DNA of 64,000 nucleotides from Allostella sp. ATCC 35155. Its GTDB lineage: Bacteria > Pseudomonadota > Alphaproteobacteria > ATCC43930 > Allostellaceae. Below, piece after piece: positions 1-64,000 of the stretch. A program made the translations under genes and the position numbers. The notes below the pieces were generated by a model that was given only the letters and a program-made list of their open reading frames with translations, was not told where the DNA came from and searched no databases. Numbering within the stretch: position 1 is the stretch's first letter; every line of letters starts with the position of its first letter. The stretch lies in assembly GCA_006738865.1 (NCBI GenBank), contig AP019701.1, positions 611,001-675,000 on the forward strand, in the 5' to 3' direction.

Positions 1-124
1 CCTGGTGCCCGATGCCGAGGATCTGCAGCTGGCCCTCCTCGGCCCGCGCGATGAAGCAGCAGGTCTTGGTGGTGCCGACATCGACGGCGACGATGGGGCC
101 GCGGGGGCGGGCGCGGGGCTTCAT
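1..124 (-). CDS. ftsA: Cell division protein FtsA (N-terminal 41 residues, cut by window edge)
   Basis: Actin-like ATPase that tethers FtsZ to the membrane and recruits later divisome proteins. Only the N terminus is present. The actin phosphate-1 motif is clear: residues 11-26 read IVAVDVGTTKTCCFIA, with the D-x-G-T-T-K core at 15-20. It is the last gene visible of the division cluster and starts 10 bp after the ftsQ stop. ATG at 124. The identity rests on this motif plus position directly after ftsQ, which is the standard alphaproteobacterial order. Confidence 0.9.
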   Translation of the reverse strand, partial: MKPRARPRGPIVAVDVGTTKTCCFIARAEEGQLQILGIGHQ

Positions 125-134
125 GGCGAGGTCC

Positions 135-1028
135 TCACGCGTCGCGATCCTTCTTGCCGGGCGTCGCGCCGGGCCCGGGCGGCGTGCCGGGGGCGTCCTT
201 CGCCCGGCGGAGATAGAGGCGCTCGGGGTTGCGCAGGTCGATGATGGCGATCTGGCGCGACAGCAGCCGGTGCCGGCGCTCGAGGCCGGCCACCTCGGCC
301 CATGCCTCGCCCGCCCGCTCCTCGGGCAGGCGCACCTCGATGCCGTTGTCGAGCTGCAGGTTCCAGCGGCGGCCGCCGACGCGCACGGCGGAGACGACGC
401 GGCCGCGCAGGTCGGGCTGGCCGGCCAGCATCGCGACCATCTCGGCCGCCACCCGGTGGGCGTCCTCGCCGACGATGAAGGGCAGGCGCGGGAAATACTC
501 GATGCCCTCGTCGCCCAGCTCGCGGCCCTGCTCGTCGATGAGCACGAGCTGGCCGCGGCGCTGCCAGACCGCCATCGGGCGGCGTTCCACCAGCCGGATG
601 AAGAGGGTGCCCGGAAGTTGCCGCTCGACCGCCGCCGCGCGGATCCAGGGCAGCCCTTCGAGCCGTTCCTTCACCGTGCCGGGGTCGATCGCCAGGAGGG
701 GCGTGCCGCGATGGGCATCGACCGCCGCCAGGATCGACTCGCGCGGCGTATGCAGCCGGCCCTCGACCAGGATCTCCTCGACGGCGAGGCCCGACCGGCC
801 GGTCGCGGACACGAACTGCGCCAGCATGTCGTAGGCTTGGCGGCTGGCCCAGCCGTCGCGCCAGGCGGCCCAGCCCGCGACCAGGATCAGGACCGCGGCC
901 AGGGCGCCGCCCGCCGTCAGCGCCGGGCGGACCCAGCGCGGCCAGACGCGGCGCTGGGCGACGCGGCGCCCGGTCTTGTCGCGGCGCTGGCCGAACAGGC
1001 GGAGCCGCCGGAGGTTCAGGAGCCGCAT
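135..1028 (-). CDS. ftsQ: Cell division protein FtsQ
   Basis: Bitopic inner-membrane divisome protein that bridges early and late division proteins. 297 residues: a basic cytoplasmic N terminus, one membrane helix at about 37-56, then a periplasmic POTRA region (about 77-150, including the conserved VEGRLHTPRESIL and LPWIRAAAVERQLPGTL segments) and the FtsQ domain. The C-terminal tail is Pro/Lys rich. ATG at 1028 overlaps the end of ddl by 13 bp, so translation is probably coupled. Length is normal for the family. Confidence 0.95.
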   Translation of the reverse strand: MRLLNLRRLRLFGQRRDKTGRRVAQRRVWPRWVRPALTAGGALAAVLILVAGWAAWRDGWASRQAYDMLAQFVSATGRSGLAVEEILVEGRLHTPRESILAAVDAHRGTPLLAIDPGTVKERLEGLPWIRAAAVERQLPGTLFIRLVERRPMAVWQRRGQLVLIDEQGRELGDEGIEYFPRLPFIVGEDAHRVAAEMVAMLAGQPDLRGRVVSAVRVGGRRWNLQLDNGIEVRLPEERAGEAWAEVAGLERRHRLLSRQIAIIDLRNPERLYLRRAKDAPGTPPGPGATPGKKDRDA

Positions 1029-1936
1029 CGGGCCTCCTCCACCATCCAGGACACCAGCGCCGGGAAGGAATAGCCGGCCATCGCGGCGATCTCCGGCACC
1101 AGCGAGGTCGGGGTCATGCCGGGCTGGGTGTTGACCTCGAGGAGGTAGAGCGTGCCGCCGTCGGGGGCGGTGTCGTCCCAGCGCAGGTCGGCGCGGCTGA
1201 CGCCGCGGCAGCCGAGCGCGCGGTGGGCGCGCAGCGCCATGTCCATCGCCTCGGCATGGACCGCCTTCGGCAGGTCTTCGCCCGCCACATGGTCGGAGCC
1301 GCCGGGCGCGTACTTTGCGGTGTAGTCGTAGAAGTCGCCGCGCGGCCGGATTTCCAGGGCGCCCAGCGCCCGGTCGCCCATCACCGCCACCGTCAGTTCG
1401 CGGCCGGGGATGAAGCGCTCGGCCAGCACGTCGCGCCCGAAGGGCCAGTCGACGGCGTCGGGCAGCGGCGCGTTGGCGCCCTCGCGCACGATGACGACGC
1501 CGACGCTGGAGCCCTCGTGGGTCGGCTTCAGGACATAGGGGCGGGGCAGGGGCTCGCCGTCGCGCAGCCGGTCCAGCGGCAGGACCCGGCCCTCCGGGCA
1601 GCGCAGGCCGGCGGCGGCGAAGATGCGCTTGGCGGTCGGCTTGTCCATCGCCAGTGCCGACGCCATCAACCCGGAATGGGTGTAGGGGATCTCCATGAAG
1701 TCGAGGACGCCCTGGATCGTGCCGTCCTCGCCGCCATTGCCGTGCAGCGCGTTGAACACGGCGTCCGGACGCGGCGTCAGGGCGCGCATCAGCGCGCCGA
1801 GGTCGCGGCTCACGTCGATCGTCTCGACCTGATAGCCGGCCTCGCCCAGCGCCGCCGCGCAATCGCGTCCCGACGCCAGCGAGACCTCGCGCTCGGCGGA
1901 CCAGCCGCCCATCAGTACGGCAACGCGTTTCGTCAT
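1016..1936 (-). CDS. ddl: D-alanine--D-alanine ligase
   Basis: Cytoplasmic ATP-grasp enzyme that makes D-Ala-D-Ala for the UDP-MurNAc-pentapeptide. 306 residues, normal for DdlB. Visible motifs are the N-terminal [14 protein letters not shown] segment, [12 protein letters not shown], the central ATP-grasp stretch [15 protein letters not shown], and the C-terminal metal-binding [16 protein letters not shown] at 1936 overlaps the murB stop by 4 bp (ATGA), so it is translationally coupled in the division cluster and supplies substrate for MurF. Confidence 0.97.
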
Positions 1937-2916
1937 GACGACGCCTCTACAGCCCGGTTTTCCTGGTGTGCGGCCGGCACCCCGATCCGCCGGATCTCCC
2001 AGGCAAGACGGATGCCGCTGCGCGCCGCGACCCGCCGCCGGACCTCCTCGCCCAGCTGCTCGATGTCGGCTGCGCTGGCCGCGCCGGTATTGACCAGGAA
2101 GTTGCAATGCTTCTCGGAGACCTGCGCCCCGCCGATGCTGAGGCCGCGGCAGCCCGCCTCGTCGATGAGGCGCCATGCGCGCTCGCCGGGCGGGTTGGCG
2201 AAGGTGCTGCCGCCGGTGCGGGCCCGGATCGGCTGCGTCGCCTCGCGCCGCTGGGCGAGTTCGGCCATGCGCCGGCCGATCGCCTCGGGATCGTCGGGGG
2301 TGCCGCGGAAGGTGGCGGCGAGGAAGATCCAGTCCTCGGGCAGGCCGCAATGGCGATAGGACAGGCCGGCCTCGGCCGCGGGGACGCGGTGCCGCCGTCC
2401 CGCGCGGTCGACGGCCTCCAGCTCGACCAGGACGTCGGCGATCTCGCGGCCGTAGCAGCCGGCATTCATGCGCAGCGCGCCGCCGACCGTGCCGGGCACG
2501 CCGGACAGGAACTCCAGCCCGCCCAGGCCGGCGTCGCGGGCGACGGCGGCGACCGTGCCGTCGAGCGCGCCGGCGCCGGCGGTGATGCGGTCGCCCGCGA
2601 CGGCAACGCCGGCGAAGCCGCGGCCGAAGCGGACGACGACGCCGGGAATGCCGCCGTCGCGGACCAGCAGGTTGGACGCGACCCCGACGGGGGTGACCGG
2701 GACGCCGGCCGGGCAGCCGGCCAGGAACGCGGCCAGATCCTCGGCGTCGGCCGGGCGAAACAGCACTTCGGCATGGCCGCCGACGCGGAACCAGGTGACG
2801 GGCGCCAGCGGCGCGTCCGCGGCGATCCGGCCGCGCACCGCCGGCAGCCGGTCGCGCAGCCGCCCGTGCGGCGGCGTCGCGGGATGCGGATCGGGCAGGC
2901 GCATGGCCGCCATCAT
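1933..2916 (-). CDS. murB: UDP-N-acetylenolpyruvoylglucosamine reductase MurB
   Basis: FAD-dependent NADPH oxidoreductase that converts UDP-GlcNAc-enolpyruvate to UDP-MurNAc. 327 residues. FAD-binding segments are visible ([19 protein letters not shown] and [20 protein letters not shown]), followed by the catalytic-serine loop GGSTFANP and a late [11 protein letters not shown] segment with a conserved glutamate. Two adjacent ATG codons lie at 2916 and 2913; I chose the first because it forms an ATGA overlap with the murC stop, as at most junctions in this cluster. Confidence 0.96.
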
Positions 2917-4334
2917 GGGGGCCCTCCCGCGCCGAGGGCCTCGAGCTGCCCCGGCAGGGCATGCGCCCACTGGGTGATCGACCCCGCGCCGAGGCAGATG
3001 ACGAGATCGCCGGGCTGCGTCAGTTCCCGCACGGTGGATGCGAGCGCGTCCGGCCCCGCGAGCGGCAGGACGTGGCGATGCCCGTGGGCGCGCAGGCCCT
3101 CGACCAGCGCATCGCGGTCGATGCCCGCGACCGGCGGCTCGCCGGCGGCATAGACGTCGGCCACGATCACCGCGTCGGCATCGTTGAAGCAGGTGCAGAA
3201 ATCCTCGAACAGCGAGGCGAGGCGGCTGTAGCGGTGGGGCTGCACGACCGCCACGACGCCGCGCCGGGTGGCCGCGCGCGCCGCCTGCAGCACGGCCGCG
3301 ATCTCGACCGGGTGATGGCCGTAATCGTCGATGACGGTGACGCCGTGGGCCTCGCCCGTCCGGGTGAAGCGGCGCTTGACGCCGGCGAAGCTGGCGAGGC
3401 CGCGGCGGATGACGGCGTCGTCGAAGCCCATCTCGATGCCGACCGTGATCGCCGCCAGCGCGTTCTGGACGTTGTGCTGGCCCAGCATCGACATCGCCAT
3501 GCCGGCGATCGTCCGGCGCGTGTCGTTCATGCGGTCGGACACGACGGCGTCGAAGCGGCTGCCGTCGGGCCCGATCCGGACGTTGACGGCGCGGACGTCG
3601 GCCTGCGGCGACAGGCCGTAGGTGATGACCCGGCGGTCGGAGACGAGCGGGATCATCGTCTGCACCACCGGGTGATCGATGCAGAGCACCGCGAAGCCGT
3701 AGAAGGGCAGGTTCTCGACGAACTGGACGAAGGCGCGCTGCTCGGCCTCGAAGGTCTTGTAGAAGTCGAGATGCTCGGGGTCGATGTTCGTCACCACCGC
3801 GATGGTCGCCGGCAGCTTGACGAAGGTGCCGTCGGACTCGTCGGCCTCGACGACCATCCACTCGCCGCGCCCGATGCGCGCGTTGGTGCCATAGGCGTTG
3901 ATGATGCCGCCGTTGATGACGGTCGGCTCCATCTCGGCGGCGTCGAGCATGGCGGCGACCATCGAGGTCGTCGTCGTCTTGCCATGGGTGCCGGCGATCG
4001 CGATCGACCAGCGCAGCCGCATCAGCTCGCCCAGCATCTCGGCCCGGCGGACGACCGGCAGCAGGCGCTGGCGGGCGTCGGCGACCTCGGGATTGTCCGC
4101 CTTGATCGCCGACGACACGACGACGACCTGGGCCGGGCCCAGGTTCTCGGCCCGGTGGCCGATGGCGACGGGAATGCCCTGCTGGCGCAGGCGCTGGACG
4201 TTGGCGCCGTCGGCGACGTCGCTGCCCTGCACCTGGTAGCCGAGCTGGTGCAGCACCTCGGCGATGCCGCTCATGCCGATGCCGCCGATGCCGACGAAAT
4301 GGATGGTGCCGATGGTGAGCGGGATCGTCCTCAT
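2913..4334 (-). CDS. murC: UDP-N-acetylmuramate--L-alanine ligase MurC
   Basis: ATP-dependent Mur ligase that adds the first stem-peptide residue, L-Ala, to UDP-MurNAc. 473 residues in three domains: a Rossmann UDP-binding domain with [11 protein letters not shown] at 13-23, the central ATPase with P-loop GTHGKTTTT at 115-123, and a C-terminal domain beginning around the [10 protein letters not shown] motif. That DYGHHP signature separates MurC from MurD, MurE and MurF. ATG at 4334 overlaps the murG stop by 4 bp. Confidence 0.98.
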
Positions 4335-5446
4335 GCGGCGCGCCCCATCGGCTGGGCCGCGGCGACGAGTTCGAGGACCGCGTCGGCGAGGCGGTCGCCG
4401 GCGTCGGGCCGGCCCAGCGCCAGCGCCCGGGCTGCGGCGGCGGCCAGCGTCGCGGGGTCGGCCAGGACTTCGCCCAGCACGGCAGCGAGCCTCGCCGCGT
4501 CGGTCCCCGCTTCGGGTACCAGCCAGGCGGCGCCGGCATCGGCGAGATGGCGGGCATTGTTCGTCTGGTGATCGTCCGCGGCATGCGGGTAGGGCACGAG
4601 CAGCGCCGGCCGGCCGGCGGCCGCGATCTCGGCCACGGTCGAGGCGCCGGCGCGCGAGACGACGAGATGGGCACGGGCCAGCCGCTGCGGCACGTCGTCG
4701 AAGAAGCGTTCGACCGTGGCCGGGATGCCGGCGCGGGCATAGGTCTCGCGGACCGCTGCGACATCGTCGGGCCGCGCCTGCTGCGTCAGCCGCAGGCGGG
4801 CGCGCAGCCCGTCCGGCAGCAGCGCGAGGGCGTCGGGCAGCAGGGTCGCGAAGATGCGGGCCCCCTGGCTGCCGCCCATGACGAGGATCTCGACCGGCCC
4901 GTCCGCCGCGGGCGGCGCATAGGGCCGGCGCCCGACCTCGGCGATCGCCGGCCGCACCGGATTGCCGGTCTCGACGACCCGGCCCGCCAGCGCCGGGTCG
5001 AGCAGCCGCAGGCGCGGAAAGGAGGTGGCGATGCGGGTGGCGCGGGCGGCCAGCATGCGGTTGGCCTTGCCCAGCACCGCGTTCTGCTCGTGCAGCAGGA
5101 TCGGGCGGCCGAGGTTGCGGGCGGCGAAGACGGCCGGCACCGAAGGATAGCCGCCGAAGCCGACCACCGCGTCGGGCGCCAGCCGGCGCAGCAGGCCGCG
5201 CGCCGCCAGGGTTCCCGCACAGAGGCCGAAGCCGCCGCGGATGCGGCCGACGACGCCGCCGCGCATCGGCTGCAGCGGCAGGCGGTGCACCGTCAGCCCC
5301 GACACGGGCCCGGAAAAGCCGGCGGTGCGCGGATCGGTCACCAGCACCGGCTCGGCGCCGCGTGCGACCAGCGCATGGGCCAGCGCCTCGGCCGGGAAGA
5401 GGTGGCCGCCGGTGCCGCCGGCGGCGAGGATGATGCGGACGGTCAC
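4331..5446 (-). CDS. murG: MurG, lipid II-forming GlcNAc transferase
   Basis: GT-B glycosyltransferase that transfers GlcNAc onto lipid I at the cytoplasmic membrane face to give lipid II. 371 residues. GGTGGH at 10-15 is the first G-loop; further motifs are [19 protein letters not shown] and the UDP-binding VMGGSQGA and [14 protein letters not shown] segments. The start is a GTG at 5446 that overlaps the ftsW stop (GTGA). No ATG lies nearby that would keep the N-terminal beta strand. Confidence 0.97.
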
Positions 5447-6564
5447 GGCTCGATCCCGCCGAAGCGCCGCCGCGTCAGCGCCAGCAGCATCCCGGTGCCG
5501 ACCGCCAGCGCCAGCATCGAGGAGCCGCCATAGCTGACGAAGGGCAGGGTCATGCCCTTGGTCGGCATCAGGTGCAGGGAAGAGGCCATGTTGACGATCG
5601 CCTGCAGGCCGAGCTGGGTGGCGAGGCCGGCCGCCGCCAGGATGACGAAGAGGCTCTGCTCGCTGGTCACCCGCAGCACGCTGCGGACGACGACGACGGC
5701 GAAGAGCAGCACGATGACGAGGCAGGCGATGAGGCCCAGCTCCTCGCCGGCGACCGCGAACACGAAGTCCGAATGGGCGTCGGGCAGCCAGTTCTTGATC
5801 GTGCCCTCGCCCGGTCCGCGCCCGAACAGCCCGCCATTGGCGAAGGCCTCGATCGAGCGGTCGATCTGGTAGCTGTCGCCGGCGGCAGGGTCGAGGAAGC
5901 GGTTGATGCGGCTGGTGACGTGCGGCAGCAACATGTAGGCGCCGAACAGCCCCGCCATGCCGAGGACGGCCAGGATCGCCACCAGGATGATCGGCAGCCC
6001 GGCGAGAAACACCTGGACGAACCAGACCGCGCCGACGATGACCGCCATGCCGAGGTCGGGCTGCTTCAGCAGCATGGCGACGATGACCGCGAACAGCGTC
6101 ACCGAGACGAGGCCGCCGGGGAAGCGCGCGCTGGCCTTGCCCTGGGCCAGCAGCCAGGCCGTCAGGACGGCGAAGGTCGGCTTCACGAACTCCGACGGCT
6201 GGATCGACATGCCCGGCAGCGAAATCCAGCGGCGCGCGCCCTTGATCTCGGCCCCCATGACGAAGGTCAGGGCCAGCATGATGACAGAGACGCAGAAGAC
6301 CGCGAGCGCCAGCCGGCGGACGATCCGCGGCGGCTGCAGCGAGACGAAGAAGATGACGCCGATGGCGAGCGGCAGCAGCAGCATCTGCCGCTTCACGAAA
6401 TGCAGGGGCTCGAGGCCGATGCGCTCGGCGACGGGCGGGCTGGCCGCCAACAGCATCAGGGCGCCGATGCCGATGATCGCGGCGAGCGCGAACACCGTCC
6501 AACGGTCGACCGTCCACCACCATTGCCCGAAGAGGGAGGTGTCGGTGCGGGGGATCGTCGTCAT
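5443..6564 (-). CDS. ftsW: FtsW, SEDS peptidoglycan glycosyltransferase
   Basis: Polytopic SEDS-family polymerase that works with FtsI to make septal peptidoglycan. 373 residues with about ten membrane helices. Family motifs are [20 protein letters not shown] in the large central region, [11 protein letters not shown], the loop [25 protein letters not shown], and [10 protein letters not shown] near the C terminus. Membership of the division cluster between murD and murG favours FtsW over RodA. ATG at 6564 overlaps the murD stop by 4 bp. Confidence 0.96.
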
Positions 6565-7952
6565 GCCGCGGACTCCGCCGGAGCCAGGAGAACCCTGCGG
6601 CCCGGCAGGGCCGAGACCAGGGCACGGAAGCGGTCGCCGCGATCCTCGAAATCGCGAAACTGGTCGAAGGAGGCGCAGGCCGGCGACAGCAGCACGACGG
6701 CCCCCATCCGCCGTTCGGCCGTCGCGCGTTCCTGGGCCAGCCGCAGCGCGTTCCCGAGGTCGCCCGCCATCGTCGCAGGCACGCGGCCGGCGAGGGTGCG
6801 GGCGAAGTCCCCGGCGGCCTCGCCGATCAGGAAGGCGTGGGCGATGTGGGCGAACTGCGGCGCCAGGGTGGCGATGCCGCCGGCCTTCGGCACGCCGCCG
6901 GCGATCCAGTAGACGGCCTCGTAGCAGGCCAGGGCCCGGGCGGCGGCATCGGCGTTGGTCGCCTTGCTGTCGTTGACGTAGGGCACGCCGTCGATGACCG
7001 CGACCAGCTCCTGGCGGTGCGGCAGCCCGGGATAGCGCGGCAGGGATGCCGCGATCGTGCTGCGGTCGAGGCCGAGCGCGCGCGCAGCCGCGAAGGCCGC
7101 GGCGGCATTCTGGGCGTTGTGCGTCCCCGGCAGGGTGGCGGCCTGGGCGAGGTCGAGGATGGAACCCTGCGCGTCGGTCAGCACGCCGGCGGCGACGCGG
7201 ACGTCGGCCTCGCCGGCGTCCCGCCCCGAGATGCGGACGAGGCGTGCGGACCGGGGTGCCTCGGCGATGGCCGCCGCGACCGCGTCGTCGATGCCGACGA
7301 CCGCGACATGGCGGTGGTCCTGCCCGGCGAAGATGCGCTGCTTGGCGGCGATGTAGTTGGCCATGGTGCCGTGCCGGTCGAGATGGTCCGGCGCGATGTT
7401 GAGCAGGACGGCGACGTCGAACAGGGCATCTTCCACCAGATCGAGCTGGAAGGAGGATAGCTCCAGGACATAGACCCCATCGCGGCCGAGCGGGGGCAGA
7501 TCGAGGGCGGCGATGCCGAGATTGCCGCCGACCGCGACCGGCACCCCGGCCGACTTCAGGATGTGGCCGATCAGCGCCGTCGTCGTCGACTTGCCGTTGG
7601 TCCCGGTGACGGCGCAGATGCGCGCCTCCGGGCAGGCCCGGCGAAGCAGCTGGATGTCGCCGGTCACCGGTACGCCCGCGGCACGCGCGGCAAGGACGGC
7701 CGGATGCGGGGCGGGATGCGTCAGCGGCACCCCCGGGCTCATGACGAGCGCGGCGACCTGCGACCAGTCCTCGCCTGCGGGGTCGGCGATGGCGAAGCCG
7801 GCCGCGGCGGCGGCCTCCCGGTTGGCCGGACGATCGTCCCACACGGCGACGTCGCTGCCGCCGGCCGCGAGCGCGCGCGCGGCTGCCAGCCCGCTGCGGG
7901 CGAGGCCCAGCACCAGGACGCGGCGGCCGGCATATTCGCGGACGGGGATCAT
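6561..7952 (-). CDS. murD: UDP-N-acetylmuramoyl-L-alanine--D-glutamate ligase MurD
   Basis: Cytoplasmic Mur ligase that adds D-Glu. 463 residues. The N-terminal Rossmann segment VLVLGLARSGLAAARAL is followed by P-loop TGTNGKSTTT at 116-125, the GGNLGIAAL and ELSSFQLD segments, NIAPDHLDRHGTM, and the C-terminal YVNDSKATNADA motif typical of MurD. ATG at 7952 lies 7 bp after the mraY stop. Length and motif order are normal. Confidence 0.98.
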   Translation of the reverse strand: MIPVREYAGRRVLVLGLARSGLAAARALAAGGSDVAVWDDRPANREAAAAAGFAIADPAGEDWSQVAALVMSPGVPLTHPAPHPAVLAARAAGVPVTGDIQLLRRACPEARICAVTGTNGKSTTTALIGHILKSAGVPVAVGGNLGIAALDLPPLGRDGVYVLELSSFQLDLVEDALFDVAVLLNIAPDHLDRHGTMANYIAAKQRIFAGQDHRHVAVVGIDDAVAAAIAEAPRSARLVRISGRDAGEADVRVAAGVLTDAQGSILDLAQAATLPGTHNAQNAAAAFAAARALGLDRSTIAASLPRYPGLPHRQELVAVIDGVPYVNDSKATNADAAARALACYEAVYWIAGGVPKAGGIATLAPQFAHIAHAFLIGEAAGDFARTLAGRVPATMAGDLGNALRLAQERATAERRMGAVVLLSPACASFDQFRDFEDRGDRFRALVSALPGRRVLLAPAESAA

Positions 7953-7959
7953 CGGCCGG

Positions 7960-9048
7960 TCACCGCAGCTTCAGCGTCGAGAGGCCGGCCAGGGCCAGGA
8001 TGGAGGCGATGATCCAGAAGCGGATGACGATGGTCGGCTCGGCCCAGCCCTTCTTCTCGAAATGGTGGTGCAGCGGCGCCATGCGGAAGACGCGCTTGCC
8101 GGTCAGCCGGAACGACAGCACCTGGACGATGACCGACACCGTCTCCAGCACGAAGAGGCCGCCGATCATGATCAGCACGATCTCGTGCTTGACGATGATG
8201 CTCATCGCGCCGAGCGCGCCGCCGACCGAGAGCGAGCCGGTGTCGCCCATGAAGACCATCGCCGGCGGGGCATTGAACCACAGGAAGCCGAGGCTGGCGC
8301 CGACCAGCGCGCCGCAGAAGACGGCGAGTTCGCCCGATCCCGGGATGTGGTGGATCTGCAGGTAGTTGGCGAAGATGGCGTTGCCGGCGAGGTAGGTGAT
8401 GAGGGCGAAGCAGCCGGCGGCGATCATCACCGGCACGATGGCCAGCCCGTCCAGCCCGTCGGTCAGGTTGACGGCGTTCGAGGCTCCGGCCAGGACCAGC
8501 ACCCCGAACGGCAGGAACAGCCAGCCGAGATCGGGCAGCACGTTCTTGAGGAAGGGGATGGCGAGCTGCGTCGAAAGCGGGTCGCGCGTCAGCTGCATGA
8601 TCCAGAAGGTCGCGACGAGGCCGATCAGGATCTGGGCGGCGAGCTTGAGGCGCCCGGGCAGGCCGCGATGGTTGCGCCGGGTCAGCTTCAGGTAGTCGTC
8701 GCCGAAGCCGACGAGGCCGAAGCCCAGCGTCACGAACATCACGACCCAGACATAGCCGTTGCCGAGGTCGGCCCAGAGCAGCGTCGAGATGGTGAGCGCG
8801 ATCAGGATCAGCGAGCCGCCCATGGTGGGCGTGCCCTTCTTGGTCAGCAGGTGGCTCTGCGGCCCGTCGGCGCGGATCGGCTGGCCGTGCGGCTGGCGCG
8901 ACTTCAGCCAGCGGATGATCGTGGGCCCGAGCGCGAAGCTGATGAAGAGCGCGGTCACGACCGCGCCGCCGCTGCGGAAGGTGAGGTAGCGGAACAGGTT
9001 GAACGCGCTGAATTCGTCCGCCAGCGGCGCGAGGAGGTTGTAGAGCAC
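7960..9048 (-). CDS. mraY: Phospho-N-acetylmuramoyl-pentapeptide transferase MraY
   Basis: Polytopic membrane enzyme that moves phospho-MurNAc-pentapeptide onto undecaprenyl phosphate to form lipid I. 362 residues, about ten helices. Signatures seen are [13 protein letters not shown], the catalytic Asp region FGDDYLK, the [14 protein letters not shown] motif, FMGDTGSL, and the terminal histidine cluster [12 protein letters not shown]. The start is a GTG at 9048, 16 bp after the murF stop. This is one of the few junctions in the cluster without an overlap. Confidence 0.97.
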
Positions 9049-9064
9049 GGGTCGGGATGCCTCT

Positions 9065-10501
9065 TCAGACCGCGGCCCGCGGCGCCGGGCCCCAGGGCCC
9101 CGCCGTCAGGCGCTTGACGATCGGTGCCATGTTCGTCCCCAGCGAACCCTTCACCGTCACGACATCGCCCGGCCGTACGGCCTCGGCGACGATCGGGGCG
9201 AGTTCGTCGGAGGTGGCGACATGGACGCCGCGCGACGCGACCGGGAGGCAGGCATGGAGGTGCGCCATCAGCGGGCCGCAGCAGAACACCATATCGATTC
9301 CCGCGGCGGCGAGGGGCTCGGCCAGCGCGGCATGTAGCCGCGGTGCCGTCTCGCCGAGTTCGCGCATGTCGCCCAGCACGGCGATGCGCCGGCCGCCAGG
9401 GGCCGGCCGGGTCGCGCCCAGCACCGAGAAGGCGGCACGCATCGAGGCGGGATTGGCGTTGTAGCTCTCGTCGAGCAGGGTGAAGGCGCCGCCGTGGGCC
9501 AGCCCGATCTCTCGCCGTGCGCCGCGCCCGGCCGGGGCGGCGATGGCGCCCATCGCCTCGGCCGCGCGGGCGACATCGGCGCCGAGGGCATCGACGGCGG
9601 CGAGCGCGCCCAGGCTGTTCAGGACCCAGTGGCGTCCGGGCGCGCCGAGGCGATAGCGCAGCCGCCGGCCGCCGACCGTGGCGGCGACGACGCTGCCGCT
9701 CTCGTCCAGCTCGGCGTCGTCGAGATGGGCGTGGGTGCCGGCGGCGACGCCGAAGTCCAGGATGCGGCGGATGCCGCGCACCCGGGCATGGCCGGCCAGC
9801 CGCGCGAAATGCGGATTGTCCCGGTTCAGCACGGCGACGCCGTCGGCATCCATGCCGAGAAAGAGTTCGGCCTTGGCGTCGGCGATCGCCTCGACCGAGG
9901 GAAAGAACTCGATATGCACGGGCTCGACCGTGGTGATCAGCCCGACATGCGGCCGCGCGACGGGGGCGAGGGCGGCGATCTCGCCGGCATGGTTCATGCC
10001 GACCTCCTGGACGACCCAATCGACGTCCCGCGGCACCCGCGCCAAGCTGAGCGGCAGGCCCCAGTGATTGTTGAGGCTGGCGCGGCTGGCGATCGTGCTG
10101 CCGTTGGCTTCGAGGGCCAGCCGCAACAGCTCCTTGCTGCCGGTCTTGCCGACGCTGCCGGTCACCGCGACGACGCGGGCGCGGGTGCGCTCGCGACCGG
10201 CGCGGCCGAGCCGGGTCAGGCCGGCCAGCGTGTCGTCGACCAGGACCAGGCGCTGATCGTCGGCCGCGACGCCGTCCGGAACATGGTCGACCAGCGCGGC
10301 GCCGGCACCCCTGGCCAGCACGTCGGCGACGAAGCGGTGGGCATCGAAGTTCGGGCCGTGCAGTGCGACGAAGAGGTCGCCCGCGACCAGCGTCCGGCTG
10401 TCGATCGCGACGCCCGCGACGGTCCAGGCTGCGCCGGGCGGGAGCCGTGCGCCGGTGGCCTCCGCGATCTCGGCCGCGGTCCAGAGGGGGGCCGCGCTCA
10501 C
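9065..10501 (-). CDS. murF: UDP-MurNAc-tripeptide--D-alanyl-D-alanine ligase MurF
   Basis: Last cytoplasmic Mur ligase; adds the D-Ala-D-Ala made by Ddl. 478 residues. P-loop [11 protein letters not shown] at about 114-124 has the MurF-type variant (GS in place of TN). Other motifs are [22 protein letters not shown], and [16 protein letters not shown], which is diagnostic for MurF. The start is GTG at 10501, which overlaps the murE stop as GTGA. Confidence 0.97.
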
Positions 10502-12000
10502 TCCGTTCCGGCCGCCGCGGCGACCGCCTCCCGGGAAACGGCGGCGTCGTCGAAGGGCAGGGTGCGCCCGGCGATCGCCTGCCCGGATTCGTGTCCCTTG
10601 CCGGCCACGACCAGCACGTCGCCCGGCCCGAGGCCGGCGACGGCGGCAAAGATCGCCGCGCGGCGGTCGCCGATCTCTACCACGTCGCCGCAGAAGCGTC
10701 GTGCCGCCGCGACGGCGGGGGCACGGATCGCGACCGGATCCTCGCCGCGCGGGTTGTCGTCGGTGACGACGACGCGGTCGGCGGCGCGGCCGACGGCGGC
10801 CCCCATCTCCGGCCGCTTGCCGGGGTCGCGGTCGCCGCCGCAACCGAAGACGCAGACGAGGCGGCCCGCGGTGTGCCGGCGCAGCGCCTCCAGCACGGTC
10901 GTCAGCGCATCCGGCGTGTGGGCGAAATCGACATAGACGGCCGCGCCGCCGGGCAGGCGCGCGACCCGTTCCATCCGGCCGGGCACGCCCGCCAGCCGGG
11001 CCAGCGCCGGCACCGCCAGATCGGCCGCGATTCCGTCCGCCAGGACGATGCCGAGGGCGGCCAGCGCGTTCATGGCCTGGAAGGCCCCGGCCAGCGGCAG
11101 GTCGACCGTCCATTGCCGGCCATCCACCACGATCTCCAGCGCCTGGCCCTCGGCGTGGAGTTCCTGGCGCAGCAGGCGGATCTCCGCGCCCCGCCGGCCA
11201 TAGCCGACGACGCGGTGCCCGCGTGCGCGGCACAGCGAGGCCAGGGCCGCGAACTCGGCGCTGTCGGCGTTGAGGATCGCCGTCCCCCCGGGCGCCATGA
11301 CGGCGTCGAACAGGCGGAACTTGGCGGCGCGGTAGGCGGCCATGTCGGCGTGATAGTCGAGATGGTCGCGGGTCAGGTTGGTGAAGGCGGCGGTCGCGAT
11401 GCGGATGCCGTCGAGCCGGAACTGGTCGAGGCCGTGGCTCGACGCCTCCAGGGCGACGCGGTCGACGCCGCGCTGCGCCAGGTCGGCCAGCGCGGCATGC
11501 AGCAGCACCGGGTCGGGCGTGGTCAGCGTGCCCTTGCGCTCGAAGTCGGGCGCGCGGATGCCGAGGGTGCCGAGGCTGGCGGCGGCGAGGCCGGCGTCGG
11601 CCCAGAGCTGGCGGGCGAACTCCGCCGTCGAGGTCTTGCCGTTGGTGCCGGTGACCGCTGCCACCCGCTCCGGCTGCGGCCCGTGGAAGGCGGCGGCCAT
11701 CAGGGCGAGGCGGCGGCGCGGGTTGCGGTCGGTCAGCAGCGCCAGGTCGATGCCCTGGGGCAGGACCGTGTCCTCGGGCGCCAGCACGGCGACCGCGCCG
11801 CGGGCGGCGGCATCGGCGATGAAGCGGCGGCCGTCGGTGGCGAGGCCCGGCAGGGCGGCGAACAGGAAACCCGCCTCGACCGACCGCGAATCGACGGCGA
11901 TGCCGCGGATATCGGGCCCGGCGTGGGTGGGGGCGGGGCGCGCGTCCTGGTCGGTCGGTGGCCGCGTCTCCGTCCGCGCCATCAGCTCAGCGAGGCGCAT
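10498..12000 (-). CDS. murE: UDP-MurNAc-L-Ala-D-Glu--meso-diaminopimelate ligase MurE
   Basis: Mur ligase that adds the third stem residue. 500 residues. P-loop TGTNGKTST starts at about 117. The C-terminal DNPRGEDP motif, with Arg after DNP, is the known signature of enzymes that use meso-diaminopimelate rather than lysine, so the wall is expected to be DAP-type. ATG at 12000 gives the family-typical MRLAEL start and overlaps ftsI by 14 bp; an internal ATG at 11982 is possible but would remove it. Confidence 0.97.
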   Translation of the reverse strand: MRLAELMARTETRPPTDQDARPAPTHAGPDIRGIAVDSRSVEAGFLFAALPGLATDGRRFIADAAARGAVAVLAPEDTVLPQGIDLALLTDRNPRRRLALMAAAFHGPQPERVAAVTGTNGKTSTAEFARQLWADAGLAAASLGTLGIRAPDFERKGTLTTPDPVLLHAALADLAQRGVDRVALEASSHGLDQFRLDGIRIATAAFTNLTRDHLDYHADMAAYRAAKFRLFDAVMAPGGTAILNADSAEFAALASLCRARGHRVVGYGRRGAEIRLLRQELHAEGQALEIVVDGRQWTVDLPLAGAFQAMNALAALGIVLADGIAADLAVPALARLAGVPGRMERVARLPGGAAVYVDFAHTPDALTTVLEALRRHTAGRLVCVFGCGGDRDPGKRPEMGAAVGRAADRVVVTDDNPRGEDPVAIRAPAVAAARRFCGDVVEIGDRRAAIFAAVAGLGPGDVLVVAGKGHESGQAIAGRTLPFDDAAVSREAVAAAAGTE

Positions 12001-13741
12001 TGGGGCTGCGCCCCGGGGCGCTGGCCTGGACGATCAGGTCGCGTCGGATCTGCGGGCTCTCCTCGTCGATCGGCAGGACGCCGAGGATCGGGGCGATGCG
12101 CTCGACGACGCGGCCGAAGACGGGGGCGGCGACCCAGCCGCCGGTCGCATAGCCCTGCGACTGCTCGGTGCCGTGCGGCTCGTCGATCATCACCAGCATG
12201 ACGTATTGCGGATCGTTCATCGGGAAGGCGCCGACGAACGACGACAGCAGCGCTTTGCGCCGATAGGCACGGCCCGCGGCCTTTTCGGCGCTGCCGGTCT
12301 TGCCGCCGACGAGATATCCCGGGACGTTCGCCTTCTTGCCCGAGCCGTCGGTGACGACGAGCCGCATCAGGCGGCGGATGTCGTCGGAGGTGCGCTGCTT
12401 GATCACCCGGACGCCGCCCGGATTGTGGGCGGGATCGCGCTTGAGGAGGGTCGGACGGCGCATGATGCCGCCATTGACCATGGCCGCCTCGGCGGCGACG
12501 ACATGCAGCGGGGTGACCGAGATGCCATGGCCGAAGGCGATGGTCATCGCGTTGATCTCCCGCCACGGGTTCGGCACCAGCGGCGCGCCCAGCTCCGGCA
12601 GCTCGAGATGCGGCGCCTTCAGGAAGCCCAGCTTGTCGAGGAACGCGCGCTGCGCGGGGATGCCGATGTCGAGCGCCATCTTGGCGGCGCCGATGTTCGA
12701 CGAGTACTTGATGATCTCGGGCAACGACAGCCAGCGGTTCTTGCCCTTGTAGTCGCTGATCGAGAAGCGCGAGACCTGGATCGGACGCGAGGCGTCGTAG
12801 CCGCTCGCCATGTTCACCTTGCCGCTGTCGAGCGCCATGGCTGCGGTCAGCACCTTGAACACCGAGCCCATCTCGTAGACGCCGAGCGTCACGCGGTTGA
12901 ACAGGGTCTCGGGGTTCGCGGTCCCGGGGAAGTTGGCGTCGTAGTCCGGCAGCGAGACGAGGGCGAGCACCTCGCTCGTATGGGCGTCGAGGATGAGGCC
13001 GGCGCCGCCGATCGCGCTGAATTCCTTGATGGTCCGGCGCAGTTCCTCGTGCAGGACGTGCTGGACGCGAAGGTCGATCGAGAGCTGCACCGGCGCGGTG
13101 GCGCCACGGATATCGCCGTCGAGCGTCTTCTCGACGCCCTGGAGGCCGGTCTGGTCGATGCCCGAGAAGCCGACGACATGGGCGACGAGCCGCCCCTGCG
13201 GGTAGATCCGGCGCTCGTCGCGCTGGAACTCGAGCCCGGGGATCCCCAGCCGGATGACGTCGTGCTGCTGGCGCGGCGTGAGCTGCCGGCGCACCCAGAC
13301 GAAGCTGCGATCCTCCGACAGGCGCTCGCGCAACTCGGCCTCGGTGCTGCCGACGAGGATCGGCGCGAGGCGCCGGGCCGCCTCGGCCGCGTCCGGCACG
13401 ATCTTGGGATTGGCGTAGAGCGACGGCGTCGGCAGACTCGTCGCCAGCAGCGTCCCGTTGCGGTCGACGATGTCGGCGCGCTGCGTCTCGACCGCTCGCG
13501 GCGGCGTCTGGACCGCCCGGGGTTCGGCCGGCTGGGCCATCAGCGTGACGTCGACGAGGCGCCCGGCGATCACCAGGAACGCCAGCGAGAACATCGCCGC
13601 CAGGAAGACGAGCCGGCTCTGGCCGCGTTCGACGGCGGCGTGCAGCGGACCGCCCGCCGACCCGCCGCGGAAGGCGTTGCCGCGCATCTGCGGACGGCAG
13701 GCCGCGAGGTCGGTCACCGCCGGGGGCACGTCTCGGCTCAT
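11987..13741 (-). CDS. ftsI: FtsI (PBP3), septal peptidoglycan transpeptidase
   Basis: Class B penicillin-binding protein that cross-links septal peptidoglycan beside FtsW. 584 residues: a short cytoplasmic tail, one membrane anchor at about 43-60, the PBP dimerisation domain, then the transpeptidase domain with all three active-site motifs (S293-V-F-K296, SSN at 347-349, KTG at 481-483). The reading frame stays open further upstream, but ATG at 13741 is preferred because it forms an ATGA overlap with ftsL and gives the normal N-terminal layout. Confidence 0.96.
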   Translation of the reverse strand: MSRDVPPAVTDLAACRPQMRGNAFRGGSAGGPLHAAVERGQSRLVFLAAMFSLAFLVIAGRLVDVTLMAQPAEPRAVQTPPRAVETQRADIVDRNGTLLATSLPTPSLYANPKIVPDAAEAARRLAPILVGSTEAELRERLSEDRSFVWVRRQLTPRQQHDVIRLGIPGLEFQRDERRIYPQGRLVAHVVGFSGIDQTGLQGVEKTLDGDIRGATAPVQLSIDLRVQHVLHEELRRTIKEFSAIGGAGLILDAHTSEVLALVSLPDYDANFPGTANPETLFNRVTLGVYEMGSVFKVLTAAMALDSGKVNMASGYDASRPIQVSRFSISDYKGKNRWLSLPEIIKYSSNIGAAKMALDIGIPAQRAFLDKLGFLKAPHLELPELGAPLVPNPWREINAMTIAFGHGISVTPLHVVAAEAAMVNGGIMRRPTLLKRDPAHNPGGVRVIKQRTSDDIRRLMRLVVTDGSGKKANVPGYLVGGKTGSAEKAAGRAYRRKALLSSFVGAFPMNDPQYVMLVMIDEPHGTEQSQGYATGGWVAAPVFGRVVERIAPILGVLPIDEESPQIRRDLIVQASAPGRSPNAPR

Positions 13742-14124
13742 CGCCGGGGCGGGTTCGTGTAGTTGGCGCCGACCACCGACCGCGGGGCGGGCGCCGGCGG
13801 CGCGACATGGCGGGCGAGCGGCGGCATCAGCGGCGCCGGCGGCGTCGCCTGACGCAACGGCGCATCCTCGATATCGCCGATCTGGCTGGTCGCGATCGGG
13901 GCCAGCGGCAGGTGGCGACGGGTCAGCGCGTCCAGGCGTGCGGGCTGATTGAGGTAGCTCCACTCCGCCTTCAGCACATGGATCGCCTGTCGGTCGCCGA
14001 CGATGCCGCGCTGAAGCTGCAGCAGCCGGCTCTCCATCTCCTGGACCTCGTACTTGACCTGGAACACGCCGTAGCCGAGGGCGCAGACGAGGCCGATCCA
14101 GAAGGCGAGCGTGATGCGGATCAC
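13738..14124 (-). CDS. ftsL: Cell division protein FtsL
   Basis: Small bitopic protein that forms the FtsQLB scaffold. 128 residues: one membrane helix right at the N terminus ([20 protein letters not shown]), then a coiled-coil segment ([45 protein letters not shown]) and a Pro/Ala-rich tail. The conserved [14 protein letters not shown] segment is the alphaproteobacterial FtsL signature. The GTG at 14124 overlaps the rsmH stop (GTGA); upstream ATGs would overlap rsmH deeply and are less likely. Confidence 0.88.
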
Positions 14125-15164
14125 GAGACGCTCCCGCCGGCGCGCGGGGCTGGGCCGGACGATCGGCCGGCGGCCGCCGCTGCGGAGGGGCCTAGCGTCC
14201 ATGGGCGCGCCGTCGTGCGCTCGGCCGCGCGCAGCCGCGCCGAGCGCGCACGCGGATTGGCGCGGCATTCCGCGTCGCCCGGACGGACGGCGCGGCCGCC
14301 GAGCAGGCGGAAACTGGGATCGGGCCGGGCCGTCGGCGGCAAGTGGCGCGAGCCGGATTCGATGGTGCTGCGGCCGCGCAGGAAGGTCTTGACCGCGCGG
14401 TCCTCGAGCGAATGGAAGGAGACGACCGCCAGCCGTCCGCCGGGCCCGAGCGTCCGCTCGGCCGCATCGAGACCCCGCTCGAGCTCTCCCATCTCGTCGT
14501 TGACGGCAATCCGCAGGGCCTGGAAGGTTCGCGTCGCAGGGTCGATCCCATCGTTCGAGCGCGGCACCGCACGACGCACGATCTCGGCCAGCGCCGACGT
14601 CCGGGTGATCGGGCCTTCGGCCCGGGCGGCGACGATGGCGCGCGCGACTCGTCGGGCGTACCGTTCCTCACCATAGCGGAAGATGATGTCGGCCATCTCG
14701 CGCTCTTCGGCAGTCGCGACGAAGTCGGCCGCGGTCGGCCCGTCGCCGCCCATGCGCATGTCGAGCGGACCGTCCTGGCGGAACGAGAAGCCGCGCTCGG
14801 GCGTGTCGATCTGCGGCGAGGAGACGCCGAGGTCGAGCGCCACCCCGTCGACGCCGGCGACGCCGCGCTCGCCGAGCAGGCGATCCATGTCACCGAAGCG
14901 CCCTTCGATCACGTCGAGGCGTCCGGGATAGCGCTCGGCCAGCCGCCGCCCGCGATCCACCGCCTCGGGATCGCGGTCGATCCCCCAGACGCGGCAGGGC
15001 GCGGCATCGAGAATGGCGGCCGAATATCCGCCCGCGCCGAAGGTGCCGTCGACATAGGTGCCGCCCGCCTTCGGCGCCAGCGCCGCGAGCACCTCGGCCA
15101 GCATGACCGGCACATGCACCGGCGCGCCGTCGGCGCTGGATATGGTCGCTCCCCGTCCGATCAC
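14121..15164 (-). CDS. rsmH: 16S rRNA m4C1402 methyltransferase RsmH (MraW)
   Basis: SAM-dependent N4-methyltransferase for C1402 of 16S rRNA in the decoding centre. 347 residues. Motifs are [13 protein letters not shown]-binding [60 protein letters not shown] and [16 protein letters not shown]. The last 40 or so residues are an Ala/Arg/Pro-rich extension of unknown role. ATG at 15164 overlaps the mraZ stop by 4 bp. Confidence 0.97.
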
Positions 15165-15634
15165 GGCGCTTTTCCCCCCGGCGCAACCGGACGGACGGGG
15201 AGCGTCGCGCCCTCACTCAGGGCGCGTCTCCGGACCTCCGCAGCGTGGCTGCGGAAGGTCGCTGGTTCCCAAATCTGAAAGGACTTGCCGCGGCCGACGA
15301 AGGCGACCTCGGTCTGGATGCCGCAATGCTCGATCACGGCGTCCGGCAGGCTGACGCGGCCCTCGCCGTCGAAGGCCAGCTGATGGGCGTCGGCGAAGAC
15401 GATCGCGGTCAACTCGTCCCGCCGGGGCGAGAACATGTCGAGCTCGTCGACGCTGGCCGAAAGACGCTCCATGAAGTCCATCCCGCAGCCTTCGAACGCT
15501 GGCTGGCCCAATGCGGGGAAGGCCACGATCCCCTCGAAATTCGCGTTCCGGAGGGCGGCACGGAACGTCGCCGGTACGGAAACCCGTCCCTTGCGGTCGA
15601 TCCGATTCACGAACGTCGAGACGAACACCGTCAT
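15161..15634 (-). CDS. mraZ: Transcriptional regulator MraZ
   Basis: First gene of the division and wall operon. MraZ forms a ring with two SpoVT-AbrB-like domains and represses its own operon by binding TGGG-type direct repeats. 157 residues: N-terminal [21 protein letters not shown] and a second repeat [16 protein letters not shown]. The frame is open upstream, but ATG at 15634 is chosen because it has a strong GGGGGAGG Shine-Dalgarno and the normal MraZ N terminus. Confidence 0.93.
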
Positions 15635-15712
15635 CGCCTCCCCCCGGGCGATACCGAAACTGTCCCCCTTCGGCATCGCTCCGCCCCGCAACGGGCCGTG
15701 CATGGTCCGTCC

Positions 15713-15748
15713 TGGGATGGCTTGGGATATCATGGGGTCCGGTGGGAG
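15713..15748 (+). promoter_or_regulatory. Four TGGG direct repeats at 10-bp phase: candidate MraZ operator
   Basis: TGGGAT, TGGGAT, TGGGGT and TGGGAG begin at 15713, 15723, 15733 and 15743, exactly 10 bp apart; a degenerate TGTGAC follows at 15753. MraZ is known to bind TGGGN repeats separated by 5-nt spacers upstream of mraZ. Spacing and position fit; the repeats read on the strand opposite to mraZ. Confidence 0.7.
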
Positions 15749-15752
15749 TCAA
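15724..15752 (-). promoter_or_regulatory. Predicted sigma-70-type promoter of the mraZ operon
   Basis: On the minus strand TTGACT (15752-15747), a 17-bp spacer and TATCCC (15729-15724) lie about 90 bp upstream of the mraZ ATG. The TGGG repeats overlap both elements, so MraZ binding would occlude polymerase. Predicted by eye. Confidence 0.5.
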
Positions 15753-15754
15753 TG

Positions 15755-16052
15755 TGACCCGCCCCTAATCCCTTGGCTTTGTTCTGTTTTGGACAAGATT
15801 TCCTTATGGCTCGAAGGACTCGTCGACCCGTCCTCCGGTATGCCGCAGGAAAGCTCGCTTGTTCTCTATTCGTTCTGTGGTGCGATTGTTTGTCCGGCCG
15901 TCAATTCGGACGCTCCGGGAAAACCCCGGGTAGCGGCGCCGGCCCCGAGCCGGTCCGGATTTCCCGCGCTGCGCGCGACGACCGGTTGGGATTTCATGGG
16001 CCATAGCCCGCGCATGGGGCCGGGCGCGGCGGCTGCGGGCATTCGGTAGATC
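15755..16052. other. Intergenic region between rnpB and the mraZ promoter
   Basis: About 300 bp, less GC-rich than its surroundings. I find no convincing gene, and no clear intrinsic terminator for rnpB: a possible GCCCGC/GCGGGC pairing near 16010-16045 has no T-run. Confidence 0.5.
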
Positions 16053-16466
<414 letters not shown>

Positions 16467-16473
16467 GGGCCGG

Positions 16474-16502
16474 AAACTGGGGCTGCGGCGGTCCGCTGTC
16501 AA
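16474..16502 (-). promoter_or_regulatory. Candidate rnpB promoter overlapping the amidase stop codon
   Basis: A perfect minus-strand TTGACA (16502-16497) overlaps the stop codon of the upstream amidase gene. A 17-bp spacer leads to a weak -10, CAGTTT (16479-16474), about 8 bp before the P1 start. The -35 and position are convincing; the -10 is poor. Confidence 0.4.
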
Positions 16503-17191
16503 TCGTCCGTCGCGAGGACGGCGATGCGCCGCCGCGTCTCCCGGTCCAGGCAGCCATCGATGCCGGCCGGCCGCCAATGGCGCTGGAAGGCGGCGACGGT
16601 CGCCGCCGGGTCGTCGAGTTCGTAGCCGATGCGGCCGAGCAGGCGCAGCGCCAGGTCGGCCTCGGGCGCGTCCCCGCAGTCTTGATCCAGCCCTGGCGGC
16701 CAGCGCCCGATCCCCGTCCGCGCGAGCCGCGGCCAGTCGAAGAGTTCGCCCGGATCGATCTTGCGGCGAGGGGCGATGTCGGAATGGCCGACGACGCGAC
16801 CGGCGGGGATGGGATGGCGTGCCAGGATCCCGCGGGCCAGCTCCTCGAGCGCCGCCATCTGGGCCTCGGGGAAGGGCCGGTAGCCCCACTCGTGGCCGGG
16901 ATTTTCGAGTTCGATGCCGATGGAGCGCCCGTTGACGTCGGTTTCGCCCTGCCACCATGCGCGGCCCGCATGCCAGGCGCGGCGATCCTCCGCGACCAGG
17001 CGGTGGACGGTGCCGTCCCGCTCGACGAGGTAGTGGGCGCTGACCTCGGCGGCCGGGTCGCAGAGGCGGTCCAGCGCGGCGGCGGCGTCGCGCATGCCGG
17101 TATAGTGGATGACCAGGATATCGACCCGTCCGTCGCCCGGCCGCGGGCCGTGGTTCGGCGACGGCCGGTCCCGCGTCGGCCGCCCGGTCAC
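16499..17191 (-). CDS. N-acetylmuramoyl-L-alanine amidase, AmpD type
   Basis: Zinc amidase that removes stem peptides from (anhydro)muropeptides, probably in cell-wall recycling, since no signal peptide is seen. 230 residues. The amidase_2 fold has zinc ligands expected in VIHYTG and VVGHSDIAPRRKIDPGE (His plus Lys/Asp) and IGIELENPGHEWGY with the likely catalytic Glu. A C-terminal peptidoglycan-binding-like helical region (about 165-225) follows. The start is GTG at 17191, overlapping the upstream exporter stop (GTGA), so the two are coupled. Confidence 0.88.
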   Translation of the reverse strand: MTGRPTRDRPSPNHGPRPGDGRVDILVIHYTGMRDAAAALDRLCDPAAEVSAHYLVERDGTVHRLVAEDRRAWHAGRAWWQGETDVNGRSIGIELENPGHEWGYRPFPEAQMAALEELARGILARHPIPAGRVVGHSDIAPRRKIDPGELFDWPRLARTGIGRWPPGLDQDCGDAPEADLALRLLGRIGYELDDPAATVAAFQRHWRPAGIDGCLDRETRRRIAVLATDD

Positions 17192-18060
17192 GGTTGCGGC
17201 TGCCGCTCGGTGAGCCGCGGGCGGCGCCATACGATGATCGCGACGCCGACCAGGGTGGAGCCGCCGCCGACAATGATCGGCCAGGACAGGGGCTCGCCGA
17301 GCAGGCCGATGCCGGCGACGACGCCGATCACCGGCACCAGCAGCGTGTAGGGCATGACCAGGTTGACCGGATAGGTGCGCAGCACCCGGTACCACAGGCC
17401 GTAGCCGAGGATGGTGACCATCACGGCCATGTAGGCGACGGCGCCGTAACCGGCAAAGCCCGCCGACAGCGCCCGGTCCCAGGAATCGCCCTCGACGAGC
17501 CAGGAGACGAGGAAGAGCTGCGGCGCCGCGAAGGCCGCCATCCAGCCGTTCAGCACCAGCCCGTCGATGGCGCCCAGCCGCTTGACCTGGATGTTCGAGA
17601 CCGCCCAGGCGAAGGCGCCGGCGACGACCCAGACGAGCGGCCAGGGATCGGCCAGGATGCGGGGCTCGCCGGCCATCACCGCGACGCCGGCGAAGGCGAC
17701 GGCCATGCCGAGCGTGCGGCGCCAGCCGAGATAGTCGCGGAAGACGATGGCCGCCAGCAGGGCGGCGAACGGCACCGTGAGCTGGCTGGCGATCGCGACC
17801 GTCGCCGAGTCGAGCCGCGACAGGCCGACGAACATGAGGCTGAAATGGACCCCGCCCAGGACCGTCGCCAGCTGCAGCAGCTGCCGGTACTGCCCGGTCG
17901 GCCGCGGCACGAACGGGACCAGCAGCAGGGCCACCAGGGAAAAGCGCATGGCCGTCAGCAGGATCGGCGGCAGCTCGGTGAACCCGAGCTTGGCGACCGG
18001 GAAGTTCAGCCCCCAGACGACGACGATCAGGAGAACGGTGGCGAGGTCGCGGCCGCTCAC
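17188..18060 (-). CDS. EamA/DMT-family membrane exporter
   Basis: 290-residue integral membrane protein of the drug/metabolite transporter superfamily: two EamA repeats of about five helices each, with VVWGLNFPVAKLGFTELPPILLTAMRFSLVALLLVPF in the first and a similar pattern from LAWAVSNIQVKRLGA onward. Family members export small metabolites or amino acids; the substrate cannot be told here. The start is a GTG at 18060. It follows the TRAP genes by 22 bp, so it may belong to that transcript. Confidence 0.85.
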   Translation of the reverse strand: MSGRDLATVLLIVVVWGLNFPVAKLGFTELPPILLTAMRFSLVALLLVPFVPRPTGQYRQLLQLATVLGGVHFSLMFVGLSRLDSATVAIASQLTVPFAALLAAIVFRDYLGWRRTLGMAVAFAGVAVMAGEPRILADPWPLVWVVAGAFAWAVSNIQVKRLGAIDGLVLNGWMAAFAAPQLFLVSWLVEGDSWDRALSAGFAGYGAVAYMAVMVTILGYGLWYRVLRTYPVNLVMPYTLLVPVIGVVAGIGLLGEPLSWPIIVGGGSTLVGVAIIVWRRPRLTERQPQP

Positions 18061-18082
18061 CCGCGGCCGCCGCCCGGCCGGG

Positions 18083-19402
18083 TCAGGTGCCCGGCCCCAT
18101 CAGCGTGTCCGGCAACCACAGCGCGATCCCGGGAAAGATCGAGAGCAGGACCATGAACAGCAGCATGATGATGACGAAGGGCATCGACCCCAGCAGCACC
18201 TGGGGCAGCGGCACCTGGGGGGCGACGCCGCGGATGACGTAGAGGTTGAGCCCGACGGGCGGCGTGATCAGCCCGACCTCCATGTTGATGGTCAGCAGGA
18301 TGCCGAACCAGATCAGGTTGAAGTCGTTGGCCTCCAGCACCGGCTGCAGGATCGGCATGGTCATCAGGATGATCGCAACCGGCGGCAGGAAACATCCGAG
18401 GACCAGCAGCAGCATGTTGAAGAAGATGAGGAGCGTCCAGCGGTCGAGGTTCCAGGCGACCAGCGCGTCGGCCATCGTCTGGGTGATGTAGAGCAGCGAC
18501 ATCATGTAGCCGAAGAGGCCGGCCGCGCCGATGATCATGATGATCATCGTCGACTCGCGCACCGTATCGCTGAAGATTGCCCAGACCTCGCGGGCCGAGG
18601 TCGCCCGGTAGATCACGAAGACCAGCAGCAGCGCCAGGAAGGCCGACAGGGCCGCGATCTCGGACGGCGTCGCCCAGCCGCCATACATGGCGACGGCGAT
18701 CAGCACCATGATGACCAGGAACGGCATCACGCGGCCGAGGCCGTCCATCTTTTCCCGCAGCGAGAAGCGCTCGGTCGAGCGCAGCGTGCTGGCGGCGCCT
18801 TGCAGCAGGCTGAAGATCCAGGAATAGGCGGCGAACAGCAGCACCAGCAGCGCGCCCGGCACGACCCCGGCCAGGAACAGACGGCCGATCGAGGTCTCGG
18901 TCGCGATGCCGTAGAGGATGAGCGTGACCGATGGCGGGATCAGGATGCCGAGCGTGCCGCCGGCGCAGATCGCGCCGGTCGCCAGCGTTGCCGGGTAGCC
19001 GCGGCGCAGCATTTCCGGGATGCCGACCTTGCCGATCGCGGCCGCCGTGGCCGGGCTGGAGCCGCAGACCGCCGAGAACATGCCGCAGGCGAAGATGTTG
19101 GCGATGACCAGCCCGCCCGGAACCCGCGCGAGCCAGCGGTGCAGCGATTCGTAGATGTCGGCGCCCGCCCGGGAGACGCCGATCGCGGCGCCGAGCAGGA
19201 TGAACATCGGGATGGTGAGGAGGACGAAGCTCGCCATCTCCTCGAAGAAGGTCCGGCCGACCGCGGACAGGCTCGCCGGTCCCTCGAAGATCCAGAGGAA
19301 GCCGATCGCGACGGAGAGCAGGCCGAAGGCGATCGGCACGCCCGAGAAGAGGACGAGGGTGGTGACTCCGAAGAGGAGCCAGCCGATTTCGAGTTCGCTC
19401 AT
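18083..19402 (-). CDS. dctM: TRAP transporter large permease (DctM)
   Basis: Large membrane subunit of a tripartite ATP-independent periplasmic transporter, driving sodium-coupled uptake of an organic acid-like solute. 439 residues, 11-13 hydrophobic helices. Typical motifs are IPMFILLGAAIG, CGSSPATAAAIGKVGIPEMLRRGYPATLATG, AGGTLGILIPPSVTLILYG and PPVGLNLYVIRGV. ATG at 19402 overlaps the dctQ stop by 4 bp. Confidence 0.96.
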   Translation of the reverse strand: MSELEIGWLLFGVTTLVLFSGVPIAFGLLSVAIGFLWIFEGPASLSAVGRTFFEEMASFVLLTIPMFILLGAAIGVSRAGADIYESLHRWLARVPGGLVIANIFACGMFSAVCGSSPATAAAIGKVGIPEMLRRGYPATLATGAICAGGTLGILIPPSVTLILYGIATETSIGRLFLAGVVPGALLVLLFAAYSWIFSLLQGAASTLRSTERFSLREKMDGLGRVMPFLVIMVLIAVAMYGGWATPSEIAALSAFLALLLVFVIYRATSAREVWAIFSDTVRESTMIIMIIGAAGLFGYMMSLLYITQTMADALVAWNLDRWTLLIFFNMLLLVLGCFLPPVAIILMTMPILQPVLEANDFNLIWFGILLTINMEVGLITPPVGLNLYVIRGVAPQVPLPQVLLGSMPFVIIMLLFMVLLSIFPGIALWLPDTLMGPGT

Positions 19403-19890
19403 CGGGCGTCCGGCGGGGAAAGGCGGAGACGGGCGATCTCGACGATCGCCTGGAGGCAGGTCAGCCCCATGCCGAGCGGCATGGCGGCGAAGATCGGCCA
19501 CTTCAGCGGCGCCCACAGGCTGGGCGTGCGCTCGCCCTCGTGCAGCGCCAGCAGCGCCATCTTGCCGCCTTCCCACACGAGGTAGGCGGAGACGACGGCG
19601 ACGATGGCCATGGCGAACATCCGCAGCGGCCGGGTCGCCCGGTCGGGCAGGATCGCCTCCAGCAGGTCGACCGAGACATGGCCGCGGGTGCGCAGCGCGT
19701 AGGGCGATGCCAGGAAGATGGCCGCGATCGAGAGGAAGACCGAGGCCTCGATCTCCCAGAAGGAGGAATTGCCCAGGGCCCGCCACAAGATCATCCAGGT
19801 GACGATGAGGACCGCCATGGCCACGAAGGCGGCGGCGACCACGGCGCAGACAAGCGCCAGCCGGTCGGTGAAGCGGATGAAGGACTGCAT
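19399..19890 (-). CDS. dctQ: TRAP transporter small permease (DctQ)
   Basis: 163-residue membrane protein with four helices, the small subunit that partners DctM. The pattern IEASVFLSIAAIFLASPYALRTRGHVSVDLL is the conserved DctQ core (R/GHV motif). ATG at 19890. It lies between the binding-protein and large-permease genes, giving the usual P-Q-M order; a strong stem-loop separates it from dctP. Confidence 0.93.
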   Translation of the reverse strand: MQSFIRFTDRLALVCAVVAAAFVAMAVLIVTWMILWRALGNSSFWEIEASVFLSIAAIFLASPYALRTRGHVSVDLLEAILPDRATRPLRMFAMAIVAVVSAYLVWEGGKMALLALHEGERTPSLWAPLKWPIFAAMPLGMGLTCLQAIVEIARLRLSPPDAR

Positions 19891-19913
19891 GGAACGACGC
19901 CGCCGGCAGAGGC

Positions 19914-19938
19914 GGGGGCGGCGCCAACGGCCGCCCCC
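19914..19938 (-). terminator. Stem-loop between dctP and dctQM
   Basis: A 9-bp perfect stem GGGGGCGGC/GCCGCCCCC (19914-19922 with 19930-19938) with a 7-nt loop lies in the dctP-dctQ gap. There is no T-run, so it is more likely a partial terminator or mRNA stabiliser that keeps dctP expression above dctQM. Confidence 0.45.
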
Positions 19939-19951
19939 GGGATGGAAGTGC

Positions 19952-20947
19952 TTACTTCTTCAGGGCGGCCTGCAGCAGGTCCAGCAGTTCCTTGCCCTGC
20001 TTGGTGTTCTGCGCGAATGCCGGCCACGCCTTGGTCCGTGCGACCTCGACCCAGGCGTCGTACTCGGACTTGGTCATGGAGCGGACCGCGTTGTTGTTCT
20101 TCTTGAAGGTCTCGACCATCTTCTCCTCGGCCTCCTTCTGGAGGCCGTTGAAGAACTCCTCGCTCTTCAGCGCGGCTTCGTCGAACGCCTTCTTCTGGGC
20201 CGGGGTCAGCTTGTCCCAGTGCTGCTTCGACATGACGAGCGGCTGCAGCAGCATGAACAGGGTGTAGTCGCCGCCGGCCGTCGCGTGCCGGGTCTGCTCG
20301 AAGATCTTCATGCTGACGAAGCTCTCGGCCGACGTCAGCAGGCCGTCGAGCACGCCCGACTGAAGGGCCGGGTAGATCTCGGTCGACGGCATCGACTGCA
20401 CCGAGGCGCCGAGATCCTTCAGCATCAGCTCGAAATAGGGGTCGGCGGCGCGCATGCGCAGGCCCTTCACCGAATCCGGCCCCTTGATCTCGCGGTCCTT
20501 GGTCGCGAAGCCGCCCGGCGTCCACCACCAGGTGATGATGCGGATGCCGTTCTGGGCGCAGATTTCCTGCAGCTTGTCGTAGAACGGCGTGTTCTTGACC
20601 TTCACCGCCTGCTCGAGGTTGCCGACCGTTCCCGGCATGATGGTGATCGAGAATTCGGGCACCTTCCCGGTGGCATAGACGAGCGGATAGACCGCCATCT
20701 CCAGCGTGCCGTCCTGCAGGCCGTCGATCTGGGTCGTCGGGTTGCTGACGAGCGAGCGGTTCGGGTAGATGCGGAACTTGATGCTGGGGTCGCGGGCGTT
20801 GACCTCCTTCACGAAGAGGCGCGTCGCCCGGTCGCGGCCGTCGGTGTTCTGGCGCCACTGATGGGAGATCTTGATCTCCTGCGCCACCGCTCCGCCCGCG
20901 GCCATGGTCAGCACGGCCGCAGCGGCCAGCCAGGTTCCTAGCTTCAT
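19952..20947 (-). CDS. dctP: TRAP transporter solute-binding protein (DctP)
   Basis: Periplasmic binding protein of the TRAP system. 331 residues with a signal peptide at 1-22 (cleavage likely after AVA). The mature part has DctP-family motifs such as KISHQWRQNTDGRDRATRLFVKEV, QIDGLQDGTLEMAV, and KGLRMRAADPYFELMLKDLGA, where the conserved Arg that binds the ligand carboxylate is expected. ATG at 20947 has a strong GGGAGGA ribosome site. The ligand is unknown, but a carboxylate is usual for the family. Confidence 0.94.
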   Translation of the reverse strand: MKLGTWLAAAAVLTMAAGGAVAQEIKISHQWRQNTDGRDRATRLFVKEVNARDPSIKFRIYPNRSLVSNPTTQIDGLQDGTLEMAVYPLVYATGKVPEFSITIMPGTVGNLEQAVKVKNTPFYDKLQEICAQNGIRIITWWWTPGGFATKDREIKGPDSVKGLRMRAADPYFELMLKDLGASVQSMPSTEIYPALQSGVLDGLLTSAESFVSMKIFEQTRHATAGGDYTLFMLLQPLVMSKQHWDKLTPAQKKAFDEAALKSEEFFNGLQKEAEEKMVETFKKNNNAVRSMTKSEYDAWVEVARTKAWPAFAQNTKQGKELLDLLQAALKK

Positions 20948-21009
20948 CGTGGTTCCTCCCGTACGGATTCGCCGGAAGCGGCACCGGCCGCCCCCGCCAA
21001 CGCCATTTG

Positions 21010-21025
21010 CGGCGTAAACACGCCG
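21010..21025. promoter_or_regulatory. Palindrome upstream of the TRAP operon
   Basis: CGGCGT-AAAC-ACGCCG is a perfect 6-bp inverted repeat with a 4-nt centre, 63-78 bp upstream of dctP. Position fits an operator for a GntR- or LacI-type regulator, but no such regulator is encoded beside it. Confidence 0.3.
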
Positions 21026-21141
21026 GAAGACTTGCCACACGCCCGTGGTCGAGGCAACCGTGCTGCCCGCCGCCGGCGCCAGGGTGGACGTCAGGCGGAC
21101 GCCAGGGCCAACGTCTGGGGGGCGAACCGGTCGGTGGCGGT

Positions 21142-21735
21142 TCAGCCGCCGGTCTTGTCGCGCAGGGCGCGAATCAGGCCAGCGACGCGCCCACCGCTGC
21201 GCTGGATCACCGCGGCGAACTCCGAGCGCTGCGTCACCGCCATGCTGACGCCCTCGACGACGACGTCGACGATCTTCGGCTGTCCGCTGGTGGTGCGCAC
21301 GCGCCAGTCGACCCGCGCCGGCTGGCTGCCGGGCTTGAAGATCTGGCTCTGCACCAGCGTCACCTCGCCGTCGGCCCGGTCGCTGACGACGCGGAACTGC
21401 TCGCCGGCATACTCCGCGAACCGCGCGGCGTAGGCCTGGACGATGAACTTCTCGAAGAGCTTCAGGTATTCCTGCTGCTCGGCCGGGCTGGCCTGGTTCC
21501 AGTAGCGTCCGAGCGTGAACCGGCCGATGGCATCGACGTCGAACCCGGAACTCAGCAGGTTCTGGAACCGGGATTCGCGCTCGCTGCGCGGCATGTCGCC
21601 GGTCAGCTGCCGGATCGCCTTGTCGCCGAGCTGCTCGACCAGACCCTTCGGGGTCTCGGCCATCGCCGGCGGAACCGCCGGCAGCATGAACAGGGCGGCG
21701 GCGAGGATGGTGATCTTGAGGAGAAGGCGGCGCAT
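21142..21735 (-). CDS. mlaC: MlaC, periplasmic phospholipid shuttle
   Basis: Periplasmic protein that carries phospholipid between the outer-membrane MlaA complex and the inner-membrane MlaFEDB importer. 197 residues with signal peptide MRRLLLKITILAAALFMLPAVPPAMA. The family pattern is intact: FDVDAIGRFTLGRYWNQASPAEQQEYLKLFEKFI, WRVRTTSGQPKIVDVVVEGVSM and an end region with QRSEFAAVIQRSGGRVAGLI. It sits 49 bp after mlaA on the same strand; the ABC components are not in the window. Confidence 0.94.
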   Translation of the reverse strand: MRRLLLKITILAAALFMLPAVPPAMAETPKGLVEQLGDKAIRQLTGDMPRSERESRFQNLLSSGFDVDAIGRFTLGRYWNQASPAEQQEYLKLFEKFIVQAYAARFAEYAGEQFRVVSDRADGEVTLVQSQIFKPGSQPARVDWRVRTTSGQPKIVDVVVEGVSMAVTQRSEFAAVIQRSGGRVAGLIRALRDKTGG

Positions 21736-21784
21736 GGGGGGCGGCGCTCCTGGCTGTCGGTCGGAGGGGGACGAGGCCCGGGCG

Positions 21785-22540
21785 TCAGGGCCCGGGGGCC
21801 GGGCGTCCGTTCCGCACGTCGTTGGCGCGACGCTGGCGCCAGGTCGTGCGGATGAACGAGTAGGGGTCGATCTGGTTCCGCTCGATGTCGTCGAGCGCCT
21901 CGATGTTGCGCGAGCGGGTGTCGACGAAATTGAGGCCGAAGCGGGTATAGGTGAACCAGTCCGCGTCGTTGGCGCGCGCGATGTGGGTCCAGGGGTCGAT
22001 CACGAAGGAGTCGACGAGGAGGCCGGTCAGGTCGCGCGGGTTGGAGGGGCCGAGCACCGGCAGCAGCAGGTAGGGCGCATCGCCCACCCCCCAGGTGCCG
22101 AGCGTCTGTCCGAAATCCTCCTGGTGGCGCGGCCGACCGTAGCGGGAGGCGGCGTCGAAAATGCCGAGAACCCCGACCGTCGTGTTGATCGCGAAGCGCT
22201 CCGCCGTCACCTGTGCGCGCCCGAACTCGCCCTGCATCAGGTCGTTGGCGAGGATGACCGGGCCCTGGAGATTGTCGAGCGCGTTGCGGATGCCGTCGCG
22301 GACCTCCTCGGGCAGAACGCCGCGATAGATCATCGCCGCCGGCTTCAGCAACAGCCCGTCGAGGACCCGGTTGAAGTCGTAGACGGCGCGGTTGATCTCC
22401 TCGAGCGGATCGGCATCGTAGGCGTCCTGCGCCGTCGCCGGGCTCGCCATGACCGGCACCAGGATGACCGGCGCCAGGGCGAACAGGGCCACCGCCGACA
22501 GGCGTGTCGCCTGCGCGCGCAGCTTCGTCCAGGCCCGCAT
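21785..22540 (-). CDS. mlaA: MlaA (VacJ) outer-membrane phospholipid-removal protein
   Basis: Removes misplaced phospholipid from the outer leaflet of the outer membrane and hands it to MlaC. 251 residues. The core is clear: YDADPLEEINRAVYDFNRVLDGLLLKPAA, INTTVGVLGIFD, EDFGQTLGTWGVGDAPYLLLPVLGPSNPRD. The N terminus is a signal peptide ending ASPATAQ with no lipobox cysteine, unlike the lipoprotein form in E. coli. ATG at 22540 is chosen; the open frame continues upstream but still contains no cysteine. Confidence 0.93.
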   Translation of the reverse strand: MRAWTKLRAQATRLSAVALFALAPVILVPVMASPATAQDAYDADPLEEINRAVYDFNRVLDGLLLKPAAMIYRGVLPEEVRDGIRNALDNLQGPVILANDLMQGEFGRAQVTAERFAINTTVGVLGIFDAASRYGRPRHQEDFGQTLGTWGVGDAPYLLLPVLGPSNPRDLTGLLVDSFVIDPWTHIARANDADWFTYTRFGLNFVDTRSRNIEALDDIERNQIDPYSFIRTTWRQRRANDVRNGRPAPGP

Positions 22541-22701
22541 GATCGCCCGTCTCACCACCGCAATCGTCCCCGCAGCTCGTCGAACGCGTTCAGCCCAACT
22601 GCGAGCTAGCACGAGCGCCGGGCGGCGCGCCAGCGCGGCAGCACCCGGCAATGGTGCGATGCCGCACGACTGTGGCCGATCTGCACGGTCGTGTCGGGAT
22701 A

Positions 22702-22731
22702 TTGGACAAGATATAAAGTCATGTTTATATG
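22702..22731 (+). promoter_or_regulatory. Promoter with ATATAAA-N6-TTTATAT operator before the met operon
   Basis: TTGGAC (22702-22707), 18-bp spacer and TATATG (22726-22731) form a plausible promoter. A perfect 7-bp inverted repeat, ATATAAA (22711-22717) and TTTATAT (22724-22730), covers the spacer and -10. It is an AT-rich island just before an ArsR-type regulator, so autorepression is the simplest reading. Confidence 0.6.
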
Positions 22732-22752
22732 TCTCTGCAAGAAAGGTGGCGG

Positions 22753-23739
22753 ATGGACGAGCTCCTGAACGGTTTGCGGGCGGCGGCCGAGCCGACGAGG
22801 CTGCGGATCCTGGCGCTGTGCGCCCATGGCGAGCTGACCGTCAGCGAGCTGACGCAGATTCTCGGCCAGAGCCAGCCACGCGTCTCCCGGCATCTCAAGC
22901 TGCTCGGCGAGGCGGGGCTGCTCGACCGCTTCCGCGAGGGCACCTGGGCTTTCTTCCGCCTGGCCTCGGCCGGTGCGCCGGCGGAACTGGCGCGCGTGCT
23001 GGTCGACCGCATACCCGACGACGACGAGACCGTGGCGCGCGACCTGCTGCGGCTGGCGGGGGTCAAGGCGACCCGGGCCGAGGCGGCCAGCGCCTATTTC
23101 CGGGCCAATGCCGCGACCTGGGACCGGGTCCGCTCGCTCTATGTCGACGAGCGCGAGGTCGAGCAGGCGCTGCTGGCGCTGCTGCCCGAGCGCGAGGTGC
23201 GCGACCTCTTGGATGTCGGCACCGGGACGGGCCGGATCGTCGAACTGCTGGGGCGGCGCGGGGTGCGTGCCGTCGGCGTCGACAGCTCGCGCGACATGCT
23301 GGGCGTGGCGCGGGCGAATCTGGAGCGGGCGGGGCTGCCGAACTGCCAAGTGCGCTTCGCCGACGCCTACCAGCTGCCGATGCCGGCCGCCTCCTTCGAC
23401 GCGGTCACCATCCACCAGGTGCTGCATTATCTTGACGATCCGGGCGAGGCGATCGCCGAGGCGGCGCGCGTGCTGCGCCCCGGCGGTCGACTCGTCGTCG
23501 TCGATTTCGCGCCGCACGAACTCGATCACCTCCGCGCCGAGCATGCGCACCGCCGACTCGGCTTCTCCGACACGGAGATGGCGCAATGGCTGCGCCGGGC
23601 CGGGCTGGAGCCGGCGCAGTCGCTGCTCCTCCCCGGCGACCCGCTGACCGTCGTCCTGTGGCCGGCCCGTCGGCCGCGGCAGGACGCGGCCGCCACCGTT
23701 CCCGCGGCACCCGCCGCCAATCGAGGACTGCCCCATTGA
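22753..23739 (+). CDS. ArsR-type regulator fused to a SAM-dependent methyltransferase domain
   Basis: 328 residues in two domains. Residues 1-85 are an ArsR winged helix (AAAEPTRLRILALCAHGELTVSELTQILGQSQPRVSRHLKLL). After a linker, about 120-300 form a class I methyltransferase fold with LLDVGTGTGRIVELLG (SAM loop), GVDSSRDML, and HYLDDPGEAIAEAARVLRPGGRLVVVDFAPH. It heads an overlapping operon with metF and metH, so the domain probably senses SAM or SAH; enzymatic activity is not shown. No metal-binding ArsR cysteine motif is seen. ATG at 22753 has AAGG upstream; an earlier ATG at 22729 lies inside the predicted -10. Confidence 0.85.
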   Translation: MDELLNGLRAAAEPTRLRILALCAHGELTVSELTQILGQSQPRVSRHLKLLGEAGLLDRFREGTWAFFRLASAGAPAELARVLVDRIPDDDETVARDLLRLAGVKATRAEAASAYFRANAATWDRVRSLYVDEREVEQALLALLPEREVRDLLDVGTGTGRIVELLGRRGVRAVGVDSSRDMLGVARANLERAGLPNCQVRFADAYQLPMPAASFDAVTIHQVLHYLDDPGEAIAEAARVLRPGGRLVVVDFAPHELDHLRAEHAHRRLGFSDTEMAQWLRRAGLEPAQSLLLPGDPLTVVLWPARRPRQDAAATVPAAPAANRGLPH

Positions 23740-24670
23740 GCACGACCGCCTCCCTGCCGACGGACGCGCGCGGCCCGGCCCAGTTGCTGCAGGCGCCAAG
23801 CCCGGTCGAGGTCTCGTTCGAGTTCTTCCCGCCGAAGACGCCCGAGATGGAGGCGCGGCTGTGGGAGGCGGTGGAGCGGCTGGCGCCGCTGGCGCCGCGC
23901 TTCGTATCGGTCACCTACGGCGCGGGCGGCACCACGCGCGAGCGCACGCACGCCACCGTTGCGCGCATCCGGCACGAGACCAGCCTCGAGCCGGCCGCCC
24001 ACCTGACCTGCGTCGGCGCGACCTGCGAGGAGATCGACGCCGTCGCGCGGCAGTACTGGGAGGCGGGCATCCGCCACATCGTCGCCCTGCGCGGCGATCC
24101 GCCGGCCGATGCCGGACGCTACACCCCCCATCCCGGCGGCTATGCGTTTGCGGCCGACCTCGTCGCGGGGCTGCGGCGGGTCGCCGATTTCGAGGTGACC
24201 GTGGCCGCATATCCCGAGACCCATCCGGAGGCCTCCGGCGCCGAGGCCGACCTCGACAATCTGCGGCGCAAGATCGACCAGGGCGCGACCCGCGCCGTCA
24301 CCCAGTTCTTCTTCGATCCCGCGGTCTTCTTCCGCTTCCGCGACCGGGTGCGGGCGGCGGGCATCACCGTCCCGCTCGTGCCCGGCATCCTCCCGGTCAC
24401 CAACTTCGGCCAGGTGTGCAAGTTCGCCGCCGCCTGCGGCGCCTCGGTGCCGGACTGGCTCGGCCGGCAGTTCGAAGGGCTCGACCGCGATCCCGAGACG
24501 CGCCGGCTGGTGGCGGCGACGGTGGCGGCCGAGCAGGCGCGCGCGCTCCAGGCGGGCGGGGTGCGCGAGTTCCATTTCTACACGCTGAACCGCGCCGACC
24601 TCAGCTTCGCCATCTGCCACATCCTGGGCGTCCGGCCACCGGCGCCGGCGGCGGGCAAGGACCAGACGCC

Positions 24671-24674
<4 letters not shown>
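23736..24674 (+). CDS. metF: 5,10-methylenetetrahydrofolate reductase MetF
   Basis: Flavoprotein that reduces methylene-THF to methyl-THF, the methyl donor for MetH. 312 residues, TIM-barrel. Motifs are VSFEFFPPKTPEME, FVSVTYGAGGTTRERT, HLTCVGA, IRHIVALRGDPP, and ITQFFFD-like AVTQFFFDPAVFFRF, with a C-terminal GVREFHFYTLNR. The best start is a TTG at 23736 that overlaps the regulator stop as TTGA; the open frame upstream is a shadow of the regulator gene. It ends with an ATGA overlap with metH. Confidence 0.93.
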
Positions 24675-28170
<3,496 letters not shown>

Positions 28171-28174
<4 letters not shown>

Positions 28175-29016
28175 CGGCCGGTCTGCTGCGCCATATCGAG
28201 CGGGTCAACCGCTGGGACGCCGACCGCTTCCGCCCGCTGCTGCTGGGCGAGCGCCGGGTGGGCCGCATTCGCCACGACTTCGCGCCGGCGCTGGCGGCAT
28301 TTCCGGCCGCGTTCGCCGTCGCGGACGAAGCAGTCCGGCTGGTGCCGCGCGACCCCGAGGCCCTGACGGACGCCGTCGCGCTCGCCGGCCGGCGCCTCGT
28401 CGAGGACGGGCTCGTGCCGCAATGGCGCAACGAATGGTTCGACGTCACGGCCGGCGACGACGAACGCTCGCTCTTCCGGGTCGACCGGGGCTTCCTGCCG
28501 CGGCTCGGCATCCGTGCCGCGGGGGTGCATCTTCACGGCTATGTCCGGCAGGCCGACGGCATCCACCTCTGGATCGCCCGGCGCTCGCCCACCAAGAAAC
28601 TCGACCCCGACAAGCTCGACAACATGGTGGCGGGCGGCATCGGTGCCGGCCACGGACCCTGGTCGACGCTCGTGAAAGAGGCGGAGGAAGAGGCGTCGTT
28701 GACGCCCGAACTCGTGGCCCGGGCGCATGCGGTCGGCATCGTCAGCTACCTGATGGAGCGGGAGGAGGGCGTGCGGGACGACCTGCTCTATCTCTACGAC
28801 CTCGAGATGCCCGAGGGCGTGGTGCCGCGGCCGAACGACGACGAGATCGCCGCGTTCCAGCTGATGCCGGCAGCCGACGTCCTGGCCGCCGTCCGCGATA
28901 CGGACGACGTCAAGTTCAACGTCAACGTGACGCTGATCGACTTCTTCGTTCGCCACGGGCTCCTGCGGCCCGGCGATCCGGACTACCTGGCGATCTGCCG
29001 CGGCCTGCGGCGCTAG
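28171..29016 (+). CDS. Nudix hydrolase with DUF4743-type N-terminal domain
   Basis: 281 residues: an N-terminal region (about 1-110) like that of yeast thiamine-pyrophosphokinase-related Nudix proteins, then a Nudix fold with HGYVRQADGIHLWIARRSPTKKLDPDKLDN and the Nudix box GGIGAGHGPWSTLVKEAEEEASL. The box is unusual: the first Glu of GX5E is missing and the Arg of REUXEE is Lys, though the EEE metal-binding core remains. ATG overlaps the metH stop by 4 bp, so it is cotranslated with methionine synthase. Substrate is unknown; family members act on oxidised thiamine derivatives. Confidence 0.85.
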
Positions 29017-29862
29017 TCAGACCGAGCCCGCGGCCAGCGCCCGGACGGCGTCGGGCGTCATGCCGGCGGCGCGCATCGCCGCCAGGGTGACCGCCCGGTC
29101 GCGCTTGGCATAGCGCCGGCCGGCGGCGTCGGTCAGCAGCGGGTGATGGTCCCACTCCGGCACCGGCAGGCCGAGCAGCGCCTGCAGCAGGCGGTGGACA
29201 TGCGTCGCCTCGAAGAGGTCGACCCCGCGCGTCACCAGCGTCACGCCCTGGATCGCATCGTCGACGGTGACCGCGAGATGGTAGCTGGTCGGCACGTCCT
29301 TGCGCGCGAGGACGACGTCGCCCAGGCATTCGGGACGCGCCGCCTGCGGCCCGCGGCGCCGATCCCGCCATTCCAGGCGGCCGGTCCGGGCGACCGCCGC
29401 GGCGACGTCGAGCCGCATCGCCCAGCTCTCGCCCGCTGCCATGCGCCCCTGCCGTTCCCCGGGCGACAGGCGGCGGCAGGTGCCGGGATAGAGCGGCCCC
29501 TCGCTGCCGTGCGGGGCGCCGCCCGCGCGCGCGATCTCGGTCTGGATGTCGCGCCGGGTGCAGAAGCAGGGATAGGTCAGGCCGGCGTCCGCCAGCCGGT
29601 CCAGCGCCGCGCGATACGTCGCGAGGTGCTGCGACTGGATGCGGACGGGCCCGTCCCAGTCGAGCCCGAGCCACGCCAGATCTTCGAGGATGCCGTCGGT
29701 GAATTCCGGCCGGCAGCGCACCGGGTCGATGTCCTCGATGCGCAGGAGGAAGCGCCCACCGCCGTCGCGGGCGGCGCGCCAGCCGGCCAGCGCGGAGTGG
29801 GCATGGCCGAGATGCAGCCGCCCGGTCGGGCTCGGGGCGAAGCGGGTGACGGGCCGGTCCAT
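29017..29862 (-). CDS. gluQ: Glutamyl-queuosine tRNA(Asp) synthetase GluQRS
   Basis: Truncated glutamyl-tRNA synthetase paralogue that attaches glutamate to queuosine in tRNA(Asp). 281 residues, matching the family and far too short for GltX, with no anticodon-binding domain. Visible are RFAPSPTGRLHLGHAHSAL (HIGH motif), LRIEDIDPVRC, the zinc-knuckle cysteines in YPCFCTRRDI and YPGTC, and a KMSKS remnant YAKRD. ATG at 29862; it is divergent from the carboxylesterase gene across 74 bp. Confidence 0.95.
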   Translation of the reverse strand: MDRPVTRFAPSPTGRLHLGHAHSALAGWRAARDGGGRFLLRIEDIDPVRCRPEFTDGILEDLAWLGLDWDGPVRIQSQHLATYRAALDRLADAGLTYPCFCTRRDIQTEIARAGGAPHGSEGPLYPGTCRRLSPGERQGRMAAGESWAMRLDVAAAVARTGRLEWRDRRRGPQAARPECLGDVVLARKDVPTSYHLAVTVDDAIQGVTLVTRGVDLFEATHVHRLLQALLGLPVPEWDHHPLLTDAAGRRYAKRDRAVTLAAMRAAGMTPDAVRALAAGSV

Positions 29863-29936
29863 CAGCCGGACATGGCATGGCGCTGGGATTTCCGCTAGGA
29901 CGGAACCGGCAGCAAGCGGGCGAGGGGAGTGGATCG

Positions 29937-30590
29937 ATGATGCAGCTATCCGGGCCGACGGCGGAGCCGGCCGCGGGCGGCCCCGCGCGCGAGATCGTGC
30001 TCTTCCTGCACGGGCTGGGCGCCGACGGCAACGACCTGATCGGTCTTGCGCCCTATTTCGCGCAGCACCTGCCGCATGCCGCGTTCGCCGCCCCCGATGC
30101 GCCCTTCCCGTGCGACATGGCGCCCTACGGCTACCAGTGGTTCAGCCTGCAGGACCGCACGACGGCGGTCATGCTGGCCGGCCTCCAGGCGTCTGCGCCG
30201 CTGCTCGACGCCTATATCGACGAGTTGCTGGAGACGCACGGGCTGACCGAGGCGCGCCTCGCCTTCGTCGGCTTCTCGCAGGGGACCATGATGTCCCTCC
30301 ATGTCGCGCCGCGCCGCGCGCGGGCGGTCGCGGGTGTGGTCGGCTTTTCCGGCGCGCTGCTCGCCGGCGACCGCCTGCCGGGCGAGCTCCGGACGCGCCC
30401 TCCGGTGCTGCTGATCCACGGCGATGCCGACCCGGTCGTGCCGATCGAGGCGCTGCGCGTCGCCCAGTCGGGGCTGACGGTGGCCGGCCTGCCGGTGCGC
30501 GTCGAGCGCCGCCCCGGCCTCGGTCATTCGATCGACGAGGCCGGCATCCGCCACGCCATCGCCTTCCTCCAGGAGCGCTTCGCGGCATAG
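29937..30590 (+). CDS. Phospholipase/carboxylesterase family serine hydrolase (YpfH-like)
   Basis: 217-residue alpha/beta hydrolase. Catalytic triad is visible: Ser in GFSQGTMMSL, Asp in HGDADPVVP, His in RPGLGHSID. The N-terminal VLFLHGLGADGNDLIGLAPYF gives the oxyanion region. It acts on short-chain esters or related substrates; the natural substrate is unknown. Two adjacent ATGs lie at 29937 and 29940; the first has GGGGAG upstream. No signal peptide, so cytoplasmic. Confidence 0.9.
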   Translation: MMQLSGPTAEPAAGGPAREIVLFLHGLGADGNDLIGLAPYFAQHLPHAAFAAPDAPFPCDMAPYGYQWFSLQDRTTAVMLAGLQASAPLLDAYIDELLETHGLTEARLAFVGFSQGTMMSLHVAPRRARAVAGVVGFSGALLAGDRLPGELRTRPPVLLIHGDADPVVPIEALRVAQSGLTVAGLPVRVERRPGLGHSIDEAGIRHAIAFLQERFAA

Positions 30591-30622
30591 CCGCGGAGCC
30601 TGCCGCGGTCGGGCCGTCACCA

Positions 30623-30657
30623 GATATTGTCTTGTCGCCCGATATTGTTTTGTCGCC
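30623..30657 (+). repeat. Two tandem 17-bp direct repeats upstream of the HNH gene
   Basis: GATATTGTCTTGTCGCC (30623-30639) and GATATTGTTTTGTCGCC (30641-30657) differ at one base and are 18 bp apart. The second contains the predicted -35 of the HNH gene. It could be a tandem regulator site or a chance duplication. Confidence 0.6.
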
Positions 30658-30678
30658 TCGGGCCGCTTCCGTTATCAG
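30650..30678 (+). promoter_or_regulatory. Candidate promoter of the HNH gene
   Basis: TTGTCG (30650-30655), 17-bp spacer, TATCAG (30673-30678), about 80 bp before the GTG start. The tandem repeat overlaps the -35. Confidence 0.4.
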
Positions 30679-30759
30679 TCTGTAACGTGTTGCGTGCTAA
30701 GGGCGCCATGGGCGGCCGTCGGCCGGTCCCGTGGCCCGACAGGGAGGGAAACCGACCCC

Positions 30760-31317
30760 GTGTCGATCGAGGCGTGTCCTGCACTGGTGCTGAATGCGGA
30801 CTTCCGTCCGCTGAGCTACTTTCCCTTGTCGCTGTGGTCGTGGCAGGACGCGGTGAAAGCCGTCTTCCTCGACCGGGTGAACATCGTCTCCCAGTACGAC
30901 CGGGTGATCCGGTCGCCGAATTTCGAGATGCGCCTGCCGAGCGTCATCTCGCTGAAGGAGTATGTCGCGACCGAGCGGCGGCCCGCCTTCACCCGGTTCA
31001 ACGTCTTCCTGCGCGACCGCTTCCACTGCCAGTATTGCGGCGAGCCGTTCCCGACCCACGAACTGACCTTCGACCATGTCGTGCCGCGCTCGCGCGGCGG
31101 CCGGACGAGCTGGTCCAACGTCGTCACGGCCTGCGGCACCTGCAACCTGCTGAAGGGCGACCGCCTGCCGGTCGAGTGCGGGATGTGGCCCCGGGTCCGC
31201 GCGGTGCAGCCGACGACCCACCAGCTGCAGGTCCATGGCCGCTCCTTTCCGCCGAACTATCTGCACGAGAGCTGGCGCGACTTCCTGTATTGGGACAGCG
31301 AACTCGATACCGGCTGA
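30760..31317 (+). CDS. HNH endonuclease family protein
   Basis: 185 residues, a type widely conserved in alphaproteobacteria. The N terminus (ALVLNADFRPLSYFPLSLWSWQDAVKAVFLDRV) is a conserved non-nuclease part. The HNH core is at about 90-130: CQYCGEPF, LTFDHVVPRSRGGRTSWSNVVTACGTCNLLKGDR, with two CxxC zinc pairs and the catalytic His in FDHVVP. The start is probably the GTG at 30760, giving the usual SIEACPALVLNAD N terminus, with an AGGGAGGG site 13 bp upstream. Biological role is not established. Confidence 0.85.
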   Translation: MSIEACPALVLNADFRPLSYFPLSLWSWQDAVKAVFLDRVNIVSQYDRVIRSPNFEMRLPSVISLKEYVATERRPAFTRFNVFLRDRFHCQYCGEPFPTHELTFDHVVPRSRGGRTSWSNVVTACGTCNLLKGDRLPVECGMWPRVRAVQPTTHQLQVHGRSFPPNYLHESWRDFLYWDSELDTG

Positions 31318-31417
31318 TGCAACGGGCGCGGCCTTGACGACGTTGCCGTGACGGGTCGTCCCGCGCTACATCGGGCCGGCCGCCGCCGGCTTGCCCAAGG
31401 ACATTGACCGCCGCCCC

Positions 31418-32104
31418 ATGCGCCCGCGCTATCTTGCCCCCATTCACCGCGAAGGCTGGCCCTTCGTGGCCGGCTTCGCGGTCGCCGCCGCCGCCCTTGC
31501 GCTGCTGTGGCAGCCGCTCGGGTGGCTGGGCCTGCTCGCCACCGGCTGGTGCGCCTACTTCTTCCGCGACCCCGCCCGCACCGTCCCCGACCGCGACGGG
31601 CTGGTGGTCAGCCCGGCCGACGGCATGGTGCAGCTCGTCGAGCCGGCGGTGCCGCCGCCCGAACTCGGCATGGGCGAGCTGTCGCGGCCGCGCATCAGCA
31701 TCTTCATGGACGTGCTCGACGTCCATGTGAACCGCATGCCGGTCGCCGCGACCGTGGTCCGGCGCGCCTACCGCAAGGGCAAGTTCTTCGACGCCTCGCT
31801 CGACAAGGCGAGCCAGGAGAACGAGCGCATGGCGCTGCGCCTCGCGCTGGGTGACGGGCAGGAGATGGCGGTGGTGCAGATCGCCGGCCTCGTCGCCCGC
31901 CGCATCAAGTGCTGGGTCCGCGAGGGCGACTTCCTGCCCGCCGGCGAGCGCTTCGGGCTGATCCGGTTCGGCAGCCGGGTCGACGTCTACCTGCCGGACG
32001 GGGTGGCGCCGCTGGTCGCCGAAGGCCAGCGCGCCGTCGCCGGCGAAACCGTCCTGGCCGATCTGCTGGCGGTCGAGCCGCCGCGAAGGGGAGTGGTGCG
32101 ATGA
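31418..32104 (+). CDS. psd: Phosphatidylserine decarboxylase
   Basis: Membrane-associated pyruvoyl enzyme that makes phosphatidylethanolamine from phosphatidylserine. 228 residues, the short archaeal/alphaproteobacterial form. Features are [10 protein letters not shown] at the start, two hydrophobic stretches at about 10-45, [37 protein letters not shown], and the autocleavage Gly-Ser in [16 protein letters not shown] at 31418 is chosen; a TTG at 31391 is also in frame. It overlaps pssA by ATGA. Confidence 0.94.
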
Positions 32105-32940
32105 AGCTGAGAGGCCGGCTGCGGCGGCGCGAGCCGGGGCGCCTGCGGGCGCTGCCGATCAACCGCCTGATCCCGAACGTCCTGACCGTGCTGGCGCTGG
32201 CGGCCGGCGCGACGGCGCTGCGCTTCGGTCTCGAAGGACGCTGGGAGCCGGCGATCGGCATGATCATCCTGGCCGCGGTGCTGGATGCGCTCGACGGCCG
32301 CATCGCCCGCCTCATCGGCGGTACTTCGGGCTTCGGTGCCCAGCTCGATTCGCTGTCCGACGTGATCGCCTTCGGCCTCGTGCCCGGCATCCTGGTCCAC
32401 CAGTTCGCGATGAAGGGTATCGGCGGCTTCGGCTGGATGGTGGCGCTGGTCTACATCACCTGCTGTGCGCTGCGGCTGGCGCGCTTCAACACCAAGCTGA
32501 ACGACCCGGACATGCCGCCCTGGGCATACAACTACTTCAGCGGCGTGCCGGCGCCGGCCGGGGCCGGGCTGGCCCTCCTGCCGATGATCCTGGCGCAGCA
32601 GTTCCCGGATGCGATCTTCGCCAATGCCTGGCTGAACGCCTTCTGGCTGCTCGGCGTGGCGGCGCTGATGATCAGCCAGGTGCCGACCTATGCCATGAAG
32701 AAGATGCGGGTGCCGCAGGCCCAGGTGCCCTTCGCCCTGCTCGCGGTGGGCGTGGTCGCGGCGGCCGCGGTCAGCGAGCCCTGGCTGACGCTGGCCGGCA
32801 TCGCCATCGTCTATCTCGTCTTCATCCCGTTCAGCGTCCGCTCCTATGCCCGCCTCGCCGCGGAGACCGCGCGCCTCAAGGCCGAGCGCGACGGCGTCAT
32901 CGTGGCGATGCCGGAGGAGCGCGGCGGCGCCGGGCGCTAG
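32101..32940 (+). CDS. pssA: CDP-diacylglycerol--serine O-phosphatidyltransferase
   Basis: Membrane CDP-alcohol phosphatidyltransferase making phosphatidylserine for Psd. 279 residues, about seven or eight helices. The full active-site signature is present: [27 protein letters not shown] (D-G-x2-A-R-x8-G-x3-D-x3-D). ATG at 32101 overlaps the psd stop. The TAG stop at 32938-32940 uses the TA target duplication and first base of the inserted MITE-like element. Confidence 0.96.
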
Positions 32941-33056
32941 TGGTCCGATGCAGACGGAAGGTTCCCTTCCGTCTGCTGAATCGGCCCACTAACCATATGA
33001 TCTGGTGGGGCGACTCATCCAATCGGATGCAACCATCCGATTGGGTCGCACCACTA
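32938..33056. mobile_element. MITE-like element with TA duplication at a CTAG site
   Basis: A 115-bp element (32940-33054) is flanked by TA. Its ends are imperfect inverted repeats: GTGGTCCGATGCAGACGG on the left against GTGGTGCGACCCAATCGG read inward from the right. Inside are two perfect hairpins, 12 bp at 32950-32961/32965-32976 and 11 bp at 33019-33029/33034-33044. No coding capacity. IS630-type transposases insert at TA, often within CTAG, so a non-autonomous IS630-type origin is inferred. It separates two convergent genes and may now act as a two-way terminator. Confidence 0.8.
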
Positions 33057-34262
33057 GACGATCTCCGCCAACCGCAGGTTGACGAGGCTCTCGGCCGCCT
33101 GGGCCGCCTGTTCGCCGGTGAGACCGGGAAAGCGCGCGGCCAGCGCGGAGGCATCGAATTCCTCGGTCGTGGTCAGTGCCCAGCGGACGACCGGAACCAG
33201 GGCCGGCGGCAGCACGTGCCGGCCGGATCGCCCCTCGGCCACCACCCGGCCGCCATCCTCGGCCAGCCGCAGGCCGCCGTCCTGGCGCGGGCGGTAGCGC
33301 AGTGGCGCGGCCAGCGCGGCCTCCAGATCGTAGCGGTCGAACGGCGGCGCCTGGGTCTGGAGATGGCGCGCCAGCGCCGCCAGGAACGCAGGGTCGCGCA
33401 CCATCGCGGCGAGCCGGTCGGCGACCGGGCCGGCGGCCGCCTCCAGCCGCTTGCGCGTCGGCCGCAGCGCGAGGTCGCGGCGCAGCGCCGGGTCGAGGAC
33501 GCCTTCCTCGGCGAGGAAGCGCAGCAGGTCGGCGCCGGTCGGCACCGAGACCGCGAAGGTGACGTGGATCGTCGCGCCCGTGGAGGCCAGCGCGTCGTGG
33601 AACTGGCCGCGCGGCAGGTAGAGCAGGTCGCCCGGCTGCATCGTCACCTCTTCGCGGACGGCGCCCGGATCCTCCTTGCGCCCGGTGGCGGCGGCGGCCT
33701 GGACGCTGCGCCCGGTCGGCGCGTCCGTGCGGTTCTCGAAGATGCGCCAGCGCTTGGCGCCGTGGCAGTGCAGGGCGAACACCTCATGGGTGTCGAAGTG
33801 CGGGTTGAATGCCTGCCGCCCCTGCCGCGAGAAATAGAGGTTGGCCTGAACGGCGGCGCCGGTGGCGGCGCGCAACGCGGCCGCCGTCTCCGCCAGCCCG
33901 TCGTTCAGCTCGCCGATATTGTTCAGGACCAGCGTCGCGCCGCGCCGGATCCAGGTGGTGACGAGCCGCGGCACCGGGCGCAGCACGTCGCGCGCCTCGG
34001 TGTCGATCGCCAGCCGGCAGAATTCCTCGGCCGCGACCGCCCGTCCGTCGAGCACCAGTTGCAGGGTCCGGGCGGTCCAGATCGAGGTCTGGTTGAGCAG
34101 GCGGTTCAGTTCCCCGAGGTCCATCACCCCGCCCGTGCGCGCGGCCGATCCCGGCAGCAGCAGCGGCGTGCGGCCGAAGGTGTCGGCGAAGAAGCGCGCC
34201 GGGCCGACCGGCGCCAGCATGGCTTCCAGGCGGTCGGACAGGCGCTGTGCGGCGTCGTTCAT
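33054..34262 (-). CDS. JmjC/cupin-domain protein (ribosomal-oxygenase-like)
   Basis: 402 residues. The JmjC fold carries an Fe(II) triad: HFDTHEVFALHCHGAKRWRIF supplies HxD, and LPRGQFHDAL supplies the distal His. A C-terminal winged-helix-like region (about 290-400) resembles that of RoxA/YcfD-type 2-oxoglutarate-dependent hydroxylases of ribosomal proteins. The exact substrate is unknown. ATG at 34262, 28 bp after the kinase stop. The TAG stop is formed at the MITE-like element junction. Confidence 0.85.
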   Translation of the reverse strand: MNDAAQRLSDRLEAMLAPVGPARFFADTFGRTPLLLPGSAARTGGVMDLGELNRLLNQTSIWTARTLQLVLDGRAVAAEEFCRLAIDTEARDVLRPVPRLVTTWIRRGATLVLNNIGELNDGLAETAAALRAATGAAVQANLYFSRQGRQAFNPHFDTHEVFALHCHGAKRWRIFENRTDAPTGRSVQAAAATGRKEDPGAVREEVTMQPGDLLYLPRGQFHDALASTGATIHVTFAVSVPTGADLLRFLAEEGVLDPALRRDLALRPTRKRLEAAAGPVADRLAAMVRDPAFLAALARHLQTQAPPFDRYDLEAALAAPLRYRPRQDGGLRLAEDGGRVVAEGRSGRHVLPPALVPVVRWALTTTEEFDASALAARFPGLTGEQAAQAAESLVNLRLAEIV

Positions 34263-34290
34263 GGCGGTCCTGGGCTTCCCGGTTCCGGCG

Positions 34291-35613
34291 TCACAGCGGC
34301 AGGGCCACTCTGGCCCGCAGCCCGCCCTGGGGCGATTCTTCCAGAATTACGTCGCCGCCGTGACCGCGCGCGATGTCGCGGGCGATGGTCAGGCCGAGGC
34401 CGACCCCGCCGGTCGCCTTGTTGCGCGACGGGTCGATGCGATGGAACGGGCGGAACGCATTCTCCCGCTCGGCCGGCGGAATGCCGGGCCCGTCGTCGTC
34501 GACCAGGATGTCGATGCCGGTCGGGCGGCTGATGGCCCCGATCCAGACCCTGCTCGCGTGCCGCGCGGCGTTGCCGACGAGGTTGCCGATGCAGCGCTTG
34601 ATGGCGTTGGGCCGGACCGCCAGCCGCAACCCGGACGGAATCGCGATCGCGATCTCGACCCCGTCCCGCCGGGCGCCGGCGGCGATCTCGTCGACGAGGC
34701 GGCCGAGGTCGCTGTCCACCGGCTGTTCGTCGCCTTCGCCACGGGTGAAGTCGAGATAGGCCTGGATCATCCGCTCCATCTCGGAGATGTCGCCCTGGAG
34801 GTCGGCGGTATCGGAGCTCTGCGGCAGCAGGGCGAGCCCGAGCCGCATCCGCGTGAGCGGCGTCCGCAGGTCGTGCGAGACGCCGGCGAGCATCGTCGTG
34901 CGCTGGTCGATCTGGCGCTGGATGCGCTGGCGCATCAGCAGGAAGGCGGATGCTGCCTGCCGCACCTCGGTCGCGCCCTCGAGCTTGAAGCCGGGGACGT
35001 CGCGGCCCTTGCCGAAGCTTTCCGCAGCGGCCGCGAGGCGGCGGATCGGCTTGACCTGGTTGCGCATGAACAGCGACGCGACGGCGAACAGCAGCAGCGA
35101 GGAGCCCACGGTCCAGGCGATGATGACGTAGGCGGTCGAGGTGAAGAGGCGCTTCTGCGGCGCCATCAGCTCGATCACGCCGTCCTGCAGCTGGACCAGG
35201 ATCTCGACCTGGCGCGGCCGCGATTCCGGGTCGATGGCGATCGGCCGGTCGACCCGCTCGCGCAGCGCCGAGAAGAGCTGGCCGGCGATGAAGAAATCGT
35301 CCGGCTCGCGGTCGATCGGCGGCAGCCGCTCGCCCGGCCGCCAGTCGACCCGGAGGTCCATGTGGCGCAGCGCCAGCGCCACCACCTCGGCGCGCTCGGC
35401 CGGCGTCGTCGCGCGCTCGTGCAGCGAGACGATGGCGGCGACGTCGCCGGCGATCGCCTGCGCCAGCCGGCGCGAGACGATGTCCCAATGCTGGTCGTAG
35501 AAGTACCAGGTGGAGACGATCTGAACGATGACCAGCGGCATGACGATGATCAGCAGCGACCGGCCGAAGAGTGATCGCGGCAGCAGGCGGTGCCGGAGTT
35601 CGGTCGCGACCAT
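34291..35613 (-). CDS. EnvZ-type sensor histidine kinase
   Basis: 440-residue membrane kinase: membrane helix at about 16-36, periplasmic domain to about 155, second helix about 160-182, HAMP, then HisKA with phospho-acceptor in LAGVSHDLRTPLTRMRL and a HATPase domain with NLVGNAARH, DDDGPGIP and GGVGLGLTIARDI. It partners the OmpR-type regulator 6 bp upstream. The arrangement MarR-OmpR-kinase recurs in alphaproteobacteria. The signal sensed is unknown. Confidence 0.93.
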   Translation of the reverse strand: MVATELRHRLLPRSLFGRSLLIIVMPLVIVQIVSTWYFYDQHWDIVSRRLAQAIAGDVAAIVSLHERATTPAERAEVVALALRHMDLRVDWRPGERLPPIDREPDDFFIAGQLFSALRERVDRPIAIDPESRPRQVEILVQLQDGVIELMAPQKRLFTSTAYVIIAWTVGSSLLLFAVASLFMRNQVKPIRRLAAAAESFGKGRDVPGFKLEGATEVRQAASAFLLMRQRIQRQIDQRTTMLAGVSHDLRTPLTRMRLGLALLPQSSDTADLQGDISEMERMIQAYLDFTRGEGDEQPVDSDLGRLVDEIAAGARRDGVEIAIAIPSGLRLAVRPNAIKRCIGNLVGNAARHASRVWIGAISRPTGIDILVDDDGPGIPPAERENAFRPFHRIDPSRNKATGGVGLGLTIARDIARGHGGDVILEESPQGGLRARVALPL

Positions 35614-35619
35614 GCCGGG

Positions 35620-36363
35620 TCAGTCCGAAAGCAGGACGTAGCCGGTCCCCCGCACGGTCTGCAGGTAGAGCGGATAGCGGGGGTCCGCCTCGACCTTGCG
35701 GCGGAGGCGGGTCATCTGCACGTCGACCGTGCGCACGCTGCCCTGGATGCCGATGGCCTCGGCCAGGTCCTCGCGCGACACCGCCGCGCCGGGCGTCTCG
35801 GCGAGGGCCCGCAACAGCCCCGTTTCCGCCTGCGTCAGGCGGACGGCGACCGCGCCGCGGCGCAGTTCGCCGCGGCGCGGCTCGAAGCGGAAGGGGCCGA
35901 ACTGCACCATCGCGCCCGGCCCCGCCGTCGCCGACCGGCGGCGCAGGATGGTCTGCATGCGCAGCAGCAGCTCGCGCGGTTCGAACGGCTTGGCGAGATA
36001 GTCGTCGGCACCGCTCTCCAGCCCGGCGATGCGGTTGGCGGCTTCTCCCATGGCGGTCAGCAGCAGGATCGGCACGTCGTCGCCCGCCCGCAGCGAGCGG
36101 GTGAGGTCGAGGCCGTTCTCGCCCGGCATCATGACGTCGAGCACCAGCAGGTCGAAGTCGATCGCGGCGAGCCGGGCCCGCGCCTCCGCGGCATCGCCGG
36201 CCGCCGTCACCCGGAAGCCGTTCTCGGAGAGGTAGCGGCGGAGCAGGTCGCGCAGGCGCTGGTCGTCGTCGACGACCAGGATGTGAGGGGCGTCGTCGCT
36301 GCCGGCCCCGCCCGTCCCGGCCCCGCCCGTCCCGGCACCGCCCGTCCCGGCACCGCTGGTCAT
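35620..36363 (-). CDS. OmpR-family response regulator (PetR-like)
   Basis: 247 residues: receiver domain with VVDDDQRLR, phospho-acceptor Asp in LLVLDVMMPGENG and DDYLAKPF, then an OmpR winged helix with VRTVDVQMTRLRRKVEADPRYPLYLQTVRGTGYVL. A repetitive N-terminal extension, AGTGG four times, precedes the receiver. ATG at 36363 overlaps the MarR stop. By gene order it is like PetR of Rhodobacter, which is encoded with the MarR-type PetP; that relation is inferred. Confidence 0.92.
   Translation of the reverse strand: MTSGAGTGGAGTGGAGTGGAGSDDAPHILVVDDDQRLRDLLRRYLSENGFRVTAAGDAAEARARLAAIDFDLLVLDVMMPGENGLDLTRSLRAGDDVPILLLTAMGEAANRIAGLESGADDYLAKPFEPRELLLRMQTILRRRSATAGPGAMVQFGPFRFEPRRGELRRGAVAVRLTQAETGLLRALAETPGAAVSREDLAEAIGIQGSVRTVDVQMTRLRRKVEADPRYPLYLQTVRGTGYVLLSD
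36302..36361 (+). repeat. Four tandem 15-bp repeats in the response-regulator N terminus
   Basis: Unit CCGGCCCCGCCCGTC at 36302, 36317, 36332 and 36347; the first two are identical, the last two carry an A, and the last also differs near its end. The unit is in frame and codes for a 5-residue Gly/Ala/Thr repeat before the receiver domain, so copy-number change would not shift the frame. Confidence 0.85.
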
Positions 36364-36857
36364 GCGCCCGGTTCCCGCGGGCGGTCGAAGCGGGCGCGGT
36401 CCGCCTCGTCGACGATGCCGAGCATGACCTGCCGGAAGCCTTCGACGGCATCGGCCCCCGCGTTGCGGTAGGCGCGGGCGATCCGCTCGCGCTGGTTCTG
36501 CGACAGCTGGCGCTCCAGCTCGACGCCCTTCTCGGTCAGCGTCAGCAGGCGCTGCCGCCGGTCGCGCTCGCCCTTGTCCTGGATGATGAAGCCCTCCTCG
36601 ACCAGCTGCCCCAGCACCCGCGACAGGCTCTGCTTGGTGATGCGCAGGATGCCGAGCAGGTCCGAGACGGTCATGCCGGGATGGCGGCCGACGAAATAGA
36701 TGACCCGGTGGTGGGCCCGCCCGAACCCGTACTCGGACAGGATCTCGTCCGGCCCGCGGGTGAAGTCGCGATAGGCGAAGTAGAGCAGCTCGATCCCCTG
36801 CCGCAGCTCCTCCTCGCGCAGGAAGAGCAGCCGGGTCGGCATTTTTATGTCAGCCAT
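36360..36857 (-). CDS. MarR-family regulator (PetP-like)
   Basis: 165-residue winged-helix regulator. The helix-turn-helix region is GMTVSDLLGILRITKQSLSRVLGQLVEEGFI, followed by the wing DKGERDRRQRLLTLTEKGVELERQL. N-terminal dimerisation helices flank it. It is translationally coupled (ATGA) to the response regulator. ATG at 36857, 75 bp from the divergent aminotransferase ATG, so both promoters share that gap. Confidence 0.9.
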   Translation of the reverse strand: MADIKMPTRLLFLREEELRQGIELLYFAYRDFTRGPDEILSEYGFGRAHHRVIYFVGRHPGMTVSDLLGILRITKQSLSRVLGQLVEEGFIIQDKGERDRRQRLLTLTEKGVELERQLSQNQRERIARAYRNAGADAVEGFRQVMLGIVDEADRARFDRPREPGA

Positions 36858-36932
36858 GTTGACTCATTTTCGGCGGAATGTTACGTCCGGTTCGGTCGAT
36901 ACGACACAATCTTAGCATCTGGAGCCCCCCCA

Positions 36933-37826
36933 ATGGCGATGATCCCCTTCGACGATCGCGACGGCGTCCTCTGGATGGACGGCCGGATGGTGCCGTGGCG
37001 CGACGCCAAGGTGCATGTCCTGACCCATGGCCTGCACTATGCCAGCGCCGTCTTCGAGGGCGAACGGGTCTATGGCGGCAACATCTTCGAGAGCGCGGCC
37101 CATTCCCGCCGACTGCACCGTTCGGCCGAGATCCTGGGCTTCCAGGTGCCGTTCGCGGTCTCCGAGATCGAGGCGGCCAAGTCCGCCCTGGTCGCCGCCC
37201 ACGACATCCGCGAGGGCTATATCCGGGCGATCGCCTGGCGTGGCAGCGAGATGATGGGCGTGGCGGCGAAGTCCAGCCGCATCCATCTCGCGATCGCCGC
37301 CTGGGACTGGCCGTCCTACTTCTCGCCGGAGGCGCGGGCCCAGGGCATCCGGGTGACGATGGCGCCGTGGCGCCGCCCCGCGCCGGAGACGGCGCCGGTC
37401 GAGAGCAAGGCGGCGGGCCTCTACATGATCTGCACCATGAGCAAGCACGCCGCGGAGGATCAGGGCTTCCATGACGCGCTGATGCTCGACTATCGCGGCT
37501 TCCTTGCGGAGGCGACCGGCGCCAACCTGTTCCTGGCGATCGACGGCAAGCTGCATACCCCCAAGCCCGACTGCTTCCTCGACGGGATCACCCGTCGTAC
37601 GGTGATGCGGCTCGCCCGCGAGCGCCAGATCGAAGTCGTCGAGCGCCACATCCCGCCCGAAGATCTGTCGCGGGCGAGCGAGGTGTTCGTCACGGGCAGC
37701 GCAGCCGAACTCACCCCGATCGGTCGCATCGACGACCTCGCCTTCACGCCCGGTCGCATGGGCCAGGCCCTGTATGACGACTATATGGCGCTGGTCCGCG
37801 GCGCGCCCAGGCCGGCGCTGACCTGA
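36933..37826 (+). CDS. ilvE: Branched-chain amino acid aminotransferase
   Basis: PLP fold-type IV enzyme interconverting branched-chain amino acids and 2-oxo acids. 297 residues. Motifs are VLTHGLHYASAVFEGERVYGG, the PLP-lysine region ESKAAGLYMICTMSKHAAEDQGFHDALMLDYRGFLAEATGANLF, and LDGITRRTVMRLA, with ASEVFVTGSAAELTPI. ATG at 36933 has GGAG about 9 bp upstream. The open frame upstream is not part of the gene. Confidence 0.95.
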   Translation: MAMIPFDDRDGVLWMDGRMVPWRDAKVHVLTHGLHYASAVFEGERVYGGNIFESAAHSRRLHRSAEILGFQVPFAVSEIEAAKSALVAAHDIREGYIRAIAWRGSEMMGVAAKSSRIHLAIAAWDWPSYFSPEARAQGIRVTMAPWRRPAPETAPVESKAAGLYMICTMSKHAAEDQGFHDALMLDYRGFLAEATGANLFLAIDGKLHTPKPDCFLDGITRRTVMRLARERQIEVVERHIPPEDLSRASEVFVTGSAAELTPIGRIDDLAFTPGRMGQALYDDYMALVRGAPRPALT

Positions 37827-37861
37827 GCGCCGACTGGCCTGAGCGTCGACTGGTCTCGGCG

Positions 37862-38635
37862 TCAGGCGGGATCGGGGTGGACGTCCACTCCGATCCCGGT
37901 CAGCAGGTCGAACTGCTGGCTCTGGAGGATCTTCAGGCGGGCGAAGCCGGCGAGCAGCGAAAGGTCGAGCCCGCCGAGCTCGGCGCCGCGCAGGTCGGCC
38001 CCGTCGAGGCGGGCATCGACCAGCACCGCCTGCGTCAGGTCGCAGTCCCGCAGGTCGGCGTCGGTCAGGTCCGTCGAGGAGAGGTCGGCCTCGCGCAGGC
38101 GGCTGCCGGTGAACTCGGCGCCGGGCAGGCGCAGGTCGGCGAGCGCCGCCAGCTCGAGATTGCAGTGGCGGAAGGCGGCCCGCGTGACCACGACCTTGCG
38201 CGAGAAGGCGTGGCTGAACTCGACGGCCTCGAAGCGGGCGCCGCGCAGGTTGCACCCCTCCATCTCGACGCCGTGCAGGTCGATGCGGTCGAAGCCCGCG
38301 AAGGACAGGTCGCACCGCAGGAAGCGGACCTGCCGGGCATCGCCGAAGGCGAAGCGGCAGCCGCGCGGGTCGCCGCCGGGCAGGCGCTCGACCAGGACGC
38401 ACTCGTCGAACTCCGCCTCGCGCAGGTCGGCTCGGCCGAAGCTGCAGTCGAAGAGGCGGCAGCGCTGGAAGCGGGTCTCGCGCAGGTCGGTGCCGGTGAA
38501 CCGCACGCCGGCGAAGGTGCAGTCCGCAAACTGCGCGCCGGCCGCGTCGAGCGTGCCCCAGTCGTCGGCGGCGATGGCGTGGCCGACGACCGGACTGCCG
38601 GCCGCGACCGCGGCATGCAGCGCGCCGGCGCTCAT
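37862..38635 (-). CDS. Pentapeptide-repeat protein
   Basis: 257 residues, mostly A(D/N)Lxx-type pentapeptide repeats, which fold as a right-handed quadrilateral beta helix: for example FTGTDLRETRFQRCRLFDCSFGRADLREAEF and LREADLSSTDLTDADLRDCDLTQAVLVDARLDGADLRGAEL. The last 30 residues are not repeats. Some relatives mimic DNA and protect gyrase; nothing here proves that. ATG at 38635 overlaps the yqhA stop by 4 bp, so both are coexpressed. Confidence 0.88.
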   Translation of the reverse strand: MSAGALHAAVAAGSPVVGHAIAADDWGTLDAAGAQFADCTFAGVRFTGTDLRETRFQRCRLFDCSFGRADLREAEFDECVLVERLPGGDPRGCRFAFGDARQVRFLRCDLSFAGFDRIDLHGVEMEGCNLRGARFEAVEFSHAFSRKVVVTRAAFRHCNLELAALADLRLPGAEFTGSRLREADLSSTDLTDADLRDCDLTQAVLVDARLDGADLRGAELGGLDLSLLAGFARLKILQSQQFDLLTGIGVDVHPDPA

Positions 38636-39171
38636 TTTCGCACGGCGAGCTTGTCGGTCATGGCGAGGATCAGCCCGGAGACCACGAACAGCGCATGGAT
38701 GCCGACCATCCAGATCAGGTCGCGGTCGCTGATCTTGTCGATGTTCATGAAGCTCTTGAGCAGGGAGATCGAGGAGATCGCGACGATCGAGGCGATCAGT
38801 TTCAGCTTCAACCCGCCCGAATCGAGCTTGCCCATCCATTCCGGGCGGTCGGGATGGTCGTGGACGTCGATCTTTGAGACGAAGTTCTCGTAGCCGCTGA
38901 ACACCACCATCAGCACGAGGTTGGCGACCAGCACGAGGTCGACCAGGGTCAGCAGCGCCAGGATGACGTCGTTCTGCGTCGCGTCGAGCGTATGCGGCAG
39001 GAACCCCAGCAGCTCCTGGGCGAACTTCACCAGCAGGATGCCGAGCCCGACGATCAGACCGACATAGAGCGGCGCCAGCAGCCAGCGGCTCTGGAAGACC
39101 CAGGATTCGAGGAGGCGCTCGGCGCGGTGGCGGGCCGTCGCGGGCGCCGCCTGGGGGGAGGATGTGGTCAT
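38632..39171 (-). CDS. YqhA/UPF0114 family membrane protein
   Basis: 179 residues with three or four membrane helices (about 30-55, 67-90, 121-142, 150-170). The pattern WVFQSRWLLAPLYVGLIVGL and VLVANLVLMVVFSGYENFVSK matches the UPF0114 family, whose function is not established. ATG at 39171, 33 bp after moaE; coupled to the pentapeptide-repeat gene. Confidence 0.9.
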   Translation of the reverse strand: MTTSSPQAAPATARHRAERLLESWVFQSRWLLAPLYVGLIVGLGILLVKFAQELLGFLPHTLDATQNDVILALLTLVDLVLVANLVLMVVFSGYENFVSKIDVHDHPDRPEWMGKLDSGGLKLKLIASIVAISSISLLKSFMNIDKISDRDLIWMVGIHALFVVSGLILAMTDKLAVRK

Positions 39172-39204
39172 CGGCGCCTATGTGGTGCAGGCCGGTGCCG
39201 CCGT

Positions 39205-39684
39205 CTACCAGCGATCGGCGGCGATGTCGTCCTCCGCCTTCGCCGCGACCCAGCGCTCGCCGTCGGGCGTCTCCTCCTGCTTCCAGAAGGGCGCCTTCGT
39301 CTTCAGCCAGTCCATCAGGAAGCGGCAGGCGTCGAAGGCGGCGTCGCGATGGGCGGACGCCGTCACCACCAGCACGATCCGCTCGCCCGGCAGCAGGCGC
39401 CCGAAGCGGTGGATGATGCGGACGGCGTCGAGCGGCCAGCGCCGGGCGGCCTCGTCGGCGATCGTCCGCAGCGCCTTCTCGGTCATGCCCGGATAGTGCT
39501 CCAGCGTCATCGCCGAGACGGCCTCGCCGCCGCCCTGGTCGCGCACCAGCCCGACGAAGCTGGCGACCCCGCCGACGCCATGGTCACCCGCCGCGGCGGC
39601 CGTGATGGCGGCGCCGACGTCGAAATCCTCCGTCTGGACGGCGATGTCGATGCGACAGGTGGCCGTGCCGTCGCTGCCGGTCAT
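39205..39684 (-). CDS. moaE: Molybdopterin synthase catalytic subunit MoaE
   Basis: Large subunit of molybdopterin synthase; inserts two sulfurs from MoaD thiocarboxylate into precursor Z. 159 residues. Motifs are ASFVGLVRDQ, LEHYPGMTEKAL, IIHRFGRLLPGE, and the active-site lysine region DWLKTKAPFWKQE. ATG at 39684 overlaps the moaD stop (ATGA), which gives coupled expression of the two subunits. Confidence 0.96.
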   Translation of the reverse strand: MTGSDGTATCRIDIAVQTEDFDVGAAITAAAAGDHGVGGVASFVGLVRDQGGGEAVSAMTLEHYPGMTEKALRTIADEAARRWPLDAVRIIHRFGRLLPGERIVLVVTASAHRDAAFDACRFLMDWLKTKAPFWKQEETPDGERWVAAKAEDDIAADRW

Positions 39685-39932
39685 CCGCCGGTCACCGGCG
39701 GGAAGAGGGCGATTTCGTCGCCCGGTCCGATGGCGGTGTCGAAGCGCGCGAACTCCTGGTTCACCGCGACGCGGATCGGCCGCAGGTCGGCAAATGCCTC
39801 GGCGTAGCCGGGCCCGCGACCGCGCAGCCATTCGACCAGCTCGGCCACGGTGCGGACCTCGGCCGGCGGCGACACCGTCTCCTCGGCGAGGCCGGTGCGC
39901 TGCCGCAGCCAGGCGAAATACAGCAGTTTCAT
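39681..39932 (-). CDS. moaD: Molybdopterin synthase sulfur carrier MoaD
   Basis: Ubiquitin-like sulfur carrier, 83 residues, ending in the essential Gly-Gly (ALFPPVTGG) that becomes a thiocarboxylate. VAVNQEFARFDTAIGPGDEIALFPPVTGG is typical. ATG at 39932 overlaps the moeA stop; the stop overlaps the moaE start. Many small MoaD genes are missed, but this one is well supported. Confidence 0.95.
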   Translation of the reverse strand: MKLLYFAWLRQRTGLAEETVSPPAEVRTVAELVEWLRGRGPGYAEAFADLRPIRVAVNQEFARFDTAIGPGDEIALFPPVTGG

Positions 39933-41185
39933 CGCATCAACTCGCTGAAGGGCAGGAAATCGACCAGGGTGCCCGCCGTCAGATCGGTCGCCTCCTCCGC
40001 CAATGCAACCAGCCCGTCGGATTCGACCATCGAGGAGAGGACGGCGACGCCGTCGCGCGGAAACTTGCGGACGAGGGGGACGCCGTCCGGCCCCGGCTCC
40101 AGGCGGGCGCGGAGAAACTCCCGGCGGCCGGGCTTCTTGCGGAAGTCGAAGCCGAGCCGGACCGCGAAGGCCTGGGGCGGGTCCGGCTGGGCGCCCATCC
40201 GGGCCAGCAGCACCGGCCGCGCCACGGTCATGAAGGACACCATCATCGAGACGGGGTTGCCGGGCAGGCCGACGAAGATCGCCTCGCCGATCCGGCCCAG
40301 CGCGACGGGGCGGCCGGGGCGCATGGCGAGACGCCAGAAGTCGAGCCGGCCTTCGGCTTCCACCGCTGCCCGGACATGGTCCTCCTCGCCGACCGACATG
40401 CCGCCGCTGGTGACGATCAGGTCGTGGCGGACGGCTGCATCGGCCAGCGCCGGCCGCACCCGGTCGGGGCGGTCGGGCAGGATGCCGAGATCGTCGACCG
40501 CGATGCCGAGGCCGGAGAGCAGGGCGGAGAGGATCCAGCGATTGGCGTCGTAGACGGCGCCCGGCCCCAGCGGCTCGCCCGGCTGGCGCAACTCGTCGCC
40601 GGTCGAGAAGAGGGCGGCCGAGAGGCGACGGCGAACCGGCAGCCGCGCGCAGCCGACGGCCGCCGCCATGCCGATATCCTGCGGCCGCAGGCGCTGGCCG
40701 GTGCGCAGGGCGCGGCCGCCGGCCGGCACGTCCTCGCCGGACAGCCGGCGGTTGGCGCCGCGCGGGATGCCGGCCGGGATCAGGACCTGCTCGCCCTCGA
40801 CCCGGCAATCTTCCTGCATCAGGACCGTGTCGGTGCCCGCCGGCATGACGGCGCCGGTGAAGACGCGCACCGCCTCGCCGCTGCGCGGAACTCCGGTCAG
40901 CGGATGGCCGGCGGCGGCGCGGCCGCCGATCGCCAGGCGGGATGCTCCGCCCGCGACGAGGTCGCCATGGCGCACGGCCCAGCCGTCGACGGCCGAGCAG
41001 TCGTGCGGCGGCAGGGCGTGTCCGGCCGTCAGATCCTCGGCCAGCACCCGGCCGGCCGCGGCGACCAGCGCGACGGTCTCGATGCCGGCGACGGGGCGGA
41101 TGCGCTCGCCGACCAGCCGGGCGGCCTCGGCCACCGTCAGCAGGCGCTCGCCGGCCGCGAAGCAGTCGTGGGACAGCTGGGTCAT
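39929..41185 (-). CDS. moeA: Molybdopterin molybdenumtransferase MoeA
   Basis: Inserts molybdate into adenylated molybdopterin to finish Moco. 418 residues. Motifs are PPHDCSAVDGWAVR, VFTGAVMPAGTDTVLMQED, FSTGDEL, VYDANRWIL, IVTSGGMSVGEEDHVR and VGLPGNPVSMMVSF. ATG at 41185 overlaps mobB. It probably serves the MsrP reductase encoded at 60 kb among other molybdoenzymes. Confidence 0.96.
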   Translation of the reverse strand: MTQLSHDCFAAGERLLTVAEAARLVGERIRPVAGIETVALVAAAGRVLAEDLTAGHALPPHDCSAVDGWAVRHGDLVAGGASRLAIGGRAAAGHPLTGVPRSGEAVRVFTGAVMPAGTDTVLMQEDCRVEGEQVLIPAGIPRGANRRLSGEDVPAGGRALRTGQRLRPQDIGMAAAVGCARLPVRRRLSAALFSTGDELRQPGEPLGPGAVYDANRWILSALLSGLGIAVDDLGILPDRPDRVRPALADAAVRHDLIVTSGGMSVGEEDHVRAAVEAEGRLDFWRLAMRPGRPVALGRIGEAIFVGLPGNPVSMMVSFMTVARPVLLARMGAQPDPPQAFAVRLGFDFRKKPGRREFLRARLEPGPDGVPLVRKFPRDGVAVLSSMVESDGLVALAEEATDLTAGTLVDFLPFSELMR

Positions 41186-41718
41186 GCCGCCGACCCGACG
41201 CTGGCGATCGGAACCAGGCTGGCGACGGGGGCGGCATGGTCGACGACGAAGCCGGCGATGGCCACGACGTCCGTCAGCGGCAGCAGCGGCCGGGCGACCG
41301 GCAGCTCGGGGACGTCGCTGGCCACGGCGACGATCCAGGGATCGTCCGGCGCCAGCAGCGGCTTGCCGAGGGCCGGGCGATGGACCTCGAGCTTCGGCTG
41401 CGCGGAACGCTTGAAGCCCTCGACCAGGACAAGGTCGACCGGGCTCATGCGGGCCAGCAACTCGGGCAGGGCGGGCTCGTCCTCGCCGCGCAGCTCGTGC
41501 ATCAGCGCCCAGCGGGCCGAGGAGGCGATCAGCACCTCGCTGGCGCCCGCCTCGCGGTGGGCGTGGCTGTCCTTGCCGGGCTGGTCGAGGTCGAAGCGGT
41601 GGTGCGCATGCTTGATCGTCGACACGGTCAGGCCGCGACGGCGCAGCTCCGGGATCAGCTGCCGCAGCAGGGTCGTCTTGCCGCTGCCGCTCCACCCGGC
41701 CAACCCGAACGTCTTCAT
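41182..41718 (-). CDS. mobB: Molybdopterin-guanine dinucleotide biosynthesis protein MobB
   Basis: 178-residue P-loop GTPase that assists MobA in forming the guanine dinucleotide cofactor. P-loop GLAGWSGSGKTTLLRQL at about 4-20; then STIKHAHHRFDLDQPGKDSHAHREAGA and VDLVLVEGFKRSAQPKLEVHR are diagnostic. ATG at 41718, 49 bp after pgsA. MobA itself is not in the window. Confidence 0.94.
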   Translation of the reverse strand: MKTFGLAGWSGSGKTTLLRQLIPELRRRGLTVSTIKHAHHRFDLDQPGKDSHAHREAGASEVLIASSARWALMHELRGEDEPALPELLARMSPVDLVLVEGFKRSAQPKLEVHRPALGKPLLAPDDPWIVAVASDVPELPVARPLLPLTDVVAIAGFVVDHAAPVASLVPIASVGSAA

Positions 41719-41767
41719 GATCTCGTCTCGCAATCGCCGCCGGACCCTCCGGCCGGCGCCCGCCCGG

Positions 41768-42379
41768 TCAGCGGGCGCTGCCGGGGGCGGGCGAGCGGCC
41801 CGGGGGCTTGCCGTCCGTGCCCGCTTCGGGCTGCAGGTGGCGCAGGCCGGCATGGAGGTAGTCGTAGCCGGTGACCAGCGTCAGGGCGGCGGCGCACCAC
41901 AGGCCGACGGTCCCGATCGCGACCACGGGCAGGAAGTTCGGACCGGCCTCGCCGACGAGCAGGAAGCCGATGGCCGTCATCTGGATGCCGGTCTTCCACT
42001 TGGCGAGCCGGCTGACCGGCACGCCGACGCGCAGCCCCGCCAGATACTCGCGCAGGCCCGAGACGAGGATTTCCCGGCACAGGATGACGCAGGCAGCGAT
42101 CACGGTCGCATCGTCGACCCGCTGAAAGGCGACCAGCATGAAGAGCGCGGCCGCCACCAGCAGCTTGTCGGCGATCGGGTCGAGGCAGCGGCCGAGTTCC
42201 GACTGCTGGTTCTGGCGCCGCGCGACGTGCCCGTCGAGCCAGTCGGTGATCGCCGCGGCCGTGAAGAGCACGCAGGCGGCATAGCTCGCCCACGGCCCGT
42301 GGAAATAGAAGGTGGCGACCAGCAGCGGGATGACCGCGATCCGCGACAGCGTCAGGAGGTTGGGCAGGTTGGTCCACAT
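41768..42379 (-). CDS. pgsA: CDP-diacylglycerol--glycerol-3-phosphate phosphatidyltransferase
   Basis: Membrane enzyme that commits CDP-diacylglycerol to phosphatidylglycerol and cardiolipin. 203 residues, four to six helices. Signature DWLDGHVARRQNQQSELGRCLDPIADKL carries D-G-x2-A-R-x8-G-x3-D-x3-D, and WTNLPNLLTLSRI is the usual N terminus. It follows uvrC by 13 bp, a pairing that is common in proteobacteria. Confidence 0.96.
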   Translation of the reverse strand: MWTNLPNLLTLSRIAVIPLLVATFYFHGPWASYAACVLFTAAAITDWLDGHVARRQNQQSELGRCLDPIADKLLVAAALFMLVAFQRVDDATVIAACVILCREILVSGLREYLAGLRVGVPVSRLAKWKTGIQMTAIGFLLVGEAGPNFLPVVAIGTVGLWCAAALTLVTGYDYLHAGLRHLQPEAGTDGKPPGRSPAPGSAR

Positions 42380-42392
42380 CCGGTCGTGCGCC

Positions 42393-44351
42393 TCAGGGCC
42401 CGTTTCCGTGGAAGAAGTCGTACACCAGATTCGCGACAGTCTTGCTGATGCCTGGGACCGTTTCCAGGTCGGCCAATCCTGCCCGGGCCACGGCGCGTGC
42501 AGAGCCGAAATGATGGAGCAGTGCCCGCTTGCGCCGCGGACCGATGCCCGGAACCTCGTCCAGCGGCGACTGCCCCAGGGCCTTGGTGCGCTTGGCCCGA
42601 TGCGTGCCGATGGCGAAGCGATGGGCCTCGTCGCGAAGTCTCTGGAGAAAGTACAGCACCGGGTCGCGCGGTTCCAGACTGATCGGCTCCTGGCCCGCCT
42701 GCATCCGTTCGGGCGTGAAGAAGCGTTCGCGGCCGGCATCGCGGTCGGGTCCCTTGGCGATGGCGACCAGCGGCACGTCGCTGACGCCGAGATCGGCCAT
42801 GACGGTGCGGGCGGCGTTGAGCTGGCCGGCGCCGCCGTCGATCAGCACCAGGTCGGGCCAGGCGGCGGTGCGGCTGCGGGCGGCCTCCGCGTCGCCGGCG
42901 TTCTCCTCGGCCGCCCGCTCCTCGGCGCGGCGGCCGAAGCGGCGGGTGAAGACCTCGCGCATCATCGCGAAATCGTCGCCGGCCGCGGCCGGGTCGCGGA
43001 TGGTGAACTTGCGGTAGGCGGCCTTCGCGAAGCCCTCGGGACCGGCCACCACCATGGCGCCGACCGCGTTGGTCCCCTGGATGTGGCTGTTGTCGTAGAT
43101 CTCGATGCGTTCCGGCGTGGCGGGCAGGCCGAAGACGCGTGCGACCCCTTCCAGGAGCTGGCGTTGGGAGGCGCTTTCGGCGAGGCGGCGGCCATGCGCC
43201 TCGCGCGCGTTGGTCAGCGCGTGCTCGACCAGCTTGCGGCGCTCGCCGCGCTGCGGCGTCACCAGCTCGATCTTGTGGCCGGCGCGCAGCGCCAGCGCCT
43301 CGGACAGCAGCTCCTGCTCGCCCAGGGCATGGCTCAGCAGCAGCAGGCGCGGCGGCTCCTTGTTCTCGTAGAACTGGCCGACGAAGGCGCCCAGCACGTC
43401 CTCGATCGGCAGCTGGCGGTCATGGCTCGGGAAATAGGGGTGGTTGCCGAGATTCTGGCCGCTGCGGAAGAAGAACACCTGGATGCAGGTATGGCCGCCG
43501 GCCTGGTAGGCGGCGATCACGTCGGCCTCGTCGATGCCGGCGACGTTGATGTCCTGGTGCGCCTGGATCTGGGTCAGGGCGCGGATGCGGTCGCGGTAGA
43601 GGGCGGCGCTCTCGAAGTCGAGCGCGTCGCTCGCCGCCTGCATGCGGTCGACCAGGGCCTGCTGTACGGCCCGGCTGCGCCCGGACAGGAAGGCCTCGGC
43701 GTCGGCGACCTGGGTGGCATAGGCCTCCGCCGACACCTTGCCGACGCAGGGCGCGGTGCAACGCTTGATCTGGTGCTGCAGGCAGGGGCGCGTGCGCTGG
43801 GAGAAGACCGTGTCGGCGCAGTTGCGGATCAGGAAGGCGCGCTGCAGGGCGACGATGGTGCGGTTGACCGATCCCGCCGACGCGAAGGGGCCGAAATAGC
43901 GCCCGGGGCGGGCGCGCGAGCCGCGATGCTTGGTGATCTGCGGGAAGGGGTGGTCGCCGGTCAGCAGGATGTCGGGGAACGACTTGTCGTCGCGCAGGAG
44001 GACGTTGAAGCGGGGGCGCAGGCGCTTGATCAGGTTGATCTCGAGCAGCAGCGCCTCGACCTCGGTATGGGTCGTCACGATCTCGACCGACGCCGTCTCG
44101 GCGACCATGCGGCGCAGCCGGGTGGAGAGCTGGTCGACATGGGTGTAGGAGACGACGCGGCGCTTCAGGCTGCGGGCCTTGCCGACATAGAGAACGTCGC
44201 CGCGGGCATCGAGCATGCGGTAGACGCCGGGGGCCAGCGGCATTGTCCGCAGGGCGCTGCGGATGACCTCGGCGCCGCCGGCAATGCGGCCGGCCGGCGA
44301 TCCCTCAACCGCTTCCGACACTTCCGCGACGTCGTCGATATGGTCGTTCAT
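42393..44351 (-). CDS. uvrC: Excinuclease ABC subunit C
   Basis: Nuclease that makes both incisions in nucleotide excision repair. 652 residues: GIY-YIG nuclease at about 34-120 ([25 protein letters not shown]), UVR interaction motif near 230-260, central UvrC region, the C-terminal RNase H-like endonuclease ([33 protein letters not shown]) and a helix-hairpin-helix ([21 protein letters not shown]). ATG at 44351. It leads the transcript that continues through pgsA and the molybdenum genes. Confidence 0.97.
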
Positions 44352-44715
44352 GATGCGTCCGGCCCAGCCGCCCGCCCGCCCGACCGACCGTCAGCACGCA
44401 TAGCGCTCTTTTCCACGGTTCCTGTGGATAAGCATGTGGGGAATCCGGGGTGGAAGCAGCGCCGAGCCTGATTCTCCCAGACCTCCAGCCGTCCTGCACA
44501 AAAAATCGGCAAAATTTCTAACGTATTGATTTTATTGAAAGAACAAAACTGGACCAGGCGACGCGCCACAGGCCTGCGTGAATCTGCCGCCAAACACCTC
44601 TTGACTCTGCCGCATTGCCGCCGATTTCCGCGACCTGTGCACAAAATGCCAGCGGTTGCGCCGATTCCGGGGGCTCTGCGGCCGGATTGGCGGATTCCGG
44701 CAAGCGGAAAGCGGC
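44352..44715. other. AT-rich intergenic region with DnaA box (uvrC promoter region; weak origin candidate)
   Basis: 364 bp with no credible gene. A 50-bp stretch near 44499-44546 is strongly AT-rich in an otherwise very GC-rich genome. A perfect DnaA box (TTATCCACA on the minus strand) lies at 44423-44431; a one-mismatch site, TTGTGCACA, is at 44636-44644. The region must hold the uvrC promoter, but I cannot define its elements. Confidence 0.4.
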
Positions 44716-45485
44716 TCATTCCTCGAGCTCGGTCCGCCCGGTCGGGGCCCATTGCAGGTGCTGGCCGCCATCGAGGGCGATCATCTGTCCGGTCAGCGCC
44801 GGGGCGGCGAGGATGAAGCGGGCCGCGGCGCAGATCTCCTCCGGCGTCGTGCCGCGGCCGAGCGGCACGCTGGCGCATTGCCGGCGGAACTGTTCCTCGC
44901 TCTGGCGCGGGCTCGGCAGGGTGGGGCCGGGCCCGATGCCGTTGACCCGGATGCGCGGCGCCAGGGCCAGGGCCAGCGTCCGCGTCAGGGTCCAGAGCGC
45001 GCTCTTGCTGACGGTGTAGGAGACGAAGTGCGGCGTCAGGCTCCAGACCCGCTGGTCGAGCAGGTTGATGACCACGCCCTCGGCATCCGCGGGCAGGGCC
45101 GCGGCCAGCCGCTGGGTGAGCAGGAAGGGCGCCCGGAGGTTGGTCTCGATATGGGCGTCCCAGGAGGACCGGGTGACGGTCGCGGCCTCGTCGCGCTCGA
45201 ACAGCGAGGCATTGTTGACGAGACAGCCGACGGGCCCCAGCACCGCCGCCGTCCGCTCCATCAGGGTCTCGACCTCCGCCTCGCGGGCAAGATCGGCGCC
45301 GAGCGCGACGGCCCGGCCGCCGGACCGGCGGATCTCCGCCGCGACCGCGTCGGCGTCGGCGGCCGAGCGGTGGTGATGGACCGCGACGGCGAAGCCCTGG
45401 GCCGCAAGGTCGAGGCAGAGGGCGCGGCCGATGCGGCGCCCTCCGCCGGTGACGAGCGCCACCCGCGGCAGCGAAGGCGACGGGG

Positions 45486-45489
<4 letters not shown>
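44716..45489 (-). CDS. Short-chain dehydrogenase/reductase, pteridine-reductase-like
   Basis: 257-residue NADP-type SDR. The cofactor motif is TGGGRRIG, with Arg where most SDRs have Gly (TGx3RxG), a feature of FolM/PTR1 pteridine reductases. Also present are [12 protein letters not shown] and the catalytic YTVSK. The C terminus has [14 protein letters not shown]. It could reduce dihydromonapterin or dihydrofolate, but this is inference from motif. ATG at 45489 overlaps the uvrB stop. Confidence 0.8.
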
Positions 45490-47612
<2,123 letters not shown>

Positions 47613-47655
47613 GCCGCAGTATATGCGATCACCGGCCGGGAATGACCAGCGGGGG

Positions 47656-48426
47656 TCAGCCGTGGCCGGACGGCTCGGTCAGGATCTGGCCGCCGTCGAC
47701 GACGAGGGTCTGGCCGGTGATCCATCCGGCCTCTTCGGTGGCGAAGAAGAGCGCGGCGTTGGCGACGTCGGCGACGCTGCCGAGCCGGCCCATCGGGATC
47801 GCCGCAGCCAGCCGCGCGATGTAGTCCGGTCCGATGCGGGCCACGCCTTCCGTCAGGATGTTGCCCGGCATGACCGCGTTGATGGTGATGCCGAGGGGCG
47901 CAAGCTCGACGGCGGCGGTACGCACGAAGCCGAGCTGGCCCGCCTTGCTGGCGCCGTTGTGTGCCCAACCGGGATAGCCGGTGACGGGCCCGGTGATCGA
48001 GGAGGTGACGACGATGCGGCCGCGGCCGGCGCGGCGCATCGCCGGCAGGCAGGCGGTGACGGCAAGGAAGGTGCCGCGCAGGTTGGTGGCGATCACGCCG
48101 TCGAAATCCGCGGGTGTCATCTCTTCCAGCCGAGCCGAGGGGAAGATGCCGGCGTTGGCGCAGAGCACGTCGATGCCGCCGAAGCGGTGCTCGGCCTCGG
48201 CCGCCATCGCCTGCATGGCGTCGGGGTCGGCGACGTCGGCGGCGAAGGCGTGGGCCGTGCCGCCGGCGGCGGCGATGTCGGCCACGGTGCGGTCGGCAGC
48301 GTCGCCGTCCCGTCCGACAACGAGGACGCGGCAGCCGGCCGTGGCGAAGCGCAGGGCCATGCCGCGACCGATGCCGCGGCTGCCGCCGGTGACGACGACC
48401 GTGCGGCCGGCGAGGGATGCGAACAT
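47656..48426 (-). CDS. SDR-family protein lacking the catalytic tyrosine
   Basis: 256-residue SDR with cofactor motif [32 protein letters not shown], and C-terminal [13 protein letters not shown]. At the YxxxK site the sequence is AHNGASKAG: the Lys is present but the Tyr is Asn (AAC codon at 47956-47958). The close family pattern is HYGASKA, so a single T-to-A change would explain it. The enzyme may be inactive or altered. ATG at 48426, 14 bp after the kinase gene. Confidence 0.85.
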
Positions 48427-48440
48427 CGGATCCCTCCGCT

Positions 48441-49436
48441 TCAGGCGAAGTCGGAGAGCAGCCGCTCGGCCATGGCGACGGCGCCGGCCGTGTAGCTGGC
48501 ACCGAGTTCGCCCGCGATCGGCACCTCGGCATGGGAGGCGAGCCAGCCGACGAGAAGGATGCGCCGCATCATGAGGAACACGGGGATCTCGGCCGCATCC
48601 TCCTCGGCCAGCGGCAGGACGGTGCGGTAGCCGGCGACCCAGGCATCCGCGAGGGCGGGGACGATCGGGTCGTCCTCCATGAAGCTGACGGCGGCGGCGA
48701 AGTCGTAGACCAGCCAGGAGAAGCCGCAATCGTCGAAGTCGATGACGGTCAGGCGATCGCCGTCGACCAGCAGGTTGGCGAGGCGCAGGTCGGCATGGAC
48801 GAGGGCGTAGCGGTCGGGCCCGCGGCCGAAGCGCTCCGTACGCCGCCGGATGAGGTCGAGCGCGCGCCCGAGCACCGCCGCCCCGGGCGCGTCGAGCCCG
48901 AATCCGGCCTGCCACGGGCCCCAGACCGGCTCGGGACCGAACATGGCCGCGAAGTCCCAATGCTGGCGGCGGAACCCGGCCGGCACCGGCCAGGCGCGGA
49001 CATGGGCGTGCATGCGCGCGGTCACCGCGCCCAGCGTGTGGAACCAGGCGACGAGGTCGTCCGCCTTGTCGGGCTCCTTGCCGCCGGCGAACGCGAAGGC
49101 GACGGCATGGCGGGCGGGGCCGGCCGCGCTGGCCGGCAGCACGCGCAGCAGATTGCCGTCGCGGCCGGGAACGGGCGGCGGCGTGGTGACCGCGCCGTGC
49201 TCGCGCAGGGCGGCGATCCAGGCCAGTTCGGACTCGATCTCGCCCGCCGTGCGGTAGCCGATGCGATGGACGCGCAGGATGAGGCTGCGGCCTTCTTCCG
49301 GGTCGTCCAGGCGGTAGGTCGCGTTCTCGGACAGGTTGAGGAGGCTCACCGCGGTGCGCGGCGACAGGCCCCATTGCGGCAGCGCCGCCGCCACGCGGCG
49401 GTCGAGATCCGCCAGCACCTCCGGCCGGTATTCCAT
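48441..49436 (-). CDS. APH-family phosphotransferase (SrkA/homoserine-kinase-like)
   Basis: 331 residues with the aminoglycoside-phosphotransferase kinase fold: nucleotide-binding N lobe ([28 protein letters not shown]), catalytic loop [38 protein letters not shown] with the HxDxxxxN and DFDD metal motifs. Such proteins phosphorylate small molecules or proteins; resemblance to SrkA/RdoA-type kinases is stronger than to resistance enzymes. Not evidence of antibiotic resistance. Confidence 0.85.
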
Positions 49437-49472
49437 CGTCCCCGCTCCCTCACCCCGTCCCCCGAGGCGGCA

Positions 49473-49915
49473 TCATCGCGACCGGCGCGCAAGGAATTCA
49501 AGAACGAAGCCGACGCGATCGGCCACCGCTGCGCGGGGCAGGGGCAGGATGCCGTAGCCATGGTCGCGCCAGGCGGCACAGACGGCGTGGAAGGTGCGCT
49601 CGGCCTCCTCGGGGGATTGTCGGCGCTCGGTGTCGGCGCTCGGTGTCGGTGCGGTAGATGCCGGGCCAGGGCGGGGCCGCCAGCACGGTCGGGTGGTAGC
49701 GGCGGACCCTGGCGGCGGCGGCGAGGACGGGGCAGGGCTCGGCCGCCGGTGGCGGTTTCGTTGCGGATCACCCTGCGGCCGGCCTCGGGCCGGATCGCCA
49801 GCCCGGCGTCCGCCAGGGTGACGATCAGGGCAGGGCGGCGATCAGGGCCGACTTTCCGGAGCCCGGGCCCCCGGTGACGACGACGAGCGTCGCTGCCGGG
49901 CGCGTCGCCGCCGGG
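49473..49915 (-). pseudogene. Decayed AAA/P-loop ATPase (NadR-like ATP-binding protein)
   Basis: Reading on the minus strand gives a Walker A start VVVTGGPGSGKSALIAAL, then in another frame LIVTLADAGLAIRPEAGRRVIRNETATGGRALP, then RYHPTVLAAPPWPGIYRTDTERR, and in a third frame SPEEAERTFHAVCAAWRDHGYGILPLPRAAVADRVGFVLEFLARR to a stop at 49473. The pieces together look like a family of 170-180-residue P-loop ATPases, but the middle is missing and frames shift. A 13-bp tandem duplication (49621-49646) causes one shift. No functional product is expected. Confidence 0.8.
49621..49646 (+). repeat. 13-bp tandem duplication inside the ATPase pseudogene
   Basis: CGGCGCTCGGTGT occurs twice in direct succession (49621-49633 and 49634-49646). 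Removing one copy restores the frame from YRTDTERR into QSPEEAERTF on the minus strand, so this is an identifiable inactivating event. Confidence 0.9.
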
Positions 49916-49918
49916 TGG

Positions 49919-50098
49919 CTAGTGGACGGGGCCGGATTCGACCCGGTCGGCAAGGCGCCGGATCTCGTCGATGCTGGTGTTGGAGCGGCGCAGGACGAGG
50001 AGCAGCATCGGATCCTGCAGCAACTCGTCGAGCCTCGGTTCGCCGCGCAGCCACCGCTCGGCGGGTGCCCGGCAATTCATTTCTCGATGATGTTCCAT
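49919..50098 (-). CDS. Small uncharacterised protein (59 residues)
   Basis: MEHHREMNCRAPAERWLRGE at the start, then a segment with GEPRLDELLQDPMLLLVLRRSN and IDEIRRLADRV. The pattern of RGEPxLDELLxDPxxxLxxRR is like small alphaproteobacterial proteins of unknown function whose C terminus carries a DELR-type helix. No membrane segment or signal. ATG at 50096-50098. It is not recognised as any named family. The coding bias and predicted helix make it likely real. Confidence 0.6.
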   Translation of the reverse strand: MEHHREMNCRAPAERWLRGEPRLDELLQDPMLLLVLRRSNTSIDEIRRLADRVESGPVH

Positions 50099-50197
50099 GG
50101 TCGTCACCCTCGCACGCCAACAGGGCGGAAATGGGGCGGCGGGACGAAAAACCGAAGTCCGGCAGGCAGTTGTCGTCCAATCTTCACGCCTTTGTGA

Positions 50198-51496
<1,299 letters not shown>

Positions 51497-51507
51497 GACT
51501 GCGGGCC

Positions 51508-51532
51508 GGCCGGGCGCTCCCTCCGCCCGGCC
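51508..51532 (+). terminator. GC-rich hairpin after the aminotransferase gene
   Basis: GGCCGGGCG (51508-51516) pairs with CGCCCGGCC (51524-51532) around a 7-nt loop, starting 12 bp after the stop codon. There is no T-run, so termination is possible but not certain. Confidence 0.4.
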
Positions 51533-51584
51533 GACCCGTGCTGCCCCGGCCCGCGCCACTCCGGACTGGTTTCCGCGCAGGGAG

Positions 51585-51625
51585 TTGAAGCCCGCCGCTC
51601 GCGCCGCTATTGAGAGTGGTTCTTA
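51585..51625 (+). promoter_or_regulatory. Promoter with Fur-like box before the ECF sigma gene
   Basis: TTGAAG (51585-51590), 17-bp spacer and TATTGA (51608-51613). Overlapping the -10 is TGAGAGT-G-GTTCTTA (51611-51625), a 7-1-7 inverted repeat matching the Fur pattern TGAGAAT-N-ATTCTCA at 11 of 14 bases. Repression by an iron-responsive Fur-type regulator is inferred and fits the operon content. Confidence 0.6.
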
Positions 51626-51658
51626 GTCGCGGATGTCGGGTGGGGGGAGACTGCAAGG

Positions 51659-52198
51659 GTGCCGAAGCCGAGCCGCACCTTGGTTCCGGAGCTGGGAGCG
51701 GCGGTGGCGCGCTACCACCGGCCGCTGCTGCGCCATCTGCGCGGCAAGGTGGCGAGCGACAGCGACGCCGAGGACATCGCCCAGGAGGTCTGGCTGCGCG
51801 CCGCCCAGCCGCCGGCCGAGGCGGGGAGCGCGATCGGCAATGTCCGGGCCTGGCTCTACCGCGTCGCGCGCAACCTCGTCGTCGACCACCACCGCCAGAC
51901 GGCGCGGCGGGGCGAGACGGTGCTCGACGATGCCGCCGCCGCGGCCCTGCCGGACCGTCGCCCGGACCCCGAACGCGCGCTCCTGACGCGCGGAGAGCTG
52001 CGCCGGGCTGCGGCCGCGATCCGCGCCATGCCCGCCCGGCCGCGTCTGATCTTCCGGCTGAGCCGCATCGAGGGCCTGTCGCTGGCGGAAATCGGCCGAC
52101 GCCTCGGCATCACCCGGCAGAGCGCGCACGACCACATGGTGCGCGCGCTGTTGCTGCTCCAGAACGCCATGGACGATGGCGACGACCGCGAAGGCTGA
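51659..52198 (+). CDS. FecI-type ECF sigma factor
   Basis: 179 residues with region 2 (YHRPLLRHLRGKVASDSDAEDIAQEVWLRA and NVRAWLYRVARNLVVDHHR) and region 4 (LPARPRLIF-like MPARPRLIFRLSRIEGLSLAEIGRRLGITRQSAHDHMVRAL). Gene order sigma-FecR-TonB receptor means it probably drives transcription of the receptor when the receptor is loaded. GTG start at 51659; a GGGGGGAG site lies upstream. Confidence 0.92.
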   Translation: MPKPSRTLVPELGAAVARYHRPLLRHLRGKVASDSDAEDIAQEVWLRAAQPPAEAGSAIGNVRAWLYRVARNLVVDHHRQTARRGETVLDDAAAAALPDRRPDPERALLTRGELRRAAAAIRAMPARPRLIFRLSRIEGLSLAEIGRRLGITRQSAHDHMVRALLLLQNAMDDGDDREG

Positions 52199-52249
52199 CA
52201 TACCGCCCCGGCCGGCGTCTTCCGCAGGAGTGCGGAATTGAGGACCGCG

Positions 52250-53203
52250 ATGCCAGAGACTGACCCGGAGACCCCGGCCGACACTGTCGGGCACGCCGAC
52301 CCGGTCGCCGTGGCGGCGACCCGCTGGTTCGTCGCCATGCTCGACGAACAGGTCGACACCGCGAGACGGCGGGCCTTCGAGGACTGGCGCGAGGCCGACC
52401 CCCGCCATGCCGCGGCCTATGAGCGGGTGGCGCGCCTGTGGGACGCGAGCGGCGGCCTGCCCGAGCTGCGGCGGGCCCGCCCGGCCCGGCGCGCGGTCCT
52501 GCGCGGCCTGGCGGTCGCGACGCTGGCGCTGGCGGGCGCGGCCGGCGGCGGGCGGTTGCTGCTGGGCCCCCATCCGCTGGCCGACCACGCCACCCGGACC
52601 GGCGAGCGGCGGACCGTCCGCCTGCCCGACGGCTCGACGGCGATGCTCTCGACCGCCAGCGCGCTCGAGGTCGCGTTCGGACCGCAGCGGCGCGAGGTGC
52701 GCCTCCTGGCGGGCGAGGCGTGGTTCGAGGTCGCGGCCGACGCGGCCGGGCGGCCGTTCGTGGTCGCGGCGGATGGCGGACGGACGACGGCCCTCGGCAC
52801 CGCGTTCGCGATCACGCTGGCGGACGATTCGGTCGCGGTCGCCGTCACGGCCCATGCCGTCGAGATCGCGGCGGGCGGCGCTGTCCGGCGGCTGCACGCG
52901 GGCGGGCGCGTCCGCTACCGCCGTTCCGGAATCGGGGCGCCGGAGGCGCTCGACCCGGCGGCGCTGGCGTGGCGGTCCGGCCGCCTCGTGTTCCTCTCCC
53001 GGCCGCTGGGAGAGGTCGTCGCTGCGGTCGACCGCTGGCATTCCGGCCGGACCGTGCTGGTCGGCACCGAACTCGCGGCCCGTCCGGTCACCGTCATGAT
53101 CGACGCCGCCCGCGCCCGGGAGGAACTGCTGCGTCTCGCCGAGACGCTGCCGGTGCGCGTGCTGGAGCTGACGCCGCTGCTGACCATCATCCGCCCGATC
53201 TGA
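52250..53203 (+). CDS. FecR-family anti-sigma regulator
   Basis: 317 residues. The N-terminal cytoplasmic part has the FecR pattern RRRAFEDWREADPRHAAAYERVARLWD, one membrane helix follows at about 82-100, and the periplasmic FecR domain has TVRLPDGSTAMLSTASALEVAF and a C-terminal STN-like region (GRLVFLSRPLGEVVAAVDRW). It passes the receptor signal to the sigma factor. ATG at 52250 with GAGG upstream. Confidence 0.92.
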   Translation: MPETDPETPADTVGHADPVAVAATRWFVAMLDEQVDTARRRAFEDWREADPRHAAAYERVARLWDASGGLPELRRARPARRAVLRGLAVATLALAGAAGGGRLLLGPHPLADHATRTGERRTVRLPDGSTAMLSTASALEVAFGPQRREVRLLAGEAWFEVAADAAGRPFVVAADGGRTTALGTAFAITLADDSVAVAVTAHAVEIAAGGAVRRLHAGGRVRYRRSGIGAPEALDPAALAWRSGRLVFLSRPLGEVVAAVDRWHSGRTVLVGTELAARPVTVMIDAARAREELLRLAETLPVRVLELTPLLTIIRPI

Positions 53204-53324
53204 GAATCGAACGGTCTGCAAATAAATCGCGTTCGCGGACCTGACATCGGCGCGCCGATCCCGTCTTCCCGGCGAAGGCACCGCGGGGGTGCCAGCCAGG
53301 AGCAACGGACGGGGGCCGGACGGA

Positions 53325-55721
53325 ATGGGCGTTGGATTGCGGAGGTCGCTGCTGCGCGCGGCGGTGGTGTCGGCGGGGCTTCTGTCGGCGGCCGGCGCGG
53401 CCGCACAGGCGCCGGCTGTGCGCGTCGACATCGCGGCGCAGCCGCTCGGCCAGGCCCTGGCGGCGTTCACCCAGGCGACCGGCCTCAGCCTCGTCTATGG
53501 CGGGGCGCTGCCGCAGGTCCAGGCGCCGGCGGTGCAGGGCGAGATGCCGGCGGTCGAGGCGCTGGATCGGCTGCTCGCAGGCAGCGGGCTCGCCTGGCGG
53601 CGCACCGGACCGAACAGTGTCACGCTGGAGCCGCGGCCGCGATCCGACGGCGAGGCCGTCCGCCTGCCGGCGGTCATGATCGGCGGCGACGTCCGGCCGG
53701 AGTCCGCCTGGGGCCCGGTCGAGGGCTTCGCCGCCAGCCGCAGCGCCAGCGGCACCAAGACCGACACGTCGTTGATCGAGACGCCGCAGACGATCTCAGT
53801 CGTGACGCGCGACCAGATGGACGCCCAGGCCGCGCACAACGTGCCGGAGGCGCTGCACTACACCGCCGGCGTCCAGGTCGACCGCAACGGCGCCGACCGG
53901 CGCGCGGACTACATCTTCTCGCGCGGCTTCGCGGTCGACCAGTATCTCGACGGCACGCGCCTGCAGCAGGGCGTGTGGGCGGTGCCGCAGGTCGACCCCT
54001 TCACGCTCGAGCGGCTGGAGGTCCTGAAGGGACCCTCCTCGGTGCTCTACGGGCAAGCCGCGCCCGGCGGCGTCGCCAACTATGTGACGCGCCGCCCGCA
54101 GGCGGAAGCCGGCGGCGAGGTGCAGGTGCAGCTCGGCAACCGCAACCGCCGGCAGGCCGCCTTCGACGTGACCGGACCGCTGGTTCCAGGCGGTGCCCTC
54201 AGCTACCGGCTGACCGGCCTCGTCCGCGACACCGACGTCCAGGTCGACCATTTCAAGGAGGAGCGCCGGCTGATCGCGCCCGCCATCGCCTGGCGGCCGG
54301 ACGGCGACACCGAACTGATCCTGCGCGGCGAGTATCTCCACGATCCCGATTCCGGCGCCTACTACAAGCTGCCGGCGCAGGGGACGGTGCTCGACAACCC
54401 GAACGGCCGGATCCCCACCCGCTTCGACGTCGGCGATCCCGGCTTCAGCCGTCACGAACGGCGCCAGGCGGGGCTCTCCTACAATTTCTCCCATCGCCTC
54501 GACGAGAACCTGACCGTCCGCGCCAACGGCCGCTATGCGTGGCTGAAGGGCGACTACGACGTCATCGTCTTCCAGCGGCTCCAGCCCGATCTCAAGACCA
54601 TGAACCGCCAGTCCTACCGGGCGGCGGAGACCATGCGGGCCTGGAACGCGGACACCCAGCTCGAGTGGCGCTTCGAGACCGGCGCGGTGCGCCATACCCT
54701 GCTGGCGGGCTTCGACTATCAGGGGCAGTCGACGGACCGCCAGGACAGCTTCGGCACCGCGCCGAGGCTCGACCTGACGGCGCCCGTCTATGGCCAGCCG
54801 ATCGGCGATCCGGCCCTGTTCCTCGACCAGCGCCAGACCCGGCACCAGTACGGCGCCTATCTGCAGAACCAGATGGCGATCGGCGACCTGCGCCTGACCT
54901 TCGGCGGGCGGCAGGACTGGGCGCGCACGCGGACCCGCGACCGGCTGTCGGGCGACGTCACCCGGCAGAGCGACGATGCCTTCTCCGGTCGGCTCGGCGC
55001 GGTCTACCTGTTCGACAACGGCATCGCGCCGTTCGCCGGCTACAGCGAGTCCTTCCAGCCGGTCGCCGGCACGGACTTCGCGGGCGCGCCCTTCGAGCCG
55101 ACGACGGGCCGGCAGTTCGAGGTCGGCGTGCGCTATCAGCCGCCGGGGACCAGCGCGCTGTTCTCCGTCAGCGCCTTCCACCTGACCCAGCGCAACGTCC
55201 TGACGGCGGACACCGATCCGGCGCACCTCGCCGTCGACCCGTTCGCCCAGGTCCAGACCGGCGAGGTGCGCGCCAGCGGCATCGAGTTCGAGGGCAAGAT
55301 GTCCTTCGGGCGGCTCAACCTGACGGCCGCCTACGCCTTCGTCGATGCCGAGGTGACCCGGTCGAACGACGGGCTCGTGGGCAGGGCGCCGGTCTACCAG
55401 CCCCGCCACAACGCCTCGATCTGGGCCGACTACCGCTTCGCGCACGGGCTCGAGGGGCTGCGGCTCGGCGCCGGCGTGCGCTATTTCGGAGAGACCTTCG
55501 GGGCCGCCGACAACAGCTTCAAGGTTCCCTCCTTCGTCGTCGTCGACGCCCTCGTCAGCTACGACCTGGGCGTCCTGACGCCGTCGCTCGCGGGCTTCGA
55601 CCTGGCGCTCAACGCCCGCAATCTCTTCGACAAGACCTATGTGGCGGGCTGCCAGAACATCAACACCTGCTACTACGGCGACCGCCGCACCGTCATGGCG
55701 ACGCTGCGCTACGCGTGGTGA
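53325..55721 (+). CDS. TonB-dependent siderophore receptor with N-terminal STN domain
   Basis: 798-residue outer-membrane receptor. Signal peptide about 1-28 (ends AGAAAQA). STN signalling domain about 33-105 (VDIAAQPLGQALAAFTQATGLSLVYGGALPQVQ) links to FecR and sigma. Plug domain with ETPQTISVVTRDQMDAQ, and LEVLKGPSSVLYGQAAPGGVANYVTRRP; the beta barrel ends at aromatic W (ATLRYAW). FpvA/FhuE-type hydroxamate or catecholate receptors have this layout; the ligand is unknown. ATG 53325 chosen. Confidence 0.94.
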   Translation: MGVGLRRSLLRAAVVSAGLLSAAGAAAQAPAVRVDIAAQPLGQALAAFTQATGLSLVYGGALPQVQAPAVQGEMPAVEALDRLLAGSGLAWRRTGPNSVTLEPRPRSDGEAVRLPAVMIGGDVRPESAWGPVEGFAASRSASGTKTDTSLIETPQTISVVTRDQMDAQAAHNVPEALHYTAGVQVDRNGADRRADYIFSRGFAVDQYLDGTRLQQGVWAVPQVDPFTLERLEVLKGPSSVLYGQAAPGGVANYVTRRPQAEAGGEVQVQLGNRNRRQAAFDVTGPLVPGGALSYRLTGLVRDTDVQVDHFKEERRLIAPAIAWRPDGDTELILRGEYLHDPDSGAYYKLPAQGTVLDNPNGRIPTRFDVGDPGFSRHERRQAGLSYNFSHRLDENLTVRANGRYAWLKGDYDVIVFQRLQPDLKTMNRQSYRAAETMRAWNADTQLEWRFETGAVRHTLLAGFDYQGQSTDRQDSFGTAPRLDLTAPVYGQPIGDPALFLDQRQTRHQYGAYLQNQMAIGDLRLTFGGRQDWARTRTRDRLSGDVTRQSDDAFSGRLGAVYLFDNGIAPFAGYSESFQPVAGTDFAGAPFEPTTGRQFEVGVRYQPPGTSALFSVSAFHLTQRNVLTADTDPAHLAVDPFAQVQTGEVRASGIEFEGKMSFGRLNLTAAYAFVDAEVTRSNDGLVGRAPVYQPRHNASIWADYRFAHGLEGLRLGAGVRYFGETFGAADNSFKVPSFVVVDALVSYDLGVLTPSLAGFDLALNARNLFDKTYVAGCQNINTCYYGDRRTVMATLRYAW

Positions 55722-56881
55722 CCCCGGTGCGGCCGGCGGGCGGGCGGGCGCTGCTCGCCCGCCTGCACCGGACGGCAGGTCTCGCCCTGGCGTTCTTCCT
55801 CATCGTCGCCGGCGCGACCGGTGCACTCATCGCCTTCACGACGGAGATCGATTCCTGGCTCAATCCCGATCTCCGCGGGGCGGAATGGTCGGAGCCGGCG
55901 GTCTCGCCCTTCGCGGTCGTGGAGCGGATCGAGGCGGCAGACCCGCGCGGGCGGGTGACCTTCGCGCAGCTCCGCTACGAGCCGGGGCGGGCCGCGCTCT
56001 TCTTCGTCAAGCCGCGCCGGCCCGGCGACGGGCCGCTCGCATACAACCAGGTCTATGTCGATCCCGGCGACGGCACCGTCCTCGGACGTCGCCGGTGGGG
56101 CGCCTTCGCCGTCGACCGCCGGCACCTCGTGCCGTGGATCTACGAGATCCACTACAGCCTGTTCCTGCCGGAGGCGCTGTCCGGCTGGTTCCTGGGACTG
56201 CTGGCGGCGGCCTGGGCGGTCGACTGCGTCGTCGGCCTCCTCCTCACCCTGCCGCAGCGCCGACCCTTCTGGCGCGGCTGGTCGCGCGCCTGGATCCTGA
56301 AGCGGCAGGCATCGAGCCACCGGCGGACCGTCGACCTGCACCGGGCCGGGGGCCTCTGGTGCTGGGGCCTGCTGCTGATGATGGCACTGACCGGGTTCTA
56401 TCTCCGGGTGGGGGACGACACCGTGCGGCCGCTGCTCGCCGCCCTGTCCTCGATCACCCCGACGCCGATCGAGCTGCGCGAGGCCGAGGCGGCCGATGCG
56501 CCGCCCGAACTGCGGCTCGACATGGCGGCGGCGGTCGCCCGGGCCGCGGCGCTGGCAGCCGCGCGCGGCTGGGGCGAGGCGACGGCGATCTCCCTCGACC
56601 CGGAGACCGCGATCTACGTCGTCTCCTTCCTGCCCGGAACCGACCGCGGCATCGCCGCCCCGTCGGTCTTCGTCGACGGGACGAACGGCGCGCTGCTCGG
56701 CTCGCGGCGGCCCTTCTCCGGCACCTTCGCCGACCGCGTCCTCGACCTGCCGCGGCTGCTGCACGGCGGCAAGATCGCGGGCCTGCCGGGCCGCATCGCG
56801 GTCGCCGCCGCGGGGCTGGTCACGGTCGCGCTGGCGCTCACCGGGATTGCTATCTGGTGGCGCAAGCGCAGGCGCCCGTGA
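55718..56881 (+). CDS. PepSY-associated membrane protein (PiuB-like, siderophore reductase candidate)
   Basis: 387 residues with four membrane helices (about 15-38, 148-168, 207-226, 355-376) and PepSY-type periplasmic domains. HRTAGLALAFFLIVAGATGALIAF, EIHYSLFLP, DLHRAGGLWCWGLLLMMALTGFYL and LPRLLHGGKIAGLPGR place conserved His at helix ends, as in heme-binding PepSY reductases. It overlaps the receptor stop by GTGA. Reduction of ferric siderophore in the periplasm or membrane is inferred from context. Confidence 0.85.
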   Translation: MTPVRPAGGRALLARLHRTAGLALAFFLIVAGATGALIAFTTEIDSWLNPDLRGAEWSEPAVSPFAVVERIEAADPRGRVTFAQLRYEPGRAALFFVKPRRPGDGPLAYNQVYVDPGDGTVLGRRRWGAFAVDRRHLVPWIYEIHYSLFLPEALSGWFLGLLAAAWAVDCVVGLLLTLPQRRPFWRGWSRAWILKRQASSHRRTVDLHRAGGLWCWGLLLMMALTGFYLRVGDDTVRPLLAALSSITPTPIELREAEAADAPPELRLDMAAAVARAAALAAARGWGEATAISLDPETAIYVVSFLPGTDRGIAAPSVFVDGTNGALLGSRRPFSGTFADRVLDLPRLLHGGKIAGLPGRIAVAAAGLVTVALALTGIAIWWRKRRRP

Positions 56882-57058
56882 AGGCCTCGACCGTCGCCGC
56901 TGCGCGCCGCCATCACTAGCCTCTCCGCCGGCCGGCAGCCGCCCGCGGCCGGCGACGGTTCCATTGCCGGCCATTTTCCTGTTGCACCCCGGTTACGGCG
57001 CGGCCCATCCTTTTTCCGGGAGGAGCCGCCAGGGCCATCCCGCCCGACGGTTCTGAGA

Positions 57059-57072
57059 CCTCCTGAAGGAGG
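57059..57072 (+). promoter_or_regulatory. Hairpin containing the Shine-Dalgarno of the EF-G-like gene
   Basis: CCTCC (57059-57063) and GGAGG (57068-57072) form a 5-bp stem with TGAA loop; GGAGG is the ribosome site of the ATG at 57081. Pairing would reduce initiation. It may simply be a chance complement. Confidence 0.4.
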
Positions 57073-57080
57073 CTTTGACG

Positions 57081-59120
57081 ATGGGTGAAAGGAAGGCGGC
57101 CGCGCCCCGCTGCGCGGCCCTGGTAGGACCGTACCTCTCCGGCAAGACGTCGCTGTTTGAGGCCCTGTTGCACACGACCGGGGCGACCGCCCGGCGCGGC
57201 AACGTCAAGGACGGCACGACGGTGGGCGACAGTGCGCCCGAGGCGCGGGCCCGCAAGATGTCGACCGAACTCTCGGTCGCCAACACCAGCTATCTCGACG
57301 ACCCCTGGACCTTCATCGACTGCCCCGGCTCGGTCGAGCTGGCGGGCGAGGCGACCGCGGCCATGCTCGCCGCCGACACCGTCGTCGTGGTCTGCGAGCC
57401 CGACAGCGACAAGGCGGTCATGCTGGGGCCGATCTTCAAGTTCCTCGACGACCACCAGATCCCGCACATGCTGTTCATCAACAAGATGGACCAGGCGACC
57501 GAGCGGGTGCGCGAACTCCTGGAGGCGTTGCAGGCGGTTTCGCAGCGGCCGCTGGTGCTGCGCCAGGTGCCGATCCGCGGCGCCGAGGCCGAGTCGCCGG
57601 TGACGGGCTACATCGACCTCGTCAGCGAGCGCGCCTATGCCTACAAGCCGGGCCAGCCGTCCGAGCTGATCGCCATGCCCGAGACCGTGCGCGAGCGCGA
57701 GGCGGACGAGCGCCAGAAGATGCTGGAGCGGCTGTCGGACTTCGACGACGGGCTGCTGGAGCAGCTGCTGTCCGACGCCATGCCGGCGCGCGAGGAGGTC
57801 TATGCGCAGCTGACCCAGGATCTCGAGCGCGATCTGATCGTGCCCGTCTTCCTCGGCGCGGCCGAGCGCGATCACGGCGTGCGCCGCCTGCTCAAGGCGC
57901 TGCGCCACGAGGTGCCGCAGCCCGAACGGACGGCCGAGCGCCGCAACATCGCCACCACCGGCGAGCCGCTGGCCCAGGTCTTCAAGACCGTGCATGCCGC
58001 CCATACCGGCAAGCTGTCCCTGGTCCGCGTGTGGCGCGGCCCGATCACCGAGGGCATGACCCTGGCCGACGTGCGCGTGGGCGGCATCGTCCGCCTCGTG
58101 GGCGCGCAGCAGCAGAAGGTCCAGGCGGCCCAGACGGGCGAGGTCGTCGGGCTTGCCCGCATGGACCCCGTCCAGACCGGCGCGGTGCTGACGCCGTCGG
58201 GTGCCGGCGCGGACATGCTCGCCTGGCTGCCGGCGCCGCGGCCCGTCTATTCGCTGGCGCTGAATGCGGAGAAGCGCGCCGACGAGGTCAAGCTGACGGC
58301 CGCCCTGGCCCGCCTTTCGGAGGAGGACCCCGCCCTGTCGTCGGAGTTCCGGGAGGAAACCCACGAGCTCGTGCTGAGCGGGCAGGGCGACATCCATCTC
58401 CAGATCGCGACCGACCGGCTGCGCGGCCGCTACAACATCCCGGTGGTGACGCGGCCGCCGCAGGTCGCCTTCAAGGAGACGATCCGCAAGCCGATCTCGA
58501 TCCATACGCGCTTCAAGCGCCAGTCGGGCGGCCATGGCCAGTTCGCGGACATCCATGTCGACATCAAGCCGCTGCCGCGCGGCTCGGGCTTCGCCTTCTC
58601 CGAGACCATCGTCGGCGGCGTCGTGCCGCGGCAGTACATCCCCTCGGTCGAGGAGGGCGCGCGCGAGGCGCTGAAGCAGGGGCCGCTGGGCTTCACCGTC
58701 GTCGATGTGGCGGTGACGCTGACGAGCGGACAGTTCCACGCCGTCGACAGTTCGGACATGGCCTTCAAGACGGCCGGCCGCCAGGCGATGGTGGAGGGCC
58801 TGCCGCAATGCGAGCCGGTGTTGCTGGAGCCGATCATGGAAGTCGAGGTCGTGGCCCCCAGCGCGTACACCGCACGGGTGCAGCGGCTGGTCAGCGGCCG
58901 GCGCGGCCAGCTGCTGGGGTATGACGCGCGCGAGGGCTGGCCCGGCTGGGACGCGGTGACGGCCTACATGCCGGCGACCGACATCCACGATCTGATCGTC
59001 GAATTGCGCTCGCTGTCGCACGGCGTCGGCAGCTATACCGCCCGCTTCGACCATCTGCAGGAACTGACCGGCCGGCTCGCCGACAAGGTGGTCGAGGGGC
59101 GGGCGGCGGCGGCGCAATAG
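57081..59120 (+). CDS. Elongation factor G-like GTPase (EF-G2 type)
   Basis: 679 residues with EF-G layout: GTPase with G1 GPYLSGKTSLFEALL, G3 DCPGS and G4 NKMD, then domain II, III and IV (VAFKETIRKPISIHTRFKRQSGGHGQFADIHVDIKP) and V. The canonical G2 RGITI segment is replaced by MSTELSVANTSYLDDP, and the G1 Asp-Ala is missing, so it is not the main EF-G. It belongs to an EF-G-like group found beside normal FusA in other bacteria; role uncertain. ATG at 57081 has AAGGAGG. Confidence 0.9.
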   Translation: MGERKAAAPRCAALVGPYLSGKTSLFEALLHTTGATARRGNVKDGTTVGDSAPEARARKMSTELSVANTSYLDDPWTFIDCPGSVELAGEATAAMLAADTVVVVCEPDSDKAVMLGPIFKFLDDHQIPHMLFINKMDQATERVRELLEALQAVSQRPLVLRQVPIRGAEAESPVTGYIDLVSERAYAYKPGQPSELIAMPETVREREADERQKMLERLSDFDDGLLEQLLSDAMPAREEVYAQLTQDLERDLIVPVFLGAAERDHGVRRLLKALRHEVPQPERTAERRNIATTGEPLAQVFKTVHAAHTGKLSLVRVWRGPITEGMTLADVRVGGIVRLVGAQQQKVQAAQTGEVVGLARMDPVQTGAVLTPSGAGADMLAWLPAPRPVYSLALNAEKRADEVKLTAALARLSEEDPALSSEFREETHELVLSGQGDIHLQIATDRLRGRYNIPVVTRPPQVAFKETIRKPISIHTRFKRQSGGHGQFADIHVDIKPLPRGSGFAFSETIVGGVVPRQYIPSVEEGAREALKQGPLGFTVVDVAVTLTSGQFHAVDSSDMAFKTAGRQAMVEGLPQCEPVLLEPIMEVEVVAPSAYTARVQRLVSGRRGQLLGYDAREGWPGWDAVTAYMPATDIHDLIVELRSLSHGVGSYTARFDHLQELTGRLADKVVEGRAAAAQ

Positions 59121-59130
59121 GGGAAGCGGC

Positions 59131-59904
59131 ATGAGCGGATCGGAGGCGCGGGCGGCGGCCCGCCTGCTGGAGGCGAGGGCGGGAGCCCGGCTGGCGGCAT
59201 TGCCGCAGGACGAACGGCCGGCCGACCTCGCCGCGGCACTGGCGGTGCAGCGTGCGGTCGTCCAGCAGAAGGGCGCGGCGACCCGCGGCTGGAAGGTGGG
59301 CTGCACCGGGCCGGCGGCGGAGAAGCTGCTGGGCTACGACCGGCCTTTCTATGGCCGCCTGCTCGATCCGCTCATGCACGCCAGCCCGGCCCGCCTGCCG
59401 GGCAACGGCTTCTCGATGCGCGTGCTCGAGGCGGAATACGCCTTCCGCCTCGGCCGCGACCTCGGGCCGGCGGGCGCGCCCTGGACCGCCGAGACGGTGG
59501 CCGATGCCGTCGCGGCCGTGCATCCGGCGATCGAGATCGTCGACACCGCCTATGCCGACTGGCTGTCGGTCGGCATCTTCAGCCTCATCGCCGACAACGG
59601 CGTCCACGGCGCGTTCGTGCTCGGCGAGGGGGTGAGCGACTGGCGTGGCCTCGACCTCGTCGGCGGCAGGGTCGTCTTCCAGGTCGCCGGCAGCGACCCG
59701 GTGGAGGGCAAGGGGGCCAACGTGCTCGGCAATCCGCTCGCCTCGCTGGCCTGGCTCGCCAACGAGACGGCGCCGTCGGGCGGCCTCAAGGCCGGCGAGA
59801 TCGTGACGACGGGCAGCACCATCCCGCCGCAGCCGGTCGGCCCGGCCGCCAGCGCGGAGGCGGACTTCGCCGGCCTCGGCCGGGTCGCGGTGACGTTCGT
59901 CTGA
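59131..59904 (+). CDS. 2-keto-4-pentenoate hydratase family protein
   Basis: 257 residues of the MhpD/fumarylacetoacetate hydrolase-related fold. Motifs are WKVGCTGPAAEKLLGYDRPFYGRL, RVLEAEYAFRLGRDLG with the conserved E-x-E metal ligands, AAVHPAIEIVDTAYADW, DNGVHGAFVLGEG and GEIVTTGSTIPPQPV. Hydrates 2-oxo-pent-4-enoate-type intermediates of aromatic degradation; no other such genes lie nearby. It starts 10 bp after the EF-G-like gene with a GGGGAAG site. Confidence 0.88.
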   Translation: MSGSEARAAARLLEARAGARLAALPQDERPADLAAALAVQRAVVQQKGAATRGWKVGCTGPAAEKLLGYDRPFYGRLLDPLMHASPARLPGNGFSMRVLEAEYAFRLGRDLGPAGAPWTAETVADAVAAVHPAIEIVDTAYADWLSVGIFSLIADNGVHGAFVLGEGVSDWRGLDLVGGRVVFQVAGSDPVEGKGANVLGNPLASLAWLANETAPSGGLKAGEIVTTGSTIPPQPVGPAASAEADFAGLGRVAVTFV

Positions 59905-59990
59905 AGGCTCATCAAGTGCAGTTGATTGGGCCGTGAAGCTGCGGCGGGGCTAGTCTGCCTGCCTGGGTTCTGTTTGCGAGGAGACCGAGG

Positions 59991-60947
59991 ATGCTGATCA
60001 AGCGCCGCCGCGGCTGGGAACTGCGCGAGCAGGACGCCACGCCCGAAGCCGTCTATCTCGATCGCCGCAGCCTGCTCCAGGCGGCCGGCTTCGGCCTGAT
60101 GGCGAGCGCGCTGCCGGCGGGGGCGGCGATGGCCCAGGCCGGCGGTGCCGCCGGTCCCTACCCCGCGCGCCAGAACATGCGCTATCGCCTGGACCGGCCG
60201 CTGACGCCCGAGCGGGACGCGACCTCGTACAACAACTTCTACGAGTTCGGCTCGCACAAGGGTATCGCCGGCGCCGCCCAGGCGCTGAAGACCGAGCCCT
60301 GGACGATCGAGTTCACCGGCATGGTCGAGAAGCCGATGAAGGTCGATTTCGACGAACTGGCCAAGCGCATGCCATTCGAGGAGCGGCTCTATCGCTTCCG
60401 CTGCGTCGAGGCATGGGCGATGGCGGTGCCGTGGACCGGGTTCCCGATGAAGTCGCTGGTCGACTTCGCCAAGCCCCTGTCCTCCGCCAAGTACGTCGTC
60501 TTCCAGACCTTCATGGACCCGAAGATCGCCCCCGGCCAACGCCAGAGCTGGTATCCCTGGCCCTATACCGACGGCCTGACCATCGCCGAGGCGACCAACG
60601 AACTCGCCTTCATGGCGACCGGCATCTACGGCAAGCCGATGCCGAAGCAGAACGGTGCGCCGATCCGCTTCATCACGCCCTGGAAGTATGGCTTCAAGCA
60701 GGTGAAGTCGATCGTGCGGGTCGAGTTCACCGACAAGCGTCCGGTCGGCTACTGGGAGAAGCTGCAATCTTCCGAGTACGGCTTCTGGGCCAACGTGAAC
60801 CCGAAGGTCTCGCACCCGCGCTGGAGCCAGGCGACCGAGCGCATGCTGGGCACCGACGAGCGGGTGCCGACCCTGCTCTACAACGGCTACGAGGAGTTCG
60901 TGGCCGACCTCTACAAGGGCATGGAGAAGGAGCGGCTCTTCGCCTGA
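59991..60947 (+). CDS. msrP: Protein-methionine-sulfoxide reductase catalytic subunit MsrP
   Basis: Periplasmic molybdoenzyme that repairs oxidised methionines in exported proteins. 318 residues with a Tat signal (LDRRSLLQAAGFGLMASALPAGAAMA). The molybdenum-binding Cys is in YRFRCVEAWAMAVPW, followed by SWYPWPYTDGLTIAEA and GAPIRFITPWKYGFKQVKSI. ATG at 59991 with GAGGAGACC site. The heme partner MsrQ is not adjacent. Needs the Moco made by the moa/moe genes at 39-42 kb. Confidence 0.95.
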   Translation: MLIKRRRGWELREQDATPEAVYLDRRSLLQAAGFGLMASALPAGAAMAQAGGAAGPYPARQNMRYRLDRPLTPERDATSYNNFYEFGSHKGIAGAAQALKTEPWTIEFTGMVEKPMKVDFDELAKRMPFEERLYRFRCVEAWAMAVPWTGFPMKSLVDFAKPLSSAKYVVFQTFMDPKIAPGQRQSWYPWPYTDGLTIAEATNELAFMATGIYGKPMPKQNGAPIRFITPWKYGFKQVKSIVRVEFTDKRPVGYWEKLQSSEYGFWANVNPKVSHPRWSQATERMLGTDERVPTLLYNGYEEFVADLYKGMEKERLFA

Positions 60948-60976
60948 GAGCCGCCCCTCCCTAAGGCCGCCCCGCC

Positions 60977-61606
60977 TCAGTAGAGGCGGGTGCGGTAGCT
61001 CTCCTCCAGCCGCTTGTCGGCCTCCTCGGCCGTGCCGACGCGGGTCTGGTCGGCGATGATCCGGCCCAGCGTCGGGAAGGTCGAGCGCTCGATCTGGACC
61101 TCCGGGCTCCACAGGCGGCTGCGCTTCAGCGCCTTGCCGCAATGGAAGAAGACCTCGTCGACCTCGACCAGCATCGCCGCGCGCGGCGCCTTGCCCTGCA
61201 CCGCGTGCGCCTCGAGGATGGCGGGGTCGGTCGTCACGCTGGCGCGGCCGTTGACCCGCAGCGTCTCGTCGACCCCGGGCACGAAGAACAGCAGCCCGAT
61301 GCCGGGATGGGCCATGATGTTGCGGAAGCTGTCGATGCGGTTGTTGCCGATCCGGTCCGGCACCAGCAGGCGCCGGTCGTCGATGACCTGGACGAACCCC
61401 GGCGCATCGCCGCGCGGGGTAGCGTCGGCGGTGCCGTCGCCGCCGGCGGTCGCCAGGACGTGGAAGGGCGACAGCGCGATGAAGTTGCGCGCGTGCGGGT
61501 CGAGAAAATTCAGCACCTTCTTCTCGGCGAGACCGGAAATGGCCCCGTAATGCTGCCGCAAGGTCTCGCTGTCGGTGATGGTCGGCGGAAGGTCGTGGCT
61601 GTCCAT
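60977..61606 (-). CDS. Pyridoxamine 5'-phosphate oxidase-like flavin-binding protein
   Basis: 209 residues of the PPOX-type split-barrel family that binds FMN (TIGR04025-like). Segments include FIALSPFHVLATAGGDGTADATPRGDAPGFVQVIDDRRLLVPDRIGNNRIDSFRNIMAHPGIGLLFFVPGVDETLRVNGRA. True PdxH residues are not seen, so the substrate is unknown. ATG at 61606 has GAGG upstream; longer in-frame starts have no such site. Convergent with msrP. Confidence 0.85.
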   Translation of the reverse strand: MDSHDLPPTITDSETLRQHYGAISGLAEKKVLNFLDPHARNFIALSPFHVLATAGGDGTADATPRGDAPGFVQVIDDRRLLVPDRIGNNRIDSFRNIMAHPGIGLLFFVPGVDETLRVNGRASVTTDPAILEAHAVQGKAPRAAMLVEVDEVFFHCGKALKRSRLWSPEVQIERSTFPTLGRIIADQTRVGTAEEADKRLEESYRTRLY

Positions 61607-61725
61607 GGCGTCCTCGGGGGCGTCGGGCGGAGGCAGGGGTGACGGGGAGGGTAGCGGCATTCGCCGCCGCTCGCCATCCCCCGGCCACCCCCCTTGGCCG
61701 CCCCTGGCCGCCCCTGGCCGCCGGC

Positions 61726-62127
61726 CTAGGCCGGCTCCTCGACCTCCAGCACGCTCAGCGCGCGGGATTCGCCGCGCCGCGTCTCCCATGCGATCGACTG
61801 GCCGCGGGCGAGGCCGATCAGGGCCGCGCCGACCGGCGTCATGACCGAAATCCGGCCCGCCGCGATGTCGCGCTCGCCCGGATAGACCAGCGTGATCCAG
61901 CGCTCCTGGCCGGTGGCGTCGTCGCGGTAGTGCACGCGCGAGCCCATGCGCACGACGTCGGACGGCAGGCCCGCATCGGGCACCACCCGGGCGCGGTCGA
62001 GTTCGCGGGCGAGGTAGTCGGCGACGTCCGGCATCTGGTCGGCCAGACCGTCGGCGAGACGGGACAGGGTGGCGAAATCGTCCTGCCGCACCGTGATCGG
62101 CGGCAGGGGCTGGATGCCTGCATTCAT
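61726..62127 (-). CDS. rnk: Rnk/GreA-C-type nucleoside diphosphate kinase regulator
   Basis: 133 residues: N-terminal coiled-coil-like helices (ITVRQDDFATLSRLADGLADQMPDVADYLARELDRARVV) and a C-terminal FKBP-like GreA domain (VRMGSRVHYRDDATGQERWITLVYPGERDIAAGRISVMTPVGAALIGLARGQSIAW). Binds RNA polymerase as GreA competitors do; regulation of NDP kinase is known in other species. ATG at 62127 has GGAGA upstream. Confidence 0.88.
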   Translation of the reverse strand: MNAGIQPLPPITVRQDDFATLSRLADGLADQMPDVADYLARELDRARVVPDAGLPSDVVRMGSRVHYRDDATGQERWITLVYPGERDIAAGRISVMTPVGAALIGLARGQSIAWETRRGESRALSVLEVEEPA

Positions 62128-62218
62128 CAATCGTCTCCGGCGCCCGTTCATCGGGGCGCGAGGCAATGGGTGTTCGGTCGGTGGTCGGCGGATGGCGCCG
62201 CAATAGCAGGGCGCGATC

Positions 62219-62246
62219 CGAAAATAGCCCCGGCGGTTCCGGGGCT
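62219..62246 (-). terminator. Rho-independent terminator of the ACP-hydrolase operon
   Basis: On the minus strand AGCCCCGG (62246-62239) and CCGGGGCT (62233-62226) pair around a 5-nt loop, followed by ATTTTC. The site lies about 130 bp after the hydrolase stop. Nothing else is seen between 62128 and 62374. Confidence 0.65.
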
Positions 62247-62374
62247 GCGCGTTCTCTACGCGCCCGGGGCCGGGGCGGAATGGCCCGTCAGCAGGGCTCC
62301 CGAATGGGCACTGCGGCGGACGGAACGTGCGGTCATCAACATGGTGCCCAATGTCGGGTCGATCGCGGCCGGCG

Positions 62375-63439
62375 TCAATGCCCCGGCTCGGCGACCAGCC
62401 AGCCGAGGTGGCGGTCGAAGCTTCCGTCGGGCACGAGGTAGGGGATGACGCCGTGCCGCTCCAGGCCCGCAATCGGCACCAGTTCGACGCCCTCGATCCC
62501 GGCCATGCGTTCGGCCTCCTGCCGGTCGAGGGCGTTGGCCTCGCCGTAGACGAGGCGGAGCCGGGGCCGCGCGGCGGCCTCCCGGTAGAGTCTCGCGAGA
62601 TCGAGTCGCTCCGGGTCGACCGGTTCGACGACCGTTCCCTTGAGGCGCTCGCGGCGCAGGAGTTCCGGCAGGCTCCGGTCGAGGATGGTCGGGCCGGCCA
62701 AGCAGAGCACGCGGGCCGCGCCGAGGTCGAGGGCATAGCGCATCGCGCCGAACGAGCCGGAGGAGCCGCCGATGCACACGATCCGCTCGCAGCCGAGGTC
62801 GGCCACGAGGCGGCGCAGCGCCGCCAGCGTCGCGCCGTACCCGTCCCCCAGCGAGCGGATGCCGCCGAGGAAATGCATGCCGTGGACGTCGCGCAGGTAG
62901 ATGACGGTCGCGCCCAGGCGGCGCAGCCAGGCATGGATCAGGCGCAACGGTCCGTTCAGCCGCTGGGCCCCGCCGGTGAAGACGAGAAGGGCGGTGCGGG
63001 CCCCAGGTCGACGGGTCACCTGGACGTCGGCGGCCGGATCGTCGAGCAGGTCCGTCGCCGCATCGTCCGGAACGGCCGCCGGGGCGTGGCGCGCCAGGAT
63101 GTGCAGTTCCTCGATCGCTTCCAGCACCGCCGGCTGGTCCGCGGTCGCCGCGACGAAGGCGCGGAGCAGCTCCACCCCGCCCATCGTCGCGATCGCGTTG
63201 ATCAGGACGCTGCGCTCCTTGGCGCCGTGGGCGGGCGGCAGAACGGACGGATCGCGTACGAAGCGGACGCCGTCGAGCATCAGGCGCCAGCCGATGCCGC
63301 CCTGGGCGGCCGCGAGCGCGCGTTCCACGAGGTCGTGCTCGCCCTGATGCCAGCGCCGGGTCACCTCGGAGGCGAAGCGGAGGGGACCGAGCGCGGCCGG
63401 GCAGAGCGGCTGGTCTGCGTCCTGGGGGGCAGGGGTCAT
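62375..63439 (-). CDS. Alpha/beta-hydrolase-fold protein paired with an acyl carrier protein
   Basis: 354 residues. The first 130 are helical and not recognised. From 145 the pattern is hydrolase-like: LLVFTGGAQRLNGPLRLIH, RDVHGMHFLGGIRSLGDGYGATLAALRRLVADLGCERIVCIGGSSGSFGAMRYALDLGA with an S-G-S-F-G elbow, LRLVYGEANALDR, and GLERHGVIPYLVPDGSFDRHL as possible Asp and His sites. ATG at 63439 overlaps the ACP stop, so it may act on an acyl-ACP, but this is inference from context. Confidence 0.65.
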   Translation of the reverse strand: MTPAPQDADQPLCPAALGPLRFASEVTRRWHQGEHDLVERALAAAQGGIGWRLMLDGVRFVRDPSVLPPAHGAKERSVLINAIATMGGVELLRAFVAATADQPAVLEAIEELHILARHAPAAVPDDAATDLLDDPAADVQVTRRPGARTALLVFTGGAQRLNGPLRLIHAWLRRLGATVIYLRDVHGMHFLGGIRSLGDGYGATLAALRRLVADLGCERIVCIGGSSGSFGAMRYALDLGAARVLCLAGPTILDRSLPELLRRERLKGTVVEPVDPERLDLARLYREAAARPRLRLVYGEANALDRQEAERMAGIEGVELVPIAGLERHGVIPYLVPDGSFDRHLGWLVAEPGH

Positions 63440-63684
63440 GGCGCTGCGAGCGGGTCCGCCTCGCGCGCGTAGGCGATGATGGCGGCGATCGAACTGCAGG
63501 TCGCGATGTCCTCGTCCGCGACGCGCAGCCCGTAGAGTTCCTCGACCTGGATCAGCACCTGGGCATGGTCGAGCGAATCCATGCCGGCGTCGCCGAAATC
63601 CGTCTCGACGCCGATGGTGGCGGCGTCCAGACGGTCGATGGCGCCGGCGATCGCGGCACGCACCTGTTCCTCGGTCAGAGTCAT
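63436..63684 (-). CDS. Acyl carrier protein
   Basis: 82 residues. The phosphopantetheine site is DAGMDSLDHAQVLIQVEELYGLRV, with Ser in the DSLD motif. Not the fatty-acid AcpP, whose surroundings and acidity differ; more like stand-alone ACPs in lipid, polyketide or polysaccharide modification operons. ATG at 63684 overlaps the upstream gene stop (ATGA). Confidence 0.93.
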   Translation of the reverse strand: MTLTEEQVRAAIAGAIDRLDAATIGVETDFGDAGMDSLDHAQVLIQVEELYGLRVADEDIATCSSIAAIIAYAREADPLAAP

Positions 63685-64000
63685 TCCTGCGTCCGGCTCC
63701 CGGAGGGGTTTTCCGATTCTAGCGGCCGTCGTGGCGTCGTTCCATCACCGGGACTGCGCCGCGGCTGCCCGCGCGCCATCAGGACATGGCCGAGCCGATC
63801 GCCGTCGAGCGCGACGTCGAAGCGGCAGAAGCGCCAGCCGAGGCGCGGTGCGGCCGTGATCGCGACCGCTCCGTCGGGCGGGGGCCGGCGGGCGCAGGCG
63901 ATCTCGGCGATCGACCAGTAGTCGTCGGGGTGGCTTCGTTCGAGCAGCGCCAGTCCCATGGCAACGGCCCGGTGCAGCGGCCCTGCCGGGCCGCCGGTCG
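63681..64000 (-). CDS. C-terminal part of an unrecognised protein (runs off the window)
   Basis: The frame is open to the window edge and ends at 63681 overlapping the ACP start. Visible product is GPAGPLHRAVAMGLALLERS followed by HPDDYWSIAEIACARRPPPDGAVAITAAPRLGWRFCRFDVALDGDRLGHVL and a Pro/Arg/Ser-rich tail. An internal ATG at 63959 could start a 92-residue protein, but good coding character continues upstream. No family recognised. Confidence 0.55.
   Translation of the reverse strand, partial: TGGPAGPLHRAVAMGLALLERSHPDDYWSIAEIACARRPPPDGAVAITAAPRLGWRFCRFDVALDGDRLGHVLMARGQPRRSPGDGTTPRRPLESENPSGSRTQE

Follow-up and report, generated by a model that had tools for sequence, protein, structure and literature searches.

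The junction between pssA and a JmjC_2 domain gene in Allostella sp. ATCC 35155 most probably carries a non-autonomous, MITE-like element that inserts at CTAG, is moved in trans and has spared the stop codons of both genes, a reading to which we give a probability of roughly 0.87. The element is repeated in its own genome, is flanked by CTAG in most copies, has an empty CTAG counterpart in a related locus and is absent from two congeners. Its insertions are enriched at stop codons and its hairpin arms covary. It lies near the middle of the window, the stretch of 64,000 nucleotides that was analysed, and coordinates below are those of the window unless a genome position is named.

Structure of the element

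On inspection of the sequence, positions 32937-33057 consist of a CTAG, a 113-bp middle with two hairpins and a second CTAG. The halves are each near-palindromic and, both read from the outer end, have 38 of 56 positions in common. The features are as follows.

31909..32940, + strand: pssA reading frame, CDP-alcohol phosphatidyltransferase (Pfam CDP-OH_P_transf); the true start is probably inside this open frame
32937..32940, + strand: left CTAG, with TA 32938-32939 as one copy of the presumed duplication
32938-32940, + strand: TAG, the pssA stop, within the left CTAG (reading frame; C-terminus compared with congeners)
32940..33054, no strand: element body, 115 bp, G...C ends, counted between the TA copies
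32937..32992, + strand: palindromic unit 1, 56 bp (model R1, 80.4 bits)
32950-32961 and 32965-32976: arms of the unit 1 apical hairpin, perfect over 12 bp
32978..32982, no strand: GANTC site GAATC, in the unit 1 bulge
32993..33001, no strand: linker between the units, 9 bp (sequence and R1 match)
33002..33057, - strand: palindromic unit 2, 56 bp, inverted relative to unit 1 (model R1, 54.8 bits; both window units are among the 47 from which R1 was built, so the two R1 scores are not independent)
33012..33016, no strand: GANTC site GACTC, in the unit 2 bulge
33019-33029 and 33034-33044: arms of the unit 2 apical hairpin, perfect over 11 bp
33054..33057, - strand: right CTAG, with TA 33055-33056 as the other copy of the presumed duplication
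33056-33054, - strand: TAG, the JmjC_2 gene stop, within the right CTAG (reading frame; Pfam; congener C-terminus)
33054..34262, - strand: gene of a JmjC_2 domain protein, 402 aa (Pfam JmjC_2)

Positions 32930-33065 (136 nt) have a folding energy of -77.3 kcal/mol, whereas shuffled versions average -43.5 (z -8.1) and none of 200 did as well. An Rfam search returned two matches only, both far under the gathering scores. An earlier, sequence-only reading had described a 115-bp element with imperfect terminal inverted repeats and two perfect internal hairpins, flanked by TAGs that are the stops of pssA and the JmjC gene. The length and the repeats (16 of 22 positions match) were confirmed on recounting, the hairpins are perfect over the lengths given above, and reading frames and Pfam agree on the stops. 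The two-unit near-palindromic make-up and the presence of one GANTC per half are features missing from that reading.

Copies and distribution

A BLAST search of the element's own genome (G000, 5.34 Mb) identified seven loci: three two-unit copies, at genome positions 643937 (the window element), 1968060 (98%) and 4307912 (88%), along with four partial copies. Two short matches, one of 21 bp at E 0.56 and one of 17 bp at E 3.65, do not enter this count. The same seven loci are recovered by R1, a covariance model of the 56-bp unit built from 47 units. It is this search of the genome, beyond the reach of single-window reading, that shows the repeat nature of the window element. Among the congeners, R1 found two loci in G003 and none in G001 or G002 at E 0.1. 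DNA matches (BLAST) were present in 6 of 146 relatives and R1 matches in 15 of 385 class genomes, the own genome being counted in both and the R1 scan being run with strict filters and 14 candidates scored per genome. The dispersed copies in the own genome, in G003 and in further class genomes bear out the earlier view of a MITE-like element and its expectation of further copies.

A pattern scan of named genomes yielded at least 116 stretches with related elements. Among the matches listed, every title that gives a lineage more precise than Proteobacteria points, as we read it, to alpha-proteobacteria, the rest saying Proteobacteria or bacterium; the lineages include Rhodospirillaceae, Acetobacteraceae, Kiloniellaceae, Rhizobium, Nitratireductor, Chelativorans, Magnetospirillum, Prosthecomicrobium and others. 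Copies sit in many unrelated contexts, and the near-identical copies in Kiloniellaceae OFTM296 suggest, from their likeness, recent movement. On plasmids, the window element had no match at E 1 in 72,556 records (BLAST); of the four variants searched in all, three had no match and one had a weak 28-bp match in two Tolypothrix records. A protein search of genome contigs with the JmjC protein confirmed no relative, and relatives were therefore taken from a separate genome search.

The element set was reduced from 172 candidates to 149 distinct elements and leaves out loci L297-L302 (6 of the at least 116 stretches); many of its 56-bp entries are single units whose partner the finder missed. The unit table, with one row per unit, derives from 225 matches in 82 sources, opposite-strand duplicates and one duplicate locus being left out.

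CTAG as the target and the empty sites

Of the 94 elements that reach 105 bp, CTAG bounds 71 on both sides and 93 on one side at least, while it makes up 0.07% of the 4-mers in the element-bearing loci. The four bases outward of the flanking CTAG form a direct repeat in none of the 94. End classing was applied to 105 of the 149 elements (those that reach 105 bp or are flanked by CTAG on both sides) and to 309 background sites; both ends were classed in 92 of these 105 elements, with TAG at both in 73.

A clean empty site is found in Kiloniellaceae OFTM296, where a region is duplicated on the same contig with 85% likeness. One copy (L276) is filled at 7414-7535 and the other (L217) is empty, reading ...CACGTC-CTAG-GGGAAAG... 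where L276 has CTAG-element-CTAG, with a single CTAG aligned across the junction. A second filled and empty pair, inside L224 (75% alike), also has the junction CTAG, displaced by one base in the alignment, and is for that reason counted as weaker. In the congener G003, half an element lies at the stop of a gene that we take from its translated end to be sucB-like, ahead of a presumably lpd-like gene, and this gap is empty in G000 and G001. Targeting of CTAG, as proposed earlier, is thus supported by the flanks and by the empty site in OFTM296.

At the window locus itself, the element is absent from the pssA/JmjC junction of congeners G001 and G002, where the stops of pssA and JmjC_2 are 10 and 14 bp apart and do not overlap. 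The opposite pattern, a sequence kept at the same place with no empty sites or other copies, is not what was found: copies lie elsewhere and this junction is empty in two congeners. The joined flanks of the window junction are 75% and 72% alike to the congener orthologues, which have diverged so far that the exact duplication is not readable from them. The earlier reading had held that removing the element and one TA rejoins a CTAG in which the two stops overlap by 4 bp. The rejoined CTAG has its counterpart in the single empty CTAG elsewhere, but the stops of the congeners do not overlap; the exact ancestral junction at the window locus, with its 4-bp overlap of the stops, would thus be something we infer rather than see. 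In a further observation, G003 has no JmjC_2 match at E 1e-20, which may reflect gene loss or divergence; G000, G001 and G002 keep the gene beside pssA.

Both proteins end within a few residues of the ends of their congener orthologues, and the insertion therefore changed neither of them. The sequence-only reading had also supposed the proteins to be intact and had given the G...C ends of the element as the reason. These ends matter for the stops only if TA alone was duplicated, since a 4-bp CTAG duplication keeps the stops automatically. Because a CTAG target leaves an identical product either way, the junctions accommodate a TA and a CTAG duplication alike.

In the proposed mechanism, the 115-bp body, made up of two inverted 56-bp palindromic units and a short linker, would insert at the palindromic CTAG and leave a CTAG at either side, through duplication of either TA or CTAG. 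As CTAG holds TAG on both strands and the junctions restore TAG on both sides, stops survive the insertion, and an element that lands precisely at a gene's end, or as here where two convergent genes meet, would leave the proteins unaltered. The transposase would be supplied in trans, most likely by a DDE family that targets TA or CTAG, with an IS630-like enzyme as the first candidate and an IS5-like enzyme as the second.

Insertion at stop codons

Whether a flanking TAG is the stop of the adjacent gene was called by a codon-usage frame caller trained on the loci themselves. It was applied to 70 insertions that have both CTAGs and sufficient flanking sequence, and to 303 ordinary CTAG sites from those loci after removal of repeats. 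A stop on at least one side was called for 29 of the 70 intact insertions, as against 62 of the 303 background sites, an odds ratio of 2.7 (p 0.0006, with kinship among copies ignored). Among insertions that were not labelled as inside a gene, 19 of 54 had such a stop, compared with 35 of 195 (Fisher p 0.009). Copies in one genome are not independent, and both tests therefore overstate the significance. The label 'inside a gene' (16 of 70 insertions) was not used as a result because it is crude and is given to the window insertion itself. Stops on both sides were found for three of the 70 insertions (the window element, L154 and L272) and for two of the 303 background sites, and of the three insertions only the window element has Pfam matches for both genes.

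Pfam matches were obtained for 16 of 20 checked stop-adjacent proteins, the 20 having been hand-picked, not randomly drawn, from 41 frames. They include PEPCK, an ammonium transporter, AccA and an SSB whose sequence closes with DDEIPF, the known conserved C-terminal tip of SSB, so that its stop is the native one. Not every stop call is secure: on the right of L130, for example, the first start leaves 8 aa. The simplest reading of the stop landing is target choice combined with purifying selection: CTAG is rare, lies partly at stops, and is tolerated there as an insertion site. Such tolerance alone may explain the enrichment relative to CTAG sites overall.

Covariation, modularity and GANTC sites

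The hairpin arms vary between genomes (ACGGAAGG, ACGCTTGG, ACGGATGG and others) yet remain complementary. In alignment A2, double changes occur in 11 of 21 pairs; they amount to 113 cells, while shuffling gives 51 on average, and pairing holds in 82% of cells as against at most 45% for slid versions. Four pairs of the A2 structure fit badly (columns 3-55, 8-49, 13-41 and 12-45, the last being mostly gap). In the full-element alignment, double changes occur in 10 of 28 pairs. The covariation may arise from selection on folding, from recognition by the transposase or from template-switch repair of palindromes.

Seven copies in G005 (L056, L073, L087, L088, L090, L092 and L093) keep unit 1 and have an unrelated TAAAATCAGACGGA-type palindrome in place of unit 2; the joining of unit 1 to an unrelated palindrome indicates that the elements are modular and that halves are exchanged. 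In the same genome, a different CTAG-bounded hairpin (L049:1454-1504 onward; G005:C9 about 79169-79290) abuts a family end, and both use the same CTAG, which suggests that several unrelated palindromic repeats use CTAG in G005. Further composite arrangements are seen at L271:6868-6979, where another family end begins in the right CTAG of the element, and at L196:6620-6739, where unit 1 is repeated in tandem with both copies facing the same way; these suggest repeated insertion at one target word, or duplication of a unit.

Of the 94 full elements, 86 contain GANTC; the share is 14% among 2301 flank windows of equal length and 37% among single-base shuffles. Together with the palindromes, this conserved GANTC might point to host selection beyond selfish spread.

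Candidate mobilising transposases and alternative explanations

An IS630/Tc1-mariner-type transposase that duplicates TA and prefers CTAG, as proposed for RUP and IS630-Spn1, is a good guess for the mobiliser, with about an even chance of being right. RUP is described in the part of the source consulted as a non-coding, intergenic repeat of ~107 bp that is inserted at TA and is thought to be moved in trans (PMC2229807). The window element is likewise short, non-coding and intergenic, lies between TA copies and would also be moved in trans; it differs from RUP, as described there, in having no partner IS found, in its two palindromic units, in its CTAG target and in its alpha-proteobacterial hosts. 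The CTAG flanks of most copies fit such a transposase, and the preference of IS630 for the TA within CTAG is stated in a title (Tenzen and Ohtsubo 1991, via PMC2170065). Direct repeats of 4 bp other than CTAG are found at none of the 94 elements, and DDE_3 matches are present in 9 of 11 element-bearing genomes tested. At L306, in the element-rich Paracraurococcus MAG (G427), an IS630-type element lies between CTAGs and its ends begin TAGTGTCC and TAGTGTTC, which favours the IS630 family without proving it.

Against an IS630-type mobiliser, G000, G003, G036, G122, G397 and G426 have no DDE_3 match and all bear elements. Inspection of 30 loci, from 55 rows of DDE_3 matches in relatives, showed none that is bounded by the family ends, a script having recognised terminal repeats in only a few of these loci, and in a smaller DDE_3 search in relatives neither of the two loci was so bounded. 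Family-end pairs 0.5-4.5 kb apart included none that is IS-like (L187-L266, 80 of at least 116 loci), and a stricter rule applied to a wider set of loci gave no pairs. The search, which covered the DDE_3 and Y1 families, found no autonomous partner with the ends of the element. The IS630-type origin put forward by the sequence-only reading is thus without backing from the own genome, which lacks DDE_3, and the full IS630 element with GTGGTsCGA ends that it had called for is not among the DDE_3 loci inspected.

Three candidates for longer elements were rejected. At L308 (G424), a supposed 2.7-kb element with related ends proved to be an IS630-type gene with other terminal repeats, situated between two separate repeats. 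These repeats of ~100 bp (L308:24-123 and about L308:2614-2719) have TAGTGGTGAGAATC-type ends, lie on either side of the IS630-type element and perhaps represent a sister family of MITEs whose ends likewise carry TAGTGGT. The right 'end' of a 1.4-kb candidate at L197 falls in an ordinary reading frame, and the frames between its candidate ends are presumably fabF and mltG. At L215, the left end is a 20-bp CTAGCGG...CCACTAG stretch that lies 3.8 kb from a known copy, with several open frames between.

It is also possible, at somewhat short of even odds, that the element is a CIR repeat (Caulobacter CcrM-associated intergenic repeats) that is kept for its GANTC methylation sites. In the part of the review consulted, CIR1-CIR4 are described as intergenic repeats of about 110 bp in alpha-proteobacteria, with two arms, a linker and GANTC at the terminal loop (PMC2229807). 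Compared by description only, they have the size, the two-arm layout, GANTC and the host class in common with the window family, and the presence of GANTC in most full elements, twice in the window element, agrees with this. The sites here are at the stem bulge rather than the terminal loop, however, the CIR section of that review names no target site and contains neither CTAG targeting nor landing on stop codons, and common descent alone can preserve GANTC. The conclusion that the element is a CTAG-inserting MITE-like element does not make it a new kind of sequence: by analogy, the family resembles RUP in mode and the CIR repeats in appearance, and palindromic repeats of the MITE and CIR-like kind are already known. 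RIME1 of Rhizobium and Bru-RS of Brucella are short intergenic palindromic repeats of alpha-proteobacteria as well, and the window element is like them, by description only, in being short, palindromic and intergenic. The titles and abstract openings returned by a literature search included none describing the family of the window element, or stop-codon landing of a CTAG-targeting MITE.

For the mobiliser of this MITE-like element, an IS5-type transposase, with duplication of all 4 bp of CTAG, is a live rival to the IS630 type, if an unlikely one. The precedent is MITEPsy1 of Pseudomonas syringae, listed in the part of the source consulted as a 100-nt element labelled 'IS5?', thought to derive from ISPsy2 and duplicating 4 nt at its CTAG or YTAA insertion sites (PMC3189936). 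Like the window element, it is a small MITE at CTAG with a duplication, and the junctions here fit a 4-bp duplication equally well; its terminal sequence differs (GGAAGGTCTGAAAAAGCC), and insertions with a YTAA-type direct repeat number 0 of 94 in the window family.

The very stable hairpins between convergent genes and the covarying arms are what a host 3' regulatory element or a two-way terminator of the pssA/JmjC pair might also show. This is very improbable, given that the junction lacks the element in two congeners and that copies are found in many unrelated contexts. The earlier suggestion of a two-way intrinsic terminator is not supported, as no site of hairpin plus T run was found inside the element; the sole terminator-like site, 32705-32717, lies in the pssA frame. 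The element is probably without a dedicated job at this junction. A REP/BIME-type repeat mobilised by a RAYT (Y1) transposase, which has a similar GTGG foot, bulged palindrome and paired inverted units, is the least credible reading, as the own genome, the one genome searched, has no Y1_Tnp match and the flanking CTAGs, like the empty CTAG site, fit target duplication.

Implications

We hold only tentatively, and with more doubt than belief, the wider reading of a widespread alpha-proteobacterial MITE family that would use gene stops as a safe harbour through CTAG at near-zero cost, with hairpins kept complementary and units exchanged. If it is true, insertion would be accommodated even between two overlapping convergent stops. 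The covariance model and the 149 elements now define a family that would escape gene annotation, and hairpins of this origin between convergent genes call for caution in reading such hairpins as terminators. The findings suggest that target choice could make a mobile element nearly harmless in gene-dense genomes, when the target is a stop-bearing palindrome that is restored on both sides.
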